A model generated the notes under the pieces. The model saw only the letters and a program-made list of their open reading frames with translations, had not been told where the DNA came from and did not search any database. DNA of 64,000 nt from Mucilaginibacter jinjuensis (lineage in GTDB: Bacteria; Bacteroidota; Bacteroidia; Sphingobacteriales; Sphingobacteriaceae), in assembly GCF_028596025.1 (NCBI RefSeq), contig NZ_CP117167.1, positions 4,278,001 through 4,342,000 of the forward strand, given 5' to 3'. Shown here piece by piece: positions 1 to 64,000 of the stretch (positions are counted from its first letter, which is position 1; the number at the start of each line of letters is the position of its first letter). Position numbers and translations under genes: made by a program.

Positions 1-329
1 AACAATAAGGAAAATTATAAATCAAAAGTTTAATAATATTTTATCGAAAGATATTTATTATCATACTAAACAGCCAGTTCATGTAGCAAAAAAAGCTTTT
101 GGTGTAAGTTATATAGCCATAAGCTAAATGTTAAGCATATTTATTGAGATGTACACGCAGAAAGTAATAACCTAAACCTGCTATCGGCATGTTACATCCA
201 GTAGTTACCGCCGTGAAAATATTTTTATATAACTGATAAATGCCGGAGTCCCCCTGGTAAAATGCTGCAAATATTATTTATGCAGCCAGTTCATAAGCGC
301 GACCTACATGCATTACCCTTAACTTTAAT
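1..329. other. AT-rich leader without a recognisable gene
   Basis: I find no open frame with family resemblance here. The word AGCCAGTTCAT occurs twice (near 73 and 283), but I can assign no role to it. The stretch presumably carries the promoter of the ATPase gene that starts at 330. Confidence 0.5.
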
Positions 330-1487
330 ATGGAAGACAAAAACTGGTTTGCTGCCTTAACTGCTAAAAGACTAAATACAGTAGAAACTCTGAAGGAAAA
401 CGGCCTCAATACTTTTATTAATCATATTATAGGCACTTATCACGAACCGGCTCATTTTATTTACGAATTGCTGCAAAATGCCGATGATGCTAAAGCAACC
501 AAAGTACGGCTCGAACTGAAACCCAACGGTGTGTTGTTTACCCATAATGGTAAAGTGAACTTTACCGTTACTAACCCCGATTATGAGCGTGAAGACGATA
601 CCCCACCGGGACATATTAATGCAATAACAGCTTTCTCACTTACGGCAAAAAAGGATGATATTAAGAACCAGATAGGCAAATTTGGCATCGGTTTTAAATC
701 TGTTTTTCAATATACCAATACACCATACGTTTATAATCCGCCTTATTGTTTTAAGATAGAAAAGTTTATTGTACCCCGCGAGATCAAATTCCAGGATGGC
801 TTTTTATACGATAAAGAAACCACTGCATTTTGGCTTCCGTTTGATAAGACAGACAAGACTGCCCAACAAGCCCATCATGAAATTTTTACGCGGTTATCGG
901 ATATTAAAAACCCGCTGCTATTTCTTAGAAATATTACTGTTTTCGACATCGTTAACCACACAACTTTTATCCGGTTTACTAAAGAAATTGAAGAGATAGA
1001 AACCCTCATGATACCAGCCTCTTACATCAAAGTATGTAAGGTTAAGCTAAATGATGATACCATTATTAAGTTTAGCAAAAAGGTAAAAATCACAGATCAT
1101 ACATCAAAGGCATATTTTCTGCCTATCAATGTCGCTTTTATTCTTGATGAAAACAATAACATTAGCGCCGATAAATTATATCAGCATTATTTTAAGCATG
1201 CATGGTCTTTTTTGCCTACCATGCACGAAACTCGATTAAATTATATCTTAAACGCGCCCTTTATACTTTCGCCTAACCGCGAAGCTATCAAAGAAAACCG
1301 CACCGAAAACATACAACTAATTACAGAACTTGCCCAACTGATGGAAACAGCTATTGATATGCTTGATGAACTGGGATATATTACCGGCAAGTTTGATAGC
1401 ACACTGCCGGTACTCAAATATATTACAGCCGAATTTATGCCTATAGCAGAGGTAGTTATAAACAAGGTAAAGGCGGGCAAAGCTTAA
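330..1487 (+). CDS. Short sacsin/NOV-like GHKL ATPase domain protein
   Basis: A GHKL-fold (Hsp90/histidine-kinase type) ATPase module like the one that opens sacsin and plant NO VEIN proteins. Visible motifs are the N-box ELLQNADDAKA (residues 46-56, with the Mg-binding Asn at 50), an HNG at 72-74 where the family often has a D/N-x-G loop, and the glycine-rich lid GKFGIGFKS (116-124). The protein ends at 385 residues with no nuclease, DUF3883 or other effector region, whereas most family members are far longer. No partner gene lies on either side. The molecular role is unknown. A link to defence or to chaperoning is only inference from the family. The ATG at 330 is the only sensible start. 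Confidence 0.7.
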   Translation: MEDKNWFAALTAKRLNTVETLKENGLNTFINHIIGTYHEPAHFIYELLQNADDAKATKVRLELKPNGVLFTHNGKVNFTVTNPDYEREDDTPPGHINAITAFSLTAKKDDIKNQIGKFGIGFKSVFQYTNTPYVYNPPYCFKIEKFIVPREIKFQDGFLYDKETTAFWLPFDKTDKTAQQAHHEIFTRLSDIKNPLLFLRNITVFDIVNHTTFIRFTKEIEEIETLMIPASYIKVCKVKLNDDTIIKFSKKVKITDHTSKAYFLPINVAFILDENNNISADKLYQHYFKHAWSFLPTMHETRLNYILNAPFILSPNREAIKENRTENIQLITELAQLMETAIDMLDELGYITGKFDSTLPVLKYITAEFMPIAEVVINKVKAGKA

Positions 1488-1504
1488 TTTTTTCACAAAA
1501 AATA

Positions 1505-1535
1505 AAGTCCCCTTGCACTCGCTGCTTGGGGACTT
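1505..1535 (-). terminator. Intrinsic terminator hairpin, leftward U-tract
   Basis: Perfect 8-bp arms AAGTCCCC and GGGGACTT around a 15-nt loop. The T-rich tail lies on the minus strand (reading TTTATTTTTTG), so it would stop leftward transcription. It may also stabilise the 3' end of the ATPase mRNA that ends at 1487, although the plus strand has no T-run after it. Confidence 0.55.
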
Positions 1536-1579
1536 CAAACCTAAACCTTATCACAATAATGAGTACATGATACCCATTA
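1505..1579 (-). ncRNA. Candidate short leftward RNA ending in a terminator hairpin
   Basis: On the minus strand a TACGTTTG box (1593 down to 1586) matches the Bacteroidota -7 consensus TAnnTTTG. About 50 bases further on, a hairpin with arms AAGTCCCC/GGGGACTT (1535 down to 1505) is followed by a T-rich run, as in an intrinsic terminator. Together they outline a transcript of about 75-80 nt with only a tiny frame (about 8 codons). No minus-strand gene ends here, so the terminator has no other obvious client. No family is recognised. Position and strand are inferred, not measured. Confidence 0.25.
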
Positions 1580-1684
1580 CTTATACAAACGTAAAATTTA
1601 AAAATGAAGATTTTATGATTTTAAAAATTAGCCAATGAACACTGACATTAATAAGACTTATACTGCGGTAACCCAGTATTCAAC

Positions 1685-1873
1685 AAACAAAAAAGGCTCT
1701 GATAAATCAGAGCCTTTAAGTTTACATGATAGGGTTTTGGTATAAAGAACTATATAAATAAGGTGCTACATTAAAGCTTTGCTAATTATTAATCAATACC
1801 AGAAACAGACATTTTGCTTCTGATACAACATAACCGGTTAAATTATGCTTAACTAATTGCCTTGATTTAGGCG
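1685..1873 (-). ncRNA. Candidate leftward RNA of about 190 nt
   Basis: A minus-strand TAAGTTTG box (1886 down to 1879) fits TAnnTTTG. About 160 bases downstream on the same strand is a strong terminator: stem GGCTCTGA/TCAGAGCC followed by six T (1717 down to 1685). Only very short frames lie between, one of 12 codons. The size resembles 6S-type RNAs, but I could not show the long open-bulge fold, so no family is named. Confidence 0.25.
1692..1717 (-). terminator. Intrinsic terminator hairpin
   Basis: Stem AAAGGCTCTGA/TCAGAGCCTTT with a 4-nt loop. On the minus strand it is followed by TTTTTTGTTTG, a good U-tract. On the plus strand only TTT follows, so leftward termination is favoured. Confidence 0.6.
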
Positions 1874-1886
1874 TTTTGCAAACTTA

Positions 1887-2168
1887 AGATCTGCATTTTT
1901 TTTAAACCGCATTGCTTCGTTATACTAACATAAACAGGAATGAACAGCAGGCTAAAATTTTTACACCAAATACACTTTTCCAGATGCGAAATCCAGTTTT
2001 CGCGGGGTGATGATGAACATAAAATTTAATTTTCATTTCACATTTTAGGGTCTGGTTAATTTTTGATTATAATAGTAAAATATTAAGCTATGGTTTACCT
2101 GATTATTGTTTTAAATTCGGTTTAAGCAACAAGAAAAAGGTTTTGAGCCGTAACTAAAAAATACATAT
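1887..2168. other. AT-rich spacer upstream of the LytTR regulator
   Basis: There is no gene between the candidate RNA promoter and the LytTR start at 2169. GGGTCTGGTTAA at 2048-2059 weakly resembles the repeated GGGTC...TTTAACGG unit upstream of the giant surface-protein gene (11605-11645). It could be an autoregulatory site, but the match is imperfect. Confidence 0.35.
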
Positions 2169-2894
2169 ATGAGATTGAGCTGCTATATAGTTGATGATGA
2201 GTTGCATGCGATAGAAGTATTAGTAGATCATATTGAATCGATAAAAGATCTTCAATTATTGGGCTACAGTACTAACCCCGTTGCCGGCCTACACGAAGTG
2301 AATTCACAAAAACCCGATGTGCTTTTCCTGGATATCGACATGCCTAACCTGGATGGTATTGAGTTTAGAAAATTAATAAAACAGGACATTAGGGTTATCT
2401 TCACTACAGCCTCTCCCAACTTCGCGTTGGATGCGTTTGAAGTTTCGGCTTTTGATTATTTATTGAAGCCCGTTTCGTACTCCCGTTTTCAAAGGGCCAT
2501 CAATAAATTAAACCAGTTTGTAAGTGTTACTGACCAACCCGAGATAAAATTGAAAGATGATTTCTTCTTTATCAAATGTGAAAACAAAGGGAAAGTGGTA
2601 AAAATTAACTTTGATGATATTATGTACGTAGAATCTAACAGTAACTATGTTATAGTAAGCACCAAAGACACAAAGTATAATACCTATTTAACGCTAAAAG
2701 AAATTAAGGCAAGGTTACCTGATAATTCCTTCTTCAGGATTCATAAATCATTCGTGATCAATCATACCAAAATTAATTATATAGACGGCAACCAGGTGGT
2801 ATTAACAGACAAAAGTGTTTTACAATTGGGTAATACGTATCGTGAAGCCTTCTTTGACCTTGTAAACAAGCACATTATTAAAACTTCACGATAG
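2169..2894 (+). CDS. LytTR-family response regulator
   Basis: A two-domain LytR/AlgR-type transcription factor. The receiver domain (about 1-118) has the acidic pair DD at 9-10, the phospho-acceptor Asp55 in LFLDIDMP, and the conserved Lys in LLKPVS. The LytTR DNA-binding domain covers about 138-238 (IMYVESNSNYV, FFRIHKSFVIN). Length 241 is normal for the family. No histidine kinase is adjacent, so it is an orphan. It is convergent with and only 23 bases from the PorP/SprF gene of the giant secreted-protein operon, which makes that operon a plausible target. Possible LytTR-like direct repeats lie upstream of that operon. Confidence 0.92.
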   Translation: MRLSCYIVDDELHAIEVLVDHIESIKDLQLLGYSTNPVAGLHEVNSQKPDVLFLDIDMPNLDGIEFRKLIKQDIRVIFTTASPNFALDAFEVSAFDYLLKPVSYSRFQRAINKLNQFVSVTDQPEIKLKDDFFFIKCENKGKVVKINFDDIMYVESNSNYVIVSTKDTKYNTYLTLKEIKARLPDNSFFRIHKSFVINHTKINYIDGNQVVLTDKSVLQLGNTYREAFFDLVNKHIIKTSR

Positions 2895-2917
2895 CATATC
2901 CTATTTCGGGTCGAATT

Positions 2918-3829
2918 TTATAACAGGTTAATATCTTCCAGGTGCTGACCGAAGCGGTAGGTTAATGTGATCTCATTGGTTGAGTTATTGAACCCGCCAA
3001 TGTTGTTTGATGCTGTACCGAACTGATAGCTGTATCCCAGGCGGAAATTAGCAAACATGAAGCTTACAATACCCGCCATTTCATTATTAGTACGATAATC
3101 GGCTCCTATGCCAAATACATTTTTAAGGTACATAGTGGTCGAAAAGTTAGCCACAAAAGGAATACCCTTGGTATAAGTGGCCAGGAAAGCCGGCTTTACT
3201 TTGAGATCTTTCCCGCCATCAATCAGGTAAGCGCCCGAGAAGTTATAGTGGTTACGGAAATAAGTATTATCCTGGATAGATGCCGTGCCTAATGAAGTAA
3301 AAGTTAGTTCAGGAACTGCCACACCTAAAAAGTACTCATCAGAATAAAGCATCACACCAAAACCAAAGTTGGGCTTGTTCTGGCGAACATCGTCACGGAA
3401 TAGCGGGTCGTTAGCATCTAATGACGAATAGTTGGCCACATAGTTACGGATACCTGCATTAAGCGATACACCTAAATGCGTCTTCTCACTCAGGTTAATA
3501 CTCTTGGCAAAAAAGGCATTGATCTCGGTTAAGTGTTCCACGGCAAACTGGTCGTTCATCACAACAACACCTGCCGAACCATTAATAGCTTCGAGCGGCA
3601 TACTACCGTTAAAAATAAACGTAGTGGGCGAGCCTGGTATACCTGTCCACTGTTTACGCAGCAGGGCGTTTAATGACCCGTTTTGATCCAATAATGAATA
3701 TGCCGGATTAAGCGGCGTTTGGTTATTCATATACTGGCTATAGGTAAATTGCTGCTGGGCCCGGGCCACAGTACCAACACCTACACTTAGCAGGCAAATT
3801 AATATAGCTTTGGTAATATTTTTCATCAT
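2918..3829 (-). CDS. PorP/SprF-family type IX secretion-associated outer membrane protein
   Basis: A predicted outer-membrane beta-barrel of 303 residues. It has a Sec signal peptide (cleavage near VARAQ, about residue 25) and the family's N-terminal signature QFTYSQYMNNQTPLNPAYS, then the TGIPGSPTT loop. PorP/SprF proteins help export or anchor large CHU_C (type B) cargo proteins of the type IX system. It lies 15 bases downstream of the 2516-residue CHU_C protein on the same strand, the standard SprB/SprF-like pairing, so it is probably the dedicated partner of that cargo. MM at the start leaves the initiation codon uncertain by one residue. Confidence 0.92.
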   Translation of the reverse strand: MMKNITKAILICLLSVGVGTVARAQQQFTYSQYMNNQTPLNPAYSLLDQNGSLNALLRKQWTGIPGSPTTFIFNGSMPLEAINGSAGVVVMNDQFAVEHLTEINAFFAKSINLSEKTHLGVSLNAGIRNYVANYSSLDANDPLFRDDVRQNKPNFGFGVMLYSDEYFLGVAVPELTFTSLGTASIQDNTYFRNHYNFSGAYLIDGGKDLKVKPAFLATYTKGIPFVANFSTTMYLKNVFGIGADYRTNNEMAGIVSFMFANFRLGYSYQFGTASNNIGGFNNSTNEITLTYRFGQHLEDINLL

Positions 3830-3844
3830 GCCTCACTCTTAATA

Positions 3845-6800
3845 CTAATCATACTTCAATACAAAATATCCTGTTAAGTGCCTTCCAACACCATTTACTA
3901 CGTATTCAACCAGGTAGAAATAAGTACCTGCCTGTTGTTTAGCACCGGTAAAGTTAGATCGTCCGTCAAAAAACTTATTAGTATTGTCATAACCATTAAT
4001 TTCATACACCCTTACGCCGTTTCTGTTAATAATAGTAACACGGTTATCAGGATGCTCATTAATACCTTCAATGTATAACACATCATTTATCCCGTCGCCG
4101 TTAGGTGATACCGCAGGATGTACAATTACCTCTCGGTTAAGATCTTTCACCTCAAGGTTTCGCACTACAGTATTAGCCGCATAATAATTAGCGTCTCCAG
4201 CCTGGTTGGCAACAATACCAGTAATACCTACCCGAAGCGAGCTAACTGTTAATCCATTTATCGATGCAATCACTGGATCGTTGGTGGTAAAGGTTACCGG
4301 CAGGCCCGAGCTCGATTTAATATTGCTCAGATCATAAGTAGTGCCGCGAAGCTGTACAGGGATATTGGCAAAATCAATAGTTTGCGCAGCCTTGTTTACA
4401 ACCATAAACTGACTGATGGATGGTGTAGTATTATAATCAGGGTTTACAGGCAGCGATGCTGTAATAGTTACATAACCGGCACCCACAATGTGTATCTGGC
4501 CATTCACTATAGTTGCCACGGCAGTATTGCTGCTGGTATATATAATAGGCTCACCGCTGGTGGCTGTTGCACCGGCATCAAAATCAGGGTCGCCATACGT
4601 TTTAACCGGTAATTGGTTAAACGTAAGGTTACGGCCAATAGTAGTAACAGTAAGCGTTGCATTTACATACCTGAAGGTATAATCGTTAGATACGGCCCCG
4701 TTAACCGTAATTGGATAAATACCAACTAACGACGCAGTAGTGGCCGTTGTAGTTGCAGTAGCTTGCGTTGTAAGATTAGCCTGCGTATCGCCATTTACAA
4801 AGCCCGAATAGTTGATTGTAAAATCAGGATTAGGCTGATTATAAGGGCGAGATACATCGTTAGTAGAAACATTCAATGCTGCCTTACTAACGGTAATAGC
4901 TACATTTTTAGTTACTGTTATATAATTTACAGCATCAGTTGGGGTAAATGTTACCGCCAGGGTTTGGTTGGATCCTGCATGCAATACAGTACCCGCAGCA
5001 GGCGAATAGGTAAACGTACCTGGCACGGTGGTAGAAGCATACAATTGCTGATCGCCCAATGCTGTACCATAAGTAATAGCTGTAGGGTTAGTCCAGGTAA
5101 GTACCGGTGTAAGTTTGCCCACGCCTATCTGTACAGTTTTGGTAACTGAATTGTAATTGCTGGCATCTGTAGGTGTAAATGTTACCGACAAGGTTTGATT
5201 TGCACCTGCATTAAGCACATCTCCAATTGCCGGGGTATAAACAAATGTACCCGGTACATTGGCCGTTGCATTAAGTTGTGTTGCGCTTAACGCCACACCC
5301 TGAGCAATATTTGATGGGGTTGCCCAGGCTATTACAGGGTTAGCCTTGTTAACAGTTATGCTAACTGTTTTACCTGCAACCTGATAATTATTACTACCCG
5401 GAGTAAAAGTGGCTAATAACGTTTGCGTACCCACATTTAACACTTCGCCAAAATTAGGTGAGTAAACAAATGTACCATCAACATTGGCTGTAGCATTAAG
5501 TTGGTTAGCGCTTAATGCCGTGCCATAAGTAATAGGCCCCGGGGCTGTCCAGCTAATTACAGGCTGTGCAGGTTTTACATTAATAGTTACTGATTGATTA
5601 GCCGGATTATAATGCGCCCCATCAGTTGGTGTAAATGTTACAGATAAGGTACGGCTTCCTACTGCTAAAGGAATAACGGTTCCGTCTGTCGAATAAGTAA
5701 ATGTACCATGGATACTGGCATCAGCCGTGGTAGCATTCTGTTGTACCGAATTTATTAATGTACCATAGGTAATATCAGCAGGTCTATTCCAGTTAATTAC
5801 CGGGGTTATCTTAGTTATGTCAACAGCGTATACGTCAATAGTTGTATTAGCCGTAATATTATCGGTATAATTACGGGTATCTGTTGGATGAAACACAACC
5901 GATAATGGCTGGCCGGTCCCAACTGTATTCATCACACTACCTATTGCAGGTGTGTAAACAAACGTACCATCTATAGAGTTAGTGATTTGTGCATTCAACT
6001 GTGCGTTACTTAATACTGTACCTACAGATATAGCTACAGGTTTAGTCCAAATAATTACGGGTGTTACCGGAGTTACTGTAATAGAAACTGTTTTACTGAC
6101 CTGATTGTAAAGGGCAGTATTTGTTGGAGTAAAGTAAGCTGTGATTGTATGAGTGCCCACTGGTAATACACTACTTGTAGCATCAGGCGTGTAGCTAAAT
6201 ACGCCTATTACTGGTGTTGTAGTGTTTGGCACCGTAGCAGTTGCGTTAAGTTGAGTCCTGCCAAGTACTGTACCATAACTAATAGGCGCAGGATCAGCCC
6301 AGTTAATTTGTGGATTAATTGCTGATATATTTACAGGGTTAACAGTTACTGTTGCTAATACATTTACAGTTTTATAATTAACTGCATCTGTTGGCGTAAA
6401 CTTAGCTGCTAGTGTTTGATTCCCCTGTGTATTCATAATTGTACCCAAGGGCGGATTGAAGGTAAAAGTTCCTGTTGTCGTAACAGTACTGGCATTTAAT
6501 TGATCCATTGTTAATGCAGTACCTACCGTCATAGGCAGTGGGTTCCATGTAATAGCAGGGGTAACTTGGCCCACGGTAATATGTGAGGTGAACACAACAG
6601 GTGTTGGGTCATAGTTCGGGTCACTGGCCGTAAATGTCGCCGTGATCACCTCGCCGCTCCCTACAGGTAATACCGTGCCCAGCAGCTGGCTGTAGCTCAT
6701 GTTGCCACTCACATTACCAACTGTCGTTGCATTCAACTGGACATTGCTTAACGCCGTGCCATAAGTGATCGGGGCCAGCGGGTCTGTCCATACGATCTGA

Positions 6801-9800
6801 GGGATAGCCGCATCTACCGTGATCTGGGTCGTTATGTCTTTTGGCGCATAGTCTGTATCATCAGGTACAAAGTGTGCGTGTAACGTATGCACACCTTTGC
6901 TTAATACGGTACCGGCACTTTCTGTATAAGTGAAATGCCCGGTTAAACCTGCTGTTAATACCGATGCATCGAATATCCCTGCCGGTAATCCAGTACCGTA
7001 CGCAATATGACCCTGGTCTGCCCAGTTCAGCGACGGGTCAAGTTGTGTTACCGTAACCGATATCGTTTTACTACCCCCGGTATAACTCACGTCATCCGGT
7101 GAAGATGGCGTATAAGTTACTGTCAGGTCCTGAGCAGATCCCGTATAATGTAACTGCCCGCCTGATGGACTGTAGACCTTGTTTCCATTTAGCGTTACAC
7201 CACCTATACCCGTAACCGTCGCCGTTTCCAGCGTACTGATAGCTGTCTTGGCAGGATATGTGCCTGATAAAGCCCAGTTGATCAATGGTGAAGCCTGGCC
7301 CACATGCACTGTTACCGTTTTGCCCGTGCCGCTATAGTTCGCATCATCTGGTGAGGACGGTACATACGTCGCGATCAGGTCATCGTTTCCAACGGGTAAA
7401 ATCGTATGCTCGTCTATCGGAGAATTATTATAGCTATATGTTATTGTGCCTTGCAGGGCAGGTGTTACCCTACCTGCTTTCGTAGCCGTTGCATTAAAGT
7501 ATGCCAACCCCAACTCTACCCCATAAGTCAGTGTCGTCGATGGGGTCCAGTTGATCTGTGGCGTTGCCCGGTTTACATCAATATGTGAGGTGAACACAAC
7601 AGGTGTTGGGTCATAGTTCGGGTCACTGGCCGTAAACGTCGCCGTGATCACCTCGCCGCTCCCTACAGGTAATACCGTGCCCAGCGGCTGGCTGTAGCTC
7701 ATGTTGCCACTCACATTACCAACTGTCGTTGCATTTAGCTGGACATTGCTTAACGCCGTACCATAAGTGATCGGGGCCAGCGGGTCTGTCCATACGATCT
7801 GAGGGATAGCCGCATCTACCGTAATCTGGGTCGTTATGTCTTTTGGCGCATAGTCCGTATCGTCAGGTACAAAATGTGCGTGTAACGTATGCACACCTTT
7901 GCTTAATACGGTACCGGCACTTTCTGTATAAGTGAAATGCCCGGTTAAACCTGCTGTTAATACCGATGCATCGAATATCCCTGCCGGTAATCCAGTACCG
8001 TACGCAATATGACCCTGGTCTGCCCAGTTCAGCGACGGGTCAAGTTGTGTTACCGTAACCGATATCGTTTTACTACCCCCGGTATAACTCACGTCATCCG
8101 GTGAAGATGGCGTATAAGTTACTGTCAGGTCCTGAGCAGATCCCGTATAATGTAACTGCCCGCCTGATGGACTGTAGACCTTGTTTCCATTTAGCGTTAC
8201 ACCACCTATACCCGTAACCGTCGCCGTTTCCAGCGTACTGATAGCTGTCTTGGCAGGATATGTGCCTGATAAAGCCCAGTTGATCAATGGTGAAGCCTGG
8301 CCCACATGCACTGTTACCGTTTTGCCCGTGCCGCTATAGTTCGCATCATCTGGTGAGGACGGTACATACGTCGCGATCAGGTCATCGTTTCCAACGGGTA
8401 AAATCGTATGCTCGTCTATCGGAGAATTATTATAGCTATATGTTATTGTGCCTTGCAGGGCAGGTGTTACCGTACCTGCTTTCGTAGCCGTTGCATTAAA
8501 GTATGCCAACCCCAACTCTACCCCATAAGTCAGTGTCGTCGATGGGGTCCAGTTGATCTGTGGCGTTGCCCGGTTTACATCAATATGTGAGGTGAACACA
8601 ACAGGTGTTGGGTCATAGTTCGGGTCACTGGCCGTAAATGTCGCCGTGATCACCTCGCCGCTCCCTACAGGTAATACCGTGCCCAGCAGCTGGCTGTAGC
8701 TCATGTTGCCACTCACATTACCAACTGTCGTTGCATTCAACTGGACATTGCTTAACGCCGTGCCATAAGTGATCGGGGCCAGCGGGTCTGTCCATACGAT
8801 CTGAGGGATAGCCGCATCTACCGTGATCTGGGTCGTTATGTCTTTTGGCGCATAGTCTGTATCATCAGGTACAAAGTGTGCGTGTAACGTATGCACACCT
8901 TTGCTTAATACGGTACCGGCACTTTCTGTATAAGTGAAATGCCCGGTTAAACCTGCTGTTAATACCGATGCATCGAATATCCCTGCCGGTAATCCAGTAC
9001 CGTACGCAATATGACCCTGGTCTGCCCAGTTCAGCGACGGGTCAAGTTGTGTTACCGTAACCGATATCGTTTTACTACCCCCGGTATAACTCACGTCATC
9101 CGGTGAAGATGGCGTATAAGTTACTGTCAGGTCCTGAGCAGATCCCGTATAATGTAACTGCCCGCCTGATGGACTGTAGACCTTGTTTCCATTTAGCGTT
9201 ACACCACCTATACCCGTAACCGTCGCCGTTTCCAGCGTACTGATAGCTGTCTTGGCAGGATATGTGCCTGATAAAGCCCAGTTGATCAATGGTGAAGCCT
9301 GGCCCACATGCACTGTTACCGTTTTGCCCGTGCCGCTATAGTTCGCATCATCTGGTGAGGACGGTACATACGTCGCGATCAGGTCATCGTTTCCAACGGG
9401 TAAAATCGTATGCTCGTCTATCGGAGAATTATTATAGCTATATGTTATTGCTGTACTACCCGCAAGAGCCGGCGTAGTCGTGCCCGCTTTCGTCGCAGTT
9501 GCACTAAAATATCCAGCTCCTAATTCAGTTCCATAAGTCAGTGTTGTTGCTGGTGACCAGTTGATCTGTGGCGTATCTTTGTCTATATCAAAACCAACAT
9601 GAAGTGTAGCGGCGTTATATGTGGTAGTTGCAGCTTGTGAAATAATAATATCTACATGCCCCACTCCTACTATGTTTATAGTACTTGGAGCAGTAAGTGT
9701 AGCACCAACGCTCGATGGATCTAATGAATAGGTAAATGCTCCGGCAGATGCTGATGACGGATGTAAAAGTGGTTGGATGTCAAACGAAGCATCATTATAT

Positions 9801-11395
9801 TTTTTATTAGGTATAGTACCTGCTGTTATAGTTGGGTTACCTTTCGGTATTACCATCACAACATTAGAAGGGCTGCTTTCTTTATTTGTTGTAGCTGCTT
9901 TTATATAAAAATACAAGGGAGTACCGTTGGTCACTGATATTTCAGACTGATATGTTGTGGTATTTGCGTCAACACTTGTAAGAATGGTTAAATTAGTGCT
10001 TGATGAGCCTTCATATATATTGTAACCGTTTATATTATCGCTAATGCTGTTGGCATCCTCCCAATCTAATCGATAACTACCATCGAGCGAAGTTGCAACC
10101 AAATTAGTTGGGCTTGCTGGTGTGGCAGTATAATTTACACTATAGGTAGCTAGTGCATTAAATTCTCCGCTAATATCCTTTACTACTGAAGCTAAATTTA
10201 TAGTTATCAACTCAGGCCCATTACCTGTAGGTACCAAGTTTACAGTATATTGTTCTTTAGCTGTAAATGTTTCTACCCTATTATTATTCCGGTCTGCTAC
10301 ATAAATATTCCCATTTTTATCGGCTGTAATTCCAGACGGAAATCTAAGGTTCCCATCACCTACACCTGTCGATCCTCCTATTCCTAAAAATCCATCAGTA
10401 GCGATATCAAATATCTCCACCCGCGATGTGGTACTTTTGTCAACAACATAAATTTTTCCTATTCCATCTGTTGTTATACCCGCCGGTGATAAAAACTCTC
10501 CGTTGCCAGTACCAGGCACACCTATTGTGCCAAGAGGATTACCGGCCATATCAAATTTTACAATTCTTCTATTACCAGAATCTGTTACATAAATAACCCC
10601 ACCTGTAACTACTACACCCGAAGGACCAGCAAATTGCCCCGATGCACTACCACTACTACCATATTGTCTTGAAAGTGTGCCCAAATTAGTATCAAATACA
10701 GCGACCCTGTTATTTCCGGCATCGGCAACATATAGCTCATGATGCCCCTCGTCTAAATAAATACCCTGTGGTTTGTTTAACTGACCCGTAGCAATTGTAC
10801 CACTAGTGCCAATAGAGGTTAAATAAATACCCGGACTGCTAAATACCTGTACACGATTATTACCTGCGTCCGCCACATAAATAACTCCACTCGTACTAAC
10901 TGCAATACCATAAGGTTGATTAAACTGCTCATTACTAACACCAAAAGATCCAAACTGCCCCACATAAGCACCATTTTTATCAAAAATTTCAACACGGTTA
11001 TTGCCACTATTAGCGGTAAGGTTATTACCATCGGTAACATAAGTATTGCCGGCGGCATCTACTGCAAGATCATTGGGCTGGTTTAAATTGCCATTACCTG
11101 ACCCTATCGTTCCAAATTGATTTAAATAAGTTAGCGTGACTTTTTCCGTTAATCCTGATAAAGTTCCATTTGCTGTAGGTATTGCAAAGTCTGAGAGTTT
11201 AAGTGCTGGTGATGCAGTTTTGTCTAATGCTATTGTAATTGCAATTGGCGAAGAAGTAACATTACCCCCATCTGCCACCGGCCCAGTTATTGTTGTGGGA
11301 AATGTAGCAGGCGGCGGATTATATCTACCTGCAATTGCCGCCGTATAACTGGCGTACCCTAAAGTGATAAGAATTAGAAGTAAAAGTTTTTTCAT
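3845..11395 (-). CDS. Giant secreted NHL/MBG repeat protein with CHU_C type IX sorting domain
   Basis: A 2516-residue surface or secreted protein. In order: signal peptide (about 1-20); six or so NHL repeats (about 88-378; NRVEIF and YVADAGNNRVQVF motifs) forming a propeller; a fibronectin III-like segment (about 415-515); then many Ig-like repeats of about 80 residues with the pattern I-W-x-x-P-I-x-YGT-x-L-x-x-x-QLNAT and FTPTD-x-NY. Residues about 603-1605 come from three near-identical 334-residue units encoded by 1002-bp DNA repeats. An MBG domain (about 2170-2245) and a gliding-motility-associated C-terminal domain (about 2430-2516; SPNGDGINDVLYI, AGTYFYLVEY) follow, marking type IX export. 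Function is unknown; adhesin or matrix protein is inferred. It heads an operon with the PorP/SprF gene. Confidence 0.92.
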   Translation of the reverse strand: MKKLLLLILITLGYASYTAAIAGRYNPPPATFPTTITGPVADGGNVTSSPIAITIALDKTASPALKLSDFAIPTANGTLSGLTEKVTLTYLNQFGTIGSGNGNLNQPNDLAVDAAGNTYVTDGNNLTANSGNNRVEIFDKNGAYVGQFGSFGVSNEQFNQPYGIAVSTSGVIYVADAGNNRVQVFSSPGIYLTSIGTSGTIATGQLNKPQGIYLDEGHHELYVADAGNNRVAVFDTNLGTLSRQYGSSGSASGQFAGPSGVVVTGGVIYVTDSGNRRIVKFDMAGNPLGTIGVPGTGNGEFLSPAGITTDGIGKIYVVDKSTTSRVEIFDIATDGFLGIGGSTGVGDGNLRFPSGITADKNGNIYVADRNNNRVETFTAKEQYTVNLVPTGNGPELITINLASVVKDISGEFNALATYSVNYTATPASPTNLVATSLDGSYRLDWEDANSISDNINGYNIYEGSSSTNLTILTSVDANTTTYQSEISVTNGTPLYFYIKAATTNKESSPSNVVMVIPKGNPTITAGTIPNKKYNDASFDIQPLLHPSSASAGAFTYSLDPSSVGATLTAPSTINIVGVGHVDIIISQAATTTYNAATLHVGFDIDKDTPQINWSPATTLTYGTELGAGYFSATATKAGTTTPALAGSTAITYSYNNSPIDEHTILPVGNDDLIATYVPSSPDDANYSGTGKTVTVHVGQASPLINWALSGTYPAKTAISTLETATVTGIGGVTLNGNKVYSPSGGQLHYTGSAQDLTVTYTPSSPDDVSYTGGSKTISVTVTQLDPSLNWADQGHIAYGTGLPAGIFDASVLTAGLTGHFTYTESAGTVLSKGVHTLHAHFVPDDTDYAPKDITTQITVDAAIPQIVWTDPLAPITYGTALSNVQLNATTVGNVSGNMSYSQLLGTVLPVGSGEVITATFTASDPNYDPTPVVFTSHIDVNRATPQINWTPSTTLTYGVELGLAYFNATATKAGTVTPALQGTITYSYNNSPIDEHTILPVGNDDLIATYVPSSPDDANYSGTGKTVTVHVGQASPLINWALSGTYPAKTAISTLETATVTGIGGVTLNGNKVYSPSGGQLHYTGSAQDLTVTYTPSSPDDVSYTGGSKTISVTVTQLDPSLNWADQGHIAYGTGLPAGIFDASVLTAGLTGHFTYTESAGTVLSKGVHTLHAHFVPDDTDYAPKDITTQITVDAAIPQIVWTDPLAPITYGTALSNVQLNATTVGNVSGNMSYSQPLGTVLPVGSGEVITATFTASDPNYDPTPVVFTSHIDVNRATPQINWTPSTTLTYGVELGLAYFNATATKAGRVTPALQGTITYSYNNSPIDEHTILPVGNDDLIATYVPSSPDDANYSGTGKTVTVHVGQASPLINWALSGTYPAKTAISTLETATVTGIGGVTLNGNKVYSPSGGQLHYTGSAQDLTVTYTPSSPDDVSYTGGSKTISVTVTQLDPSLNWADQGHIAYGTGLPAGIFDASVLTAGLTGHFTYTESAGTVLSKGVHTLHAHFVPDDTDYAPKDITTQITVDAAIPQIVWTDPLAPITYGTALSNVQLNATTVGNVSGNMSYSQLLGTVLPVGSGEVITATFTASDPNYDPTPVVFTSHITVGQVTPAITWNPLPMTVGTALTMDQLNASTVTTTGTFTFNPPLGTIMNTQGNQTLAAKFTPTDAVNYKTVNVLATVTVNPVNISAINPQINWADPAPISYGTVLGRTQLNATATVPNTTTPVIGVFSYTPDATSSVLPVGTHTITAYFTPTNTALYNQVSKTVSITVTPVTPVIIWTKPVAISVGTVLSNAQLNAQITNSIDGTFVYTPAIGSVMNTVGTGQPLSVVFHPTDTRNYTDNITANTTIDVYAVDITKITPVINWNRPADITYGTLINSVQQNATTADASIHGTFTYSTDGTVIPLAVGSRTLSVTFTPTDGAHYNPANQSVTINVKPAQPVISWTAPGPITYGTALSANQLNATANVDGTFVYSPNFGEVLNVGTQTLLATFTPGSNNYQVAGKTVSITVNKANPVIAWATPSNIAQGVALSATQLNATANVPGTFVYTPAIGDVLNAGANQTLSVTFTPTDASNYNSVTKTVQIGVGKLTPVLTWTNPTAITYGTALGDQQLYASTTVPGTFTYSPAAGTVLHAGSNQTLAVTFTPTDAVNYITVTKNVAITVSKAALNVSTNDVSRPYNQPNPDFTINYSGFVNGDTQANLTTQATATTTATTASLVGIYPITVNGAVSNDYTFRYVNATLTVTTIGRNLTFNQLPVKTYGDPDFDAGATATSGEPIIYTSSNTAVATIVNGQIHIVGAGYVTITASLPVNPDYNTTPSISQFMVVNKAAQTIDFANIPVQLRGTTYDLSNIKSSSGLPVTFTTNDPVIASINGLTVSSLRVGITGIVANQAGDANYYAANTVVRNLEVKDLNREVIVHPAVSPNGDGINDVLYIEGINEHPDNRVTIINRNGVRVYEINGYDNTNKFFDGRSNFTGAKQQAGTYFYLVEYVVNGVGRHLTGYFVLKYD
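6581..9586 (-). repeat. Three tandem 1002-bp coding repeats
   Basis: The same sequence recurs with an exact start-to-start offset of 1002 bp: copies begin at 6581, 7583 and 8585. The third is near-identical to about 9450 and then diverges while still coding for a similar segment. A few substitutions separate them. Copies 1 and 3 share CAGCAGCTGG where copy 2 has CAGCGGCTGG (Leu versus Pro), and they also share synonymous changes near 6823-6870/8825-8875. Reading frame is preserved (334 codons). Confidence 0.95.
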
Positions 11396-11900
11396 TTAGA
11401 AAGCTTTGCAATATGTTCAGGTAACGAATTGTTTATGTGCTTACTCATCTTTATTTGATGACATGGAAATATACCACAATAAACATATTATAACAAGCAA
11501 AACCAGAGCGTTGTGCCATACCCCAAATATAATCACATTAGTTAAAATCTACTGAGCAGCAAGATATTACATTTGTAACAATATTGATACAATGAAACTT
11601 TTTCAAAATGGGTCTTTTAACGGTAAAATGGGGTCATTTAACGGCGAATATTACTGAAAAAATTACTTATATCAATTTCTTCTTACTTAAATAAGTAAGC
11701 TTATTATGTAAGATTTTAGCGAAAAACCTAGGGTAAATATCCAATCAATTGATAAAAAAGTATTATTTATATTTCTTCATTGTTAATACTTTTAACATAG
11801 TATAAATTACTATATTATTTTTTAGCCCTTGCTATATCTATAGCAGGTTGAAAAAGTAACCAATTATGAACTTAAACACCTACTTAAACAATCTATTTCG
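11396..11900. other. Divergent control region between the giant surface-protein operon and the glycosidase gene
   Basis: A 505-base AT-rich spacer with no gene. For the minus-strand operon it holds a TATATTTG box (11531 down to 11524, matching TAnnTTTG), which would leave a 5' leader of about 120 nt. A pair of direct repeats lies about 75-115 bases upstream of that box. I see no clear TAnnTTTG box for the glycosidase gene starting at 11901. Confidence 0.5.
11605..11645 (-). promoter_or_regulatory. Direct repeat pair, possible LytTR-type operator
   Basis: Two 20-21-base units follow each other: AAAATGGGTCTTTTAACGGT and AAAATGGGGTCATTTAACGG. On the minus strand the cores read ACCGTTAAA and GCCGTTAAA, about 20 bp apart. 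LytTR regulators typically recognise two direct half-sites with a GTT core about 21-22 bp apart. A LytTR gene lies next to the downstream end of the same operon. The match to the published half-site is partial. Confidence 0.35.
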
Positions 11901-13823
11901 ATGAAACACTGCATCACATTTGTATTTTTTTTGCTCATATTTTCGGATATCGCCTGTGCACAAACAGAATTACAGCCTTGGGGAAACCTCGATGGTATTC
12001 GCAAAGGTGGCCAGCTATTCAGTTTTGAATCGTCGTTAACGATAATTGATAAGGGATGGACCAGGAACTCAAGCACCCGCAAAGAAGCGCAACAACCCAA
12101 ATACACCAGGGATGGGAACAAACAAATTGTAAATACAGCAATTGATAGTTTATTACTGGTTGAAACTGTAAAAGATGCAGGCAACGGGAAGGCAAAAATC
12201 AAAATTGAAGCTACTGCAAAAAGTGATATGACCATCGAAGGTGTGTTTTTTAAGTTAAACCTTCCTACTACCTACAATAATGGTTCTATAACTGCAAAGG
12301 GTAGCTCTATTTCATATAATATTGCTCAGCTAAGACCAGAGAATCTTAAGATTATCTCCAAAGAAATTACTGTTATAAATGCCAGACAGCAACTAAAGTT
12401 TAGCTTTAAAGATGCAGCATCATTTATTATAAAAAAGAACAGCAACGGTACTGAACTTTATGTACCTGTACAAACCGGCAATATTGCAAAAGGCCAGAAT
12501 ACTACACAGGAATTTACCATAAGCGTTTCGGGTGAAACAAATAAAAAACCAGTGCAGGTTAGATTAGATGCAGGTAACCAGGGCCGGGTGTTTGTAGGCT
12601 TCGGTGGCAATTTCCGCCTGCAAAAGCCAGATACAGACCCTGAGGTTATTGATTATTGCCTAAACAATATGCGAGTTGCTTGGGGACGGGTGGAAATGCC
12701 TTTCGCTCAATGGCAACCTGAGAAAGACATTGATCCACTATTGCAAGACCCAAACGGTAATCTTAATGCCCATGTACGCGAATCGATGGAAATGGCGCAA
12801 CGCCTGCAACGCATCGGCATGCCCATTATACTAACATCATGGAATGCACCAAAATGGGCTATCATTGGCGAGCCGCATTATCGCCAACCTAAACCGGGCG
12901 AACAATGGGGGAATTCACTTAACCCGGAGAATATGCAGGCTACCTATAAATCAATAACCGATTACATTGTTTATTTGAAAGATAAGTTCGGTGTTGACGT
13001 TAGCTTATTTTCATTTAACGAATCGGATTTAGGTATTAACGTACGTGTAACCGCCCAGGAGCACAATACTTTAATCAAGGGACTCGGTGCTTATTTTGTA
13101 TCAAGAGGTTTAAAAACTAAAATGCTACTGGGTGATAACTCTGATGCCACTACTTACGAGTTTATTTATCCCGCTTTGAATGACCCAGATGCGAGGCCAT
13201 ATATTGGTGCTATTTCATTCCACTCTTGGCGTGGTTGGAAAACCGAAACCCTACAAAAATGGGCCGATGCTGCTAAAAAGATCAATGCACCGCTTATTGT
13301 TGGCGAAGGTAGTATTGATGCTGCTGCCTGGAACTACCCTGACATATTTCAGGAGCAAACGTATGCTATTGAGGAAATTAACCTTTACCTACGCTTATTA
13401 AAAATTTGTGAACCCATCACCATATTGCAATGGCAACTTACAGCCGATTATTCGCCCTTAATTGGTGGCGGTATTTTTGGCAATAATGAGCCCTTGCATC
13501 CTGGCCAACGTTTTTGGAATTTGAAACAACTGGCATCAACACCTAAAAACTCGATTTATATTGCTGCCCAAGCCGATCAGGAGGATGTGACCTGCGCAGC
13601 TTTAATCAATAGCCAAACAGATGATGCAACTGTACATCTGATAAACAATGGCGCTAAACGCGGTTTCATAATATCAGGCTTACCTAAAACCCACAAAAAG
13701 TTAGTGTTATACATTACATCAACCAAACTATCGATGAAAAAGAGATCGAAAATTGAGGTTGTAAATGGCGAAGCACACTTCACATTACCGGCCGTTTGCT
13801 TTGCAAGTTTGATGACTGAATAA
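11901..13823 (+). CDS. Secreted clan GH-A glycoside hydrolase, GH30-like
   Basis: A 640-residue exported glycosidase. Signal peptide about 1-20 (ending CAQT). An N-terminal beta-sandwich-like region runs to about 220. The catalytic barrel starts at VFVGFGGNFRLQ (about 230), followed by MPIILTSWNAPKWA. The probable acid/base is Glu374 in FSFNESDLG, preceded by Asn as in clan GH-A. The probable nucleophile is Glu469 in LIVGEGS. A C-terminal beta-sandwich follows LQWQL. The overall pattern fits GH30-type enzymes acting on beta-linked glycans, but the substrate is not readable. It stands alone, divergent from the giant surface-protein gene and about 5 kb from the SusC/D locus, which lacks an enzyme. 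Confidence 0.8.
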   Translation: MKHCITFVFFLLIFSDIACAQTELQPWGNLDGIRKGGQLFSFESSLTIIDKGWTRNSSTRKEAQQPKYTRDGNKQIVNTAIDSLLLVETVKDAGNGKAKIKIEATAKSDMTIEGVFFKLNLPTTYNNGSITAKGSSISYNIAQLRPENLKIISKEITVINARQQLKFSFKDAASFIIKKNSNGTELYVPVQTGNIAKGQNTTQEFTISVSGETNKKPVQVRLDAGNQGRVFVGFGGNFRLQKPDTDPEVIDYCLNNMRVAWGRVEMPFAQWQPEKDIDPLLQDPNGNLNAHVRESMEMAQRLQRIGMPIILTSWNAPKWAIIGEPHYRQPKPGEQWGNSLNPENMQATYKSITDYIVYLKDKFGVDVSLFSFNESDLGINVRVTAQEHNTLIKGLGAYFVSRGLKTKMLLGDNSDATTYEFIYPALNDPDARPYIGAISFHSWRGWKTETLQKWADAAKKINAPLIVGEGSIDAAAWNYPDIFQEQTYAIEEINLYLRLLKICEPITILQWQLTADYSPLIGGGIFGNNEPLHPGQRFWNLKQLASTPKNSIYIAAQADQEDVTCAALINSQTDDATVHLINNGAKRGFIISGLPKTHKKLVLYITSTKLSMKKRSKIEVVNGEAHFTLPAVCFASLMTE

Positions 13824-13830
13824 ACAAAAT

Positions 13831-13888
13831 CAGACAAGTCTGTCTGTTTTTACAATTACATGATCTTGTAATCAGACAGACTTGTCTG
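13831..13888. promoter_or_regulatory. Paired inverted operators upstream of the TetR gene
   Basis: CAGACAAGTCTGTCTG (13831-13846) and its exact reverse complement CAGACAGACTTGTCTG (13873-13888) flank a smaller inverted repeat ATTACA-TGATCT-TGTAAT. Each 16-mer is itself a CAGACA/TGTCTG palindrome, the usual shape of a TetR-family operator. A TAACTTTG box (13897-13904) starts 8 bases after the second site, so bound repressor would cover the promoter of the TetR-MFS pair. Confidence 0.75.
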
Positions 13889-13926
13889 TTTTGTTGTAAC
13901 TTTGCTTTCATATTCAATTAAGCAGT

Positions 13927-14499
13927 ATGAAAGAGCTGGCAGGAGTAAAAGAACGGATCATGACAACGGCCTGCCGTTTGTTTTATGAACAGGGTTACCA
14001 GGCTACCGGTATTAACCAGATTATTGACGAGGCACAGATTGCGAAATCGAGCCTATACCAGCATTTTGCCTCAAAAGAATTATTGCTGAACGAATACCTG
14101 TTAACACACAAAGATCAATGGCAGGTTGAAATCGACGAGTTTACAGGCTGTTTGCCCGATGGTAAAGAAAAATTGCTGGCATTTTTCGACTTTAGAAAAT
14201 GGCGGTTGGAACGAAATCATTTTAAAGGCTGCACATTTTCACGCGTGGTGTATGAATTGCCAAATCTGAATGAAAGCTCTGCTGATATTATCCGCACTCA
14301 CAAAAACACCATTAAAACATTTATTGGCGAACAGTTAAAGGCTATTAAAAGCCCTTACCCGAAAGAGGATTTAGACGAAATGACCGGCATGATCTTTAAC
14401 TTGTCGGAAGGTGCGGTTCTGCAATCAACACTGTTTAATACTTCCCAACCGCTGGACGATTCTAAAAAAGTGGTCGCTCATCTGCTTCAAAACATTTAA
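13927..14499 (+). CDS. TetR/AcrR-family transcriptional repressor
   Basis: A 190-residue one-component regulator with an N-terminal helix-turn-helix (about 8-55: ACRLFYEQGYQATGINQII, then AKSSLYQHFASKELLL) and a variable ligand-binding C-terminus. It lies 38 bases before an MFS exporter on the same strand, and two 16-bp inverted operators sit directly upstream. This is the classic layout of an autoregulated repressor that opens an efflux operon when a toxic ligand binds. The ligand cannot be read from the sequence. Confidence 0.93.
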   Translation: MKELAGVKERIMTTACRLFYEQGYQATGINQIIDEAQIAKSSLYQHFASKELLLNEYLLTHKDQWQVEIDEFTGCLPDGKEKLLAFFDFRKWRLERNHFKGCTFSRVVYELPNLNESSADIIRTHKNTIKTFIGEQLKAIKSPYPKEDLDEMTGMIFNLSEGAVLQSTLFNTSQPLDDSKKVVAHLLQNI

Positions 14500-14537
14500 A
14501 ATTTTATCTACCCTATTCATCATTAACTTATATCATT

Positions 14538-15971
14538 ATGCAAACAGACCTGGCACCCTCAACACCTGTTTCTACAGTTGAGAAATTTCCCTGGCTTATT
14601 CTTTTCACTATACTTTTGGCTCCGCTAATCACCGTTATAGACGTGTTTATCATGAATGTGAGCCTGCCTACCATACAAGGTTATTTTCATGCATCAGATG
14701 CAGCGGTACAAGGCATTATTGCCTCTTACCTGGTTGGTTACTCTGTATTTTTAATTACAGGCAGCCGTGCCGGTGATCATTTTGGCCGTAAGAAAGTTTT
14801 TATGGGTGGTTTATTTGTTTTCACCGTTGCCTCTGCCCTTTGCGGTTATGCAGGTAGTATTGAGCAGCTCATTATTTTCCGCTTTTTGCAAGGTATTGCT
14901 GCAGGTTTTGCAGTACCGCAAACCGTAACGCTTATTCAACTTAACTTTAAACATGGCGAATATCGAAGCAAAGCTTTAGGCTATTACGGCATTACTCTGG
15001 GTATAGCATCGGTAATGGGCCAGTTTTTGGGTGGCTATTTTGTTACTGCCCATTGGATGCACGAGCCCTGGCGTTTAATATTTTTGATCAACGTACCTAT
15101 TGGTGTAATTGCGGTTACTATGGCAACCTTCTTTATCCCCGAATCGAAGATCATTAAAAAAGCGAACTTCGATATGGGCGGTGTACTGTTGCTTACAGCC
15201 GGGCTATCAGCGCTTATTTACCCTATCATCCAAGGCCGCGAACTGGGCTGGCCTGCGTGGACATTTGAGTTGCTGGCTGTTTCTTTCCTTATTCTTTTTG
15301 CCTTTGTTCGCTATCAATACAACCGTATAAAAAAGGAGAAGAGTGCTCTACTACCCTTGCACCTGTTCAAGATCAGGAGCTTTAATTTAGGTCTGGGTAT
15401 GGTGTTCTTTTACTTTGCCTTGTTCAGCGCATTTCTGTTATCATGTGCATTATTTTTGCAAACCGGGCACCATGTTGACCCATTGACTTCAGCCAGCTAT
15501 TTTGTGATACTGGGTTTTGCATTTATGTTCTCATCGCACTGGTCTATCAAAAATGCCTCAAAATTCGGTACTGGCCTATTGCAGATCGCTTGTTTATTGC
15601 TCATCATTTCGTTCGCCACGCAATTGATATGGTTTAAAGATAGCATCCCTTTTGTAGCCATCATTGTAACCTTTGTATGTTATGGTTTGGGCGCAGGTAT
15701 GCTGGTACCATCATTTTTGAAAATTGCATTAAAAGATGTGCCGCATGATCAGGCGGGAGTAGCCAGTGGCATTTATTCTACAGTACAGCAGTTTTCATCT
15801 GCTTTGGGGGTGAGTATGATTGGTGGGGTATTCTTTTATGTAACACATCAAAAAGGAAACTTTGATGCCGGGTATCATGCTGCATTATATTGCCTGATGG
15901 GATATGCTTTTGCTGTATTGGCACTACTTTTTGTATTCCAAAAAACAGACCATCACAAAGGAGCTTTATAA
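14538..15971 (+). CDS. MFS drug-efflux transporter, DHA2 (EmrB/QacA) type
   Basis: A 477-residue polytopic inner-membrane protein with about 14 predicted transmembrane segments, typical of the DHA2 family of proton-driven drug exporters. Visible signatures are VIDVFIMNVSLPTIQ in helix 1, the loop 2-3 motif GSRAGDHFGRKKVF (motif A), and RFLQGIAAGFAVPQ in the next helices. It is probably co-transcribed with the TetR gene upstream and controlled by it. Substrate is unknown. Confidence 0.92.
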   Translation: MQTDLAPSTPVSTVEKFPWLILFTILLAPLITVIDVFIMNVSLPTIQGYFHASDAAVQGIIASYLVGYSVFLITGSRAGDHFGRKKVFMGGLFVFTVASALCGYAGSIEQLIIFRFLQGIAAGFAVPQTVTLIQLNFKHGEYRSKALGYYGITLGIASVMGQFLGGYFVTAHWMHEPWRLIFLINVPIGVIAVTMATFFIPESKIIKKANFDMGGVLLLTAGLSALIYPIIQGRELGWPAWTFELLAVSFLILFAFVRYQYNRIKKEKSALLPLHLFKIRSFNLGLGMVFFYFALFSAFLLSCALFLQTGHHVDPLTSASYFVILGFAFMFSSHWSIKNASKFGTGLLQIACLLLIISFATQLIWFKDSIPFVAIIVTFVCYGLGAGMLVPSFLKIALKDVPHDQAGVASGIYSTVQQFSSALGVSMIGGVFFYVTHQKGNFDAGYHAALYCLMGYAFAVLALLFVFQKTDHHKGAL

Positions 15972-16000
15972 ATTACGGCCTATATAGTTATATAATAAAA

Positions 16001-16033
16001 GAAAATGTCTTCCCACACCAGGAAGGCATTTTC
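16001..16033. terminator. Bidirectional terminator hairpin between convergent genes
   Basis: Stem GAAAATGtCTTCC / GGAAGgCATTTTC with one mismatch and a 7-nt loop (CACACCA). It sits between the MFS gene (ends 15971) and the convergent GNAT gene (ends 16061). Confidence 0.6.
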
Positions 16034-16060
16034 ACTAACTGACTATAAAGAACGGTTGTG

Positions 16061-16459
16061 TTATTGTTTTCGATTGATAATAAAGCCATTTGTTACAGCA
16101 TCCATACCAATTTTTGGATAATATTCCATAGCGGTTGCTGCAGATAGTAATAACATCATGCATTGGTCGCCCAATGTTTCTTTGGTTAAGTACACTAATT
16201 TTTTACCAATACCTTCTTTTTGATACTCCAGTTTTACCGCTAAATCGGCCAGGTAACTGCTATAGTAAAAGTCGGTTAAGGTACGCGATACCCCTACCAG
16301 CAGATCGCCATCCCAGGCGGTAATTACCAGGTTGGAGTTTTCGTAGATCTTACCAATCCGCTCCGCGTCATCTGTAGGGCGTTTCAGTCCGGCACTATTA
16401 TATAAATCGATAATTTGTTGTGTGGTAGGCTTAACATCGGTTTTGTAGGTGATATTCAT
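16061..16459 (-). CDS. GNAT-family N-acetyltransferase
   Basis: A 132-residue acetyl-CoA-dependent acetyltransferase of the GNAT fold. The core strand-helix segment LADLAVKLEYQKEGIGKKLV contains the acetyl-CoA pyrophosphate loop (QKEGIGK). Acceptor substrate is unknown. It starts 10 bases after the AhpD-like gene on the same strand, so the two are probably one transcript. Such pairs are common in small stress or detoxification operons, but no specific role can be assigned. Confidence 0.88.
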   Translation of the reverse strand: MNITYKTDVKPTTQQIIDLYNSAGLKRPTDDAERIGKIYENSNLVITAWDGDLLVGVSRTLTDFYYSSYLADLAVKLEYQKEGIGKKLVYLTKETLGDQCMMLLLSAATAMEYYPKIGMDAVTNGFIINRKQ

Positions 16460-16469
16460 ATTCGTTAGG

Positions 16470-16904
16470 TTATTCTGGTTTTCTATCTGTTGTTATACCC
16501 ACGCGGTTCCAGGCATTCATGGCAATAACAGCCATCATTACTTCTGTAGTATATTGTTGGCCAAGCAGGTTAATAGCATTATCGTAAACCGCATCACTTA
16601 CACCAGTGCTTATCAGTGTTATAGCTTCGGCTAAAGCTAATATAGCCTGTTCTTCTGCCGTAAAAAAATCAGTATCCCGCCAAACAGCTAATAAATGGAT
16701 CCGCTGACCGCGTTCGCCATACGATAAAGCATCTTTAATATGCTTATCGAGACAGTATGCACACCCATTAATTTGCGATATTCTGATCTTGATAAGTTCC
16801 GCATGAGTTTTAGTCAGTGAGCTTTCGGCCAAATAACGTTCGAAGGCCATCATGGTATTAAATGCTTTTGGATCGACCTCTCTAAGTATTTTACGTTTAG
16901 ACAT
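16470..16904 (-). CDS. Carboxymuconolactone decarboxylase / AhpD-like protein
   Basis: A 144-residue all-alpha protein of the CMD/AhpD superfamily. The redox motif C48-AY-C51-LDK-H55, preceded by ISQING, is the AhpD-like CxxC-x3-His arrangement, so peroxidase or disulfide-reductase activity is more likely than lactone decarboxylation. First gene of a two-gene unit with the GNAT protein. A TATGTTTG box on the minus strand (16935 down to 16928) matches TAnnTTTG and would give a short leader. Confidence 0.9.
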   Translation of the reverse strand: MSKRKILREVDPKAFNTMMAFERYLAESSLTKTHAELIKIRISQINGCAYCLDKHIKDALSYGERGQRIHLLAVWRDTDFFTAEEQAILALAEAITLISTGVSDAVYDNAINLLGQQYTTEVMMAVIAMNAWNRVGITTDRKPE

Positions 16905-16927
16905 GTATTAATTATTGATGTATATAC

Positions 16928-16935
16928 CAAACATA
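16928..16935 (-). promoter_or_regulatory. Candidate -7 box for the AhpD-like/GNAT operon
   Basis: TATGTTTG on the minus strand fits the Bacteroidota TAnnTTTG element, about 23 bases from the AhpD start codon. I do not see a matching -33 TTG at the usual 19-21-bp spacing. Confidence 0.35.
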
Positions 16936-17006
16936 CGTGCCGTCAGGACTACCTATATCGTCCAGAATTAAAAAACAAGATAGTCCAGCTATCTTATAAT
17001 TCCTTA

Positions 17007-17037
17007 TTTTCTTCATAAGAAAATATTGATATATTTG
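17007..17037 (+). promoter_or_regulatory. Candidate promoter of the hybrid two-component regulator
   Basis: TATATTTG (17030-17037) is an exact TAnnTTTG match. TTTT at 17007-17010 lies at a 19-bp spacing, one base off TTTG. The start codon is about 40 bases downstream. Confidence 0.45.
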
Positions 17038-17078
17038 AGTTAGTGTATTCTGCACTAAAAACCTGAGTTATTTTAATA

Positions 17079-20000
17079 TTGATGATTGCTGTGAGAGATA
17101 AGTTATTGCTATGCATTGCATTGCTATTTACTGTAGTTAGTGTACGGGCGCAAGGTAACCAGTTTCAGTTCTCGCACCTCGATATTAATAATGGCCTTTC
17201 TCATAACCAGGTAAACTGCATTTTAAAAGACAAAATGGGCTTTATGTGGTTCGGCACTGCATCTGGCTTAAATAAATACGATGGTTATAAGTTCAAAGTT
17301 TTCAAACATTCGGTAAGCGATACCACCAGCCTTGATGATGATTTTATTATCAGCATGGCTGAAGGCCCCGACAATAAGCTTTGGGTACAAACACGTAACG
17401 GCTTCAACATTTACGACCCTGCCACAGAAAGATTCAGCCATAATGTTAGAGGGTATTTAAAAACCATAAACATACCTGATTCATACCTTGCATTTTTAAG
17501 AAGCGATAAGCAAGGTAATTATTGGTTTCTGCATGTTAACCAGGGGATATGGCTTTATAACCCTTTATTGCACCAAACCATACACTTTAAGCATACCGCA
17601 AATAGCACATCCATCCATGCCAATTCGGTGGCCGATATGTCGCAGGATTCTAAAGGCAATATCTGGCTGGCTTACGCCGATGGTATGCTCGAGAAACTCG
17701 ATCCGCATAAAAACTACCAGGTTGTTTACCGCTCGCAATTGTTTAGCGCATTGCCGGCTGGGGTTAATAACAGTTACAAAATTTTTATAGATAAACAGGA
17801 TGATATCTGGGCCTTTGTGCCCTCCTATTCATCAGGCGTATATTACTTTAACCCGGTTAAAAATATTTGCAGGCATATTGATAAGGGGGCTGGCAATACG
17901 CATTTGAATACAGATGTGATATCAAACGTAATTCAGCAAGATAAAAATCACATCTGGGTTGCTACCGACCATGGCGGCATAAACATTCTTGATAAAAGGG
18001 ATTTTACCATCACCTACCTCCTTAACCGCGAGGACGATAATAAAACCATCGCCCAAAACACCACGGTAGTTATTTATAAGGACGATACAGATATCATCTG
18101 GATAGGTACCTACAAGCACGGTATCAGCTATTACCACCCAAATATTATTAAGTTTACGCATTACACGCACCACCCCTCCGATCCAACAAGTATCAGCTTT
18201 AGCGACATTAACTGCTTTGCCGAAGACCAGTTACACAACCTTTGGATAGGCACCAACGGCGGCGGATTAATTTACTTCGACCGCAAAAGAGGTACGTTTA
18301 AAACTTACCTGCACGATACCAATAATAAAAACAGCCTCACCAATAATGTAATTGTGTACATGTACCTGGATCACGACCAGAAACTGTGGATTGGTACTTA
18401 TTTTGGTGGAATGGATTGTTTTGACGGCAAAACCTTTACCCATTACAAACACAGCAATAACCCCAACACTATATCGGAAGACCGGGTTTGTGCCATTTAC
18501 GAAGACTCCGGGCATCATATATGGGTTGGCACCCTGGCCGGTGGTTTGAACGAGTTTGACCGGGAAACCGGGAAATTTTATAACAAGATCACCAATAAAC
18601 CAGATGGTATCCACTCCAACTATGTGAGCGCTATTTTAGAAGACAGGCAGAAAAACCTGTGGGTGGTAACCTCTTATGGGGTAGATGTATTGCTTAAGAA
18701 AACTGGCAAGTTTATGCACTATATCCATGATGAGCATAACCCTAACAGCCTGATTAATAATAACACTAATAATATTTTACAGGATAGCCGTGGCTTAATC
18801 TGGATTAGTACCCGCGAAGGCATCAGCATTTTTAACCCGGCCACAGGTAAGTTCACCAATATTTACAAACAGGACGGCCTGCCTGACAACACGGTTATTG
18901 ATATGCACGAAACCGACAGGCATACGGTTTGGGTGAGTACCACAAACGGGCTTTCTAAAATCATGATATCGCAGATAGGCGGTGCGTTAAAGTTTCATTT
19001 TCTCAATTACAATGAAAGCGATGGTTTGCAGGGGCACGAGTTTAATGAAAACTCATCCTACAAAACCAGGGCAGGGGAACTGGTATTTGGTGGCGCCAAC
19101 GGCTTTAACCTGTTTAAGCCTTCGGAAATGTATATGAATACCGATGTGCCGAAAATTTTGTTTACAGATTTCAATGTATTTAACCAGCAGGTTGGTGTTG
19201 GCGAGAAAGTAATGGGTCGGGTGGTTTTACCAAAATCTATCACCGGGTCAGACTCTATCGAGTTAAAATACAATGTCAACGTATTCTCCATCACATTTGC
19301 AGCGCTTAATTACTTTAGCCCCGATAAGGTAAAGTACCAATATATGATGAGTGGCTTCGACAAAAACTGGATCAATGCTGATAACAAGATCCGAACAGCT
19401 ACCTACACCAATCTCGACCCTGGCGAATACACATTTAAAGTACGTGCCACCAATAACGATTACTGGAATAATAAAGTAAAAATATTACATATCAGCGTAT
19501 TGCCCCCTTTCTGGAAAACAACCTGGGCTTATTTATTTTATACGCTTGCTTCTATCGGTCTGTTGTTCTTCATTCGCAAACGTGGTATTGATAAATTGAA
19601 ACTACAGTTTACCATTGAAAAAGAACGTGAAGAAGCCCGCCGCATGCACGAATTGGATTTAATGAAGATCAAATTCTTTACCAATGTAAGCCACGAGTTC
19701 CGTACGCCGTTATCACTCATTATGGCCCCGGTTGATAAGCTGATGAAACAAGCCAAAGATGCCGATCTGCAACGCCAGTTAGAACTCATTAACCGCAATG
19801 CTAAACGCCTGCTGCACATGGTAAACCAGTTGCTCGATTTCCGCAAAATGGAATATCAGGAATTGCAGCTGCATACCAAAACGGGCAATATCATCCGGTA
19901 TATTAAAGACCTGTGCGATTCGTTTAATGACATTGCATATCAAAAAAGCATCGTTTTTATATTTGATAGCGAGGTTGATCAATTTTACACCCCATTCGAT

Positions 20001-21239
20001 CATGATAAAGTTGAGCGCATTATATTCAATCTGCTTTCAAACGCCTACAAGTTTACACAGACAGGCGGCCAGGTTAGTGTATTGCTTAATTTGATACCCG
20101 ATGAAGAAGAAACTGATTCATTTACACTCGAAATTAAAGTGATGGATACCGGTATTGGTATCCCGGCCGAAAAACAGCACCGCATTTTCGAACCTTTCTT
20201 TCAGAATGACATACCAGGTTCTATGCTTAACCAGGGCAGCGGCATTGGCTTATCAATCAGCAAAGAATTTGTGAAGCTACATAATGGTGAAATTTCTGTG
20301 GAGAGCGAGCCTGGACAAGGCAGTTGCTTTACCGTAAGCCTGAAATTGGTACAGGCTGATGATTCTTTATTAGTTGACCTGCCCCTGGAAATTGTACACG
20401 AGGATATAGAACTTATAGAACCATATCATTTTATCCCAGAACAACCCGAAAGCAAGAAAGAACGTAAAGACACCAAAAAACTCACCGTATTATTGGTAGA
20501 AGATAATGAAGATTTCAGGTTTTATTTAAAGGATAACCTGAAAGATTCTTTCAACATCATCGAAGCAGAAAACGGTAAGAAAGGTTGGCAGAAAGCCCTC
20601 GCCCAGCACCCAAACCTGATTGTGAGCGACATCAGTATGCCCGAAATGAATGGCAGTGATTTATGCATCAAGATCAAGAATGATCCACGTACCACGCACA
20701 TCCCGGTGATTCTGCTTACCGCACTTACCGGCGAAGAACAACAATTGAAAGGCCTGGAAACCGGTGCTACGGATTACATGACCAAGCCGTTCAATTTCGA
20801 GATCCTGCAATCCAAGATCCGCAACATCCTGTATCAGCAGGAAACCATGCGCAAAACCTATCAGAAACAGGTAGAAGCCAACCCAACCGAAATGCAGGTT
20901 GAATCGCCGGACGAATTGTTTATTAAAAAAGTACTGGTACTGATCGATAACAATATATCGAACCCTAATTTCTCGGTAGAAGAACTCAGCTCGGAAATGT
21001 ATGTGAGCCGGTATACTCTTTACAAAAAGATCCTGACCCTAACCGGCAAAACACCTAACGAACTGGTACGCTCTATGCGGATGAAACGAGCCGTGCAATT
21101 GCTGGAAAGCGGACACTTAACCATCTCACAAATTTGCCACAAAGTAGGCTTCAAGAGCCAAAAGTATTTTGTAAAATTATTTAAGGCCGAGTTTAACACC
21201 ATTCCATCCAAATACCTCGAAAGCGTTGAACAGGAGTAA
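17079..21239 (+). CDS. Hybrid two-component system regulator (HTCS) of a polysaccharide locus
   Basis: A 1386-residue one-protein signalling chain. Signal peptide 1-24. Periplasmic two-component propeller repeats (about 30-690; recurring LWIGT, NxIxxI and GGLxxFD motifs), a Y_Y_Y domain (about 740-800) and a transmembrane helix (about 814-833). Histidine kinase: His872 in FTNVSHEFRTPLSL, and an ATPase domain with DTGIGIP and GSGIGLSI. Receiver with Asp1184 in VSDISMPEMNG. C-terminal AraC-type helix-turn-helix (about 1290-1386). HTCS proteins sense glycan fragments in the periplasm and switch on the adjacent SusCD genes. Those genes follow directly here, after a 410-base control region. Confidence 0.95.
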   Translation: MMIAVRDKLLLCIALLFTVVSVRAQGNQFQFSHLDINNGLSHNQVNCILKDKMGFMWFGTASGLNKYDGYKFKVFKHSVSDTTSLDDDFIISMAEGPDNKLWVQTRNGFNIYDPATERFSHNVRGYLKTINIPDSYLAFLRSDKQGNYWFLHVNQGIWLYNPLLHQTIHFKHTANSTSIHANSVADMSQDSKGNIWLAYADGMLEKLDPHKNYQVVYRSQLFSALPAGVNNSYKIFIDKQDDIWAFVPSYSSGVYYFNPVKNICRHIDKGAGNTHLNTDVISNVIQQDKNHIWVATDHGGINILDKRDFTITYLLNREDDNKTIAQNTTVVIYKDDTDIIWIGTYKHGISYYHPNIIKFTHYTHHPSDPTSISFSDINCFAEDQLHNLWIGTNGGGLIYFDRKRGTFKTYLHDTNNKNSLTNNVIVYMYLDHDQKLWIGTYFGGMDCFDGKTFTHYKHSNNPNTISEDRVCAIYEDSGHHIWVGTLAGGLNEFDRETGKFYNKITNKPDGIHSNYVSAILEDRQKNLWVVTSYGVDVLLKKTGKFMHYIHDEHNPNSLINNNTNNILQDSRGLIWISTREGISIFNPATGKFTNIYKQDGLPDNTVIDMHETDRHTVWVSTTNGLSKIMISQIGGALKFHFLNYNESDGLQGHEFNENSSYKTRAGELVFGGANGFNLFKPSEMYMNTDVPKILFTDFNVFNQQVGVGEKVMGRVVLPKSITGSDSIELKYNVNVFSITFAALNYFSPDKVKYQYMMSGFDKNWINADNKIRTATYTNLDPGEYTFKVRATNNDYWNNKVKILHISVLPPFWKTTWAYLFYTLASIGLLFFIRKRGIDKLKLQFTIEKEREEARRMHELDLMKIKFFTNVSHEFRTPLSLIMAPVDKLMKQAKDADLQRQLELINRNAKRLLHMVNQLLDFRKMEYQELQLHTKTGNIIRYIKDLCDSFNDIAYQKSIVFIFDSEVDQFYTPFDHDKVERIIFNLLSNAYKFTQTGGQVSVLLNLIPDEEETDSFTLEIKVMDTGIGIPAEKQHRIFEPFFQNDIPGSMLNQGSGIGLSISKEFVKLHNGEISVESEPGQGSCFTVSLKLVQADDSLLVDLPLEIVHEDIELIEPYHFIPEQPESKKERKDTKKLTVLLVEDNEDFRFYLKDNLKDSFNIIEAENGKKGWQKALAQHPNLIVSDISMPEMNGSDLCIKIKNDPRTTHIPVILLTALTGEEQQLKGLETGATDYMTKPFNFEILQSKIRNILYQQETMRKTYQKQVEANPTEMQVESPDELFIKKVLVLIDNNISNPNFSVEELSSEMYVSRYTLYKKILTLTGKTPNELVRSMRMKRAVQLLESGHLTISQICHKVGFKSQKYFVKLFKAEFNTIPSKYLESVEQE

Positions 21240-21649
21240 GCTTTAAAAGCGCGATTTTCGGGCCTCAAATGTCATCATATTTTAACATGGGCAATGTTTA
21301 AATATGCTTAGGTATTGTTTAAATAATACCAAAAGGGTACACATTTGTGTCTATCCAACACCTTATTATTAGTTTAATAAATTGAAAATCAATATATTAA
21401 ACAAAGTTGACATTTGTACCCCTATTTTTACACAACCTAAAATTGTATAACCCATAGTTTTAGTGATGAATTACGAACCGTTTATCCTCTTGTAAACTTA
21501 TTCTTATTTAAAACCGTCGTTAATGGCAACCGTCAGCCCTTTTGTGGAATCGATTGCATATATCACGTTTATGACAAGAAATGGGTCTTCAACCGGAAGA
21601 GAAATAGCTCGTAAGCCAATTAAAAATCAATTATCAACTAAGTTAAATT
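21240..21649 (+). promoter_or_regulatory. Control region of the SusC/D operon with palindromic sites
   Basis: A 410-base non-coding stretch. It contains GGTATT-N8-AATACC (21311-21330), which is palindromic at 18 of 20 positions. It also has two ACATTTGT-containing elements, GGGTACACATTTGTG (21335-21349) and GACATTTGTACCCC (21409-21422), whose GGGTAC/GTACCC ends face each other. These are the best candidates for binding of the AraC-type domain of the upstream HTCS protein. I do not see a clean TAnnTTTG box. Confidence 0.5.
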
Positions 21650-24600
21650 ATGGGAAAATTTTTACGAATAGCATTGCTGTTTGTTTTCTGCATGTACCTA
21701 TGCTCCTCAGTCAGGGCACAAGGCAATGCCACCACAATCAGAGGAACCGTGTACGACGACAAGGGCATTGCCCTACCGGGCGTAACCGTTACTATTAAGA
21801 ACAGTAAAGGCAACGGTATTACAGGGGTAGACGGTAGGTACAGTATCAATGTACCCGCAACGGCCCAAACACTTATTTATACATTTATTGGTATGCAACG
21901 CCAGGAAGTGGCCATCAACGGGCGTACCACCATAGATGTAACTTTAAAAACAACCTCCACTACCCTATCAGATGTGGTTGTAGTAGGTATCGGCTACGGT
22001 ACCCAGAGAAGGCAGGATATTAACGGTGCCATTTCATCGGTATCAGCCGCGCAAATTGCCGACATTCCGCAACCCAGCGTTGACCAGATGCTGCAAGGTA
22101 AAGCTGCGGGTATCACCGTAACTCAAAACTCAGGCGCACCGGGTAGCTCAACCTCAATTCACGTTCGTGGTATTACATCATTTGGCGCAAGTGAGCCTTT
22201 GTATGTAATTGACGGGGTTGAGATACAGGGTAACGCCGGTACACAAGCCTTAAACTCGCCGGGTAGCAGTAACCAGGAAGTAAGCGTGAGCCCATTGGCT
22301 ATGCTTAACCCTACAGACATTGCATCAATCGACATTTTGAAAGATGCTTCTGCTACCGCAATTTACGGTAGCCGTGGTGCCAACGGTGTAATTATCATCA
22401 CCACCAAAAGAGGAAAAGCAGGCCAGGCACATATCACTTATGATGGTTATGCTGGCTGGCAGCAACAAGGTAAGTTTTTAGATATGATGAACTTACAGCA
22501 ATACGCCACTTTAGAAAATCAGTTAGCAGTTGCTTATCGGATAACCCCGCGGTCTGAATTTGCTGACCCTAGCATTTTAGGCCCGGGTACCGATTGGCAG
22601 AAACAGATTTTCAGCACAGCTTTTATGCAGAACCACAATATCTCTGTATCAGGCGGTACTGATAAATCAGACTATTATGTATCTGGCGGTTATTTAGACC
22701 AGGATGGTACCATTTTAGGTTTTAACTTTAAGCGTTACTCATTCCGTGGCGTAGTAAATTCACAAGCTAAAAGCTGGTTAAAAATCGGTTCAACCTTTGG
22801 GGCAAGCCGCAGCGAGCAACACATGTCGTTAGGTGATAACAGCGGTATTATTTATAATGCCTTGTTAGCTGCTCCAGATCAGGCGGTGTACAATGCTGAC
22901 GGAAGCTTTGCAGGCCCTTACGTAACACCCGAAGGTACCCGCGAAGGTGGTTTAAACCCAATTCAGCAGGCATCAGCTGTTAGCAATACCTTAACCCGCA
23001 GTAATGTAACCGGTAATATGTATGCCGAAATCAAATTCTTTAAAGATCTGACCTTAAGATCTGAAATTGACGGCGATTTTAACTGGAGCAACGCACAAAC
23101 GTTTAATCCTACTTATAGCTACGGGGCTACAGGTACACCAACACAGTACCTGATCAGCAACCCAACGGCTACGTTAAACCGTTTAATTGGCAACAGTACT
23201 TACTGGAGCTGGAAAGAATATTTTAATTACAACCACACCTGGGGACGCCACTCGTTATCAGCATTAGCAGGCCGCGAGGTTTGGGAATCTCAGTATGATA
23301 ACGTTCCGCTTTCGGGCTCAAATTTCATTGCCGGTAATAACGTGCAAAGTATTGCACTGGCCAACTCGGTAGCATCAAGCATCCCCGAAAATAAGAACAG
23401 CCAGGTAATGGAGTCGTATTTGGCACGTGTTATCTACACCTTCAACAACAAGTACAGTGTTACGGCAAACATCCGTAGCGATAAAACTTCAAACTTTGCC
23501 GAAGGACACCAAACCGGTTACTTCCCGGGTGTTGCTGCATCATGGAGATTGTCTGACGAGTCATTTATGTCGGGCATTAAAGATGTTGTCAACAACATTA
23601 AAATTCGTGGAGGCTATGGTACAACAGGTAACTCAAACGTACCCACTTATGTATACGGTGCTGGCCTTAAAGCTGTACCAACCGCATTTGGTACAGGTTA
23701 CATCGTAGCTAACGTAGCCAATCCCAACCTAAAATGGGAAACAGCGATCCAGAAAGACATCGGTGTTGATTTCACCTTATTTAACCGTATTGATGGTAGC
23801 TTCGATTACTACGATAAAACATCAAAAAACTTTCTGTTCCAAAAGCCATTACCTAACTTTTTGTTAGGCGGCCCTAACGAGTATGGTGATAACCCGGCTG
23901 GTATTGCCGCACCGTATATCAACGCCGGCGAAATTGGCAACAAAGGTATCGAGGTAACTTTAAATAGCAGAAATATCTCGACTAAAAACTTTAAATGGAA
24001 TACTACTTTAACCTTTAGCCATTATGTGAATAAAGTATTATCATTGAATGGTGCTCCGGCCATTAACCAGTCAATTACCACTGCTTATGTTACTTTACCG
24101 GTTACCAGCACCATTGTTGGCGCACCAATCGGCGAGTTTTATGGTTACAAAGTACAGGGTGTTGTAAAAACCCAGGCGCAATTACAATACCTGGCTACCC
24201 ACCCGCAAAACGTGGCGGGTTTTAACCAGGTGGTTACTAACGATCCAAGCAATCAGCAATCTATCTGGCTGGGCGACTTACAGTATGAGGATACCAACCA
24301 TGATGGTAAAGTTGATGCCAATGACCGTGTACCATTGGGCAACCCCAACCCTACTTTTACCTATGGTTTCACCAACACATTTAACTACAAAGATTTCGAT
24401 CTGTCTATCTTCTTCTACGGATCATACGGTGGTAAAATCCTGAACGTGTTAGAATATCAAACTTCTGGTTTAGCCAGTATGTATCAGAACCAATTGGCTT
24501 CGGCTATTAACTACTGGTCGCCAACTAACCCTAATTCAAATATCCCTGCCCCACGTTCTGGTATCACCAACCCTAACCTGGTAATGTCTGACCGCTTTTT

Positions 24601-24853
24601 GGAGAGTGCTTCATTCCTGCGCTTGCAAAACGTACGCTTAGGCTATAACCTACCGGCCAGATGGGCAACCAAAATTGACGTAACCAACTTAAAGGTGTAT
24701 GTGAGCGGCCAAAACCTGTTTGTAATTACCAAGTATCCAGGCCTCGACCCTGAAGTAGGTTCATTTAACCAGAACCCTACTTTAATGAACCTTGACCTGG
24801 GCAGATATCCGGCTCCGCGTGTTTGGACAGTTGGGGTTAATGTACAGTTTTAA
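21650..24853 (+). CDS. SusC-type TonB-dependent outer membrane glycan transporter
   Basis: A 1067-residue outer-membrane barrel importing oligosaccharides with energy from TonB. Signal peptide 1-23 (VRAQ). A carboxypeptidase-regulatory-like N-terminal extension (about 28-110) is typical of SusC. TonB box-like VVVVGIGYGTQ (about 110) and plug domain (about 118-225; GKAAGITVTQNSGAPG, PLYVIDGVE, SATAIYGSRGANGVIIITTK) precede the barrel, which ends in NVQF with a terminal Phe. SusD follows after 18 bases, so the two form the usual lid-and-barrel transporter. The glycan is not identifiable. Confidence 0.96.
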   Translation: MGKFLRIALLFVFCMYLCSSVRAQGNATTIRGTVYDDKGIALPGVTVTIKNSKGNGITGVDGRYSINVPATAQTLIYTFIGMQRQEVAINGRTTIDVTLKTTSTTLSDVVVVGIGYGTQRRQDINGAISSVSAAQIADIPQPSVDQMLQGKAAGITVTQNSGAPGSSTSIHVRGITSFGASEPLYVIDGVEIQGNAGTQALNSPGSSNQEVSVSPLAMLNPTDIASIDILKDASATAIYGSRGANGVIIITTKRGKAGQAHITYDGYAGWQQQGKFLDMMNLQQYATLENQLAVAYRITPRSEFADPSILGPGTDWQKQIFSTAFMQNHNISVSGGTDKSDYYVSGGYLDQDGTILGFNFKRYSFRGVVNSQAKSWLKIGSTFGASRSEQHMSLGDNSGIIYNALLAAPDQAVYNADGSFAGPYVTPEGTREGGLNPIQQASAVSNTLTRSNVTGNMYAEIKFFKDLTLRSEIDGDFNWSNAQTFNPTYSYGATGTPTQYLISNPTATLNRLIGNSTYWSWKEYFNYNHTWGRHSLSALAGREVWESQYDNVPLSGSNFIAGNNVQSIALANSVASSIPENKNSQVMESYLARVIYTFNNKYSVTANIRSDKTSNFAEGHQTGYFPGVAASWRLSDESFMSGIKDVVNNIKIRGGYGTTGNSNVPTYVYGAGLKAVPTAFGTGYIVANVANPNLKWETAIQKDIGVDFTLFNRIDGSFDYYDKTSKNFLFQKPLPNFLLGGPNEYGDNPAGIAAPYINAGEIGNKGIEVTLNSRNISTKNFKWNTTLTFSHYVNKVLSLNGAPAINQSITTAYVTLPVTSTIVGAPIGEFYGYKVQGVVKTQAQLQYLATHPQNVAGFNQVVTNDPSNQQSIWLGDLQYEDTNHDGKVDANDRVPLGNPNPTFTYGFTNTFNYKDFDLSIFFYGSYGGKILNVLEYQTSGLASMYQNQLASAINYWSPTNPNSNIPAPRSGITNPNLVMSDRFLESASFLRLQNVRLGYNLPARWATKIDVTNLKVYVSGQNLFVITKYPGLDPEVGSFNQNPTLMNLDLGRYPAPRVWTVGVNVQF

Positions 24854-24871
24854 CATTTAAGAGATTTTGAA

Positions 24872-26494
24872 ATGAAAAAGCATTTAAAATATATATTAAG
24901 CGCAGCCGCAGTAGTTATAACAGCTACGGGTTGTAAGAAAGAGTTTTTTAACCGCCCACCCGAATCGGCCACAACGGTTGGTAACTATTACCAGACCGAG
25001 GCTCAGGTAAATGCCAGCACCAATGGCCTATATGGTTCGCCATGGTTTGGCTGGAACAATAAATCGGGCTGGGCTATCACCGAGATGGCAAGCGGTAACG
25101 GCCGTTCATGGTCGTCTGATGTAAGTGCGTTTGGCAACTTCTCCGTTCCAAACACCAATTCAGAGATTCTGGCAGCCTGGGATTCTCCTTATACGGTTAT
25201 TGCACAATGTAACGGTATCATTAACAACTTACCTACTACAGTGCCTGCATCTGTTTCGAGAGCAGCAGTAAATAACGCTTTAGGCGAGGCGCACTTAATG
25301 CGTGCCACAGCTTACTTCTATCTCGTACGTGTTTTCGGTGCGGTTCCGTTGATTGAGAACCCTTTGGATGCTGTAGACAATTTCCAAACCATCCCGTTAA
25401 ACCCTGTAACTGATGTATATAAGTTTATGATCCGTGATTTGCAGTTTGCAGAGGCTAATTGCTATGCAGGTGTTGCTACAACAGGGCACGGTTCAAGTGG
25501 TTCTGCATCGGCTATGATGGCTAAGGTTTACCTGTACATGCAGGATTATGCCAATGCACAAAAAGAAGCCGAAAAAGTAATTAACAGCGGTGAATTTACC
25601 CTGTTACCAAAGTTTAACGATTTGTTCTTAACTGCAAATAACAATAACAAAGAGTCTATCCTGGCGATGCAATGGATATATAACGGCGGTTACGATTATG
25701 GTAACTCTATCCAGGCATCATGGGCGTTTAGCAGCACTATTACAGGTACCGGTGATGGTTATGGTACTATGGGCCCAACATTTGATTTACAGGATGCATT
25801 TAAAGCCGAAGGCGGCGACAGCACCCGCAGGCATGCTACTTATATGTTACCGGGAAGCTACTATGCCGAAATTAACCAGGCGCAAGGTGGTTATACTTTA
25901 CCATTAAGCGCAAGCTCACAAGGTACACATGCCGAGCCTAAAAAGTATGTAGTAGGTACACCTGCAGATAATGCCAATAAAGGCAACGCACAGGCTACCG
26001 CCAATAACACTTACATTATGCGCTATGCTGATGTTTTATTAATTGAGGCTGAAGCTATTTTAGGCCAATCTGCTAATCCGGGTGTAGGTCATGGTATTTC
26101 AATGACTGCATCAACCAGCGATGCTAATGCATTAAAATACTTTAACATGGTTAGGGTGCGTGCCGGTGTACCTGCGGTTACATCGTTCACCTATAGCGAC
26201 CTGCTAAGAGAAAGACGTTTGGAGTTTGCTTTAGAACAGGATTACTGGTTTGATTTATGCCGTATTGATGGCTTTAACGTTACCTCACATCCTATTGCTA
26301 TCGGTATTATCAGTAAGCAAGACAGGGGCGACGCAAGTGGAGGTACTGCAGCAGCTAATTACCTCGATTATGTACGTTATGGCGATGGTTATTATACACC
26401 TACTGATGCCAACTTCCTTTTCCCTATACCAGTAACCGAAACTGCGGCCGATCCTTACCTGTTGAAAGCCCCGGTTCCATACACATTTAAATAA
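24872..26494 (+). CDS. SusD/RagB-family glycan-binding lipoprotein
   Basis: A 540-residue surface lipoprotein that caps the SusC barrel and captures glycan. Lipobox ending TATGC gives lipidated Cys21, followed by KKEFF. Helical TPR-like core with the family signatures ALGEAHLMRATAYFYLVRVFGAVPL, SAMMAKVYLYMQDYANA and RYADVLLIEAEAIL, then LLRERRLEFALEQDYWFDLCR near the C-terminus. The gene sits between SusC (18-base gap) and the IPT lipoprotein (17-base gap), clearly one operon. Confidence 0.96.
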   Translation: MKKHLKYILSAAAVVITATGCKKEFFNRPPESATTVGNYYQTEAQVNASTNGLYGSPWFGWNNKSGWAITEMASGNGRSWSSDVSAFGNFSVPNTNSEILAAWDSPYTVIAQCNGIINNLPTTVPASVSRAAVNNALGEAHLMRATAYFYLVRVFGAVPLIENPLDAVDNFQTIPLNPVTDVYKFMIRDLQFAEANCYAGVATTGHGSSGSASAMMAKVYLYMQDYANAQKEAEKVINSGEFTLLPKFNDLFLTANNNNKESILAMQWIYNGGYDYGNSIQASWAFSSTITGTGDGYGTMGPTFDLQDAFKAEGGDSTRRHATYMLPGSYYAEINQAQGGYTLPLSASSQGTHAEPKKYVVGTPADNANKGNAQATANNTYIMRYADVLLIEAEAILGQSANPGVGHGISMTASTSDANALKYFNMVRVRAGVPAVTSFTYSDLLRERRLEFALEQDYWFDLCRIDGFNVTSHPIAIGIISKQDRGDASGGTAAANYLDYVRYGDGYYTPTDANFLFPIPVTETAADPYLLKAPVPYTFK

Positions 26495-26511
26495 GTGATA
26501 AAGAAATTGAT

Positions 26512-27771
26512 ATGAAAACGATCTTAAACATAAAATATCACCTTGTACTGGCAGGCTTGCTGATACTGGGTTTAGCATCCTGTAAAAAGGACGATAATGG
26601 CGGCGTTGGTGGCACCACTGGCGGCAAAGGTGCGCCTACCATTACCAGTGTGCGCACGGTAAATAAAACGCTTAATGATACGGTTACAGCTACCTATACC
26701 ACTTACGATTCGAAAGGTAACGCTACCACAACCACATCATCAAACCCAACAACCCAAATAGTAGCGTTTGATTCAACCACCACAACTGGTAAACTGGGGA
26801 ACTATTATGCGGTTATGGGTAGCAATTTGGGTAGCACCACTACTATTCAGTTAAATGGTGTATCTATCTATTTTAACCGTGCGCTTAATTCAGATAATAC
26901 GGTAATATTTAATATCCCATCTACTGTGCCTTACGTGCAGCCACAACCCAATACATTAGTTATAACTACGCTTTACGGCAGTGTTACCTATAAATTTACA
27001 GTATTGCCACCGGCACCAACTGTAGTTTCGGTATCAGACTATAACTTCGTTGAAGGCCGACAGCTTACGCTAACAGGTTCGGGGCTTAGTTCGGTAACGG
27101 CAGTTGCGCTTAAAGGGACCACAGTATCAGCAACTATTGTGTCTAAATCAGACAAACAACTGGTTATTAAAATGCCTGCAACCACAGCATCAAGAGCAAC
27201 CTTATTGTTTAGCTATACTTCAGGCAGCAACACATTGCAGGCAGCTACCACACAGGAGTTTGTTGACATTGATAACAACTACGCAGTTTTCGCTAAAGAC
27301 GCTTTCCAAAATTCATGGGCTGATAATTCATGGTCGGGGCCATCTGGTGTGGTAACCGGGCCTTCTGTATCTGGTACTAAATCTTTGAAGGCCACCTATC
27401 CGGCTGGGGGCTGGCAAATTGAAGGCTGGGCCAACTGGTACCCAAGCTTCCCTTATGATGCTGCTTACAAATTCTTAACTTTCTGGGTTAAGGGTGGTAC
27501 GGTTGATCACGTATTAAATATCCAAGGAGATAAAATGGCAAATGGCTACGGGCAAAACCAAACCAGCACACCGGTAAAAGTACCGGCCAATGTGTGGACT
27601 TACGTTAAAATTCCGCTTGATCCGCCTTCGGCAACTGTGGCAGACAATGCAACAACGCTTAACTTCTGGAAAACCGGAACCCCTGCCCAACAGCTTGGTT
27701 TCTTCCTGAAAGGCCAGACCGGCGATGTTAATGAAACCATGTACTTCGACGAAGTATTGTTCGTAAAATAA
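26512..27771 (+). CDS. Surface glycan-binding lipoprotein with IPT/TIG domains
   Basis: A 419-residue lipoprotein (lipobox LASC, Cys24). A Gly-rich linker leads into two IPT/TIG-like Ig domains (about 45-165 and 168-260; YYAVMGSNLGSTTTIQLNG and GRQLTLTGSGLSSVTAVALKG). The C-terminal region (about 265-419) has a jelly-roll, carbohydrate-binding look (WYPSFPYDAAYKFLTFWVKGG, FYLKGQ-like segment, YFDEVLF). It occupies the SGBP position after susD and probably helps recruit the polysaccharide at the surface. A terminator follows, so the operon ends here without an enzyme gene. Confidence 0.85.
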   Translation: MKTILNIKYHLVLAGLLILGLASCKKDDNGGVGGTTGGKGAPTITSVRTVNKTLNDTVTATYTTYDSKGNATTTTSSNPTTQIVAFDSTTTTGKLGNYYAVMGSNLGSTTTIQLNGVSIYFNRALNSDNTVIFNIPSTVPYVQPQPNTLVITTLYGSVTYKFTVLPPAPTVVSVSDYNFVEGRQLTLTGSGLSSVTAVALKGTTVSATIVSKSDKQLVIKMPATTASRATLLFSYTSGSNTLQAATTQEFVDIDNNYAVFAKDAFQNSWADNSWSGPSGVVTGPSVSGTKSLKATYPAGGWQIEGWANWYPSFPYDAAYKFLTFWVKGGTVDHVLNIQGDKMANGYGQNQTSTPVKVPANVWTYVKIPLDPPSATVADNATTLNFWKTGTPAQQLGFFLKGQTGDVNETMYFDEVLFVK

Positions 27772-27833
27772 TAAGGTAGCGAAATTTCAATACCCCATTA
27801 TATGAGATAACAGTTGATTAATTTTAGGTTTAT

Positions 27834-27867
27834 TAGCCCTCATTTGTTAGCGATAACAATGGGGGCT
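27834..27867 (+). terminator. Intrinsic terminator of the SusC/D operon
   Basis: A stem-loop of AGCCCTCATTTGTT pairing with AACAATGGGGGCT (small mismatches), followed by TTTTTATTTT. It lies about 60 bases after the lipoprotein stop codon and confirms that the locus ends here. Confidence 0.75.
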
Positions 27868-27965
27868 TTTTATTTTGTTGCGAATGAAATGATATTGAAA
27901 AGAGAGTAGGTTATTTAATAAAAAGGAGATTTTACTTTATTTAAGCCAGCACGCTGTATGTCTGA

Positions 27966-28015
27966 GATTGCTTCCCCGAAGTAAATTCGGGACAGGCAGT
28001 ACCTCGCAACGACGA
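27966..28015. repeat. Degenerate arm of a GTCATTGCGAGG-type intergenic repeat
   Basis: Read on the minus strand it begins CGTCGTTGCGAGGTAC and ends GGAAGCAATC, resembling the arm at 48340-48364 with an insertion in the middle. The opposite arm is not visible. Confidence 0.45.
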
Positions 28016-28027
28016 GCTTTCTTTAAC

Positions 28028-28060
28028 AAAAAAGGGTTCCGATAAATCGAAACCCTTTTT
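28028..28060 (-). terminator. Terminator hairpin of the ferredoxin gene
   Basis: Arms AAAAAGGGTT-CGAT and ATCG-AACCCTTTTT with one mismatch and a 2-nt loop. The minus strand runs into a T-tract right after the ferredoxin stop codon at 28081. Confidence 0.7.
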
Positions 28061-28080
28061 CAAAACTAACAGATAATAGC

Positions 28081-28434
28081 TTATTCACCCATGTGAAGCC
28101 AATCTTTTTTAGCCAGTAATTCTTCTTCGCTTTCGCGGATATCTTCGTCGTCAACACAACAATCAACAGGGCAAACAGCTGCACACTGAGGCTCATCGTG
28201 GAAACCCACGCACTCGGTACATTTATCAGGAACAATGTAGTATATATCGTCAGACAGGGCCGCCTGGGTTTCTTCTGCGTTTAGCGTGTTGCCATCGCCA
28301 AAATCAATAACCCCGCGTAAACCTGTTCCGTCCGAAAAGCGCCACGCTGCGCCAGCGTCATAAATAGCGTTATTCGGGCATTCCGGTTCACATGCCCCGC
28401 AGTTTATACATTCGTCGGTGATTTTGATCGCCAT
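28081..28434 (-). CDS. 4Fe-4S dicluster ferredoxin (Alvin type)
   Basis: A 117-residue electron carrier with two cubane cluster motifs: CINCGACEPECP near the N-terminus, and C-x2-C-x8-C-x3-CP (CTEC...CAAVCP). The 8-residue gap in the second motif is the mark of Alvin/YfhL-type ferredoxins. I chose the start MAIKITDECINC (ATG at 28434). An upstream in-frame extension of 22 residues is AT-rich and would overlap the promoter. A TATATTTG box on the minus strand (28496 down to 28489) fits that choice. Divergent from the LuxC-like gene. Confidence 0.93.
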   Translation of the reverse strand: MAIKITDECINCGACEPECPNNAIYDAGAAWRFSDGTGLRGVIDFGDGNTLNAEETQAALSDDIYYIVPDKCTECVGFHDEPQCAAVCPVDCCVDDEDIRESEEELLAKKDWLHMGE

Positions 28435-28460
28435 AATTATTATATTCTTATTATCTGAGT

Positions 28461-28496
28461 TACCTTTGTATTTTCGGAAATACAACTGCAAATATA
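28461..28496. promoter_or_regulatory. Divergent promoter boxes between ferredoxin and acyl-CoA reductase
   Basis: TACCTTTG on the plus strand (28461-28468) and TATATTTG on the minus strand (28496 down to 28489) both match TAnnTTTG and face away towards luxC-like and ferredoxin genes. I see no good -33 boxes. Confidence 0.45.
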
Positions 28497-28536
28497 ACAA
28501 AAAAGCTTTTCGGGGGTTTAAAAATCCTCATAGTAT

Positions 28537-29559
28537 ATGACTTTGATCGACAAAAATTACATAATAAACGTATTTACTACTCTTGGCCAGCGCTTATTAT
28601 CGCCCGATGAAACACTTTCGGCCGTAATAAACAACGAACACTACCATAATGCATGGTTTACACAAACCAGTGTAATGCAAGCTGTTAAAGCCGCCGGGGC
28701 AATGCTAAATGACCTTGACATTGAACTTTGGCTCAATAAATATCAACACCTGCCACACAGCCCAAAACGTATCGGTTTAATATTAGCAGGTAATATCCCG
28801 ATGGTAGGCTTCCATGATATTATTTGCGTGCTGGCTACCGGTAATATTGCACTGATCAAGCTTTCTTCTCAGGATTCGCGCCTCATTCGCCATGTTTTAC
28901 AAATGTTGGTAGAGATTGCACCCGAACTTTCAGAACAAATCATTTTCACCGAGCGACTGACAGATTTCGACGCTGTTATAGCCACAGGCAGCAATAATAC
29001 ATCGCGATACTTCGATTATTATTTCGGTAAAGTGCCTAACATTATCCGCAAGAACAGAAATAGTGTTGCCATGATCAGCGGTTATGAAACATCGGAAGAA
29101 CTGACCCGCCTCGGTCATGATATTTTTGATTACTATGGCTTAGGGTGCCGTAATGTATCGAGCATGCTGGTACCGCGCGATTATGATTTTGTGCCGTTTT
29201 TTGAAGCCATTGAAGAATATCACCCAATAGGCGATCATCATAAATACCACAACAATTACGATTACAACAAGGCCATATATTTGGTAAACCGTGATAAGCA
29301 TTTAGACAATGGCTTTTTATTGATTAAAGAAGACGAGCGTTTGGCCTCTCCCCTAGCCGTAACGTTTTACCAGTATTATGATACCCTTGATTCGGCCATT
29401 GAAACCTTGAATAACCGTAGCGAAGACATTCAATGCGTGGTAAGCCAGATGAAGTTGGATATTAAGAGCCAGGTAGTGCCATTTGGCCAAAGCCAGTACC
29501 CGCAATTGTGGGATTATGCTGATGGGATTGATACGATGCAATTCTTGTCAAATCTGTAA
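28537..29559 (+). CDS. LuxC-like acyl-CoA/acyl-ACP reductase
   Basis: A 340-residue protein of the aldehyde dehydrogenase superfamily, LuxC branch, expected to reduce an activated fatty acyl group to aldehyde with NADPH. Visible features are the nucleotide-binding segment RIGLILAGNIPMVGFHDIICVLATGN, the IATGSNNTSRYF loop and the candidate catalytic Cys204 in YYGLGCRNVSSMLVP. Shorter than bacterial luminescence LuxC (about 480). No luxD, luxE or luciferase genes are nearby, so a lipid-metabolism role is more likely than light production. Its 3' end, including the stop codon, is part of a tandem duplication. Confidence 0.82.
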   Translation: MTLIDKNYIINVFTTLGQRLLSPDETLSAVINNEHYHNAWFTQTSVMQAVKAAGAMLNDLDIELWLNKYQHLPHSPKRIGLILAGNIPMVGFHDIICVLATGNIALIKLSSQDSRLIRHVLQMLVEIAPELSEQIIFTERLTDFDAVIATGSNNTSRYFDYYFGKVPNIIRKNRNSVAMISGYETSEELTRLGHDIFDYYGLGCRNVSSMLVPRDYDFVPFFEAIEEYHPIGDHHKYHNNYDYNKAIYLVNRDKHLDNGFLLIKEDERLASPLAVTFYQYYDTLDSAIETLNNRSEDIQCVVSQMKLDIKSQVVPFGQSQYPQLWDYADGIDTMQFLSNL

Positions 29560-29664
29560 TAGTTGATGGCCAATAGATCATAGTTCATGATGAGCTACAC
29601 TTGTCAAATCTTAAATAGTTCATGGGTAAAAGATCATAGTTGATAGTAACGCTCCTCTTGCCAA
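29545..29664 (+). repeat. 56-57-bp degenerate tandem repeat spanning the LuxC-like stop codon
   Basis: TTGTCAAATCT recurs at 29545, at 29601 and, as TTGCCAAATCT, at 29658. The first two are followed by similar AATAGTT-AT-GG...AGATCATAGTT blocks. The first unit contains the last codons and stop of the LuxC-like gene, and the second lies wholly outside it. Confidence 0.7.
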
Positions 29665-29762
29665 ATCTTTAAAATAACGATACCTTTGATTTGTGATGAA
29701 TCACGGTTAAAGCTTTCTGTTTCTTACTATGAACCATGATCTATTAACTATGAACCATCAAC
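29558..29762. repeat. Heptad array, inverted arms (AGATCAT/AGTTCAT words)
   Basis: The left part (29558-29645) reads in 7-base words such as AGTTGAT, AGATCAT and AGTTCAT. The right part (29727-29762) reads CTATGAA, CCATGAT, CTATTAA, CTATGAA, CCATCAA, largely the reverse complement. It ends 18 bases before the next start codon. Confidence 0.65.
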
Positions 29763-29780
29763 AACAAACAAGAGCTAAAA

Positions 29781-29984
29781 ATGTACATTATAAAAGTAAA
29801 AGGCGTTGCCAAAATACCAGACTATGTACAGCTGCGCGACGAAAAGTTTACGCTGCTGGCTTATTTCCGTGTAGACAGGCCTGAGAAATCGCTCGATAAG
29901 GTAGGTTTGGGCGATAAAGCCGACTACATTATGGATTTGGTGAGAGAACTGCCTTTTGGACAAATTTTAAAACTCGAACTCTAA
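29781..29984 (+). CDS. Small hypothetical protein upstream of FtsE
   Basis: A 67-residue protein of unknown function, rich in Lys, Asp and Val, with no signal peptide or membrane segment. Composition and codon use look like those of its neighbours. Its stop codon is 5 bases before the FtsE-like ATPase start, so it is translationally close-coupled to that gene. It may be a small partner of the ATPase; that is inference from position only. Confidence 0.7.
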   Translation: MYIIKVKGVAKIPDYVQLRDEKFTLLAYFRVDRPEKSLDKVGLGDKADYIMDLVRELPFGQILKLEL

Positions 29985-29989
29985 TTAAG

Positions 29990-30673
29990 ATGATTGGAAA
30001 CTCCATTATAAAACTTCAAAACGTCGACATATTTCAGCAAAAGCACCTGGTACTGTCGAATGTAAATCTGCATGTTGATAAAGGTGATTTTGTATGGCTT
30101 ATTGGCCAAACAGGTTCGGGTAAAAGCAGCTTGCTGAAGATCATCTACGGTGATTTAAATATTTCATCGGGCGAAGGTACTGCCTGCGGTTACCAGCTTA
30201 AAAACCTGGCGTCTAAAGATGTTCCTTTCCTGCGCCGTAAACTGGGAATCGTGTTCCAGGATTTTCAATTACTAACAGATCGTACCGTTGAACAAAACCT
30301 GCATTTTGTAATGAAAGCCACCGGTTGGACCGACAAAAAGCTGATTGCCGACAAAACGATGGACGTGCTGGAGAAAGTAGGCCTGCGCTCTAAGGTGAGA
30401 AAAATGCCTCACGAACTTTCGGGCGGCGAGCAGCAACGTGTGGTTATTGCGCGTGCACTGTTAAACGATCCGGAAATTATCCTGGCCGATGAGCCTACCG
30501 GTAACTTAGATCCGGATACTTCAGAAGAAATTGTAATGCTGCTGAAACAGATCAGCCAATCGGGCACGGCCGTGTTAATTGCCACGCACGATTACCATAT
30601 TATCCGAGCCTTTCCATCACGCATCATTAAATGCGAAAATGGCAAGGTATTGGAAGATGCGCAAATAGCGTAA
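29990..30673 (+). CDS. ftsE: FtsE-like ABC transporter ATP-binding protein
   Basis: A 227-residue ABC ATPase of the FtsE/LolD group. Walker A GQTGSGKS (39-46), Q-loop [10 protein letters not shown], signature LSGGEQQR, Walker [14 protein letters not shown], and the H-loop in IATHDYHI. FtsE works with the membrane protein FtsX to control peptidoglycan hydrolases at the division site. No FtsX gene is adjacent. The FtsX-domain permease at 36578-39031 is a larger MacB-like protein and is not its obvious partner. LolD-type function is the main alternative. Confidence 0.82.
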
Positions 30674-30762
30674 TTGGACGAAAAGAGGAAGGACAAAAGA
30701 CAATGGACAGGAGGCTTGACAAGAAGTCTTTCATCCTTTCTCTTTTGTCCTTCTATCCAATA
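30673..30762. repeat. Heptad array, inverted arms (GGACAAAAGA words)
   Basis: Left arm 30673-30712 (words such as AAGGACA, AAAGACA, ATGGACA) and right arm 30731-30762 (TCATCCT, TTCTCTT, TTGTCCT, TCTATCC) are imperfect reverse complements. The shared core is GAAGGACAAAAGA. It starts at the ftsE stop codon. Confidence 0.65.
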
Positions 30763-30885
30763 ACTGCCACTCAAAAACTGCCACTACAACACACTTCTGC
30801 CACTTTGAAACTGCTACCCTTGTAAAATATGACAAGGTGACGGAGTTCGCACAATGGCAGGATACTTGATTTGCACTCATTGAAT

Positions 30886-31506
30886 ATGAATTTTAAGAAC
30901 ATGCTGAGGAAGCAAAAAACTGCCAAGGCATCTCAAAATAAGAATAACGTGACTACAGAAAACACCGAACAAAACGAAAATCCACTTGCAGACGAGTTAA
31001 ACATTGACCCCAATGCACCAGTGATTGAAGACGCCCAGGATGCAACTCCGGGTTTATCAGCAGAAGAAAAATTAAAAGCCGACCTGGTAAGCGCTAACGA
31101 TAAGTACCTGCGCCTGTATGCCGAGTTCGACAACTTCCGTCGCCGTACTACTAAAGAACGCGCTGAAGAAAGACTGGCTGCCGGTAAAGATACCATTGTT
31201 GCAATGTTACCTGTGCTTGATGATTTTGAACGTGCCCTTAAAGCCATGGAAACCGCTACTGATGTAATACCTGTTAAAGAAGGTGTTGCACTGGTACAAA
31301 ACAAATTAAAAAGCATACTTGGTGCTAAAGGCCTTAAAGAAATGGAAACCAAAGGTACCGAATTTGATGCCGATATCCACGAAGGTATTACCACCATCCC
31401 CGCACCAACCGATGCCCTAAAAGGCAAGGTAATTGACGAATTAGAAAAAGGTTACTACCTGAATGATAAGGTAATCCGTTTTGCTAAAGTGGTGATAGGA
31501 GCATAA
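30886..31506 (+). CDS. grpE: GrpE, nucleotide exchange factor of DnaK
   Basis: A 206-residue co-chaperone that releases ADP from DnaK. The N-terminus is acidic and disordered. A long helix holds LKADLVSANDKYLRLYAEFDNFRRRTTKE, and the C-terminal beta domain ends ELEKGYYLNDKVIRFAKVVIG, the GrpE signature. I prefer the ATG at 30886 (MNFKNM). An in-frame TTG at 30871 and a second ATG at 30901 are alternatives. dnaJ follows 103 bases later, so this is a grpE-dnaJ heat-shock unit. No CIRCE element is visible, but CTGCCACT occurs three times upstream (30774-30805). Confidence 0.95.
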   Translation: MNFKNMLRKQKTAKASQNKNNVTTENTEQNENPLADELNIDPNAPVIEDAQDATPGLSAEEKLKADLVSANDKYLRLYAEFDNFRRRTTKERAEERLAAGKDTIVAMLPVLDDFERALKAMETATDVIPVKEGVALVQNKLKSILGAKGLKEMETKGTEFDADIHEGITTIPAPTDALKGKVIDELEKGYYLNDKVIRFAKVVIGA

Positions 31507-31508
31507 GT

Positions 31509-31601
31509 TTAGTTATTAAGTTTATTAAGTTATTGGGTTATTGAGGCAAATTGTTGTGGTTTTAGTACTAACAACTTAATAACCCAATAACTTAATAACT
31601 C
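31509..31601. repeat. Octad array, inverted arms, in the grpE-dnaJ spacer
   Basis: Left arm (GTTATTAA, GTTATTGG words) and right arm (AATAACCC, AATAACTT words, period 8) are reverse complements over about 30 bases and could form a long hairpin. The right arm ends 8 bases before the dnaJ start codon. Confidence 0.7.
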
Positions 31602-31609
31602 AAAATATT

Positions 31610-32776
31610 ATGGCAAAAAGAGATTATTACGATATACTGGGTGTTAGCAAAGGTGCGCCTGCTGATGAGGTAAAAAAGGCTTACCGCAAAATGGCCATTA
31701 AATACCACCCGGATAAAAACCCGGGCGATAAGGAAGCGGAAGAAAGCTTTAAAGAAGCGGCCGAAGCTTACGAAGTACTAAGCAACCCCGAAAAACGCCA
31801 GCGTTACGACCAGTTTGGCCACTCTGCAAATGCAGGTTCGGCATCTGGCGGTTATGGTGGCGGCGGCATGGATATGAACGACATATTCAGCCAGTTTGGC
31901 GATATTTTTGGCGGCGGCAGCCCGTTCGAAGGTTTCTTCGGTGGCGGCGGTGGCCGTCAGGGCAATGGCGGTGGCCGTCGTGTAGCACGTGGCAGCAACC
32001 TGCGCATTAAAGTAAAGCTAACACTTGAAGAAATTGCCAACGGTGCCGAAAAGAAAATTAAGGTAAACAAACAAGTGATCTGTAAAACCTGCGAAGGTAC
32101 AGGCGCTAAAGATAAATCGGCATTTCAAACCTGCTCTACCTGTGGTGGTTCGGGTGCTGTTCGCCGGGTAACCAATACTATTCTTGGCCAGATGCAAACT
32201 ACCAGCACTTGCCCTACCTGTAATGGCGAAGGTTCTGTAATTACTTCAAAATGTAACGTATGCCATGGTGATGGCGTTGTGCGTGGCGAAGAAACCATCA
32301 GCATTAACATCCCTGCCGGTGTAAGCGAAGGCATGCAGTTAAGCATGAGCGGTAAAGGTAATGCAGCCCCTCGTGGTGGCGTACCGGGCGATCTGATTAT
32401 TTTGATCGAAGAGATACCTCACGAGACTTTGAAACGCGATGGTAACAACATCATCTACGATCTGCACATTAACTTTGTTGATGCTGCACTAGGATCGAGC
32501 GTTGAAGTGCCAACCATCGATGGTAAAGCCAAGATCAAAATTGATCCGGGAACACAAGGTGGTAAAATATTAAGACTGAAAGGCAAAGGTGTGCCGGAGG
32601 TAAACTCATACCATCGCGGCGATCAGTTAGTCCACATTAACATCTGGACCCCTAAAGCCCTAAGCCGCGAAGAACGCGAAACTTTAGAAAAATTGCAGGG
32701 TTCACCAAACTTCAAACCTAATCCGGGCAAAAACGAAAAAAGCTTTTTCGAACGGATGAAGGAATATTTTGAGTAA
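31610..32776 (+). CDS. dnaJ: DnaJ, Hsp40 co-chaperone
   Basis: A complete 388-residue type I DnaJ. J domain with HPD at 33-35, Gly/Phe-rich linker with GGGG runs (about 75-125), and a zinc-binding domain with four CxxCxGxG repeats ([32 protein letters not shown]). C-terminal substrate-binding domains follow ([27 protein letters not shown]). It delivers unfolded clients to DnaK and stimulates its ATPase. Second gene of the grpE-dnaJ pair; dnaK is not in the window. Confidence 0.98.
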
Positions 32777-32784
32777 AGGTTGAA

Positions 32785-32825
32785 GGATAGAATCAAGAAG
32801 CGAGAATCAGGAATCAAGACCTGAT
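32785..32825. repeat. Heptad array, single arm (AATCAAG words)
   Basis: AGGATAG, AATCAAG, AAGCGAG, AATCAGG, AATCAAG follow in register directly after dnaJ. No opposite arm is seen here. Confidence 0.6.
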
Positions 32826-32833
32826 CCTAAAAT

Positions 32834-32866
32834 AAAAATGGCCGAAGTAAAACTTCGGCCATTTTT
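32834..32866. terminator. Bidirectional terminator after dnaJ
   Basis: Perfect stem AAAAATGGCCGAAGT / ACTTCGGCCATTTTT with a 3-base loop and a T-tract. Confidence 0.8.
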
Positions 32867-32880
32867 ATTTTAACACATTT

Positions 32881-33038
32881 TGTCATTGCGAGGAGGAACC
32901 ACGTGGGCAACCAACCGTAGGGAGCTCATTAATACCGATGAAACAAACACCTCATTAATAATCTCGTCGCACGTATAGCCGACATGATTATTCGCTCTGT
33001 ATAGCTACGAGATTACCACGCTATCGCTCGCAATGACA
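32881..33038. repeat. Long palindromic intergenic repeat (TGTCATTGCGAG type)
   Basis: The outer arms TGTCATTGCGAG (32881-32892) and CTCGCAATGACA (33027-33038) are perfect complements. Inner arms TAATCTCGT (32959-32967) and ACGAGATTA (33007-33015) are nested inside. The outer arms share sequence with the element at 48340-48421. The element fills most of the 384-base gap before the ABC transporter genes, where I see no gene. Confidence 0.7.
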
Positions 33039-33160
33039 AATTTTATATACCCTACGCTCAATGACAAAATGTGTATATCCCTAAAATAATTCTTACCATT
33101 GTAACAATAAAACCTACTGTCTCTCTAATTAAACATTACTAATAAACCAAAACTATCTCC

Positions 33161-34066
33161 ATGCTTAGTATTCGCAACATTGTGAAACAATATGCCGGTC
33201 ATACGGCGCTGAGCGATGTAAGTTTAGAAGTTGAACAAGGCAAAATATTTGGTCTGCTTGGGCCTAATGGTGCCGGTAAAACTTCGCTTATCCGCATTAT
33301 AAACCAGATTACCGCACCCGATTCGGGCGAAGTATACTTTGATGGCGTAAAGCTTAACCAATCGCACATTGAGCGTATTGGCTATTTACCTGAAGAGCGT
33401 GGTTTGTACAAGAAAATGGAGATCGGCGAACAACTGGTTTACCTGGCCCGCCTGAAAGGCCTAAGCCGCGAAGAGGCTCGCAAACGCATTAAATATTGGT
33501 TCGAAAAATTACAGATAGAAAGCTGGTGGAATAAAAAGGTTGAAGAACTCTCGAAAGGTATGCAACAGAAAGCCCAGTTTGTGGCCACCGTATTGCACGA
33601 ACCTGATTTGCTGATACTGGACGAACCGTTCAGTGGATTTGACCCTGTTAATGCGGAGACCATCAAAGATGAAATCCTGGAGTTGAATAAGAAAGGCGCA
33701 ACTATCGTATTCTCAACCCACCGTATGGAATCTGTCGAGGAGCTTTGCCATTCTATCGCACTCATTCATAAATCGCATAAAATACTGGATGGCAAGGTTC
33801 GTGATATCCGTAACTCGTATCGTAACAATACCTATTTAATCGAATACAGTGGTAATAAAATAGAGGCAGCAGGCAGCGAACCGTTTGATCTGTTACACGA
33901 ATCTGCAACAGAGGACACGCACACCATCCGCGTGCAGTTAAAGCCTGGAAGCAACTCTAATGATGTACTGCAATACCTGATTCCCAAGGTGCACATCATG
34001 AACCTGCAAGAAGTTATCCCAAGTATGAACGAAGTGTTTATTGAAAAAGTTAGTCAAATAGGTTAA
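33161..34066 (+). CDS. NatA-type ABC transporter ATP-binding protein
   Basis: A 301-residue ABC ATPase: Walker A GPNGAGKT (34-41), signature LSKGMQQK, Walker B LLILDEPFSGFDP, H-loop FSTHRMES. The C-terminal extension of about 80 residues is typical of NatA-like exporters (YhaQ/NatA group). The permease gene starts 3 bases after its stop, so they form one two-gene exporter, related to Na+/drug exporters of the ABC-2 family. Substrate is not certain. Confidence 0.92.
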   Translation: MLSIRNIVKQYAGHTALSDVSLEVEQGKIFGLLGPNGAGKTSLIRIINQITAPDSGEVYFDGVKLNQSHIERIGYLPEERGLYKKMEIGEQLVYLARLKGLSREEARKRIKYWFEKLQIESWWNKKVEELSKGMQQKAQFVATVLHEPDLLILDEPFSGFDPVNAETIKDEILELNKKGATIVFSTHRMESVEELCHSIALIHKSHKILDGKVRDIRNSYRNNTYLIEYSGNKIEAAGSEPFDLLHESATEDTHTIRVQLKPGSNSNDVLQYLIPKVHIMNLQEVIPSMNEVFIEKVSQIG

Positions 34067-34069
34067 GCC

Positions 34070-35407
34070 ATGAATAAAGTTTTACTCATTATATCACGCG
34101 AGTACCTGGCCCGCGTAAAAAAGAAATCATTTGTGGTGATGACCTTTTTGGTTCCTGGCTTAATACTGGCCATGTACGCCATTATATATCTCATAGCCAC
34201 CAATAGCGACGAGCTAAATAAAGAACGTACCGTTAACGTAATGGACCAGACCGGCATTTTTGCAGGTAAGTTCACCAATCACAAAAACATCAGATTCGCT
34301 ACAACCAAGCTGCCCTTGGCAGAAGCAAAAGCCGATTTAAAAAAGCATGAAGATGATTTTCTATTGGTGATCAAATCCGATTATAGCAAGTCAGATGGCA
34401 TCCAGATCTACTCGGAAAAGAAACCCAATTTTACCATTGCCAGCGACATAGAAAACCAGATGGACGATATTGCCAACGGCAGCAACATGGTAAAAGCCGG
34501 TATTGATACAGCTGCACTGCATGGCATTAAAAGTAACCTGTCTATCAACGCAAAACAAATTACAGATAAGGGAGAAGAAGACTCGAGCATTGGTGCTGCT
34601 TATGGAGTAGGTATTGCGGGCGCAATACTCATCTACATTTCCCTGTTTATTTACGGTGCACAGGTAATGCGTGGCGTTATCGAAGAAAAAACGAATCGTA
34701 TTATCGAGGTTATCGTATCGTCGGTAAAGCCATTTCAGTTAATGCTGGGCAAAATTATTGGTGTAGGCGCTGTTGGCTTAACGCAGTTTACATTGTGGAT
34801 CGTGTTATCAACCGCAGTCACCGTTATTGCGGGGAATGTATTTGTGAAGGATAAAATAACACCCGCGCAGAAAGAAGTGATGGCCAAAGGTCATCCACAA
34901 CAACAAGTACAAACTGTGCCATCTGGAACTACCCCACCGCAAAGCCCGGCTATTGCTTTTTACAACAGCCTTAAAACAGTAAATTTTAGCTACATACTGG
35001 GCTGCTTTATATTTTACTTCTTAACGGGATACCTGCTCTACAGCGCGCTTTTTGCGGCCGTCGGTTCGGCGGTGGATAGTGAGACGGAGACGCAGCAGTT
35101 TATGTTCCCTATAACGCTGCCCCTGCTATTTACTTATATACTGTCATTCTCATTTTTGATTAATAACCCGGATAGTACACTGGCATTCTGGTTGTCTATA
35201 ATACCTTTTACCGCTCCTGTGGCTATGATGGTGCGCGTACCTTTTGGCGTACCCGATTGGCAACTGGCATTATCTGGTGCAATGATGATCATCGGATTTT
35301 TGTTTACTACCTGGGTAGCAGCACGTATCTATCGTGTAGGGATCCTGATGTATGGTAAGAAAACCAGCTATAAGGAAATTGCCAAGTGGTTCTTTTATAA
35401 AGAGTAA
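34070..35407 (+). CDS. NatB-type ABC-2 permease
   Basis: A 445-residue membrane protein with one N-terminal helix (about 20-42), a large extracytoplasmic domain (about 45-175) and a cluster of about five C-terminal helices. The motif GVIEEKTNRIIEVIVSSVKPFQLMLGKIIG just after the second helix is characteristic of NatB/YhaP-like permeases. It pairs with the ATPase directly upstream. Confidence 0.92.
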   Translation: MNKVLLIISREYLARVKKKSFVVMTFLVPGLILAMYAIIYLIATNSDELNKERTVNVMDQTGIFAGKFTNHKNIRFATTKLPLAEAKADLKKHEDDFLLVIKSDYSKSDGIQIYSEKKPNFTIASDIENQMDDIANGSNMVKAGIDTAALHGIKSNLSINAKQITDKGEEDSSIGAAYGVGIAGAILIYISLFIYGAQVMRGVIEEKTNRIIEVIVSSVKPFQLMLGKIIGVGAVGLTQFTLWIVLSTAVTVIAGNVFVKDKITPAQKEVMAKGHPQQQVQTVPSGTTPPQSPAIAFYNSLKTVNFSYILGCFIFYFLTGYLLYSALFAAVGSAVDSETETQQFMFPITLPLLFTYILSFSFLINNPDSTLAFWLSIIPFTAPVAMMVRVPFGVPDWQLALSGAMMIIGFLFTTWVAARIYRVGILMYGKKTSYKEIAKWFFYKE

Positions 35408-35409
35408 GT

Positions 35410-35460
35410 CTCGCCCCCCAGCCCCATCCACAGGAGTCCTTTGGACTAAAGGGGGAGCTA
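35410..35460. repeat. C-run/G-run intergenic palindrome
   Basis: CTCGCCCCCCAGCCCC near the permease stop codon faces GGGGGAGC 25 bases later, with AGTCC/GGACT inside. It looks like a short dispersed palindrome of the CCCCCAGCCCC type that I recall as common in Bacteroidota spacers. Only one copy is in the window. Confidence 0.4.
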
Positions 35461-35570
35461 ATGGTTATAAATATTACATTGCTTTTGTGACCGGTGGGAA
35501 TTGTGCCAATTAGTTTTTACATTTAAAACAAAATAGCCAATTCCTGCCTTAGGGTAAGGTGAATCAACCT

Positions 35571-36497
35571 ATGCGAAAACGAGTAGCCGTAATGGATCTC
35601 GGCACAAATACTTTTCATCTACTTATTGTTGAAGGCCTGGCCAACGACTTGAAAGAGTTACGCCACGACCATGTTGCGGTTAAACTGGGCGAAGGCGGCA
35701 TTAACAAAGGCCTTATTCAACCAGCAGCTTTTGAGCGTGGTTTAAACACCATGAAAAGCTTTCAACAGTACATCGAATATTATGGTGTTAAGGAAGTTAA
35801 AGCGATTGCCACCTCGGCCATGCGAAGCGCAGCTAATGGTAAGGATTTTATGGATCAGGTGAAGGCCGAAACAGGTATCCAGATCGAAACTATTAATGGC
35901 GATAGCGAAGCCAGTTATATTTTCTATGGCGTTAAAGCATCCGATATTTTGGGTGATGCCACCAGTTTAATCCTTGACATTGGTGGTGGAAGCATCGAGT
36001 TTATCATCGCCAACCACACAAAAATCTTCTGGAAACAAAGTTTCGAAATTGGTGCGGCACGTTTAATGGATAAATTTCATCAAATTGACCCCATACCAGT
36101 TGATTGTATTAAAGAACTACACCAGTACATCGACACTATCCTTCTTGATTTTTACGCCGCTGCTCAGCGGTTTAAAATCGAAAACTTAATAGGTTCATCT
36201 GGTGCATTTGAAACTTTTGCCGAAATAGCCGAACGAACGAAAGGCAACGATTTCGACCTCAAAAAACTCAAAAGCTATCAGTTTGATTCTGAAGACCTGA
36301 TTAGCCTTACTGATAGCCTTATCCGTTCTTCGCACGAGCAAAGGCTCAATAATCCATGTATTATTCCTGTACGTATTGATATGATCGTGGTGGCATCTAT
36401 TGTTACCCGTTACCTCATGCAGAAACTGAATATTAATAAAATATGCATGTCTGCCTATTCCTTAAAAGAAGGTGTACTGGCTGAAATGCTCGGGTAG
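35571..36497 (+). CDS. Ppx/GppA-family phosphatase
   Basis: A 308-residue protein of the ASKHA (actin-like ATPase) fold that hydrolyses polyphosphate or pppGpp. It has the phosphate-1 motif AVMDLGTNTFHLLIVE, the LILDIGGGSIEFII motif, and QSFEIGAARLMDKF. It lacks the C-terminal HD-like domain of long Ppx enzymes, so it is the short type. I chose the ATG at 35571 because MRKRVAVMDLG matches the family's usual start; a GTG 12 bases upstream is in frame. Confidence 0.92.
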   Translation: MRKRVAVMDLGTNTFHLLIVEGLANDLKELRHDHVAVKLGEGGINKGLIQPAAFERGLNTMKSFQQYIEYYGVKEVKAIATSAMRSAANGKDFMDQVKAETGIQIETINGDSEASYIFYGVKASDILGDATSLILDIGGGSIEFIIANHTKIFWKQSFEIGAARLMDKFHQIDPIPVDCIKELHQYIDTILLDFYAAAQRFKIENLIGSSGAFETFAEIAERTKGNDFDLKKLKSYQFDSEDLISLTDSLIRSSHEQRLNNPCIIPVRIDMIVVASIVTRYLMQKLNINKICMSAYSLKEGVLAEMLG

Positions 36498-36533
36498 AGA
36501 TGCAAGAATCGAGAGTCAGGAATCAAGACAAGC
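36497..36533. repeat. Heptad array, single arm (AATCAAGA words)
   Basis: GCAAGAA, TCGAGAG, TCAGGAA, TCAAGAC follow in register immediately after the Ppx/GppA stop codon. Confidence 0.55.
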
Positions 36534-36577
36534 TCCAATTTGCTCTAATGACTAATAACAATTGATCAAAGACCAAC

Positions 36578-39031
36578 CTATTCGCTTTTCAAACTCCTCG
36601 CAGGGTTTGCAATAGCTGCCTTTATGGTCTGAAAACTCAGCGTAATTAAGGCCGTTAGCAGCATCCCTGCCCCGCTTAATGCAAATACCCACCAACTAAT
36701 GGTAGTACGATAGGTAAAGTTTTGCATCCATTTGTGCATTACAAGCCATGCAACCGGGGTTACCAATACAAAAGCAAGTACTACAAGCCAAACCAGTTCG
36801 GTTGATAACAAGGTTACAATTTGTGTTACCGTAGCGCCCAATACTTTGCGCACACCAATTTCTTTGGTACGCAGATTTGTGGTATACATAGCCAGGCCCA
36901 ATAAACCAAGGCAACTGATAAAGATAGATAGCCCGGTAGCCCAGCTTAGCAGTTGGGATGTATGTTGTTCGCTTTCATAAAATTTGGCAATTTTCTCGTC
37001 AAAGAAATGATATTCAAAGTCGTCTTCCGGATACGTTTCTCTCCAGGCTTTTTGCAGGCTACCTATCGCTGTTTTCCATTCATTACCGCCGGCAGTTTCA
37101 GGTTTTAAAGCAATATGAATAAAACGGTCATGATACATTTCCGGATAAATAACGCCCAGAGGTTTAATTGCACCACGTAATGATTCCTGATAAAAATCTG
37201 CCAGTACGCCTATAATTTCTGTATTTGATCCATTATAGTTGATATAAGTACCGGTAGCGTCGCCCGGATTTTTAAACCCAATACTTTTTGCGTAATTAGC
37301 ATTAACCAATATTGATTTCGAACTATCGCCCAATCTTAGATTGCGGCCGCTTAATAGTTTCAAATGGTATACTTTTAAATAGTTGGCATCACCTGATTTT
37401 ATCTGTAAACTCGTTTTAATCTCCTTTTTACCATCTTTATAAATAGCCTCGTACGAGTTCCAGTTGTCAGACGATGGAGGCTGATCTCCAACACTAAGCG
37501 TTGCTATTTGCGGCATACCGGCAAGCTTATTTATAAAAATCTGCTTCTTGTTTGTCAGCATGGTTTTATAGGGAGTTTCAACAATAATAATGGCGTCTTT
37601 TTTAAAGCCCAAATCTTTATGCATTACATAATAAATCTGTTTGCTCACCAATATGGTAGCCATAATAAAAAACTGTGCTATAACAAACTGGGTTACCGTT
37701 AATGATTTGCGCAACCATGCGTTACGGGTTTTACCGGTAGCAGTATTAGTCTGATTTTTTAATACAGCAACAGGTTTAAAAGCCGACAGTACAATAGCGG
37801 GGTAAAATCCAGATAACAGGCTTACTGCAATAGTTAATATGAGTAAAAATGCGACAACTGGTACTTGTAATAAATTGGCCTGTACACCTTTGGGTATAAA
37901 ATCTGCAAAGAGCTTTAATATCCCTGGTGTTATGCTTATGGCCAGTATCACTGCCAATAAAGTGATTATAAAGGTTTCGCTTAAAAGCTGAACAATAAGT
38001 TGCTTACGGCTGCTGCCCATTGTTTTACGGATGCCAATCTCTTTTGCCCTTTGCGATGCCTGCGCTGTAGTTAGATTGATAAAATTGATACAACCCAAAA
38101 CAAGTAAAAACAAAGCAATAAGCAACAAACTATAAAGCGTGGTTTTGTTGGCGATGTGTGTATTATAACCGGCAAAATCGTTATTGAAGTGCAAATCGCT
38201 TAATGGCTGCAATATAAACTTGTGGAAGTTATTTGTGCTCTGCTCTACCTTTGGGTTACGCCGTTTAAACAAATCATTCATTTGGCGTTGCACATTTTGG
38301 GCTGTAACCTTATTATTAAGTTTTACATAAAACTGCGAAGCATAACTGGTAGCACCCCAGTTTTCAGACACATCATCTTTCAAGCTCTTAACTCTCTGTA
38401 TGGTAGAAAATGAAATAAAATCATGAAATGTAATATCCGTATTCTCTTTAAAATTGGCCACAATGCCACTCACTGTTGTTTTGATGGTATCTTCATAAAC
38501 CACTTGCTTCCCTATCATTTGGCTATAATTGAGACCGGGAAAATACAGCTTAGCCTGTTTTGCCGACAATACGACCTGAAATGGTGAAGCTAATGCACTT
38601 TTAGCCGAACCTTCCAGCCATTTGTAAGCAAAAACATTGAAAAATCGCCCATCGGCCAAAATCACATCAGACTGCTTTTTGAATTTAGCCGCAGCCTTCT
38701 CCCCATTCTGAATAATCACATTAGGGTCGTACATCAATCTAATAGGTGCCGACTCCGCAAGTCCGGATATTTCCCCTTTCACTGCTGCGGGCAACGCCGT
38801 AGTTACGCCTGCATTATAACCACTCTCACCATTATAACCATAGTTAGATACTACACGGTAAATCCGATCGCCATCAGGATGAAATTTATCGAACGTAAAA
38901 TCAAAATGTACAATCAGATAGATCACCAACGCTGCACTTATCCCGATGGTAAGGCCAACAATGTTAATTAGTGTAAATAACTTATGCTTGCGAAAATTAC
39001 GAAAAGCGATCTTAAAATAATTTTTAATCAT
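36578..39031 (-). CDS. FtsX/MacB-type ABC transporter permease
   Basis: A large permease of 817 residues with two MacB periplasmic core domains and two FtsX domains. First helix LFTLINIVGLTIGISAALVIYL (about 18-40), then middle helices after about 285 (LLLIALFLLVLGCINFINLTTAQASQRAKEIGIRKTMGSSRKQL) and a C-terminal set with TNLRTKEIGVRKVLGATVTQI. The repeated KEIGIRK/KEIGVRK motif marks the family. Such proteins couple ATP hydrolysis to export or mechanical work at the envelope, but no ATPase gene is adjacent. I chose MIKNYFKIAF (ATG at 39031) over a TTG seven codons upstream. Confidence 0.9.
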   Translation of the reverse strand: MIKNYFKIAFRNFRKHKLFTLINIVGLTIGISAALVIYLIVHFDFTFDKFHPDGDRIYRVVSNYGYNGESGYNAGVTTALPAAVKGEISGLAESAPIRLMYDPNVIIQNGEKAAAKFKKQSDVILADGRFFNVFAYKWLEGSAKSALASPFQVVLSAKQAKLYFPGLNYSQMIGKQVVYEDTIKTTVSGIVANFKENTDITFHDFISFSTIQRVKSLKDDVSENWGATSYASQFYVKLNNKVTAQNVQRQMNDLFKRRNPKVEQSTNNFHKFILQPLSDLHFNNDFAGYNTHIANKTTLYSLLLIALFLLVLGCINFINLTTAQASQRAKEIGIRKTMGSSRKQLIVQLLSETFIITLLAVILAISITPGILKLFADFIPKGVQANLLQVPVVAFLLILTIAVSLLSGFYPAIVLSAFKPVAVLKNQTNTATGKTRNAWLRKSLTVTQFVIAQFFIMATILVSKQIYYVMHKDLGFKKDAIIIVETPYKTMLTNKKQIFINKLAGMPQIATLSVGDQPPSSDNWNSYEAIYKDGKKEIKTSLQIKSGDANYLKVYHLKLLSGRNLRLGDSSKSILVNANYAKSIGFKNPGDATGTYINYNGSNTEIIGVLADFYQESLRGAIKPLGVIYPEMYHDRFIHIALKPETAGGNEWKTAIGSLQKAWRETYPEDDFEYHFFDEKIAKFYESEQHTSQLLSWATGLSIFISCLGLLGLAMYTTNLRTKEIGVRKVLGATVTQIVTLLSTELVWLVVLAFVLVTPVAWLVMHKWMQNFTYRTTISWWVFALSGAGMLLTALITLSFQTIKAAIANPARSLKSE

Positions 39032-39301
39032 GATGAGTCTGGTTAACCGCAAATAATGATAGCAATATCATACCAAACGTATAAAATATTAGCAATGAGC
39101 ATATTATAAAAAATACAGGAATTATCCCGTCCATAACCGAACAATGAGTGTACGTTTTTGATACAACTCAAAAAAATCAAGAAATAACTTAATAATTGTC
39201 ATCATTTTCGGCATAAAAGCAAAATATTCAATAGAATATATGGGCTATTTTACAATAATGTTAAAAACGTTTGTATATTGGCGCGTCTTTTACACTACCC
39301 C

Positions 39302-41287
39302 ATGAAGATTACACTGACCCTATGCTGCGGCGCAATGCTGTTGGCTACTTCTGTTAATGCCCAAAAGCACCGCACGGCTGCTACAGATACTGTTACATCT
39401 AATTACTACGCCCCCGATCTTTTTGCACCATTGTTTCATCAGCAAAAGGGAAATGAATTTCATTCGGCCAATGGTAATCCCGGTGCTAAATACTGGCAAA
39501 ACCGTGCCGATTATGTACTGAAAGCGAAAATTGATACCGCAACCAAAGTATTAAGTGCTACCGAAAATATCACTTACACTAATAACAGTCCAGACGAATT
39601 AGGCTACCTGTGGCTTCAGCTCGATCAAAACACTTATAAAGCCGATGCGCGATCTAACCGCTATACTGCATCTGGAGCTACACAACATACCGATGGCTAC
39701 CAGTTAGCATCGGTACAGGTGAGCCAAAATGGTAAAACAGAAAAAGTAAATTATACCGTTACTGATACCCGCTTACAGATCAGGTTAAACAAAGACCTGG
39801 CCGCTAATGGCGGAAAGATCAATATCCTGATTACCTATAAATATACCATCCCCGGCGCATTTGGTAACCGTACAGATTATACAGACACTAAGAATGGTAA
39901 GATCTACGAAATTGCCCAGTGGTATCCTCGCATGTGTGTTTATGATGATTCGCAAGGCTGGGATACGCTTCCTTTCTTAGGCAGCGGTGAGTTTTATTGC
40001 GAGTATGGCGATTTCGATTATACCGTAACTGTACCGGGCAACATGATCGTAGCCGGATCGGGCGAGTTGGTTAACCCAACAGAAGTATTAACCCCAACGC
40101 AGATCAGCCGCTTAAATGAGGCGCGGAATAGTGATAAAACGGTAATGATCCGCTCTGCCGCTGATGTTACAGATCCCAAATCTCGCCCGGCAAAAGGTGA
40201 CCTAACCTGGCACTTTAAGATGCAGAATACTCGCGATGTGGCTTTCGGTGCATCATCTGCTTATGTATGGGATGCAGCGAAGGTTAACCTGCCGGGTGGC
40301 AAAACATCGCTGGCTATGTCGGTTTACCCGGTTGAAAGCGTTGGTGCAGATAAATGGGACCGTGCTACCGAATATCTGAAAAAATCGATCGAATATTTCT
40401 CACAAAAATGGTTTGTGTACCCCTATCCCGTAGCTATTAACGAGGCCGGAATTGCAGGCGGTATGGAATACCCGGGTATTGTGTTTGATGGCATAACTGA
40501 TAGTGGTAAAGATCTGTTCTGGATCACAGCGCACGAAATTGGCCATAACTGGTTCCCGATGATCGTAGGATCGGACGAGCGCCGTTTTGGATGGATGGAC
40601 GAAGGATTTAATACCTTTATTGATGTTTACGCATCAGACGTGGTTAACCATGGTGAATTCGGCCCTAAACGCGATGATGAGTATGCACCTAAAGGTGGTT
40701 ATCCTGCTGATGAGATCGTAGCTACAATTACTGATCCTGACGCACCGGTTATTATGACCAATGCCGATGCCGTACCCGAAAAGTACCGTCACCCTATCGT
40801 ATACTTTAAACCGGCCCTCGGTTTAATATTACTGCGTGAGCAGATATTGGGTAAAGACCGTTTTGACTATGCATTTAAAAACTATATCAAGAAATGGGCA
40901 TATAAACACCCGCAGCCCGAAGACTTTTTCCGTTCGATGGAGAATGGCGCAGGCGAGGATTTAGCCTGGTTTTGGCGCGGCTGGTACTTCAATAACTACA
41001 AACTGGATGTAGCTTTGATTGAAGCTAAATATGCCGACAAAGACGCTAAAAAAGGCCTTACCATAACCATTGCCAACAAAGAGCAAATGGCGATGCCTTT
41101 AACTGTAGAAATAACCTTCAAAAACGGCGGCAAATCGCGCATGCAGTTGCCGGTAGAAACCTGGCTGCAAAACCGTACAACTACTTTTACCATCCCTACT
41201 ACTAAAGAAATAAGCCAGGTAATTTTAGACCCGGATCATGCATTACCTGATGTTAACAGGGCTAATAATGTAATGAAAGTGCGGTAG
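39302..41287 (+). CDS. Secreted M1-family metallopeptidase
   Basis: A 661-residue zinc aminopeptidase-like enzyme. The signal peptide (about 1-21, ending VNAQ) puts it in the periplasm or outside. The exopeptidase motif appears as GGMEYPGIV, followed by the zinc site H411-EIG-H415 and Glu434, exactly the HExxH-x18-E spacing of M1 (gluzincins). A catalytic Tyr is plausible at RHPIVYFKPALG. The C-terminal region is beta-rich (EITFKNGGKSRMQLPVE). I chose the ATG at 39302, which begins the signal peptide; an in-frame TTG at 39278 is less likely. Confidence 0.93.
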   Translation: MKITLTLCCGAMLLATSVNAQKHRTAATDTVTSNYYAPDLFAPLFHQQKGNEFHSANGNPGAKYWQNRADYVLKAKIDTATKVLSATENITYTNNSPDELGYLWLQLDQNTYKADARSNRYTASGATQHTDGYQLASVQVSQNGKTEKVNYTVTDTRLQIRLNKDLAANGGKINILITYKYTIPGAFGNRTDYTDTKNGKIYEIAQWYPRMCVYDDSQGWDTLPFLGSGEFYCEYGDFDYTVTVPGNMIVAGSGELVNPTEVLTPTQISRLNEARNSDKTVMIRSAADVTDPKSRPAKGDLTWHFKMQNTRDVAFGASSAYVWDAAKVNLPGGKTSLAMSVYPVESVGADKWDRATEYLKKSIEYFSQKWFVYPYPVAINEAGIAGGMEYPGIVFDGITDSGKDLFWITAHEIGHNWFPMIVGSDERRFGWMDEGFNTFIDVYASDVVNHGEFGPKRDDEYAPKGGYPADEIVATITDPDAPVIMTNADAVPEKYRHPIVYFKPALGLILLREQILGKDRFDYAFKNYIKKWAYKHPQPEDFFRSMENGAGEDLAWFWRGWYFNNYKLDVALIEAKYADKDAKKGLTITIANKEQMAMPLTVEITFKNGGKSRMQLPVETWLQNRTTTFTIPTTKEISQVILDPDHALPDVNRANNVMKVR

Positions 41288-41322
41288 CCAGTTGTCGGTT
41301 ATCTGTTGTCAGTTGTCGGGTA
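41288..41322. repeat. Heptad array, single arm (AGTTGTC words)
   Basis: AGTTGTC, GGTTATC, TGTTGTC, AGTTGTC, GGGTAGA follow in register directly after the M1 peptidase stop codon. Confidence 0.6.
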
Positions 41323-41332
41323 GAACGTAGTA

Positions 41333-41432
41333 CGTCATCCTGAACTTGTTTCAGGATCTCCAATGCTAAGTATGCGGTTTACTTTTGCAACATGCTTGTC
41401 CAGTGGGGTATTGAAACAAGTTCAGCATGACG
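41333..41432. repeat. Palindromic intergenic repeat (GTCATCCTGAACTTG type)
   Basis: The left arm starts CGTCATCCTGAACTTG (41333) and the right arm ends AAGTTCAGCATGACG (41432). They pair at about 20 of 23 positions around a 55-base loop. This is a different family from the TCATTGCGAGG element. One copy is in the window. Confidence 0.7.
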
Positions 41433-41441
41433 GGCGGAGAT

Positions 41442-41484
41442 AAAAAAAGAAAGCCAGATTAATTAATCTGGCTTTCTTTTTTTA
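41442..41484. terminator. Bidirectional terminator between M1 peptidase and maf
   Basis: A perfect stem of AAGAAAGCCAGATTAATT with its complement, flanked by A and T tracts on both sides. It serves the convergent genes. Confidence 0.85.
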
Positions 41485-41525
41485 TCTTTTTAAGAGTCTT
41501 TGATCAAAAGTCTTTTATCCTTTAT

Positions 41526-42107
41526 CTACTTAATGACCTTAACTAACTGTTGATAGAGTTTCTCTGTTGGCAGCCCCACCACATTAGTATAAGATCCATT
41601 TATCTTCTCAATCCCCGTCAACCCTATCCATTCCTGGATACCGTAGGCTCCGGCCTTGTCTAATGGCTTGTATTGATCTACATAATTCTGGATTTCGGCA
41701 TCTGTAAGTTTGCGGAAGAAAACTTCAGACACATCATAGAACTTATTATACTGGTGTTTATATAAAATACATACGCCGGTTATCACCCGGTGTACACGGC
41801 CTGAAAGCAGTTTCAACATTTCAACGGCATGTTCGGGCGATTCAGGTTTGCCCAGAATCAAGTCGTCGATACACACAATGGTATCGGCTGTTAGCACAAT
41901 TTCATCGCCTATACTTTCGTCATAAGCTTTCGCCTTTTTCTCAGCGATATAAACGGCTACCTCTTCGGGCTTTAAATCTTCGGGGTACGATTCATCAACC
42001 TCTTTCAGCACCACTTTAAAATCAACATCCAGCAAACGCAACAGCTCCTGCCTCCGTGGTGATTTTGATGCCAGTATGATTTGGGGAAGATGGTGTATGC
42101 TTTTCAT
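41526..42107 (-). CDS. maf: Maf-family nucleoside triphosphate pyrophosphatase
   Basis: A 193-residue house-cleaning enzyme that hydrolyses non-canonical or methylated NTPs to monophosphates. Family signature IILASKSPRRQELLRLL at the N-terminus. Further conserved segments are EVDESYPEDL, VLTADTIVCIDDLILGKP (catalytic Asp) and DKAGAYGIQEWIGLTGIEKINGSY. Last gene of the DUF2520-fdx-iscX-kdsC-maf run. Confidence 0.95.
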   Translation of the reverse strand: MKSIHHLPQIILASKSPRRQELLRLLDVDFKVVLKEVDESYPEDLKPEEVAVYIAEKKAKAYDESIGDEIVLTADTIVCIDDLILGKPESPEHAVEMLKLLSGRVHRVITGVCILYKHQYNKFYDVSEVFFRKLTDAEIQNYVDQYKPLDKAGAYGIQEWIGLTGIEKINGSYTNVVGLPTEKLYQQLVKVIK

Positions 42108-42115
42108 TTTGTTTT

Positions 42116-42182
42116 AGTCATTGGGCATTGGTCAATAATCATTGGAGAACTACTCACAATTCACCATTCACTACTCACCACT
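42116..42182. repeat. Heptad array between kdsC and maf
   Basis: Nine consecutive 7-base words keep register: CATTGGG, CATTGGT, CAATAAT, CATTGGA, GAACTAC, TCACAAT, TCACCAT, TCACTAC, TCACCAC. The two halves use different words and are not complementary. Confidence 0.65.
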
Positions 42183-42186
42183 AAAT

Positions 42187-42699
42187 TTACCAGCTATAGG
42201 CTTGCTCGCCCATCCATTTTTGCTGTATTTTAAGCACTTTTTCAATTACATCGCGCACACATCCTCTGCCACCTGCAATTGGTGATATGTAGGTGCTTAC
42301 AGCCTTTATTTCTTCGGCAGCATCGGCAGGGCAAACAGGTAAGCCAACCAGTTTCATTACTTCCAGGTCAGGAATATCGTCGCCCATATACAATACATTT
42401 TGCGGGTTAACGCCTTTTTCTTCGATATAACTTCTGAAGTTAAGCGTTTTAGTATGCGCACCAATATGCACATCTTGCACACCCAGGCTATTTAAACGAT
42501 GCAGCGCAATTTTAGATCTGCTGCCTGATATAGCACAAACATTATAACCACATTTTACAGCCAGCTGAATGGCATAACCATCTTTAATATTAAACTGGCG
42601 GCCCTGCTCGCCCGAGTCTGTTACATAAACAGAACCATCGGTAAGCACGCCATCTACGTCAAATATAAAAGTGGTTATATCTTTAAGTTTATCAAGCAT
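42187..42699 (-). CDS. kdsC: KdsC-like HAD phosphatase (Kdo-8-phosphate phosphatase)
   Basis: A 170-residue capless HAD phosphatase of the KdsC group. It removes phosphate from 3-deoxy-D-manno-octulosonate 8-phosphate in lipopolysaccharide inner-core synthesis. The nucleophile motif is FIFDVDGVLTDGSV (Asp14, Asp16), then AISGSRSKIA (motif II), and YMGDDIPDLEVMKLVGLPVCPADA (motif IV). Size and short loops fit the tetrameric KdsC type. Its neighbours are iscX upstream and maf downstream; kdsA and kdsB are not in the window. Confidence 0.9.
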   Translation of the reverse strand: MLDKLKDITTFIFDVDGVLTDGSVYVTDSGEQGRQFNIKDGYAIQLAVKCGYNVCAISGSRSKIALHRLNSLGVQDVHIGAHTKTLNFRSYIEEKGVNPQNVLYMGDDIPDLEVMKLVGLPVCPADAAEEIKAVSTYISPIAGGRGCVRDVIEKVLKIQQKWMGEQAYSW

Positions 42700-42721
42700 T
42701 ATATACTAAAACTTAAGGCTG

Positions 42722-42961
42722 TTATTGATTATCACGCCATTCATAAACCCAGGCGCTTTGAATTTGCTCCAGATGGCCTTCTGTACTTTGCTCACGGGTA
42801 CCTGCAAAATCAGGAAGGGACAATACCCATTCTAACAGATCCGTAAAACGGATGCGGTATATTTTCGACTCGTCAAAATCGTCACCAAATTTTTCGTAAA
42901 GCCCCATGGCAATATCTTCATGATCATTCCAATGGATTGGCAGGGCAAATTTATCTTGCAT
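42722..42961 (-). CDS. iscX: IscX-like Fe-S assembly protein
   Basis: A 79-residue acidic protein with the IscX fold: W-x-D-x-E-D-I-A-x-x-L-Y-E-K-F near the N-terminus (HWNDHEDIAMGLYEKF), then IRFTDLLEWVLSLPDF, matching the RFTDMHQWICDLEDF region of E. coli IscX. IscX binds iron and the cysteine desulfurase IscS and tunes cluster assembly. It follows a 2Fe-2S ferredoxin gene here, as in isc operons, although the other isc genes are absent. Confidence 0.85.
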   Translation of the reverse strand: MQDKFALPIHWNDHEDIAMGLYEKFGDDFDESKIYRIRFTDLLEWVLSLPDFAGTREQSTEGHLEQIQSAWVYEWRDNQ

Positions 42962-42969
42962 ATTTTTAA

Positions 42970-43064
42970 GTTATACGTTTAACGTTGTACGTTTAACGTT
43001 AATATCTAATCAATTAAGTTGTTTTTTGATACGTAAAACGTTTAACGTATCACGTATACGTTTA
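42970..43064. repeat. Heptad array, inverted arms (TACGTTT-AACGTTG words)
   Basis: Left arm: TACGTTT, AACGTTG, TACGTTT, AACGTTA (about 42973-43001). Right arm: TACGTAA, AACGTTT, AACGTAT, CACGTAT (about 43030-43057). They are imperfect reverse complements around an A/T-rich loop. They separate fdx from iscX and touch the fdx stop codon. Confidence 0.7.
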
Positions 43065-43394
43065 GTGGCCCATAAACTGCGATTGGTCTGGCAGGGTAAC
43101 TTCGATGTCGCCATCAATCATTACACACTGGCAACCCAGTCGCGAAGTAATACGCGGGTTAATGGCACGGTCAATAAAGTCTTCTTCTTTATCAGAAATT
43201 TCCTGCACGTGATCTCCCCCCTTATTCACATAAATATGGCAGGTACTGCAACCGCAAACACCACCACAATTGTGCTGAAGCTCAATTCCGTTCTCTAAAC
43301 AAACATCCAAAACCGATTCACCCTCGGCTATTGGCAGTATCACAGACTCGTGATCCTTCTCTTCAAAATTTATTTTGATGTTATAAACATTCAT
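43062..43394 (-). CDS. fdx: 2Fe-2S ferredoxin, adrenodoxin/Isc type
   Basis: A 110-residue plant/adrenodoxin-fold ferredoxin. Cluster ligands are in C-GGVCG-C-STC (C-x5-C-x2-C) and the distal Cys in RLGCQCV. The conserved acidic loop EEDFIDRA is the Isc-ferredoxin recognition region, so it probably donates electrons in Fe-S assembly with the downstream IscX. A TACTTTTG box (43407 down to 43400) ends 5 bases before the ATG, so the mRNA may be leaderless. Confidence 0.93.
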   Translation of the reverse strand: MNVYNIKINFEEKDHESVILPIAEGESVLDVCLENGIELQHNCGGVCGCSTCHIYVNKGGDHVQEISDKEEDFIDRAINPRITSRLGCQCVMIDGDIEVTLPDQSQFMGH

Positions 43395-43429
43395 TGGGGC
43401 AAAAGTAACAAAATTACTCAGGCTGATGT

Positions 43430-44197
43430 TCAGTTTTTCTCCATTTTCATCACACCTTCGCTCAGTAAACGGTAAAGGTTTTGTAAAAAAACATCACCTT
43501 CCAGTAATTGCTCATGCGCGGCCATGGTTTGCACATCGTTACGAACCGCCGGACCCGTTTGTGCAACCGCCGGAAACTGTTGCTGTACCTTCTCTGCCGT
43601 TTCCATAATTAACGGCCTCAGCAGGTTAAAATCAAGCTCATGTTTGACCAGTAAATTTTGTGCTACGTAATATAAATAGTTCGGGAAATTGCAGGCAAAC
43701 ACAGCCGAAAGATGCAATATCTTCCGTTGGGCGCTATCTACCCGGTAAATATTATTGCTGATGGTTTGGCCCAGTTCAATCAAGTGTTTGGTAATAGCCT
43801 CATCTGTGCCTTCTATACATAACGGTACCGACCGAAAATCAAGCTCCTTCTCTTTACTAAATGTCTGCAACGGGTAAAACACACCTGCTTTGGGTGTTAC
43901 TTCGGATAGTACTTTTAAAGATGTGGCACCTGATGTATGCACCATAAGTTTTTGATGCACTGCAAGTTGCTCTGCAATATCAGCAATAGCATCATCCTTA
44001 ACAGCTATAATAAACAGGTCGGTTTCGGCGTTAATTGTGCTGATATCATCTGTTGCTTCGGCACCCACATGATAGGCTAAAAGTGATGCATGCCCAATAT
44101 TGGGGCTAAATACCTGTATAATACGATGCCCGGCATTTTTTAAAGCGGCAGCTAAGTGCGTACTTACGTTGCCCGAGCCTATCATTGTAATTCGCAT
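43430..44197 (-). CDS. DUF2520 Rossmann-fold protein
   Basis: A 255-residue NAD(P)-dependent dehydrogenase-like protein. The N-terminal Rossmann domain shows the dinucleotide loop MIGSGNVSTHLAAAL (4-18) and the strand TDLFIIAVKDDAI, resembling NADP oxidoreductases of the F420-dependent/ProC type. The C-terminal helical DUF2520 domain (about 130-255) contains LHLSAVFACNFPNYLY. Substrate is unknown. In Bacteroidota I recall it commonly preceding kdsC and maf; here an fdx-iscX pair lies between. Confidence 0.88.
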   Translation of the reverse strand: MRITMIGSGNVSTHLAAALKNAGHRIIQVFSPNIGHASLLAYHVGAEATDDISTINAETDLFIIAVKDDAIADIAEQLAVHQKLMVHTSGATSLKVLSEVTPKAGVFYPLQTFSKEKELDFRSVPLCIEGTDEAITKHLIELGQTISNNIYRVDSAQRKILHLSAVFACNFPNYLYYVAQNLLVKHELDFNLLRPLIMETAEKVQQQFPAVAQTGPAVRNDVQTMAAHEQLLEGDVFLQNLYRLLSEGVMKMEKN

Positions 44198-44276
44198 ATT
44201 TTTTTGTTAGAGTATTAAATATCAAAATTAGCTTTTAAAAAACCCTATATTAGGTTCAACCTATAATTATTATTAC

Positions 44277-45197
44277 ATGAAGATTTTTAAAGTAATTGCC
44301 GTTACTATTTTGTTTCTGCTGGTCAGCGTCAGTATTCTGATAGGCGCACTATATATTTTTAAAGACAAAGAAAAGAAAGAACTTACCGATGCCGACCGTA
44401 AAAAAGCAGGTGGCGAATATATTAAATTGAGTAAAGGCATTACCCACTACCAGATAGCCGGCCCCGATACCGGTAAAACAATCATACTTATTCATGGCTT
44501 TAGCGTACCCTATTATATTTGGGATGGCACTTTCGAATACCTTGTTAGCCAGGGCTTCAGGGTTGTACGTTATGATATGTATGGTCGTGGCTTTTCAGAC
44601 CGGCCTTATATCACTTATAGGAAAGATGTATATATAGATCAGTTAACCGAACTGATCTCTGCACTAAAACTACGTACTCCTCTTAGTATAGCTGGTATTT
44701 CATTTGGCGGCGGGGTAACAACTGATTTCACCTGCCTTCACCCCGAGCTTGTTGATAAAGTAATATTGATCGATCCTACCTATAAAGATAAACGACCTAA
44801 CGTCCCCCAGTTTGTAACCATTTTTGAAGAAGCTATTACCCCCGACGACCGCGCCATGGGCCAGCTAAGCGATTTTAAATACCCGCAAAACCATCCGGAC
44901 TGGGTTGACAAATACAAGGTGCAAATGGAATATAAAAACTTCAGATGGGCTTTGGCATCAACAGAATACAATTACCATTACAATGCGCCCGAGAGCAACG
45001 CATGCCTTAATACAAAGCACAAACCTGTATTATTAATTTGGGGGAAAGAAGACCATACCGTACCATTTAAATACAGTGATTCGATACGCAGTGTATTAAA
45101 AACAGATTTTTTTCCTGTACCTGATGCAGGGCACCTGCCATCGATAGAAAAAGCGGATACTGTCAATGCGAAGATTTTAGCATTTTTGAGACAGTAA
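44277..45197 (+). CDS. Membrane-anchored alpha/beta hydrolase
   Basis: A 306-residue hydrolase with an N-terminal signal-anchor (about 5-28), so the catalytic domain is periplasmic. Oxyanion segment LIHGFS (71-76), nucleophile Ser142 in AGISFGGG, acid Asp in IWGKEDHTVP and His in PDAGHLPSIE complete the triad. The lid loops are short, as in general esterases and C-C hydrolases. Substrate cannot be read. Confidence 0.9.
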   Translation: MKIFKVIAVTILFLLVSVSILIGALYIFKDKEKKELTDADRKKAGGEYIKLSKGITHYQIAGPDTGKTIILIHGFSVPYYIWDGTFEYLVSQGFRVVRYDMYGRGFSDRPYITYRKDVYIDQLTELISALKLRTPLSIAGISFGGGVTTDFTCLHPELVDKVILIDPTYKDKRPNVPQFVTIFEEAITPDDRAMGQLSDFKYPQNHPDWVDKYKVQMEYKNFRWALASTEYNYHYNAPESNACLNTKHKPVLLIWGKEDHTVPFKYSDSIRSVLKTDFFPVPDAGHLPSIEKADTVNAKILAFLRQ

Positions 45198-45209
45198 ATG
45201 ATTCTAAAT

Positions 45210-45260
45210 TATAATAAGAAAGCCTGATCAAGTTTTAACTGATCAGGCTTTCTTATTATA
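45210..45260. terminator. Long bidirectional terminator between hydrolase and ccmF
   Basis: A 21-bp perfect stem (core AAAGCCTGATCA / TGATCAGGCTTT, extended by TATAATAAG/CTTATTATA) with a 9-base loop, between two convergent genes. Confidence 0.85.
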
Positions 45261-45275
45261 ACACTTTCTATCTTT

Positions 45276-47774
45276 TTATGCTTTCTGTAATTTCACTTTG
45301 CTTTCTTTCAGCTCAGCATTACTGTTTGAGATCTTCAACTCCTTATTTCTGCGGAAGATCGACATCAGGAAGCCAATTACCATTATGATAGTACCCGACC
45401 AGAAGAAGTTAATGTAAGGGAAATTAATCGCCTTCATTACTATGTATGGTTTCTTGCTTTCCGGTTGTTGGAAAACCTGTACCTCTACCTTATTTTGTTC
45501 AGGAATAATTTTTGAGAAACGTAGTTTCAGTCCGGCATCATCAACCTTTTTAGCAAAATCGAAAGCGTTGCCATCCTTAATCATAAATATTGGCTCGGCT
45601 TTGTAAGTTTTCTCATGCGAGGTAATCTCGAAAGCAGCGCCAACGGCAACGTCCGTGCCTTTAAGCGGGATATTTTCTACGTGGGTTTCTTTGTTCAGGC
45701 TCTTTAAAACCATAAATCCTTCGCGGAAACGGATAGTATCACCAACGGCTATAGTATGTGATACCGGAGCGTCGTAGTTTTTATCGTCATCAGTTTCGCT
45801 GTGGCCGCCATCCTCGCCATCCAAGTCGCCTTTAATTGGCGCCATGGTAACGTGAGTGTATAAATCGTGAAACAAATAGTGTTTAGTATCAGGTGATGAA
45901 ACCAAACCCATTTTATTATTAGCCTGCGAATTTGGTTTTAGTACGAACTCTTCGGTTACTTTACCCGATGCATCTATCTTTTTATAATCAACTTTAAAGT
46001 AATGGTTAGGTGCCGATACCGAATCGCCGAAATAAGTTACTGTATAACCGCCCATTTGTATTGGTTGGTTTTTGTACAGCATTATATTTTCTTTCGGGTT
46101 TGATGTTTTGGCAAACTCATCACCATAACCAATACCGCTGTTGTTTTGTGAAACTACACTGCTGGTACCTGCTGCAATTAAAGCGCCTACCAATATCAAT
46201 CCAAAACCAATGTGTGCTACTGCAGATCCTGCCAGTTTTACCTTGCCTTTAAATACATCTGATAACACCTTTGCATTTGATAACACGGTGAATATGGCAC
46301 CGATCATTACCAATGAGAAGATGAAATGTAGCTTGTAGATGCCGGTTACATAAATAACCAGGCCACCTAATAAAGCAGAGAATAACAGGTATACAAACGT
46401 GGTGATGAAAAAACGGGTGGTGTCTGTAGTTTTATATTTCAGGAACTGAGATACGCCTGTAAGCAAGGTAACTACTACAGCAAATGATGCCTGTATAACG
46501 TTATAGTGTTTAACAGGCTCAGTCGGCGGTGCTAACTTGGTACCAAAAATCCAGTTCCATACCGGGATAGAGGTAACCAGCGTTAAGTGGAAACATGAAA
46601 GACCTAAAAAGATAGCACCTACAAACATCCAGAATTCGCGCGAGTAGGTTTCTTCATCTTTTTTAGTGATAGGAAGCTCTTTCCAGCGGGCAATAATCAG
46701 GTAAACGCAAATGGCCAGGAAGATCAATACATCGATTACCAGGTGCCATTTCATACCCAAATCGGTAAAAGCATGTACAGAGGTTTCGCCCAAAATACCA
46801 CTACGGGTCAGGAACGACGCATACAATACCAGCACAAAGCTGATCAATACTAAAAAAGTAGCCGTAAAATACGAGTGACCTGTATTTTTATAGACCACCA
46901 TTACATGTACAGCGGCAATTAATGTAAGCCACGGAATAACAGAAGCATTCTCTACCGGGTCCCATGCCCAGAAACCACCAAAGTTTAGTGATTCATAAGC
47001 CCAGAATGAGCCCATGATAATACCGGTACCCAAAATCATTACCGCAAACAAAGCATAAGGCAATGCAGCAGGCAGCCATTCTTTATAACGGCGTTGCCAT
47101 AAACCGGCAATAGCATAAGCGAACGGAACCACCATTGATGCAAACCCTAAGAATAAGGTTGGCGGGTGGATAACCATCCAATAATTTTGCAATAGCGGGT
47201 TTAAGCCGTTACCATCTTTAATAAAAGTCAAATAATCCGGGCGACTAAAGATTGGCCCTTCGATAGCCTGGCGTAATAAGATAAATGGTGAGCTACCAAT
47301 ACGTGTACCGAATAGTTCGACACCGATTAACATGGAAGCCAACAAGGTTTGCGATAAGGCAATAACCGTCATCACAGGTTTTTCCCATGTTTTGGCTTTC
47401 CAGATCATGAGGTTACCTAAAACCGCTTGCCAAAATGCCCACAGCCAGAAACTGCCCTCCTGCCCTTCCCAATAACTGGAAATAATATAATATACCGGCA
47501 GCTTGCGCGATGAGTGCGCCCAGGCGTAATGGTATTCGAAAAGATTATTGTAAATGATGTAGAATAAGCAGGCACCGATGCTTACTACAGAAATGGTATT
47601 AACAAAGAAGCCAATTCGCCCCAAAAAAAACCACGATTTATCGAGCTTGTTAGTGCTGGTGGTGGCAAAATAGTAACTGATGGCCGATAAAAGCGCAGAA
47701 CCAAATGCTAAAATAATAAAGAACTGGCCCAGGTGGCCGGGTAAAAGGTGTTCGCCTTTAAAAGCTGTATCCAT
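45276..47774 (-). CDS. ccmF: CcmF-type cytochrome c heme lyase subunit
   Basis: An 832-residue polytopic membrane protein of the heme-handling CcmF/CcsA superfamily. The tryptophan-rich WWD motif appears as FGGFWAWDPVENASVIPWL, with flanking conserved His in HPPTLFLGF and NTGHSYF. A periplasmic domain (about 570-790) precedes the last helix. CcmF takes heme from holo-CcmE and attaches it to apocytochrome c. It starts 5 bases after the ccmE stop codon. Length is somewhat above the typical 650 residues because of the soluble C-terminal region. Confidence 0.92.
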   Translation of the reverse strand: MDTAFKGEHLLPGHLGQFFIILAFGSALLSAISYYFATTSTNKLDKSWFFLGRIGFFVNTISVVSIGACLFYIIYNNLFEYHYAWAHSSRKLPVYYIISSYWEGQEGSFWLWAFWQAVLGNLMIWKAKTWEKPVMTVIALSQTLLASMLIGVELFGTRIGSSPFILLRQAIEGPIFSRPDYLTFIKDGNGLNPLLQNYWMVIHPPTLFLGFASMVVPFAYAIAGLWQRRYKEWLPAALPYALFAVMILGTGIIMGSFWAYESLNFGGFWAWDPVENASVIPWLTLIAAVHVMVVYKNTGHSYFTATFLVLISFVLVLYASFLTRSGILGETSVHAFTDLGMKWHLVIDVLIFLAICVYLIIARWKELPITKKDEETYSREFWMFVGAIFLGLSCFHLTLVTSIPVWNWIFGTKLAPPTEPVKHYNVIQASFAVVVTLLTGVSQFLKYKTTDTTRFFITTFVYLLFSALLGGLVIYVTGIYKLHFIFSLVMIGAIFTVLSNAKVLSDVFKGKVKLAGSAVAHIGFGLILVGALIAAGTSSVVSQNNSGIGYGDEFAKTSNPKENIMLYKNQPIQMGGYTVTYFGDSVSAPNHYFKVDYKKIDASGKVTEEFVLKPNSQANNKMGLVSSPDTKHYLFHDLYTHVTMAPIKGDLDGEDGGHSETDDDKNYDAPVSHTIAVGDTIRFREGFMVLKSLNKETHVENIPLKGTDVAVGAAFEITSHEKTYKAEPIFMIKDGNAFDFAKKVDDAGLKLRFSKIIPEQNKVEVQVFQQPESKKPYIVMKAINFPYINFFWSGTIIMVIGFLMSIFRRNKELKISNSNAELKESKVKLQKA

Positions 47775-47779
47775 TCAAA

Positions 47780-48190
47780 TTAAATATTAGCCGTTTTGGC
47801 TTTGGTTTCTGTAATCTCTACCTTATCCTGAGTGTATTTAGACGGGCATTTCATCAAAATTTTTGAAGCATGGAACTCACTCCCCTGCATTTGGCCGGTT
47901 AAAACAATTTGCTCCGAACGCTCAAAATCCTGCGGTTTGGTACCTGTAAACACAACTTTACACTCCTGACCTTTGTTATCGGTCATATAAAAAGAGAAGT
48001 AATTGGCATCTTTATGTGCATCATAATACAGTTGCTTGTCTTTCACTAAGTGACCAACAACCTGTAACGAACTCGTAGTTTTTGAGGCATCGTTAAACGA
48101 CCCATAAGTACTTGAGCTTGAATATGTGCTAATAATAACCGCTATTGCCACAGCAATAACAATAATGCCTATGATTGAACTTTTTTTCAT
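47780..48190 (-). CDS. ccmE: CcmE heme chaperone, CxxxY variant
   Basis: A 136-residue periplasmic heme chaperone with an N-terminal membrane anchor (about 5-22) and an OB-fold (about 38-118; QVVGHLVKDKQ, VLTGQMQGSEFHASKILMKCP). Classic CcmE binds heme covalently through His in HxxxY. Here the equivalent motif is C115-PSK-Y119, the Cys variant described for CcmE of some sulfate reducers and archaea. I chose MKKSS (ATG at 48190) as the start, since upstream codons would extend past the anchor. A TATTTTTG box (48229 down to 48222) supports this. Co-transcribed with ccmF. Confidence 0.92.
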   Translation of the reverse strand: MKKSSIIGIIVIAVAIAVIISTYSSSSTYGSFNDASKTTSSLQVVGHLVKDKQLYYDAHKDANYFSFYMTDNKGQECKVVFTGTKPQDFERSEQIVLTGQMQGSEFHASKILMKCPSKYTQDKVEITETKAKTANI

Positions 48191-48291
48191 GAATATATAT
48201 GGTTTCCTGAAAACTGAACTGCAAAAATACAAAACGTGTAGTTAATAATGTTTATTACAACACATATATCTTATTTAGAATCGTTCTTTAG

Positions 48292-48336
48292 AAGAGAGGC
48301 AAGAGTCGGGAATCAGGAATCGAGACTCCTCACTCA
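48292..48336. repeat. Heptad array, left arm of the ccmE-gdhA spacer
   Basis: Words GAGAGGC, AAGAGTC, GGGAATC, AGGAATC, GAGACTC, CTCACTC hold register with C at each seventh base. The opposing arm is at 48473-48507 (TCTTGAT, TCTTGTA, TCTTGAT, TCTTGAT), with a 25-bp palindromic element between them. Confidence 0.6.
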
Positions 48337-48339
48337 ACA

Positions 48340-48421
48340 CGTCATTGCGAGGAACGAAGCAATCGCGAACTATACAGGGCCGCTCTGCTGGTCGGGGATT
48401 GCTTCGTTCCTCGCAATGACG
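48340..48421. repeat. Palindromic element with perfect 25-bp inverted arms
   Basis: The arm at 48340-48364 (starting CGTCATTGCGAGGAACG) and the arm at 48397-48421 are exact reverse complements over 25 bases, separated by 32 bases. The arm ends are shared with the elements at 32881-33038 and 27966-28015. No transposase frame is present. It looks like a REP-like or MITE-like dispersed unit. Confidence 0.8.
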
Positions 48422-48442
48422 GGGTGGGCTTATGAAACGTAA

Positions 48443-48471
48443 AAAGCCGTTCTGCAATGCAGAACGGCTTT
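48443..48471 (-). terminator. Terminator of gdhA
   Basis: Stem AAAGCCGTTCTGC / GCAGAACGGCTTT with a 3-base loop. The minus strand continues TTTTTACG. It lies about 40 bases after the gdhA stop codon. Confidence 0.75.
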
Positions 48472-48511
48472 CCTATCTTGATTCTTGTATCTTGATTCTT
48501 GATTCTAAATA

Positions 48512-49945
48512 TCACGGCCAAACACCAAGATTTTGGTATGATACCGCAATTTTATTGATAGATCCTACCAATGCTGCGGTACGCAGGGTATCGATACGGC
48601 TATCGCCTTTAAATATTTCGCGGATCTCGTGGTACGAGCGGATCATGGTATCTTCCAGACCTGAGTTTACTAACTCAAGCTCTGATGCACCTTTGATAAT
48701 AGTTGTACGTTGCAGTGGCGTTAATGAAGTACCGGTAATACCTTCAACCATGTTAACCAGGTTAAGGTTCGAGTTTTCTTCAAAACGGCGGTTCATACGG
48801 CCAAATGCCACGTGCGAAAGGTTTTTTAACCACTCGAAGTATGATACCGTAACACCACCTGCGTTAGCATACATATCCGGGATAATCATACCACCGGCTT
48901 GGTAAAATGCAGCTTCAGCTTCCGGGCTGGTTGGTCCGTTAGCACCTTCGGCAATAATTTTGGTTTGCAGGCGGCCAACGTTTTCGATAGTGATCTGGTT
49001 CTCTAAAGCAGCAGGTACCAGGATATCGCATGGTTGCTCCAAACCTTCGCCAGAGTTTCTGAACTCTTTAGCACCCGGGTAACCTAAAATAGATCCGGTT
49101 TCTTTACGGTGATTAAATACAGCGTCAACATCTAAACCATCTTCGTTATAAATAGCGCCTTCAAACTCGCAAAGGCCTACGATGATAGCACCAAACTCGG
49201 CCAGGAATTTAGCAGAATAGAAACCTACATTACCTAAACCTTGTACAATTACCCTTTTACCGGCAATACCGGCAGTAAGGCCAATTTTTTGCATATCCTC
49301 ACCTACGCTTACACACTCGCGGATGGCAATGGCCACACCACGGCCGGTAGCTTCTCTTCTACCCGCAATACCGTGTAATGCAATTGGTTTACCGGTAACG
49401 CAACCCAGAGCATCCAGCTGTCCTGGGTTCATGGTGGCATAAGTATCGGCAATCCAGCTCATTTCGCGTTCGCCCGATCCGTAATCCGGAGCAGGTACGT
49501 CGATGCTTGGGCCGATAAAATTCTTTTTGATCAGCTCTACTGTATAACGACGTGTGATGTTTTCCAGCTCCTGTACAGTATAGTTTTTAGGGTTAATTTT
49601 GATACCACCTTTAGCACCACCAAATGGCACGTTTACGATGGCACATTTATAGGTCATCAGGGCAGCAAGGGCCATAACTTCGTCCTCGTTCACCATTTCG
49701 CTGTAGCGGATACCGCCTTTGGTTGGCGACTGGTGATGCGAGTGTTCTACGCGCCAAGCGTCAATTACCTCGAAACCATTACCCTTACGGATAGGGAAAC
49801 GAAAACGGTAAACGCTGTTGCATGATCTGATCTGATCTAACAGACCAGCATCGTGACTGGTGAATTGTGCGGCGTAATCGAAATTTTTACATACGTCTCC
49901 AAAAAAATGGGTGTCCCCGTATGCGGCATTATTATTAGTAGCCAT
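48512..49945 (-). CDS. gdhA: Glutamate dehydrogenase
   Basis: A 477-residue Glu/Leu/Phe/Val dehydrogenase interconverting glutamate and 2-oxoglutarate plus ammonia. N-terminal substrate domain with the catalytic-lysine segment [16 protein letters not shown] and [17 protein letters not shown](P)-binding domain with [17 protein letters not shown]. Cofactor preference is not certain. It sits between ccmD and ccmE on the same strand and so interrupts the cytochrome c maturation genes, although it carries its own terminator. Confidence 0.96.
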
Positions 49946-49988
49946 AATTAAAATATTGAGTATATAATTGGTTTAAATACAATGAAAA

Positions 49989-50198
49989 CTACTTATCGTT
50001 TTCAAGTTTTTTCAAACGCCTGTCAATCATGAACAAATAGATAGCCAATCCTATAAAAACGATAGCTATTGTGGCAACAACCACATATATCCGTCCATTG
50101 CTACGCAGGGTGTCTGCCATTTCAACATCCGCACCCGGTTGGGCAAATACAGGGATGAAGCTGATGAGCAGCACTAATATCAGGGCAAATTTCTTCAT
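49989..50198 (-). CDS. ccmD: CcmD-like small membrane protein
   Basis: A 69-residue protein with a cleavable-looking signal sequence (LISFIPVFAQ) and one C-terminal helix (YVVVATIAIVFIGLAIYLFMIDRRLKKLE) followed by a charged tail, as in CcmD. CcmD holds the CcmABC-E complex together and helps release holo-CcmE. I take the ATG at 50198, directly after the ccmC stop; an upstream TTG or ATG would overlap ccmC. The gene is short and the assignment rests on topology and position. Confidence 0.8.
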   Translation of the reverse strand: MKKFALILVLLISFIPVFAQPGADVEMADTLRSNGRIYVVVATIAIVFIGLAIYLFMIDRRLKKLENDK

Positions 50199-50199
50199 A

Positions 50200-50874
50200 T
50201 TAATCAATTGCATTTTTTTTGTATTCAATAAGGCTGATGCGGTAGCGGATTGAAGCTATCCACACGCCCATAAAGCACCAGGCAATAAAAGCAGGGTAAA
50301 GTACCACACGCATGCGGTTATCCAAATCCAATTTTCCGAAGGCTGGATTACCACCGTTACCAGGGTGAAGTGAATCCGTCATCCGCGGCAGGATCATAAT
50401 TAAAACCACCATTACCGGGAAAGCGAAAATGTTATACACTGCCGAAATTTTGGCGCGTTTTTGCTCCTCATCGATAGAGTTACGAAGCACCAAATAAGCA
50501 CAATAAAGCAAAAAGGCAATAGCTGCACTATTTTGCTTAGGGTCATTACTCCAGTACTCGCCCCAGGTGTATTTAGCCCACATCATACCGGTAACCAAAC
50601 CTATTACAAAGAAAAACACGCCGGTATTAGCGCATTCTACCGCAACCAAGTCGTGCTCGGGTTTGCCGCTAATCAAATATTTGATGCTGTAAACCACCGA
50701 TATGGTAAATACCGTGAACATAGCCATCCACATTGGTACGTGAAAATATACGTTTCGAATGGTTTCGTGCATAATAGGCAATCGGGGTACTCCCAAAAGC
50801 AGGCCTGCAAACAGTGTGTATAGGATTATAAGTACGGTAAGTACTTTCCACCAGGTTTGATAAATAAACTTCAT
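50200..50874 (-). CDS. ccmC: CcmC heme-handling membrane protein
   Basis: A 224-residue six-helix protein of the CcmC/CcsA family that presents heme to CcmE. The tryptophan-rich motif appears as WGEYWSNDPKQNSAAIAF with flanking conserved His in HETIRNVYFHVPMWMAMF and SLHPGN. A TAACTTTG box (50900 down to 50893) lies about 18 bases upstream. It precedes ccmD with a one-base gap. Confidence 0.93.
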   Translation of the reverse strand: MKFIYQTWWKVLTVLIILYTLFAGLLLGVPRLPIMHETIRNVYFHVPMWMAMFTVFTISVVYSIKYLISGKPEHDLVAVECANTGVFFFVIGLVTGMMWAKYTWGEYWSNDPKQNSAAIAFLLYCAYLVLRNSIDEEQKRAKISAVYNIFAFPVMVVLIMILPRMTDSLHPGNGGNPAFGKLDLDNRMRVVLYPAFIAWCFMGVWIASIRYRISLIEYKKNAID

Positions 50875-50892
50875 TTACTTGGAAAAACGCAA

Positions 50893-50900
50893 CAAAGTTA
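50893..50900 (-). promoter_or_regulatory. Candidate -7 box for ccmC-ccmD
   Basis: TAACTTTG on the minus strand matches TAnnTTTG, 18 bases from the ccmC start codon. No matching -33 TTG is seen at the usual spacing. Confidence 0.4.
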
Positions 50901-50990
50901 AGCAAATAACATAGCTTTACTATGCGTGCATAGAAGATTTACAATTGTAATATTGTTATTTGCCTGCGGCTGTGTAAGTTTTAATAAAAC

Positions 50991-52181
50991 TTAGTTTTTA
51001 GTATCACCAGGCACATAATCTACCGGTAACATCTCGGCCACTTTTGATAACGACCATGCCCCTTCCAGCAGCGTACTGCCGGGCGAAAGTACAATACCAT
51101 TGCTATCGAAAAAGGCATAATCACCATAAAGGTTTATAATACTGGTTTCGAAGTTTTCCATATCCAGCGGTCGGAACAGATCTTTAAAATAAACAGTCTC
51201 CCTGCGTTTGGTATAAACTACATACAGGTATTTTGGGAAGGCAATTGCATATACACCGGCCTCATTTGTTGGATGCATTACATCGGCAACACTTAATGGT
51301 TGACGGATTAGAAATTCATCGTACTTCGGCAATTCCGCCATATTGAACCAATACTGGGCCGAATCGCGGTTAGTCATCCTGAATTTATCAATCTTTGCTT
51401 GTATCAGTTCTTCGCTCGGGCGTTTGGTGTTTACCTTACGCTGTAGTATCCTGATCACGAAGCCATCTTTATCCATGGTATTATTGGCCAGCGAGCGGTA
51501 AAAATGCATAGCCGAACCGTAATAAAGTTCTTCCCTGCGTGCTGCCCATTTCTTTTTCTGTTCTGCCGATCCCGGTAATTCCTGGTAAAGCACCTTGCCT
51601 GTCCATGATATTACGTGGTTCAGATAATCAGTTTTAAATGATTTCAGCAGGATTTTTACTTTATACCCTAAGGCGTAATTATCGATATTCAGGAAATCAT
51701 AAGAGTATCCTTCGAGGTAGCGTTTGGTTTTATGGTTAAGCAGGTTAAGGTCTGTAGGGTTCAGAATTTTGCATTTTTTGGCATCATCAGATGTGCCTAA
51801 AAAGTCTTTAACAAAGTTTTCGTAATTTCTTTTCCAGCTGCCGCCGCTGGTAATTACCACTTCGCGCAACTCGGTAACTTTGGGCGTCATTTCTGCTTCA
51901 ACGTTTACCGGCTTGGCGCCTACCATTATGGTTTGTATAAAATCTTCGTAGCCAACGGTAGTTACCACCAACTCGTATTGGCCGGGACGTACACCGTTAA
52001 GGGAAAAAGTACCATCTTCGCCCGTTACAGTACCAAAAGTAGCATTGCTTAAAAACACACTGGCTTTGGCCAATGGCGCATGGGTACTTTTAACAGTTAC
52101 CTTACCTGTAATGGTTCCGTTTTGGGCCTGGCAGTTTACAATGATAAACAAACCCACAAACAGCAGTAGTATTGAACGCAT
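50991..52181 (-). CDS. Exported carboxypeptidase-regulatory-like domain protein
   Basis: A 396-residue protein with a signal peptide (1-20, NCQAQ) and an N-terminal beta-sandwich of the CarboxypepD_reg-like family (about 22-108; GTITGKVTVKSTHAPLAKASVFLSNATFGTVTGEDGTFSLNGVRPG in parts). This is the same module that opens SusC receptors. The rest (about 115-396) is not recognised and shows no barrel pattern or plug domain, so it is not a TonB receptor. Probably an envelope protein of unknown role. Confidence 0.82.
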   Translation of the reverse strand: MRSILLLFVGLFIIVNCQAQNGTITGKVTVKSTHAPLAKASVFLSNATFGTVTGEDGTFSLNGVRPGQYELVVTTVGYEDFIQTIMVGAKPVNVEAEMTPKVTELREVVITSGGSWKRNYENFVKDFLGTSDDAKKCKILNPTDLNLLNHKTKRYLEGYSYDFLNIDNYALGYKVKILLKSFKTDYLNHVISWTGKVLYQELPGSAEQKKKWAARREELYYGSAMHFYRSLANNTMDKDGFVIRILQRKVNTKRPSEELIQAKIDKFRMTNRDSAQYWFNMAELPKYDEFLIRQPLSVADVMHPTNEAGVYAIAFPKYLYVVYTKRRETVYFKDLFRPLDMENFETSIINLYGDYAFFDSNGIVLSPGSTLLEGAWSLSKVAEMLPVDYVPGDTKN

Positions 52182-52261
52182 AGTATTAACCGGAATTTAC
52201 GACAAGTATAGCTATTGAAAATGAAGCGTTGGTGAACCTAAGATAGAAATATTAAAAGATG

Positions 52262-52648
52262 TTATGATTGCCCCTTATCTAAGTTTTTTATAAAGTTATT
52301 TGCCTGATCATTTTTAGAGCTCTCTGCATAAGCTTTATTAAGTTCTGATATAGCTTTTGATAATTTAACCGGAAGTAAATTTAATGCATGGCTGTTGTTT
52401 TTGAAATTTAGCTTACCCAAATAAGAGAGATATAGCGAATTATTAATTTCAGGATCTACAGCATCCAAAACACCATCAACAAACGTTAAACATCTTTTAA
52501 CCAACTCTAAATCATTAACATCAATTGCTTTCTGTGTAAATGCCCTGAATGACATAATTTGTAATGAAGTCAATTCTTCATCCAGAATATCTTCTTTAAG
52601 TTCAGGAAATTCAGTTATGAGTTGAAAAACAAAGCTTTCGGCGTTCAT
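52262..52648 (-). CDS. Hypothetical cytoplasmic helical protein
   Basis: A 128-residue protein with no signal or membrane segment. It is mostly alpha-helical, with the segments FVFQLITEFPELKEDIL, FTQKAIDVNDLELVKRCLTFVDGVLD and NSLYLSYLGKLNF. The overall pattern resembles small DUF7674/immunity-like helical proteins, but I am not certain. It ends the CcmB side of the cluster: ccmB stops at 52660, 11 bases before its start. Confidence 0.65.
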   Translation of the reverse strand: MNAESFVFQLITEFPELKEDILDEELTSLQIMSFRAFTQKAIDVNDLELVKRCLTFVDGVLDAVDPEINNSLYLSYLGKLNFKNNSHALNLLPVKLSKAISELNKAYAESSKNDQANNFIKNLDKGQS

Positions 52649-52659
52649 TTAAAAGGTAA

Positions 52660-53343
52660 TTAATCCTGCCAAAGGTACGGGAACAATATCAGCGAAGCTC
52701 CTACCACAATTACATTAATGGCGCACAATATCCCAATGTTTCCATAAGTACTGCCCCGTTCTAAGCCATCCATAGCCACTTTACTGGTGCGTATAAGCAG
52801 CAATATCACAGGAATAATTACCGGAAAACTTAGAATTGCCATCAGCGTACCACCGTTGCCAGCCTTAGCTGCAATGGCCGAAATCATGGTGAACACCGTG
52901 GCAAAGCTGATACTCCCCAGCAATACGACCAGGAAATAATAAAAGGCATCGCCCAGGGTATTGGTAAAAAACAACATATAAACCAACAAAGCCAAAACGC
53001 TCAGCAAGCTCATCAGCAATATATTGTAGATAATTTTTGATAGAATAATAGCCTGCGGGCTGGCTATCGAATAGTAATACAACAACCTGCTCTTGCTCTC
53101 CTGCAAAAAGCTTTTAGACATGGCGTTAACCGCAGCAAACAACATGATGATCCAGAACAACACATTCCACACCACCGGGTAACCCTGGCTATGTGTAAAA
53201 CCCGCCGTAAGATTAAAAGCGATGTAACACACAAAAACGGTTGATACAATATACAACAGCACACCATTAAACGCATACTTAGACCGCCACTCGAGCAGGA
53301 TTTCTTTTTTAAGCAAATGTTTAGTCTGGCTGAAGAGTTGCAT
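52660..53343 (-). CDS. ccmB: CcmB heme exporter membrane protein
   Basis: A 227-residue six-helix permease of the CcmB family: N-terminal amphipathic KHLLKKEILLEWRSKYAFN, then FWIIMLFAAVNAMSKSFLQES with the family's FE/SKSF region. With CcmA it forms the ABC module that drives release of heme-loaded CcmE. No ccmA gene is in the window; the next gene upstream is the divergent ogt. A CATCTTTG box (one mismatch to TAnnTTTG) ends 4 bases before the ATG. Confidence 0.9.
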   Translation of the reverse strand: MQLFSQTKHLLKKEILLEWRSKYAFNGVLLYIVSTVFVCYIAFNLTAGFTHSQGYPVVWNVLFWIIMLFAAVNAMSKSFLQESKSRLLYYYSIASPQAIILSKIIYNILLMSLLSVLALLVYMLFFTNTLGDAFYYFLVVLLGSISFATVFTMISAIAAKAGNGGTLMAILSFPVIIPVILLLIRTSKVAMDGLERGSTYGNIGILCAINVIVVGASLILFPYLWQD

Positions 53344-53356
53344 GGGGCAAAGATGC

Positions 53357-53480
53357 AGAAAAGAGAATCAAGAACCGAGAGCCAAGAATCAAGATATTTT
53401 CATATTTGAGACAAAGTTAGATTTTGGATTTATTTCAGTGAATCGTCTTGTTTCCTGATTCTTGTCTCTTGGTTATCTTA
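53357..53480. repeat. Heptad array, inverted arms between ccmB and ogt
   Basis: Left arm 53357-53396 (GAATCAA, GAACCGA, GAGCCAA, GAATCAA) and right arm 53443-53480 (TCTTGTT, TCCTGAT, TCTTGTC, TCTTGGT) oppose each other across an A/T-rich centre. They fill nearly the whole space between the two start-proximal promoter boxes. Confidence 0.7.
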
Positions 53481-53499
53481 AAAGCCTATCTTTAGCAAC

Positions 53500-53985
53500 A
53501 TGTACATCGCTCGTTATCTTACTCCATTAGGAAAAGTGCAAATTACTGCTGATGATGAGTTTATAACCTCGGTAACTATTGAACCTAAGACTATTCATGA
53601 ACCTACCGGAGATCATCCGTTGTTACAACTTGCCATTAAGCAATTAGACGAATACTTTGCAGGCGAGCGCATCGATTTTGATTTGCCATTACAACAAGCA
53701 GGCACACCTTTTCAGCAGGAAGTATGGCAGGAATTATTGCGGATAAGCTACGGTAAAACCATGAGTTATGCGCAACTGTCTAAAGAAATGAAAAATCCGC
53801 TGGCCATTAGGGCTATCGCTGCGGCCAATGGCAAAAATAAACTCTGGATTATCGTGCCCTGCCACCGGGTAATCGGATCAGACGGTAGCCTTACCGGTTA
53901 TGCTGGCGGCTTGTGGCGCAAGCAATGGCTATTAGAGCACGAAGCCAAAGTAAGCGGCCAGGGCCAAACTAAACTGGAGTTTTAA
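53500..53985 (+). CDS. ogt: Methylated-DNA-protein-cysteine methyltransferase
   Basis: A 161-residue suicide repair enzyme that moves the methyl group from O6-methylguanine to Cys121 in IIVPCHRVIGSDGSLTGYAGG. The helix-turn-helix segment SYGKTMSYAQLSKEM and the arginine finger AIRAIAAANGKN precede it. N-terminal domain short, as in Ogt. Its 3' end overlaps the convergent hybrid kinase gene by 4 bases. A TATCTTTA box lies 5 bases before the ATG. Confidence 0.95.
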   Translation: MYIARYLTPLGKVQITADDEFITSVTIEPKTIHEPTGDHPLLQLAIKQLDEYFAGERIDFDLPLQQAGTPFQQEVWQELLRISYGKTMSYAQLSKEMKNPLAIRAIAAANGKNKLWIIVPCHRVIGSDGSLTGYAGGLWRKQWLLEHEAKVSGQGQTKLEF

Positions 53986-55922
53986 TTCTCCAGTTCAATA
54001 ACTTTTAAAACCTTACGGATTTTTTCATGCAACTGGTATGGCTGAAAAGGCTTTGCCAAAACCTCATTCATTCCTGAAGCCAAAGCCTCCTCCTGCTCAT
54101 GATCAAATGATGCGGCAGATAATGAGATAATAGGAATACCACGCTTAGGCTCTTCCAGTTCGTTACGGATATGGCGGGTTGCCTGATAGCCATCCATTTC
54201 GGGCATGTGGGTATCCATTAATATCAGGTCATAATCGTTCTCAAGCAGCTTGTCTATTGCCTTGCGCCCGTTATCCACCATTTCAATCTCAACTTTCCAG
54301 TCTTTCAATATTTTAGATAGCATAAACTGGTTTACCAGGTTATCTTCTGCTACCAAAACACGTACATTATTAAAGGGCTGTAAATCTTTAACATTGGTTT
54401 TGCTTGGTTTAACTTCATTTGGTCTCGAAGCCAGCGTGTACCAATTTGTAAAGCTAAAAATACTGCCTTTGGCCGGCACACTGCTTACATTAAGCTCGCC
54501 ACCTTTTAGTTCAATCAGTTTTTTAACAATGGCAAGGCCTAAACCAGTACCACCATATTTAGCTGCGGTATCATCTTCTGCCTGCTCAAACGAATCAAAA
54601 ATACGTGCTATACGATCTTCAGAAATGCCAATACCGCTATCTTCAATACTAAATTGCAGTTTTGATTTATCTACATGTGTTTGCAATACGCTTACTTTCA
54701 ATTTAACGTATCCGCTCTCGGTAAATTTAATAGCATTGCTTAGCAGGTTCATTAAAATCTGGTTTAATCGTAACGAATCAACCATAATGTAATGTGGTAC
54801 AGATGGCTCTATATCCAATATAAACTCAATATTACGTTCGTCAGCTTTGTATTTTAACAGATCATATACCGATTTAATAATGCCATGTACATCATTAGCT
54901 GCACGTACAATGCTAAATTTACCGGCCTCTATTTTAGAAATATCCAACACATCATTGATAACACCCAACAATGATTGAGAGGTTGTTTCGAGTAAACTGA
55001 TCATGCCCATTTGCTGATCGTTCATCTCTGTTTTACGCAGCATATCAGACAAGCCGATAATACCGTTTACAGGCGTACGCAGCTCGTGGCTCATGTTAGC
55101 CAGAAAGTTCTCTTTAACCTTACGGCCATATTCTGCCGCTTCTTTTGATTTAATAAGCTCCGACTGGTAATTTTTCTGGTTGGTAATATCACTGATGTTG
55201 ATAAACAGCATTTGGCTGCGATAGCTTACACGGCACTCTACCCATTTAAGGCCTTTATCAACTGTTTCAAACTTACATTCGAAAACACCATACGCAGTAC
55301 GATCGGCAATTACATTTACGAGATGCTCTTTGAAAGATGGGCGCTCTGCCTCAGAAACCAAAGAAGTAATATTTTTGCCGATCAATGAAGCCGGAACATG
55401 CCCGGTTATTTTCTCGACAGCAGGGTTTATCGAGTTTATTTTAAGTGTATCCGAATTAACGGTACATATAATATCAGCAGAGTTTTTAACCACGATGGCG
55501 TAGTTCTGTAACTCTTCGTTTTTCTTTTTAAGTTCGGCCTGACTGCGTGCCAACTGGATGAATGAATCAACCTTAGCCGATGTAATATACGGATCGAGTG
55601 GCTTAAACAAATAATCTATCGCCCCTGCTCCAAGACCTTTAACGGCATACTTGGTTTCTTTAGAAATAGCAGTTACAAAGAGCACCAGGATATCGCGGGT
55701 ACGCGGGTTAGATTTAAGCATCTCAACCAGCTCAAAGCCATCCATTTCGGGCATCTGCACGTCAACCAGCGCTATGGATATTTGATTATCCCATGCCAGC
55801 TTAAGCGCTTCGTTCGGCGAGGTGGTCGTAAATAGCTGTATATCGTTGCGCTGAAGCAGTGCTTCGAGTGCAACAATATTCTCTTCACGATCGTCAACGA
55901 TCAGTATGTTGATTAAAGACAT
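53982..55922 (-). CDS. Hybrid histidine kinase: receiver-PAS-HisKA-ATPase-receiver
   Basis: A soluble 646-residue signalling protein with no membrane segment. N-terminal receiver (about 1-120; LIVDDREENI, IALVDVQMPEMDGFEL), PAS domain (about 150-270), HisKA with His279 in ANMSHELRTPVNG, ATPase (DSGIGI, GGTGLGLAIVKKL) and C-terminal receiver (about 520-640; LILMDTHMPEMDGYQA). The flanking receivers allow phosphotransfer in both directions. I chose MSLINILIVDD as the start (ATG at 55922); a longer in-frame TTG start is unlikely. Last gene of a three-gene signalling block. Confidence 0.92.
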   Translation of the reverse strand: MSLINILIVDDREENIVALEALLQRNDIQLFTTTSPNEALKLAWDNQISIALVDVQMPEMDGFELVEMLKSNPRTRDILVLFVTAISKETKYAVKGLGAGAIDYLFKPLDPYITSAKVDSFIQLARSQAELKKKNEELQNYAIVVKNSADIICTVNSDTLKINSINPAVEKITGHVPASLIGKNITSLVSEAERPSFKEHLVNVIADRTAYGVFECKFETVDKGLKWVECRVSYRSQMLFINISDITNQKNYQSELIKSKEAAEYGRKVKENFLANMSHELRTPVNGIIGLSDMLRKTEMNDQQMGMISLLETTSQSLLGVINDVLDISKIEAGKFSIVRAANDVHGIIKSVYDLLKYKADERNIEFILDIEPSVPHYIMVDSLRLNQILMNLLSNAIKFTESGYVKLKVSVLQTHVDKSKLQFSIEDSGIGISEDRIARIFDSFEQAEDDTAAKYGGTGLGLAIVKKLIELKGGELNVSSVPAKGSIFSFTNWYTLASRPNEVKPSKTNVKDLQPFNNVRVLVAEDNLVNQFMLSKILKDWKVEIEMVDNGRKAIDKLLENDYDLILMDTHMPEMDGYQATRHIRNELEEPKRGIPIISLSAASFDHEQEEALASGMNEVLAKPFQPYQLHEKIRKVLKVIELEN

Positions 55923-56118
55923 TTTAAAAAGTGAAAGGGGCCAAAAAGCAATTGATGTTAACCGCAAGAATTATTGGCTCCCGGCAGAACTCTACCTTTT
56001 GCCATTTTATCAACATAACTACTTGATTATTAAATATTTGTTTAATATACGATTCTATATACGATATTTTATTAAATCCGGATTTTAAAAAAATAAAAAA
56101 ACTTCAGCGGTATTTATT

Positions 56119-56952
56119 TTAAACGCCCACTTTCTGATAAATATTTTCTCTTTTATTAATCACCTTAAATTTACGTTTAAAAATATCAGATCGGATAGTT
56201 TCTTTGCTACCGAGACATAAAAACCCATAAGGGCATAAACTCCTGTAAAACAAATCGAGTATACGCTCCTGCAATTCCTGCTCAAAATATATAAAAACGT
56301 TACGGCAGCTAATCAGTTGAAATTCATTAAAAACCTGGTCTGATATTAAATTATGCAACGAGAACAAAGTATTTTGCTTTAACTCCGTACGTACTGTAGC
56401 TGCATCATACATCATTGTAAAATGATCGGTAAGCGAGCCGGGTAAACCTGTTAACTGGTAGCTTTCGGTAAAACCTTTTATTTTACGTAATGTGTAAATC
56501 CCTTTACGGGCTACATTCAAAACGTCGGCATTAACATCAGTACCGTAAATAAAATATTTGTTTTTCAGTCCGGCTTCTTGTAAAAGTATAGCTAAAGAAT
56601 ATACTTCCTCTCCTGTTGAGCAACCTGCACTCCATAATTTGATGTGCTGGTATGATGCCAGATAAGGCACCACATCGGTATATAATGACTTATAAAACAG
56701 CGGATCGCGAAACATCTCGGTAACATTTACGGTGATCTCTTTTAAAAATTCGTAAAAGAAATCCTCATCGTTAACCAATGACTGTTTCAAATCGACATAA
56801 TCGAGCTTTTTAAGCTGCATTATACGCACCACGCGGCGCTTAAATGAAGCTTTAGAATATTGAGAAAAATCGAATCCATGAATTTTCCTAACCAAATCAA
56901 CAAGTTCATTGATCTGGGCCGTATTTATACTATCAGCAAGCGGGGTGTTCAT
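56119..56952 (-). CDS. cheR: CheR-type protein-glutamate methyltransferase
   Basis: A 277-residue SAM-dependent methyltransferase of the CheR family. N-terminal helical domain (KRRVVRIMQL), SAM-binding motif LWSAGCSTGEEVYSLAI, DVNADVLNVARKG, then the CheR signature SCRNVFIYFE. It methylates glutamates on receptors in chemotaxis; in Bacteroidota such genes often serve sensor kinases instead. It starts 3 bases after the 1146-residue hybrid kinase ends. No CheB methylesterase or chemoreceptor is in the window. Confidence 0.93.
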   Translation of the reverse strand: MNTPLADSINTAQINELVDLVRKIHGFDFSQYSKASFKRRVVRIMQLKKLDYVDLKQSLVNDEDFFYEFLKEITVNVTEMFRDPLFYKSLYTDVVPYLASYQHIKLWSAGCSTGEEVYSLAILLQEAGLKNKYFIYGTDVNADVLNVARKGIYTLRKIKGFTESYQLTGLPGSLTDHFTMMYDAATVRTELKQNTLFSLHNLISDQVFNEFQLISCRNVFIYFEQELQERILDLFYRSLCPYGFLCLGSKETIRSDIFKRKFKVINKRENIYQKVGV

Positions 56953-56955
56953 TTC

Positions 56956-59900
56956 TTAGCTCTCCATCCAAAGCTGCATCAATGAAATTAGCCTGTCAAC
57001 ATCAACCGGTTTGGTGATATAGTCGTTAGCACCGGCCGCAATACATTTGTCGCGGTCGTCTTTCATTGCTTTTGCAGTAAGCGCTATTACGGGTAATTTG
57101 GCCCATTTGTTTTGCTTTCTTATCTGGCGCATCGCTTCGTAACCATCCATCACCGGCATCATAATGTCCATAAGCACAATATCAACCTGTGGTAATTCTT
57201 CCAGCTTTTTAAGCGCTTCTTCCCCATCATTTGCTATCTCTACTTCCAGATCGTATGATTGCAAGGCACTGCTCAATGCAAATATGTTACGCATATCATC
57301 ATCAACCAGCAATACCTTACGGCCTTTGAGCATCGCTTTGCTACCAGTTACCTGGCGAGGTTTGGCGGCAGGAGCAGCGGCTTGCGGTGTAGCAGTATTT
57401 AATTTATGTAGAAACAGGTTTACCTCGTCAATCAGCCTGTCTGATGATTTGCTGGTTTTAACCACCATAGCATTGGCATACTGCATTAAACGGCTCACCG
57501 AGTTTTTATCCAGCTCCATAGCCGTGTTAATAATTACAGGCAGCGAAGCAAAACGCTCTAAAGCCTTAATCTTATCCAGTAAATCCAAGCCAGAAATATC
57601 GGGCAGGTTTAAATCGAGCACAACACATTGGTATTCATTTTCCTCCAGCATTTTAAATGCCTGCTCGCCGGTATAAGCTTGCGCTACGGCAATACCTTGT
57701 TTTTGCATTAAATCCCGCAGGGCATCGCTTTGTGCTTCATGGTCCTCAACCAGTAATATCTGTTTTACACCAGTGCTGCTCTGCTCTATAATATCGCTGA
57801 ACAGTTTGTTTAATGCTTCGGTATTTACCGGCTTTTTCATGAAACTGATAGCACCTTCGCTTTTCACACGTTTAGCCGCAGCTTCACCTGCCGACATCAT
57901 GTGTACCGGGATATTTTTAGTCTCCGGATTAGCCTTTAACTCTTTTAATATTTCCCAGCCATCTTTGCCAGGCAGCATAATATCAAGCAATACGGCATCT
58001 GGCTTATTTTCGGCAATAATTTCAGCCGCGTTAGTTCCTTCATTTACCAATACTGCCTGGTAGCCGTATTCTGCAGCATAGTTTTGGAGTATTTCCGCAA
58101 AGTTACGGTCGTCTTCCACAATCACTACCAAAGGCTGGCGATTAGGATCATCAAAAAGCACCTTAGCCAGTTTTGGCATTTCGGCAGTAGCGGTGAAGTT
58201 TTGTACAGTAGGTACTTCTTCTTCAATAGCAACATGCGGTGTAACTGCGCCATTTACAGGCAGGTTAAAGGTAAACTCACTGCCCTTACCCGGCTCGCTA
58301 AACAAGGTTATTGAACCGCCCAGTAAAGCAGCCAGTTCGCGGCTGATTGATAAACCTAAACCTGTACCTCCATATTTGCGACTGGTTGACCCGTCCTCTT
58401 GTTGAAACGCCTCAAAAATCAGTTTTTGTTTATCCGGCTGTATGCCTATACCCGAATCTTTAATACTCAAAGCAATAGTATCGGCAATTGCACCCGGCAT
58501 TGCTTTGATGCTGATCTCGCCATTTTCTGGCGTAAATTTAAACGCGTTCGAGAGCAGGTTTTTAAGTATCTGTTCCACCCTTACTTTATCGGCAACAATA
58601 AAGTCGGGCACGTCGCCTATCAGTGTTGTAAAGTTTATCTTTTTATTACCCGCAACTTCGGCAAACAACATTTGCATATCGCCAACTATACCTTCTACTG
58701 AGGTACGCTCGTTTTGGATCTCAATTTTGCCCGATTCAATTTTAGCCAGATCGAGGATATCGTTAATCAGCGTCAGCAAATCGTTACCAGCATTAAATAT
58801 TACGCTTGCATATTTAATCTGGTCGTCCGACAGGTTCTCTGCCTTATTATCTTTCAATATTCGCGCAAGCACCAAAATACTATTTAATGGCGTACGAAGC
58901 TCGTGGCTCATGTTAGCCAAAAACTCAGATTTGTAACGACCAGTGGTTTCCAGCTGATGTACTTTCTCGCTGATATCTTTGCGTGCCTCTTCAACCGCCT
59001 GGTTCTTTTCTTCCAGTAAACTGGCTTTTTCTTCCAGTTCAGCATTGATGGTACGGAGCTCTTCCTGTTGTACGCGCAGCTCTTCTTCTGATGCCTGCAG
59101 CATTTCGGTTTTGCTCAGCAGCTCTTCGTTGGTAACACGCATTTCTTCCTGCTGTGCTTCCAGTTCTTCGGCCTGTTGCTGGGTTTCTTCGAACAGATCC
59201 TGCATAATGGTGCGGGCACGGGCAGTATTAATAGCCACGCCAATATCATTAGCTACGGATAATATATAATCTTTAACGGCTTCGTGAATGGTATCCTGGT
59301 AAGCAATTTCCATTACACCGATCAATCGTTTATCGAAGAATAATGGCACGATAAATATCTCAGCTAATTCCTGACTGATGATCGACGTTTCCAGCTCCAA
59401 TTTCTGATTTAGACTGCCTTTAATAGTAGCCGCTTTTTCATCCTTAGCAACCTGACCTAACCAGCTTTCTGATAATTTGATGGTTTTCTTAATAGCGCTC
59501 AGATCATGGAAAGCGTACCAGGCATTCAGCTTTAACAGTTCCTGTTTATCATCATACAGATATAATGTACCTGTTATTGCTTTAGTGTAATTACAAACTT
59601 CGGCCAAAACATTTTGGGTCAGTTCAACTTCGCTTTGCTGACCTTGCATTTTTTCGTTCAGGATACCTGAACCGGTTAGCTGCCAGTTTTTAGCCCTGTT
59701 TTCGCCTAAAACTTTTTCAAGTTCATTGTTGGAGCTTTTGATCTCGTCCTCAATCAGCTTTTGTTTCTTAAACGTACCCAGGATGTAATACAACATACCC
59801 AGGATGATAAAGAAGAACACTGTTGAACCACCAACAATAGTAACAATGGTTAATTGAACAGCATCTTCTGTTGATGCCTTTCGCTCATTTAGCGAATGTT

Positions 59901-60396
59901 GTTCTCGGGCATTGATCCGGTTGATCGTATTACGGATATCATCCATAATTTGCTTCCCGTTAAGCAGCATTCCACGCTTAACCATTTCATCCAGGCCAAT
60001 TTTGTCGCGGTTATCTACGTTTGATTTAAGCAGATCTAATTGCTTGTATACCAAAATAGCAAGTGCGTTAATATCGGCAGTTTGCGCCTGGTCGGTTTGT
60101 TCGAGATCTTTTATTTTACTTAGATCATCATTAAGCTGTGGCAAAGCCGAATTATAGGGATCCAGAAAAACAGGCTTACCTGTTGCCACAAAACCACGCA
60201 TACCCGTTTCGGCATCAATTAACAATTGGAGGATATGGTCTGAACTGTTAATCAGCTTTTGGCTGTATTCCATTTCGGTTTGGTTTTCCTGCAATTGCTT
60301 AATGCTTTTGTATGAAAACAAACCAACAAACAGAACCAAAAAAATAGACAGACCGAAGCCGATGAATACCTGCTGGCGGAAGGATAGTTTAATCAT
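56956..60396 (-). CDS. Membrane hybrid histidine kinase with three receivers
   Basis: A 1146-residue sensor. Two helices (about 7-29 and 184-206) frame a periplasmic CHASE3-like domain. A GAF domain (about 255-395) is followed by a long Glu-rich coiled coil (about 395-475; QQQAEELEAQQEEMRVTNEEL region). HisKA has His498 in ANMSHELRTPLNS. The ATPase domain has DSGIGIQ and GGTGLGLSISRE. Three receivers follow, with VLLDIMLPGKDG, VVLDLNLPDISG and VLMDIMMPVMDG. Three receivers in series suggest a branched phosphorelay. Operon head with cheR 3 bases downstream. Confidence 0.93.
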   Translation of the reverse strand: MIKLSFRQQVFIGFGLSIFLVLFVGLFSYKSIKQLQENQTEMEYSQKLINSSDHILQLLIDAETGMRGFVATGKPVFLDPYNSALPQLNDDLSKIKDLEQTDQAQTADINALAILVYKQLDLLKSNVDNRDKIGLDEMVKRGMLLNGKQIMDDIRNTINRINAREQHSLNERKASTEDAVQLTIVTIVGGSTVFFFIILGMLYYILGTFKKQKLIEDEIKSSNNELEKVLGENRAKNWQLTGSGILNEKMQGQQSEVELTQNVLAEVCNYTKAITGTLYLYDDKQELLKLNAWYAFHDLSAIKKTIKLSESWLGQVAKDEKAATIKGSLNQKLELETSIISQELAEIFIVPLFFDKRLIGVMEIAYQDTIHEAVKDYILSVANDIGVAINTARARTIMQDLFEETQQQAEELEAQQEEMRVTNEELLSKTEMLQASEEELRVQQEELRTINAELEEKASLLEEKNQAVEEARKDISEKVHQLETTGRYKSEFLANMSHELRTPLNSILVLARILKDNKAENLSDDQIKYASVIFNAGNDLLTLINDILDLAKIESGKIEIQNERTSVEGIVGDMQMLFAEVAGNKKINFTTLIGDVPDFIVADKVRVEQILKNLLSNAFKFTPENGEISIKAMPGAIADTIALSIKDSGIGIQPDKQKLIFEAFQQEDGSTSRKYGGTGLGLSISRELAALLGGSITLFSEPGKGSEFTFNLPVNGAVTPHVAIEEEVPTVQNFTATAEMPKLAKVLFDDPNRQPLVVIVEDDRNFAEILQNYAAEYGYQAVLVNEGTNAAEIIAENKPDAVLLDIMLPGKDGWEILKELKANPETKNIPVHMMSAGEAAAKRVKSEGAISFMKKPVNTEALNKLFSDIIEQSSTGVKQILLVEDHEAQSDALRDLMQKQGIAVAQAYTGEQAFKMLEENEYQCVVLDLNLPDISGLDLLDKIKALERFASLPVIINTAMELDKNSVSRLMQYANAMVVKTSKSSDRLIDEVNLFLHKLNTATPQAAAPAAKPRQVTGSKAMLKGRKVLLVDDDMRNIFALSSALQSYDLEVEIANDGEEALKKLEELPQVDIVLMDIMMPVMDGYEAMRQIRKQNKWAKLPVIALTAKAMKDDRDKCIAAGANDYITKPVDVDRLISLMQLWMES

Positions 60397-60478
60397 TGAT
60401 TAAGTAAGGATGTAATAAAGTACTAATATAGCAAAGTGTTGCTAACTAAATAATTACTACATGAAGTAAAAGAGTGTG

Positions 60479-60895
60479 TTACAACTTTTGGTACTGAACA
60501 TTTTTATCGCGGCCTTTACTGCCAACAATAGCAGCAATAGCACCTAAAAACAATACCCACCAACCCCATTTAAATTTAATTAAGCGACTTAAGCTAGCCG
60601 AGATTCCTTTAAACGGTATAAAGCTAAAGGCGGTGTTTACCTTCATAATGGCGGCTATTAACAGCAATACCATCAGTACAAAGGATGTCCATGCGGTGGC
60701 TTTAACAATGCCGTTTGCTTTGGCTATCAGCGCAATTAAACCGGCAATGGCTATCACCAGTACGATGATGCCATAGGGTTTATTTAAATCGTAAATGTTC
60801 CAGTTAAATAAGTGGAGCGGGCGTAACAATGGGCAAAATGTACCGGCAATAATGGCTACAAAACCAGCGAATGATAAAAAAGAGCGGGGTAACAT
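60479..60895 (-). CDS. Small four-helix membrane protein
   Basis: A 138-residue protein with four likely transmembrane helices (FLSFAGFVAIIAGTFCPL, YGIIVLVIAIAGLIALIA, TSFVLMVLLLIAAIM, WVLFLGAIAAIVG) and a short basic tail. No family recognised. It follows gldC after 5 bases, so the two are co-transcribed. Confidence 0.75.
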   Translation of the reverse strand: MLPRSFLSFAGFVAIIAGTFCPLLRPLHLFNWNIYDLNKPYGIIVLVIAIAGLIALIAKANGIVKATAWTSFVLMVLLLIAAIMKVNTAFSFIPFKGISASLSRLIKFKWGWWVLFLGAIAAIVGSKGRDKNVQYQKL

Positions 60896-60900
60896 CTTAA

Positions 60901-61230
60901 TTATTTAATGATTTCCATTTTTTCGGCAAAGTGGGCACAATAGTCGCGCAGGTCTTCCACAATGTTGGTTTCGCCCGTTGCACGTAAAAAACTATCGCCC
61001 ATGGTTTGCAGGGTTTCGTAGAAAAAGCGTTTCATCTCATCAACCGGCATATCTTTAGTCCACAGGTCAATGCGTAGCGTGTTTTTATAGTTATTGTCCC
61101 ACAGCGCCAACATCATTGATTTTACGGGTAGCGCCTCTTTGTTTTCGGCATCTGTTGATTCCCAGGTAATGTTTTCCGGAACGTTATGATCGTCTAATTC
61201 GATAGTCAGTTTAATTTCAGCAGTCTTCAT
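60901..61230 (-). CDS. gldC: Gliding motility protein GldC
   Basis: A 109-residue cytoplasmic protein with the GldC signature: EIKLTIELDDHNVPENITWESTDA, then KSMMLALWDNNYKNTLRIDLWTKDMPVDEMKRFFYETLQTM. GldC is widespread in Bacteroidota and supports gliding machinery stability in Flavobacterium; many non-gliding species keep it. Together with PorP/SprF and the CHU_C protein it points to a type IX secretion background. It lies between two small membrane-protein genes. Confidence 0.92.
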   Translation of the reverse strand: MKTAEIKLTIELDDHNVPENITWESTDAENKEALPVKSMMLALWDNNYKNTLRIDLWTKDMPVDEMKRFFYETLQTMGDSFLRATGETNIVEDLRDYCAHFAEKMEIIK

Positions 61231-61239
61231 TAAAGTATT

Positions 61240-61512
61240 TTACTTCTTAAGTATTAAAAATAATATTGTGGTCAAAGTTATAAAGCTAAGCTCCACAATC
61301 CACAATTTTTTGGTCTCGGAAAAGAAATTGCGGAAAATTATATCCAGAAATGACACAACAAAGGCAAACAGCAAAAATATAAGCGCAATGGTATTAGTAA
61401 AGTGAGCATAAACCCCACCCGTAACACTGCCGCCGCCATATATAAAAACATAACCTGCCAGCAGGATAAAAAATGCCGTACAGAAATTTAACGGCGTAAG
61501 TCTCAGTTTCAT
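61240..61512 (-). CDS. Small three-helix membrane protein
   Basis: A 90-residue protein with about three membrane segments (NFCTAFFILLAGYVFIYGG, FTNTIALIFLLFAFVVSFLDII, IVELSFITLTTILFLIL). No family recognised. It is preceded by the helicase gene (4-base gap) and followed by gldC (9-base gap), so it is part of the same run. Confidence 0.72.
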   Translation of the reverse strand: MKLRLTPLNFCTAFFILLAGYVFIYGGGSVTGGVYAHFTNTIALIFLLFAFVVSFLDIIFRNFFSETKKLWIVELSFITLTTILFLILKK

Positions 61513-61516
61513 TTAC

Positions 61517-62857
61517 TTATTTTCTTTTTGGCTTGTAGTATTTCTTTTTAGATGCATCTTTCAGCTTTTTGATGTAAGCTTTCTTAGCATCTGCCCCTTC
61601 TTTGGTGTTAGATAGCTTCTTTTCGTGGAAAGCCCCTTTAAAATCAGGGTTCTCCTTGCGTTTCTGCATATCTATCTCTTTCGCCTGCGCCTGGCGCTCG
61701 TCATAACCTGGCTGCTCCACAAAAACATCTGCAGGTAACTCATTAACCAAAATGGTTTGTTTAATAAGGCGCTGCACCTTTTTCATGTAATAATCTTCGG
61801 AAGGCGTGCAAAAAGTGATAGCCTCACCCAAATTATATGCACGACCAGTACGGCCAATGCGGTGCACATAATCTTCGATAACCACAGGTACATCGAAGTT
61901 AATTACGTGGCTTACATTACTTACGTCGATACCACGCGCAGCCACATCGGTAGCCACCAGTATTTTCACCTCGTCATTCTTAAACGCGTTGATGGAGTTA
62001 ATGCGGGTATTTTGCCCTTTATTAGCGTGCAAAACCTTTACTTCTTTCTCGCTGAACTTGCGCACCAAAAACTTATACACATCCTCTGCCGAAACCCGGG
62101 TTTTACAGAAAATGATCATTTTCTGAATATTTTCGGTATGGTCTAACAGGTATCTCAACAGGTTAATCTTTGTCTTAACACCCGGCACCATATAGATGCT
62201 TTGCTCAACCGTAGTTGCCGGAGTTGCCTGCGGCGTAACTTCAATAACAGTAGGAAACTCAAGGAAATTACCTGCTAGTGATTGGATCTTATCAGACATA
62301 GTAGCCGAAAACAACAGGTTCTGGCGTTTACGTGGCACTACCTCCAGTATCCGATTGATCTGTGGCATAAAGCCCATATCCATCATCTTATCGGCTTCAT
62401 CGAGTACCAAAAACTTGAATCCAGCAGTAATAATATGCCCTGCCAAATACAGATCCATAAAACGGCCGGGTGTGGCTACGATAATATCTACACCTTTTTT
62501 TAGCGCTTCAATTTGCGGTTTGGGGCCAAGGCCTCCGTATAAAATAACCGTACGCAGGTCGGTGTACTTGGCATAAGCCTTTACATTCTCTTCTATCTGC
62601 ATAGCCAGTTCGCGCGTTGGTGCAATAATTAATGCCCTTGCGTGCTCACCCTGTGCATATTTAAGCTTCATGATAATGGGCAGCACATAGGCCGCGGTTT
62701 TACCCGTACCGGTTTGCGCAATACCCAAAACATCCTGACCGTTTAACAACGGCGGGATCGCTTTTTCCTGAATAGGCGTAGCCTCGGTGTAACCGGCATC
62801 GGCAATTGCATTCAATATCTGCCGGTTAAAATCAAAATCTTCAAAAACTACAGCCAT
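61517..62857 (-). CDS. DEAD-box ATP-dependent RNA helicase
   Basis: A 446-residue RhlE/CsdA-like helicase unwinding RNA in ribosome assembly or decay. Q motif around NAIADAGYTEATPIQEKAIP, Walker A AQTGTGKT, motif Ib/GG, DEAD in VLDEADKMMDMG, SAT in LLFSATMS, and motif VI HRIGRTGRA. The basic tail ends KKYYKPKRK. I chose MAVVFEDFDF (ATG at 62857). A TATCTTTG box (62869 down to 62862) ends 4 bases before it, so the message may be leaderless. Divergent from pyrC. Confidence 0.95.
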   Translation of the reverse strand: MAVVFEDFDFNRQILNAIADAGYTEATPIQEKAIPPLLNGQDVLGIAQTGTGKTAAYVLPIIMKLKYAQGEHARALIIAPTRELAMQIEENVKAYAKYTDLRTVILYGGLGPKPQIEALKKGVDIIVATPGRFMDLYLAGHIITAGFKFLVLDEADKMMDMGFMPQINRILEVVPRKRQNLLFSATMSDKIQSLAGNFLEFPTVIEVTPQATPATTVEQSIYMVPGVKTKINLLRYLLDHTENIQKMIIFCKTRVSAEDVYKFLVRKFSEKEVKVLHANKGQNTRINSINAFKNDEVKILVATDVAARGIDVSNVSHVINFDVPVVIEDYVHRIGRTGRAYNLGEAITFCTPSEDYYMKKVQRLIKQTILVNELPADVFVEQPGYDERQAQAKEIDMQKRKENPDFKGAFHEKKLSNTKEGADAKKAYIKKLKDASKKKYYKPKRK

Positions 62858-62861
62858 GCGG

Positions 62862-62869
62862 CAAAGATA
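62862..62869 (-). promoter_or_regulatory. Start-proximal -7 box of the helicase gene
   Basis: TATCTTTG is an exact TAnnTTTG match ending 4 bases before the ATG, which would place transcription start at or near the start codon. Confidence 0.5.
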
Positions 62870-62879
62870 AGGTTCTTTC

Positions 62880-62992
62880 GATAGAGACAAGAATCAAGAT
62901 ACAAGAACCAAGATAAATCGCGCCATGTTATAAAAAGCAATACATCAACCTTGCAAAATCTTGTCTCCTGTTTCTTGTCTCTTGACTCTCAT
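62880..62992. repeat. Heptad array, inverted arms between helicase and pyrC
   Basis: Left arm: GACAAGA, ATCAAGA, TACAAGA, ACCAAGA. Right arm: TTGTCTC, CTGTTTC, TTGTCTC, TTGACTC. They are imperfect reverse complements around a 40-base centre. The arms reach to within about 10 bases of the helicase box and 6 bases of the pyrC box. Confidence 0.7.
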
Positions 62993-63005
62993 ACAACTAT
63001 CTTTG
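62975..63005 (+). promoter_or_regulatory. Start-proximal promoter of pyrC
   Basis: TTG (62975-62977, inside the heptad arm), a 20-bp spacer and TATCTTTG (62998-63005) match the Bacteroidota promoter. The box ends 5 bases before the ATG at 63011. Confidence 0.55.
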
Positions 63006-63010
63006 TCCCT

Positions 63011-64000
63011 ATGTCATCAATCCTTATTAAAGCAGCCACAATAGTTAACGAGAACAAACAATTTACAGCCGACCTTTTAATTAAAGACGGCCTGATTGAA
63101 CGTATTGACGGAACAATTGATGTAAAAGCCGACCAGGAAATCAATGCGGAAGGCTTGCATTTATTCCCGGGATGTATTGATGACCAGGTGCATTTTCGCG
63201 AACCGGGCTTAACCCATAAAGGCGAAATTTATACCGAATCGCGCGCGGCTGTGGCTGGTGGTATTACTTCTTTTATGGAGATGCCGAATACAGTGCCGAA
63301 TACTTTAACGCAGGAATTACTGGAGCAGAAATACCAAATTGGCGCACAAAAATCATTAGCTAACTACTCATTTTTTATGGGGGCATCTAATGACAATCTT
63401 GATGAAGTTTTAAAAACCGATGCCAGCCAGGTATGTGGCATTAAAGTTTTCATGGGTTCATCAACAGGTAATATGTTGGTTGATAACCCTAAAACATTGG
63501 AGCATCTGTTTGCCGAATCGCCCATGCTGATTGCTACGCATTGCGAAGATGAAGCTACCATTAAAGCTAACCTGGAGCATTACAAGCAACTGGTAGGTGA
63601 GCAAAACCTGACCATAAAATTTCATCCTAAAATTCGTAGTGAAGAAGCTTGTTACTTGTCATCATCAATGGCCGTGGCATTGGCTAAGAAGCATAATACG
63701 CGTTTGCACATCCTGCATATTTCTACCGAGAAAGAAACGCACTTGTTCAGCAATGCCATCCCACTGAGCGAAAAACGGATTACTGCAGAAGCTTGTATCC
63801 ATCACCTCTGGTTTAGCGATGCTGATTACGAAACCAAAGGCAATCTCATTAAATGGAACCCAGCTGTTAAAACTGCTACAGACCGCGAAGGTATTTTGAA
63901 AGCTGTTTTAGATGGCCGCATTGATGTAATTGCTACAGATCACGCCCCTCATACTGCCGAAGAAAAGGCGCAACCTTATATGCAGGCACCATCTGGCGGC
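63011..64000 (+). CDS. pyrC: Dihydroorotase, partial (cut by window edge)
   Basis: The first 330 residues of a type I dihydroorotase of the amidohydrolase fold. It cyclises carbamoyl-aspartate to dihydroorotate in pyrimidine synthesis. The entry motif is CIDDQVHFREPG: the usual metal-binding His-x-His appears as Gln59-Val-His61. Other sites look normal: GIKVFMGSSTG, IATHCEDE, LHILHIS and IATDHAPH (catalytic Asp). The frame is open to the window end. The Gln change may be a clade feature of Bacteroidota enzymes; allantoinase or hydantoinase is a less likely alternative. Confidence 0.88.
   Translation, partial: MSSILIKAATIVNENKQFTADLLIKDGLIERIDGTIDVKADQEINAEGLHLFPGCIDDQVHFREPGLTHKGEIYTESRAAVAGGITSFMEMPNTVPNTLTQELLEQKYQIGAQKSLANYSFFMGASNDNLDEVLKTDASQVCGIKVFMGSSTGNMLVDNPKTLEHLFAESPMLIATHCEDEATIKANLEHYKQLVGEQNLTIKFHPKIRSEEACYLSSSMAVALAKKHNTRLHILHISTEKETHLFSNAIPLSEKRITAEACIHHLWFSDADYETKGNLIKWNPAVKTATDREGILKAVLDGRIDVIATDHAPHTAEEKAQPYMQAPSGG

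Follow-up and report, generated by a model that had tools for sequence, protein, structure and literature searches.

The question raised by this locus is how three near-identical copies of a 1002-bp repeat came to lie in one giant gene with the first and the third agreeing where the second differs, an A-B-A pattern. The window, that is, the whole stretch of DNA analysed, comprises 64,000 nucleotides of Mucilaginibacter jinjuensis contig NZ_CP117167.1 (positions 4,278,001 to 4,342,000), and all coordinates given here are counted within it.

The gene and its partner

The repeats belong to a gene for a 2516-residue protein (Table 1) in which, going by the sequence, head and anchor are at opposite ends: an NHL propeller near the N-terminus, a CHU_C domain at the C-terminus and, between them, 19 or more Ig-like domains that make up the stalk. 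The C-terminal domain scored 68.7 bits with PF13585 (cut-off 27) and 37.2 bits with TIGR04131 (cut-off 35), and the PorP/SprF-family gene lying downstream scored 192.7 bits with TIGR03519. The limits of the NHL head were set by eye from the profile matches, and residues ~424-520 were likewise read by eye as fibronectin-like, where Pfam reports no such domain. According to passages in two papers, proteins with a type B C-terminal domain (CTD) bind or need PorP/SprF-like partners, which are often genetically linked to them (PMC9143113, PMC12618676). With such a CTD and such a linked partner, the product is a predicted T9SS type B substrate, and the earlier note's description of a surface-fibre gene is thereby backed. 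Elsewhere in the genome there is an SprA_N match of 541 bits, and by our count 9 of the 17 CHU_C places have a PorP/SprF place at most 200 bases away. A C-terminal alignment scan of genome contigs gave at least 342 confirmed matches, mainly from Bacteroidota among the matches listed; in the 80 of these that were retained, matches with Mucilaginibacter in the title were 31-59% identical and the best one came from a Sphingobacteriaceae bin.

Table 1. Positions in the window of the array gene, its parts and the adjoining partner gene
Feature	Position	Strand	Basis
Gene for giant predicted T9SS type B surface protein, 2516 aa	3845..11395	-	one open frame; NHL, MBG_2 and CHU_C matches; TIGR04131
NHL beta-propeller head, ~aa 100-370	10286..11098	-	PF01436 1.5e-36; SGL, DUF5128 and SBBP matches
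Array edge: the diverged 136 bp with which copy 1 begins (N-half of domain d1)	9451..9586	-	
Copy 1, near-identical portion	8585..9450	-	base-by-base comparison
Copy 2 of the four-domain 1002-bp unit	7583..8584	-	base-by-base comparison
Copy 2 variant tract, differing at nine sites from copies 1 and 3	7637..7874	-	base-by-base comparison
Copy 3, reaching the right array boundary at 6578	6578..7582	-	base-by-base comparison
Diverged Ig-like domains past the array, the final one MBG_2	4649..6577	-	
CHU_C / type B C-terminal sorting domain	3860..4123	-	PF13585 4.9e-19
PorP/SprF-family outer-membrane partner, 303 aa	2918..3829	-	PF11751 1e-52; TIGR03519 9.2e-57

Extent of the array

The three copies are real and were recovered mechanically at 1002-bp spacing. 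The earlier note had placed them at 6581-9586, but near-identity spans 6578-9450, or 2.87 units, and the remaining edge is only ~72% identical to copies 2 and 3, with a 6-bp indel in the alignment (register 1008). The change is abrupt, identity jumping from ~72% to 100% at 9450/9451. On the edge side, identity is 71.9% over 38 aligned codons, and 15 of the 31 codons for the same residue differ in sequence. Copies 1 and 3, by contrast, show zero differences over their 869 common bp, synonymous sites included, which supports the proposal that the copies were recently homogenised or expanded. The unit is 334 codons long and therefore in frame, and protein identity between copies is 96-99%. The edge is an older border of the array; it is 79.5% identical in amino acids to the G461 orthologue over 39 residues, as against 63.2% over 38 residues for the copy 2 version. 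Array DNA was found in one of the 399 genomes of the family, namely its own.

The variant tract of copy 2

The A-B-A pattern, described earlier as a Leu/Pro site with synonymous changes near it, was confirmed base by base at nine sites, running from 8876/7874/6872 to 8639/7637/6635 (copy 1/copy 2/copy 3). Eight of the nine differences are synonymous and the other is the Leu/Pro site (8688/7686/6684, codons CTG/CCG/CTG), and all fall inside 238 bp. One further difference separates copy 2 from copy 3 (8472 C, 7470 G; Thr/Arg), at a position where copy 1 is diverged. For nine random sites, the probability of lying inside a 238-bp stretch of the 869 bp is P = 2.6e-4, and that of all being confined to one copy is P = 1.5e-4; the differences of copy 2 are a mosaic tract, not scattered mutation. 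At least eight synonymous changes in nine has P = 1e-4 under unselected change (1.2e-3 when only transitions are counted), but this is unremarkable among repeat arrays, because 396 of the 602 differences between repeat copies in 13 other large ORFs are synonymous as well. All nine sites are transitions, against 362/602 in those ORFs (P ~0.01), to which we give no weight. No donor for the tract was found elsewhere in the genome, where the three matches all lie within the array, or by DNA among the 399 family genomes, which also provided no DNA-level outgroup to polarise the nine sites. The G016 orthologue did not polarise the Leu/Pro site either, having no distinct counterpart of domain 4.

Domain make-up of the unit

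The 334-residue unit consists of four dissimilar domains. Neighbouring domains in the array are 29-47% identical and have at most 11 exact bases in common, whereas domains four apart are 90-100% identical, so that changes in length are expected to come four domains at a time. Pfam gave a weak match on the unit, to Ig_CFAP65_4th (18 bits, below the cut-off of 27). The predicted structure (pLDDT 83.3, pTM 0.59) consists almost wholly of beta strands. Among the 50 rows listed by a Foldseek search with this model were rods of the cadherin/Ig type, a repeat from an Aeromonas RTX adhesin and fragments of Aureispira GhpA, and none of these rows had a TM-score above 0.35. Since the Pfam match is weak and the TM-scores are low, we call the array domains Ig-like on the strength of motif, model and likeness to the later stalk domains. 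No literature pairing T9SS with the Aureispira hook protein was found.

Orthologues and other repeat-bearing genes

The stalk differs between species at the syntenic locus. Another genome from the genus carries an orthologue of 3955 residues, as against 2516 here, with no near-identical repeats and a single counterpart of domains 2-3; the full-length G016 orthologue showed no repeats at 90% over 90 bp. The partner gene is 81% identical to the one at the orthologous locus. Near-identical internal repeats were present in 14 of 62 large type B-like ORFs, the present gene included, so the array is ordinary for giant surface proteins. That set was restricted to ORFs that are 900 aa or longer and carry a PNGDG-type C-terminal motif; duplicates (judged by the last 200 residues) and ORFs with long X runs were left out, and the G016 orthologue was included as a partial copy. 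At a 92% threshold, another ORF, L084, exceeds the array gene in repeated bases (3170 vs 2910).

Third-position GC (GC3) is 0.485 in the array compared with 0.281 in the rest of the gene (one unit vs the rest, P = 1.4e-12). GC-biased gene conversion was rejected as a general effect, with GC3 inside repeats up in 8 and down in 6 of the 14 repeat-bearing ORFs; apart from the array gene itself, the biggest rise among them was 0.09. A similar step is seen in the G461 orthologue, where GC3 is 0.28 before d1, 0.37 in d1 and 0.44 over the only 160 residues covered past it; repeats may lie further on in that frame.

Origin of the A-B-A pattern

We think it probable that the three copies form a higher-order tandem array within the stalk of a T9SS fibre, that recombination has homogenised it, and that one or more short-tract conversions left the A-B-A pattern behind. 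Homologous recombination between units, which lie 1 kb from each other and share runs of hundreds of identical bases, would keep the array uniform, and the same exchange could gain or lose whole units in frame. The edge would have retained its divergence by lying outside the homogenised part. A conversion of 238 bp or more inside the array could then have either homogenised copies 1 and 3 and spared part of copy 2, or given copy 2 a stretch from a diverged unit that has since been lost. The number of units would fix the distance of the NHL head from the cell, and the type B CTD together with its PorP/SprF partner would export and hold the protein. The recombination machinery, the conversion event, changes of unit number within the species and an adhesive role are all things that we infer.

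The earlier note had left the choice between duplication of a two-unit block and gene conversion. Conversion is mildly favoured, because getting from a two-unit a-b array to a-b-a takes three events by unequal crossover alone and two when conversion or tract import is allowed. A route by exchange alone does exist (ab, abb, ababb, aba), and higher-order repeats are also seen among relatives (G026, with 972 bp = 4 x 243) as well as in a second giant gene of the same genome (984 bp). Yet block duplication or a similar unequal exchange followed by unit loss would not by itself restrict the differences to 238 of the 869 common bases, and we regard this origin as unlikely. Somewhat better placed, though still not what we expect, is allelic recombination that brought the copy 2 tract from another strain into a single unit when the array was uniform; a single event would be enough starting from a-a-a (two from a-a), and the lack of a donor copy elsewhere in the genome fits. 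Against it, no donor was found, the array DNA matching none of the 399 family genomes but its own, and a diverged unit within the old array would be an equally good source. The three processes leave similar traces, and starting from two units conversion and import both need two events.

It could also be that the pattern was made by the assembler or polisher and that the true copy number or order is different, as three near-identical 1-kb copies are difficult for short reads. Collapse or misplacement, about which the earlier note had warned, is improbable given that the genome is a single 6.16-Mb contig in which three rRNA operons, with 4-6 kb in common at 97-99% identity, are also resolved, and base-calling errors in just one copy would be unexpected in identical contexts. 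Finally, constraint on the protein is possible in surface repeats generally, but there is next to no chance that it alone made the copies alike, an explanation ruled out by the synonymous sites, which are unchanged between copies 1 and 3 and diverged at the edge.

Relation to known surface proteins

The array belongs to a known kind of surface fibre, one that changes in length, and is a good instance of it rather than a novelty; from its sequence the protein is best placed among the candidate "Periscope Proteins". As described in passages of PMC8201768 and PMC9704523, this class includes SasG, Rib/alpha C, Sgo_0707 and CdrA, has long, highly identical tandem repeats as a stalk between head and anchor, and was searched for as tandem repeats of over 50 residues with at least 80% identity; here the 334-residue unit is present in 2.87 near-identical copies at 96-99% protein identity. 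The same passages give the CdrA repeats as MBG_2, the family of one late stalk domain here, and the SasG unit as likewise combining different types of domain (E and G5). The present protein differs in its anchor, a T9SS type B domain, and in its unit, whose four dissimilar domains keep adjacent domains below 50% identity. Neighbour identity below 50% is thought to avoid misfolding, and the Periscope work names alike neighbours as a difficulty.

With SprB/SprF of Flavobacterium johnsoniae and other type B substrates, as far as passages in PMC9143113 and PMC12618676 describe them, the locus has in common a giant protein, a type B CTD and an adjoining PorP/SprF-family gene. The SprA match in the genome is a further likeness; a difference is the head, which here is an NHL propeller.

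In LapA-type RTX adhesins, the head is held away from the cell by a string of near-identical Ig-like domains, and adhesins of the MpAFP/LapA type use type I secretion, unlike the predicted T9SS route here. Strings of near-identical Ig-like domains also extend the head of MpAFP-type RTX adhesins, and part of PMC4083281 describes the MpAFP repeats as single domains, in about 120 copies of 104 residues.

Meaning of the array

Searches of open-access papers for length-variable stalks in T9SS type B proteins gave no report of them and listed a single review, and the papers found about gene conversion among repeats of surface proteins mostly concern eukaryotes and parasites. With its diverged edge, homogenised interior and single variant tract, the locus is a clean example of apparent concerted evolution within one bacterial gene. 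The array also suggests a way for a length-variable stalk to avoid alike neighbours, the difficulty raised in the part of the Periscope work cited above. We tentatively propose, while thinking it rather less likely than the conversion itself, a 'four-step periscope', in which a block of four dissimilar domains would keep neighbours below 50% identity and yet supply identical DNA 1 kb apart, length would change solely by four domains, and short-tract conversion would even out blocks but not neighbours. Its generality is put in doubt by G026, in which the period is also four domains and neighbouring 243-bp repeats are ~84% alike over 1.8 kb. If the proposal is true, each step would be 334 aa, or about 19 nm if scaled as for CdrA.

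Giant gene and its genome

By Pfam and NCBIfam matches, the giant protein carries an NHL propeller near its N-terminus, an Ig-like MBG_2 domain towards the end of its stalk and a CHU_C/T9SS type B sorting domain at its C-terminus. A convergent LytTR response regulator gene (2169-2894) adjoins the PorP/SprF gene, and two imperfect 21-bp direct repeats (11605-11644), possibly regulatory, lie in AT-rich intergenic DNA on the giant gene's upstream side. The genome, a single contig of 6,157,393 bp, has an SprA_N match, 17 CHU_C places and 11 PorP/SprF places (one weak). It encodes a second giant CHU_C protein in a 3553-aa open frame (L025, G000:C1:974500-988500), next to which lies a further PorP/SprF gene; its higher-order repeat, with a period of 984 bp, is weaker. 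In that one contig the assembly resolved three SSU rRNA genes whose operons are 97-99% identical over 4-6 kb, and so it should probably have resolved the 2.9-kb array as well.

Features of the giant gene and its neighbours
Feature	Coordinates	Strand	Remarks
PorP/SprF-family gene	2918-3829		follows the giant gene; Pfam, NCBIfam
Giant surface-protein gene	3845-11395	-	2516 aa; one open frame
Copy 3	6578-7582
Copy 2	7583-8584
Copy 1, near-identical part	8585-9450
Divergent neighbour	11901-13823		640 aa; no Pfam match at E 0.01

Repeat copies and variant tract

The earlier note had placed three copies at 1002-bp spacing between 6581 and 9586. Copies and spacing were confirmed, the extent only in part: in gene orientation the near-identical run goes from 9450 to 6578 (2.87 units), and the first 136 bp of copy 1 (9451-9586, the N-terminal half of domain d1, here called the edge) are diverged, with ~72% identity to the equivalent part of copies 2 and 3 and a 6-bp indel. 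Variants common to copies 1 and 3 and absent from copy 2, also proposed in that note, are borne out at nine sites including the Leu/Pro site. These are private to copy 2, lie inside 7637-7874 and comprise eight synonymous changes and one Leu to Pro; a tenth difference (8472/7470) separates copy 2 from copy 3. That the nine sites arose by independent fresh mutation is rejected by their clustering (P = 2.6e-4) and by their being private to a single copy (P = 1.5e-4). The synonymous bias (P = 1e-4 against unselected change, 1.2e-3 for transitions) counts against fresh mutation only relative to unselected change, given that 396 of 602 between-copy differences are synonymous in 13 other repeat-bearing ORFs.

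A step in third-position GC coincides with the array: 0.485 over 6578-9450 versus 0.281 for the remainder of the gene, with a window ORF median of 0.43. It rises inconsistently inside repeats elsewhere (8 of 14 repeat-bearing ORFs, the giant gene counted), and a comparable step occurs in the orthologue of genome G461, in a short piece where no repeats are visible.

From the loci examined, 62 large ORFs whose C-terminus is type B-like were compared. In 14 of them, including the giant gene, internal repeats reach 95% identity or more over 150 bp. At this threshold the giant gene has the most repeated bases (2891), whereas at 92% ORF L084 exceeds it (3170 versus 2910); its 869-bp exact run is the longest among the 14, the next being 227 bp. 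A giant protein in another genome (L027, G026:C1:3404000-3416500) has 243-bp repeats with extra likeness at 972 bp, a four-repeat higher-order period.

Four-domain unit and its fold

The 334-aa unit consists of four domains (d1 to d4), each opening with a P-x-I/L-x-W-type motif. The part of the stalk at aa 608-2173 was divided into 19 such domains (one limit, aa 1945, was placed by eye), 12 of them in the array, and a few further Ig-like domains lie beyond aa 608-2173. Recombination would require about 20 or more exactly matching bases. Because neighbouring array domains are 29-47% identical, with at most 11 exact bases in common, and domains four apart are 90-100% identical, recombination in the array should proceed in four-domain steps. 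Pfam gave a weak match of the unit to PF24507 (18 bits, cut-off 27). A structure model of copy 2, built on a six-row alignment, is nearly all beta strands (mean pLDDT 83.3, pTM 0.59); the Foldseek matches listed for it include cadherin and Ig ectodomains, an Aeromonas RTX adhesin tandem repeat (6xi1) and Aureispira GhpA fragments, none of the best 50 having a TM-score above 0.35.

History of the array

The edge has 79.5% aa identity (39 residues) to the orthologous domain in G461, compared with 63.2% (38 residues) for the start of copy 2, and is 78.9% identical to the latter. The edge being nearer to G461, the duplication that parted the two versions looks old. Behind the edge the array would have been made uniform recently, in agreement with the recent origin or homogenisation put forward earlier, copies 1 and 3 showing no difference over the 869 bp they share.

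How copies 1 and 3 came to be alike around a variant copy 2 (a-b-a) was approached by a breadth-first count of events. Duplication of a two-unit block or gene conversion had been suggested. Block duplication, by unequal exchange only, takes three steps from a-b, against two with conversion, so that conversion within the array is mildly favoured and block duplication is a less likely possibility. Import of a tract into copy 2 is likewise a possibility: it takes one step from a-a-a or two from a-a, which does not separate it from conversion, but no donor for the tract was found in the genome or, by DNA, among 399 family genomes. Array DNA was detected in one of 399 family genomes, its own, and neither a second isolate of the species nor a usable DNA outgroup was found there.

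Relatives and known kinds

Of 149 genomes of the genus, 5 have a match to the unit protein, as have 4 of 395 genomes from the class; both counts include its own genome. The G016 locus is syntenic, with a 69% identical divergent upstream neighbour and an 81% identical PorP/SprF partner. Its giant protein (3955 aa) is 71% identical at the C-terminus versus 47% at the N-terminus, and no internal repeats were found in its gene at 90% over 90 bp. It has a single adjacent pair matching d2 and d3 (aa 670-822; top scores of 49 and 57 bits versus runners-up of 36 and 47), and no distinct counterparts of d1 and d4. With ~50 contigs, this assembly may have collapsed repeats. The G461 protein aligns at 65% over its first 776 residues, and its order is d1, a d2-like domain and a third domain that by eye does not resemble d3, the frame extending past the end of the piece compared. 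In these two genomes, the comparable parts of head, tail and partner are conserved while the stalk is rebuilt.

Periscope Proteins, as described in PMC8201768, have long, highly similar DNA repeats encoding stalks that vary in length, for which intragenic recombination is the proposed cause; the same source notes a folding problem where neighbouring domains are alike. Type B CTD proteins occur bound to PorP-like partners (PMC9143113), and for two of them dependence on cognate PorP/SprF shuttles has been demonstrated (PMC12618676). The giant gene unites a Periscope-like repeat stalk with a type B CTD and a PorP/SprF partner, and its product is a candidate Periscope Protein. On the scale of CdrA, in which 15 MBG_2 repeats measure 71 nm (PMC9704523), one four-domain unit would lengthen the stalk by an estimated ~19 nm.
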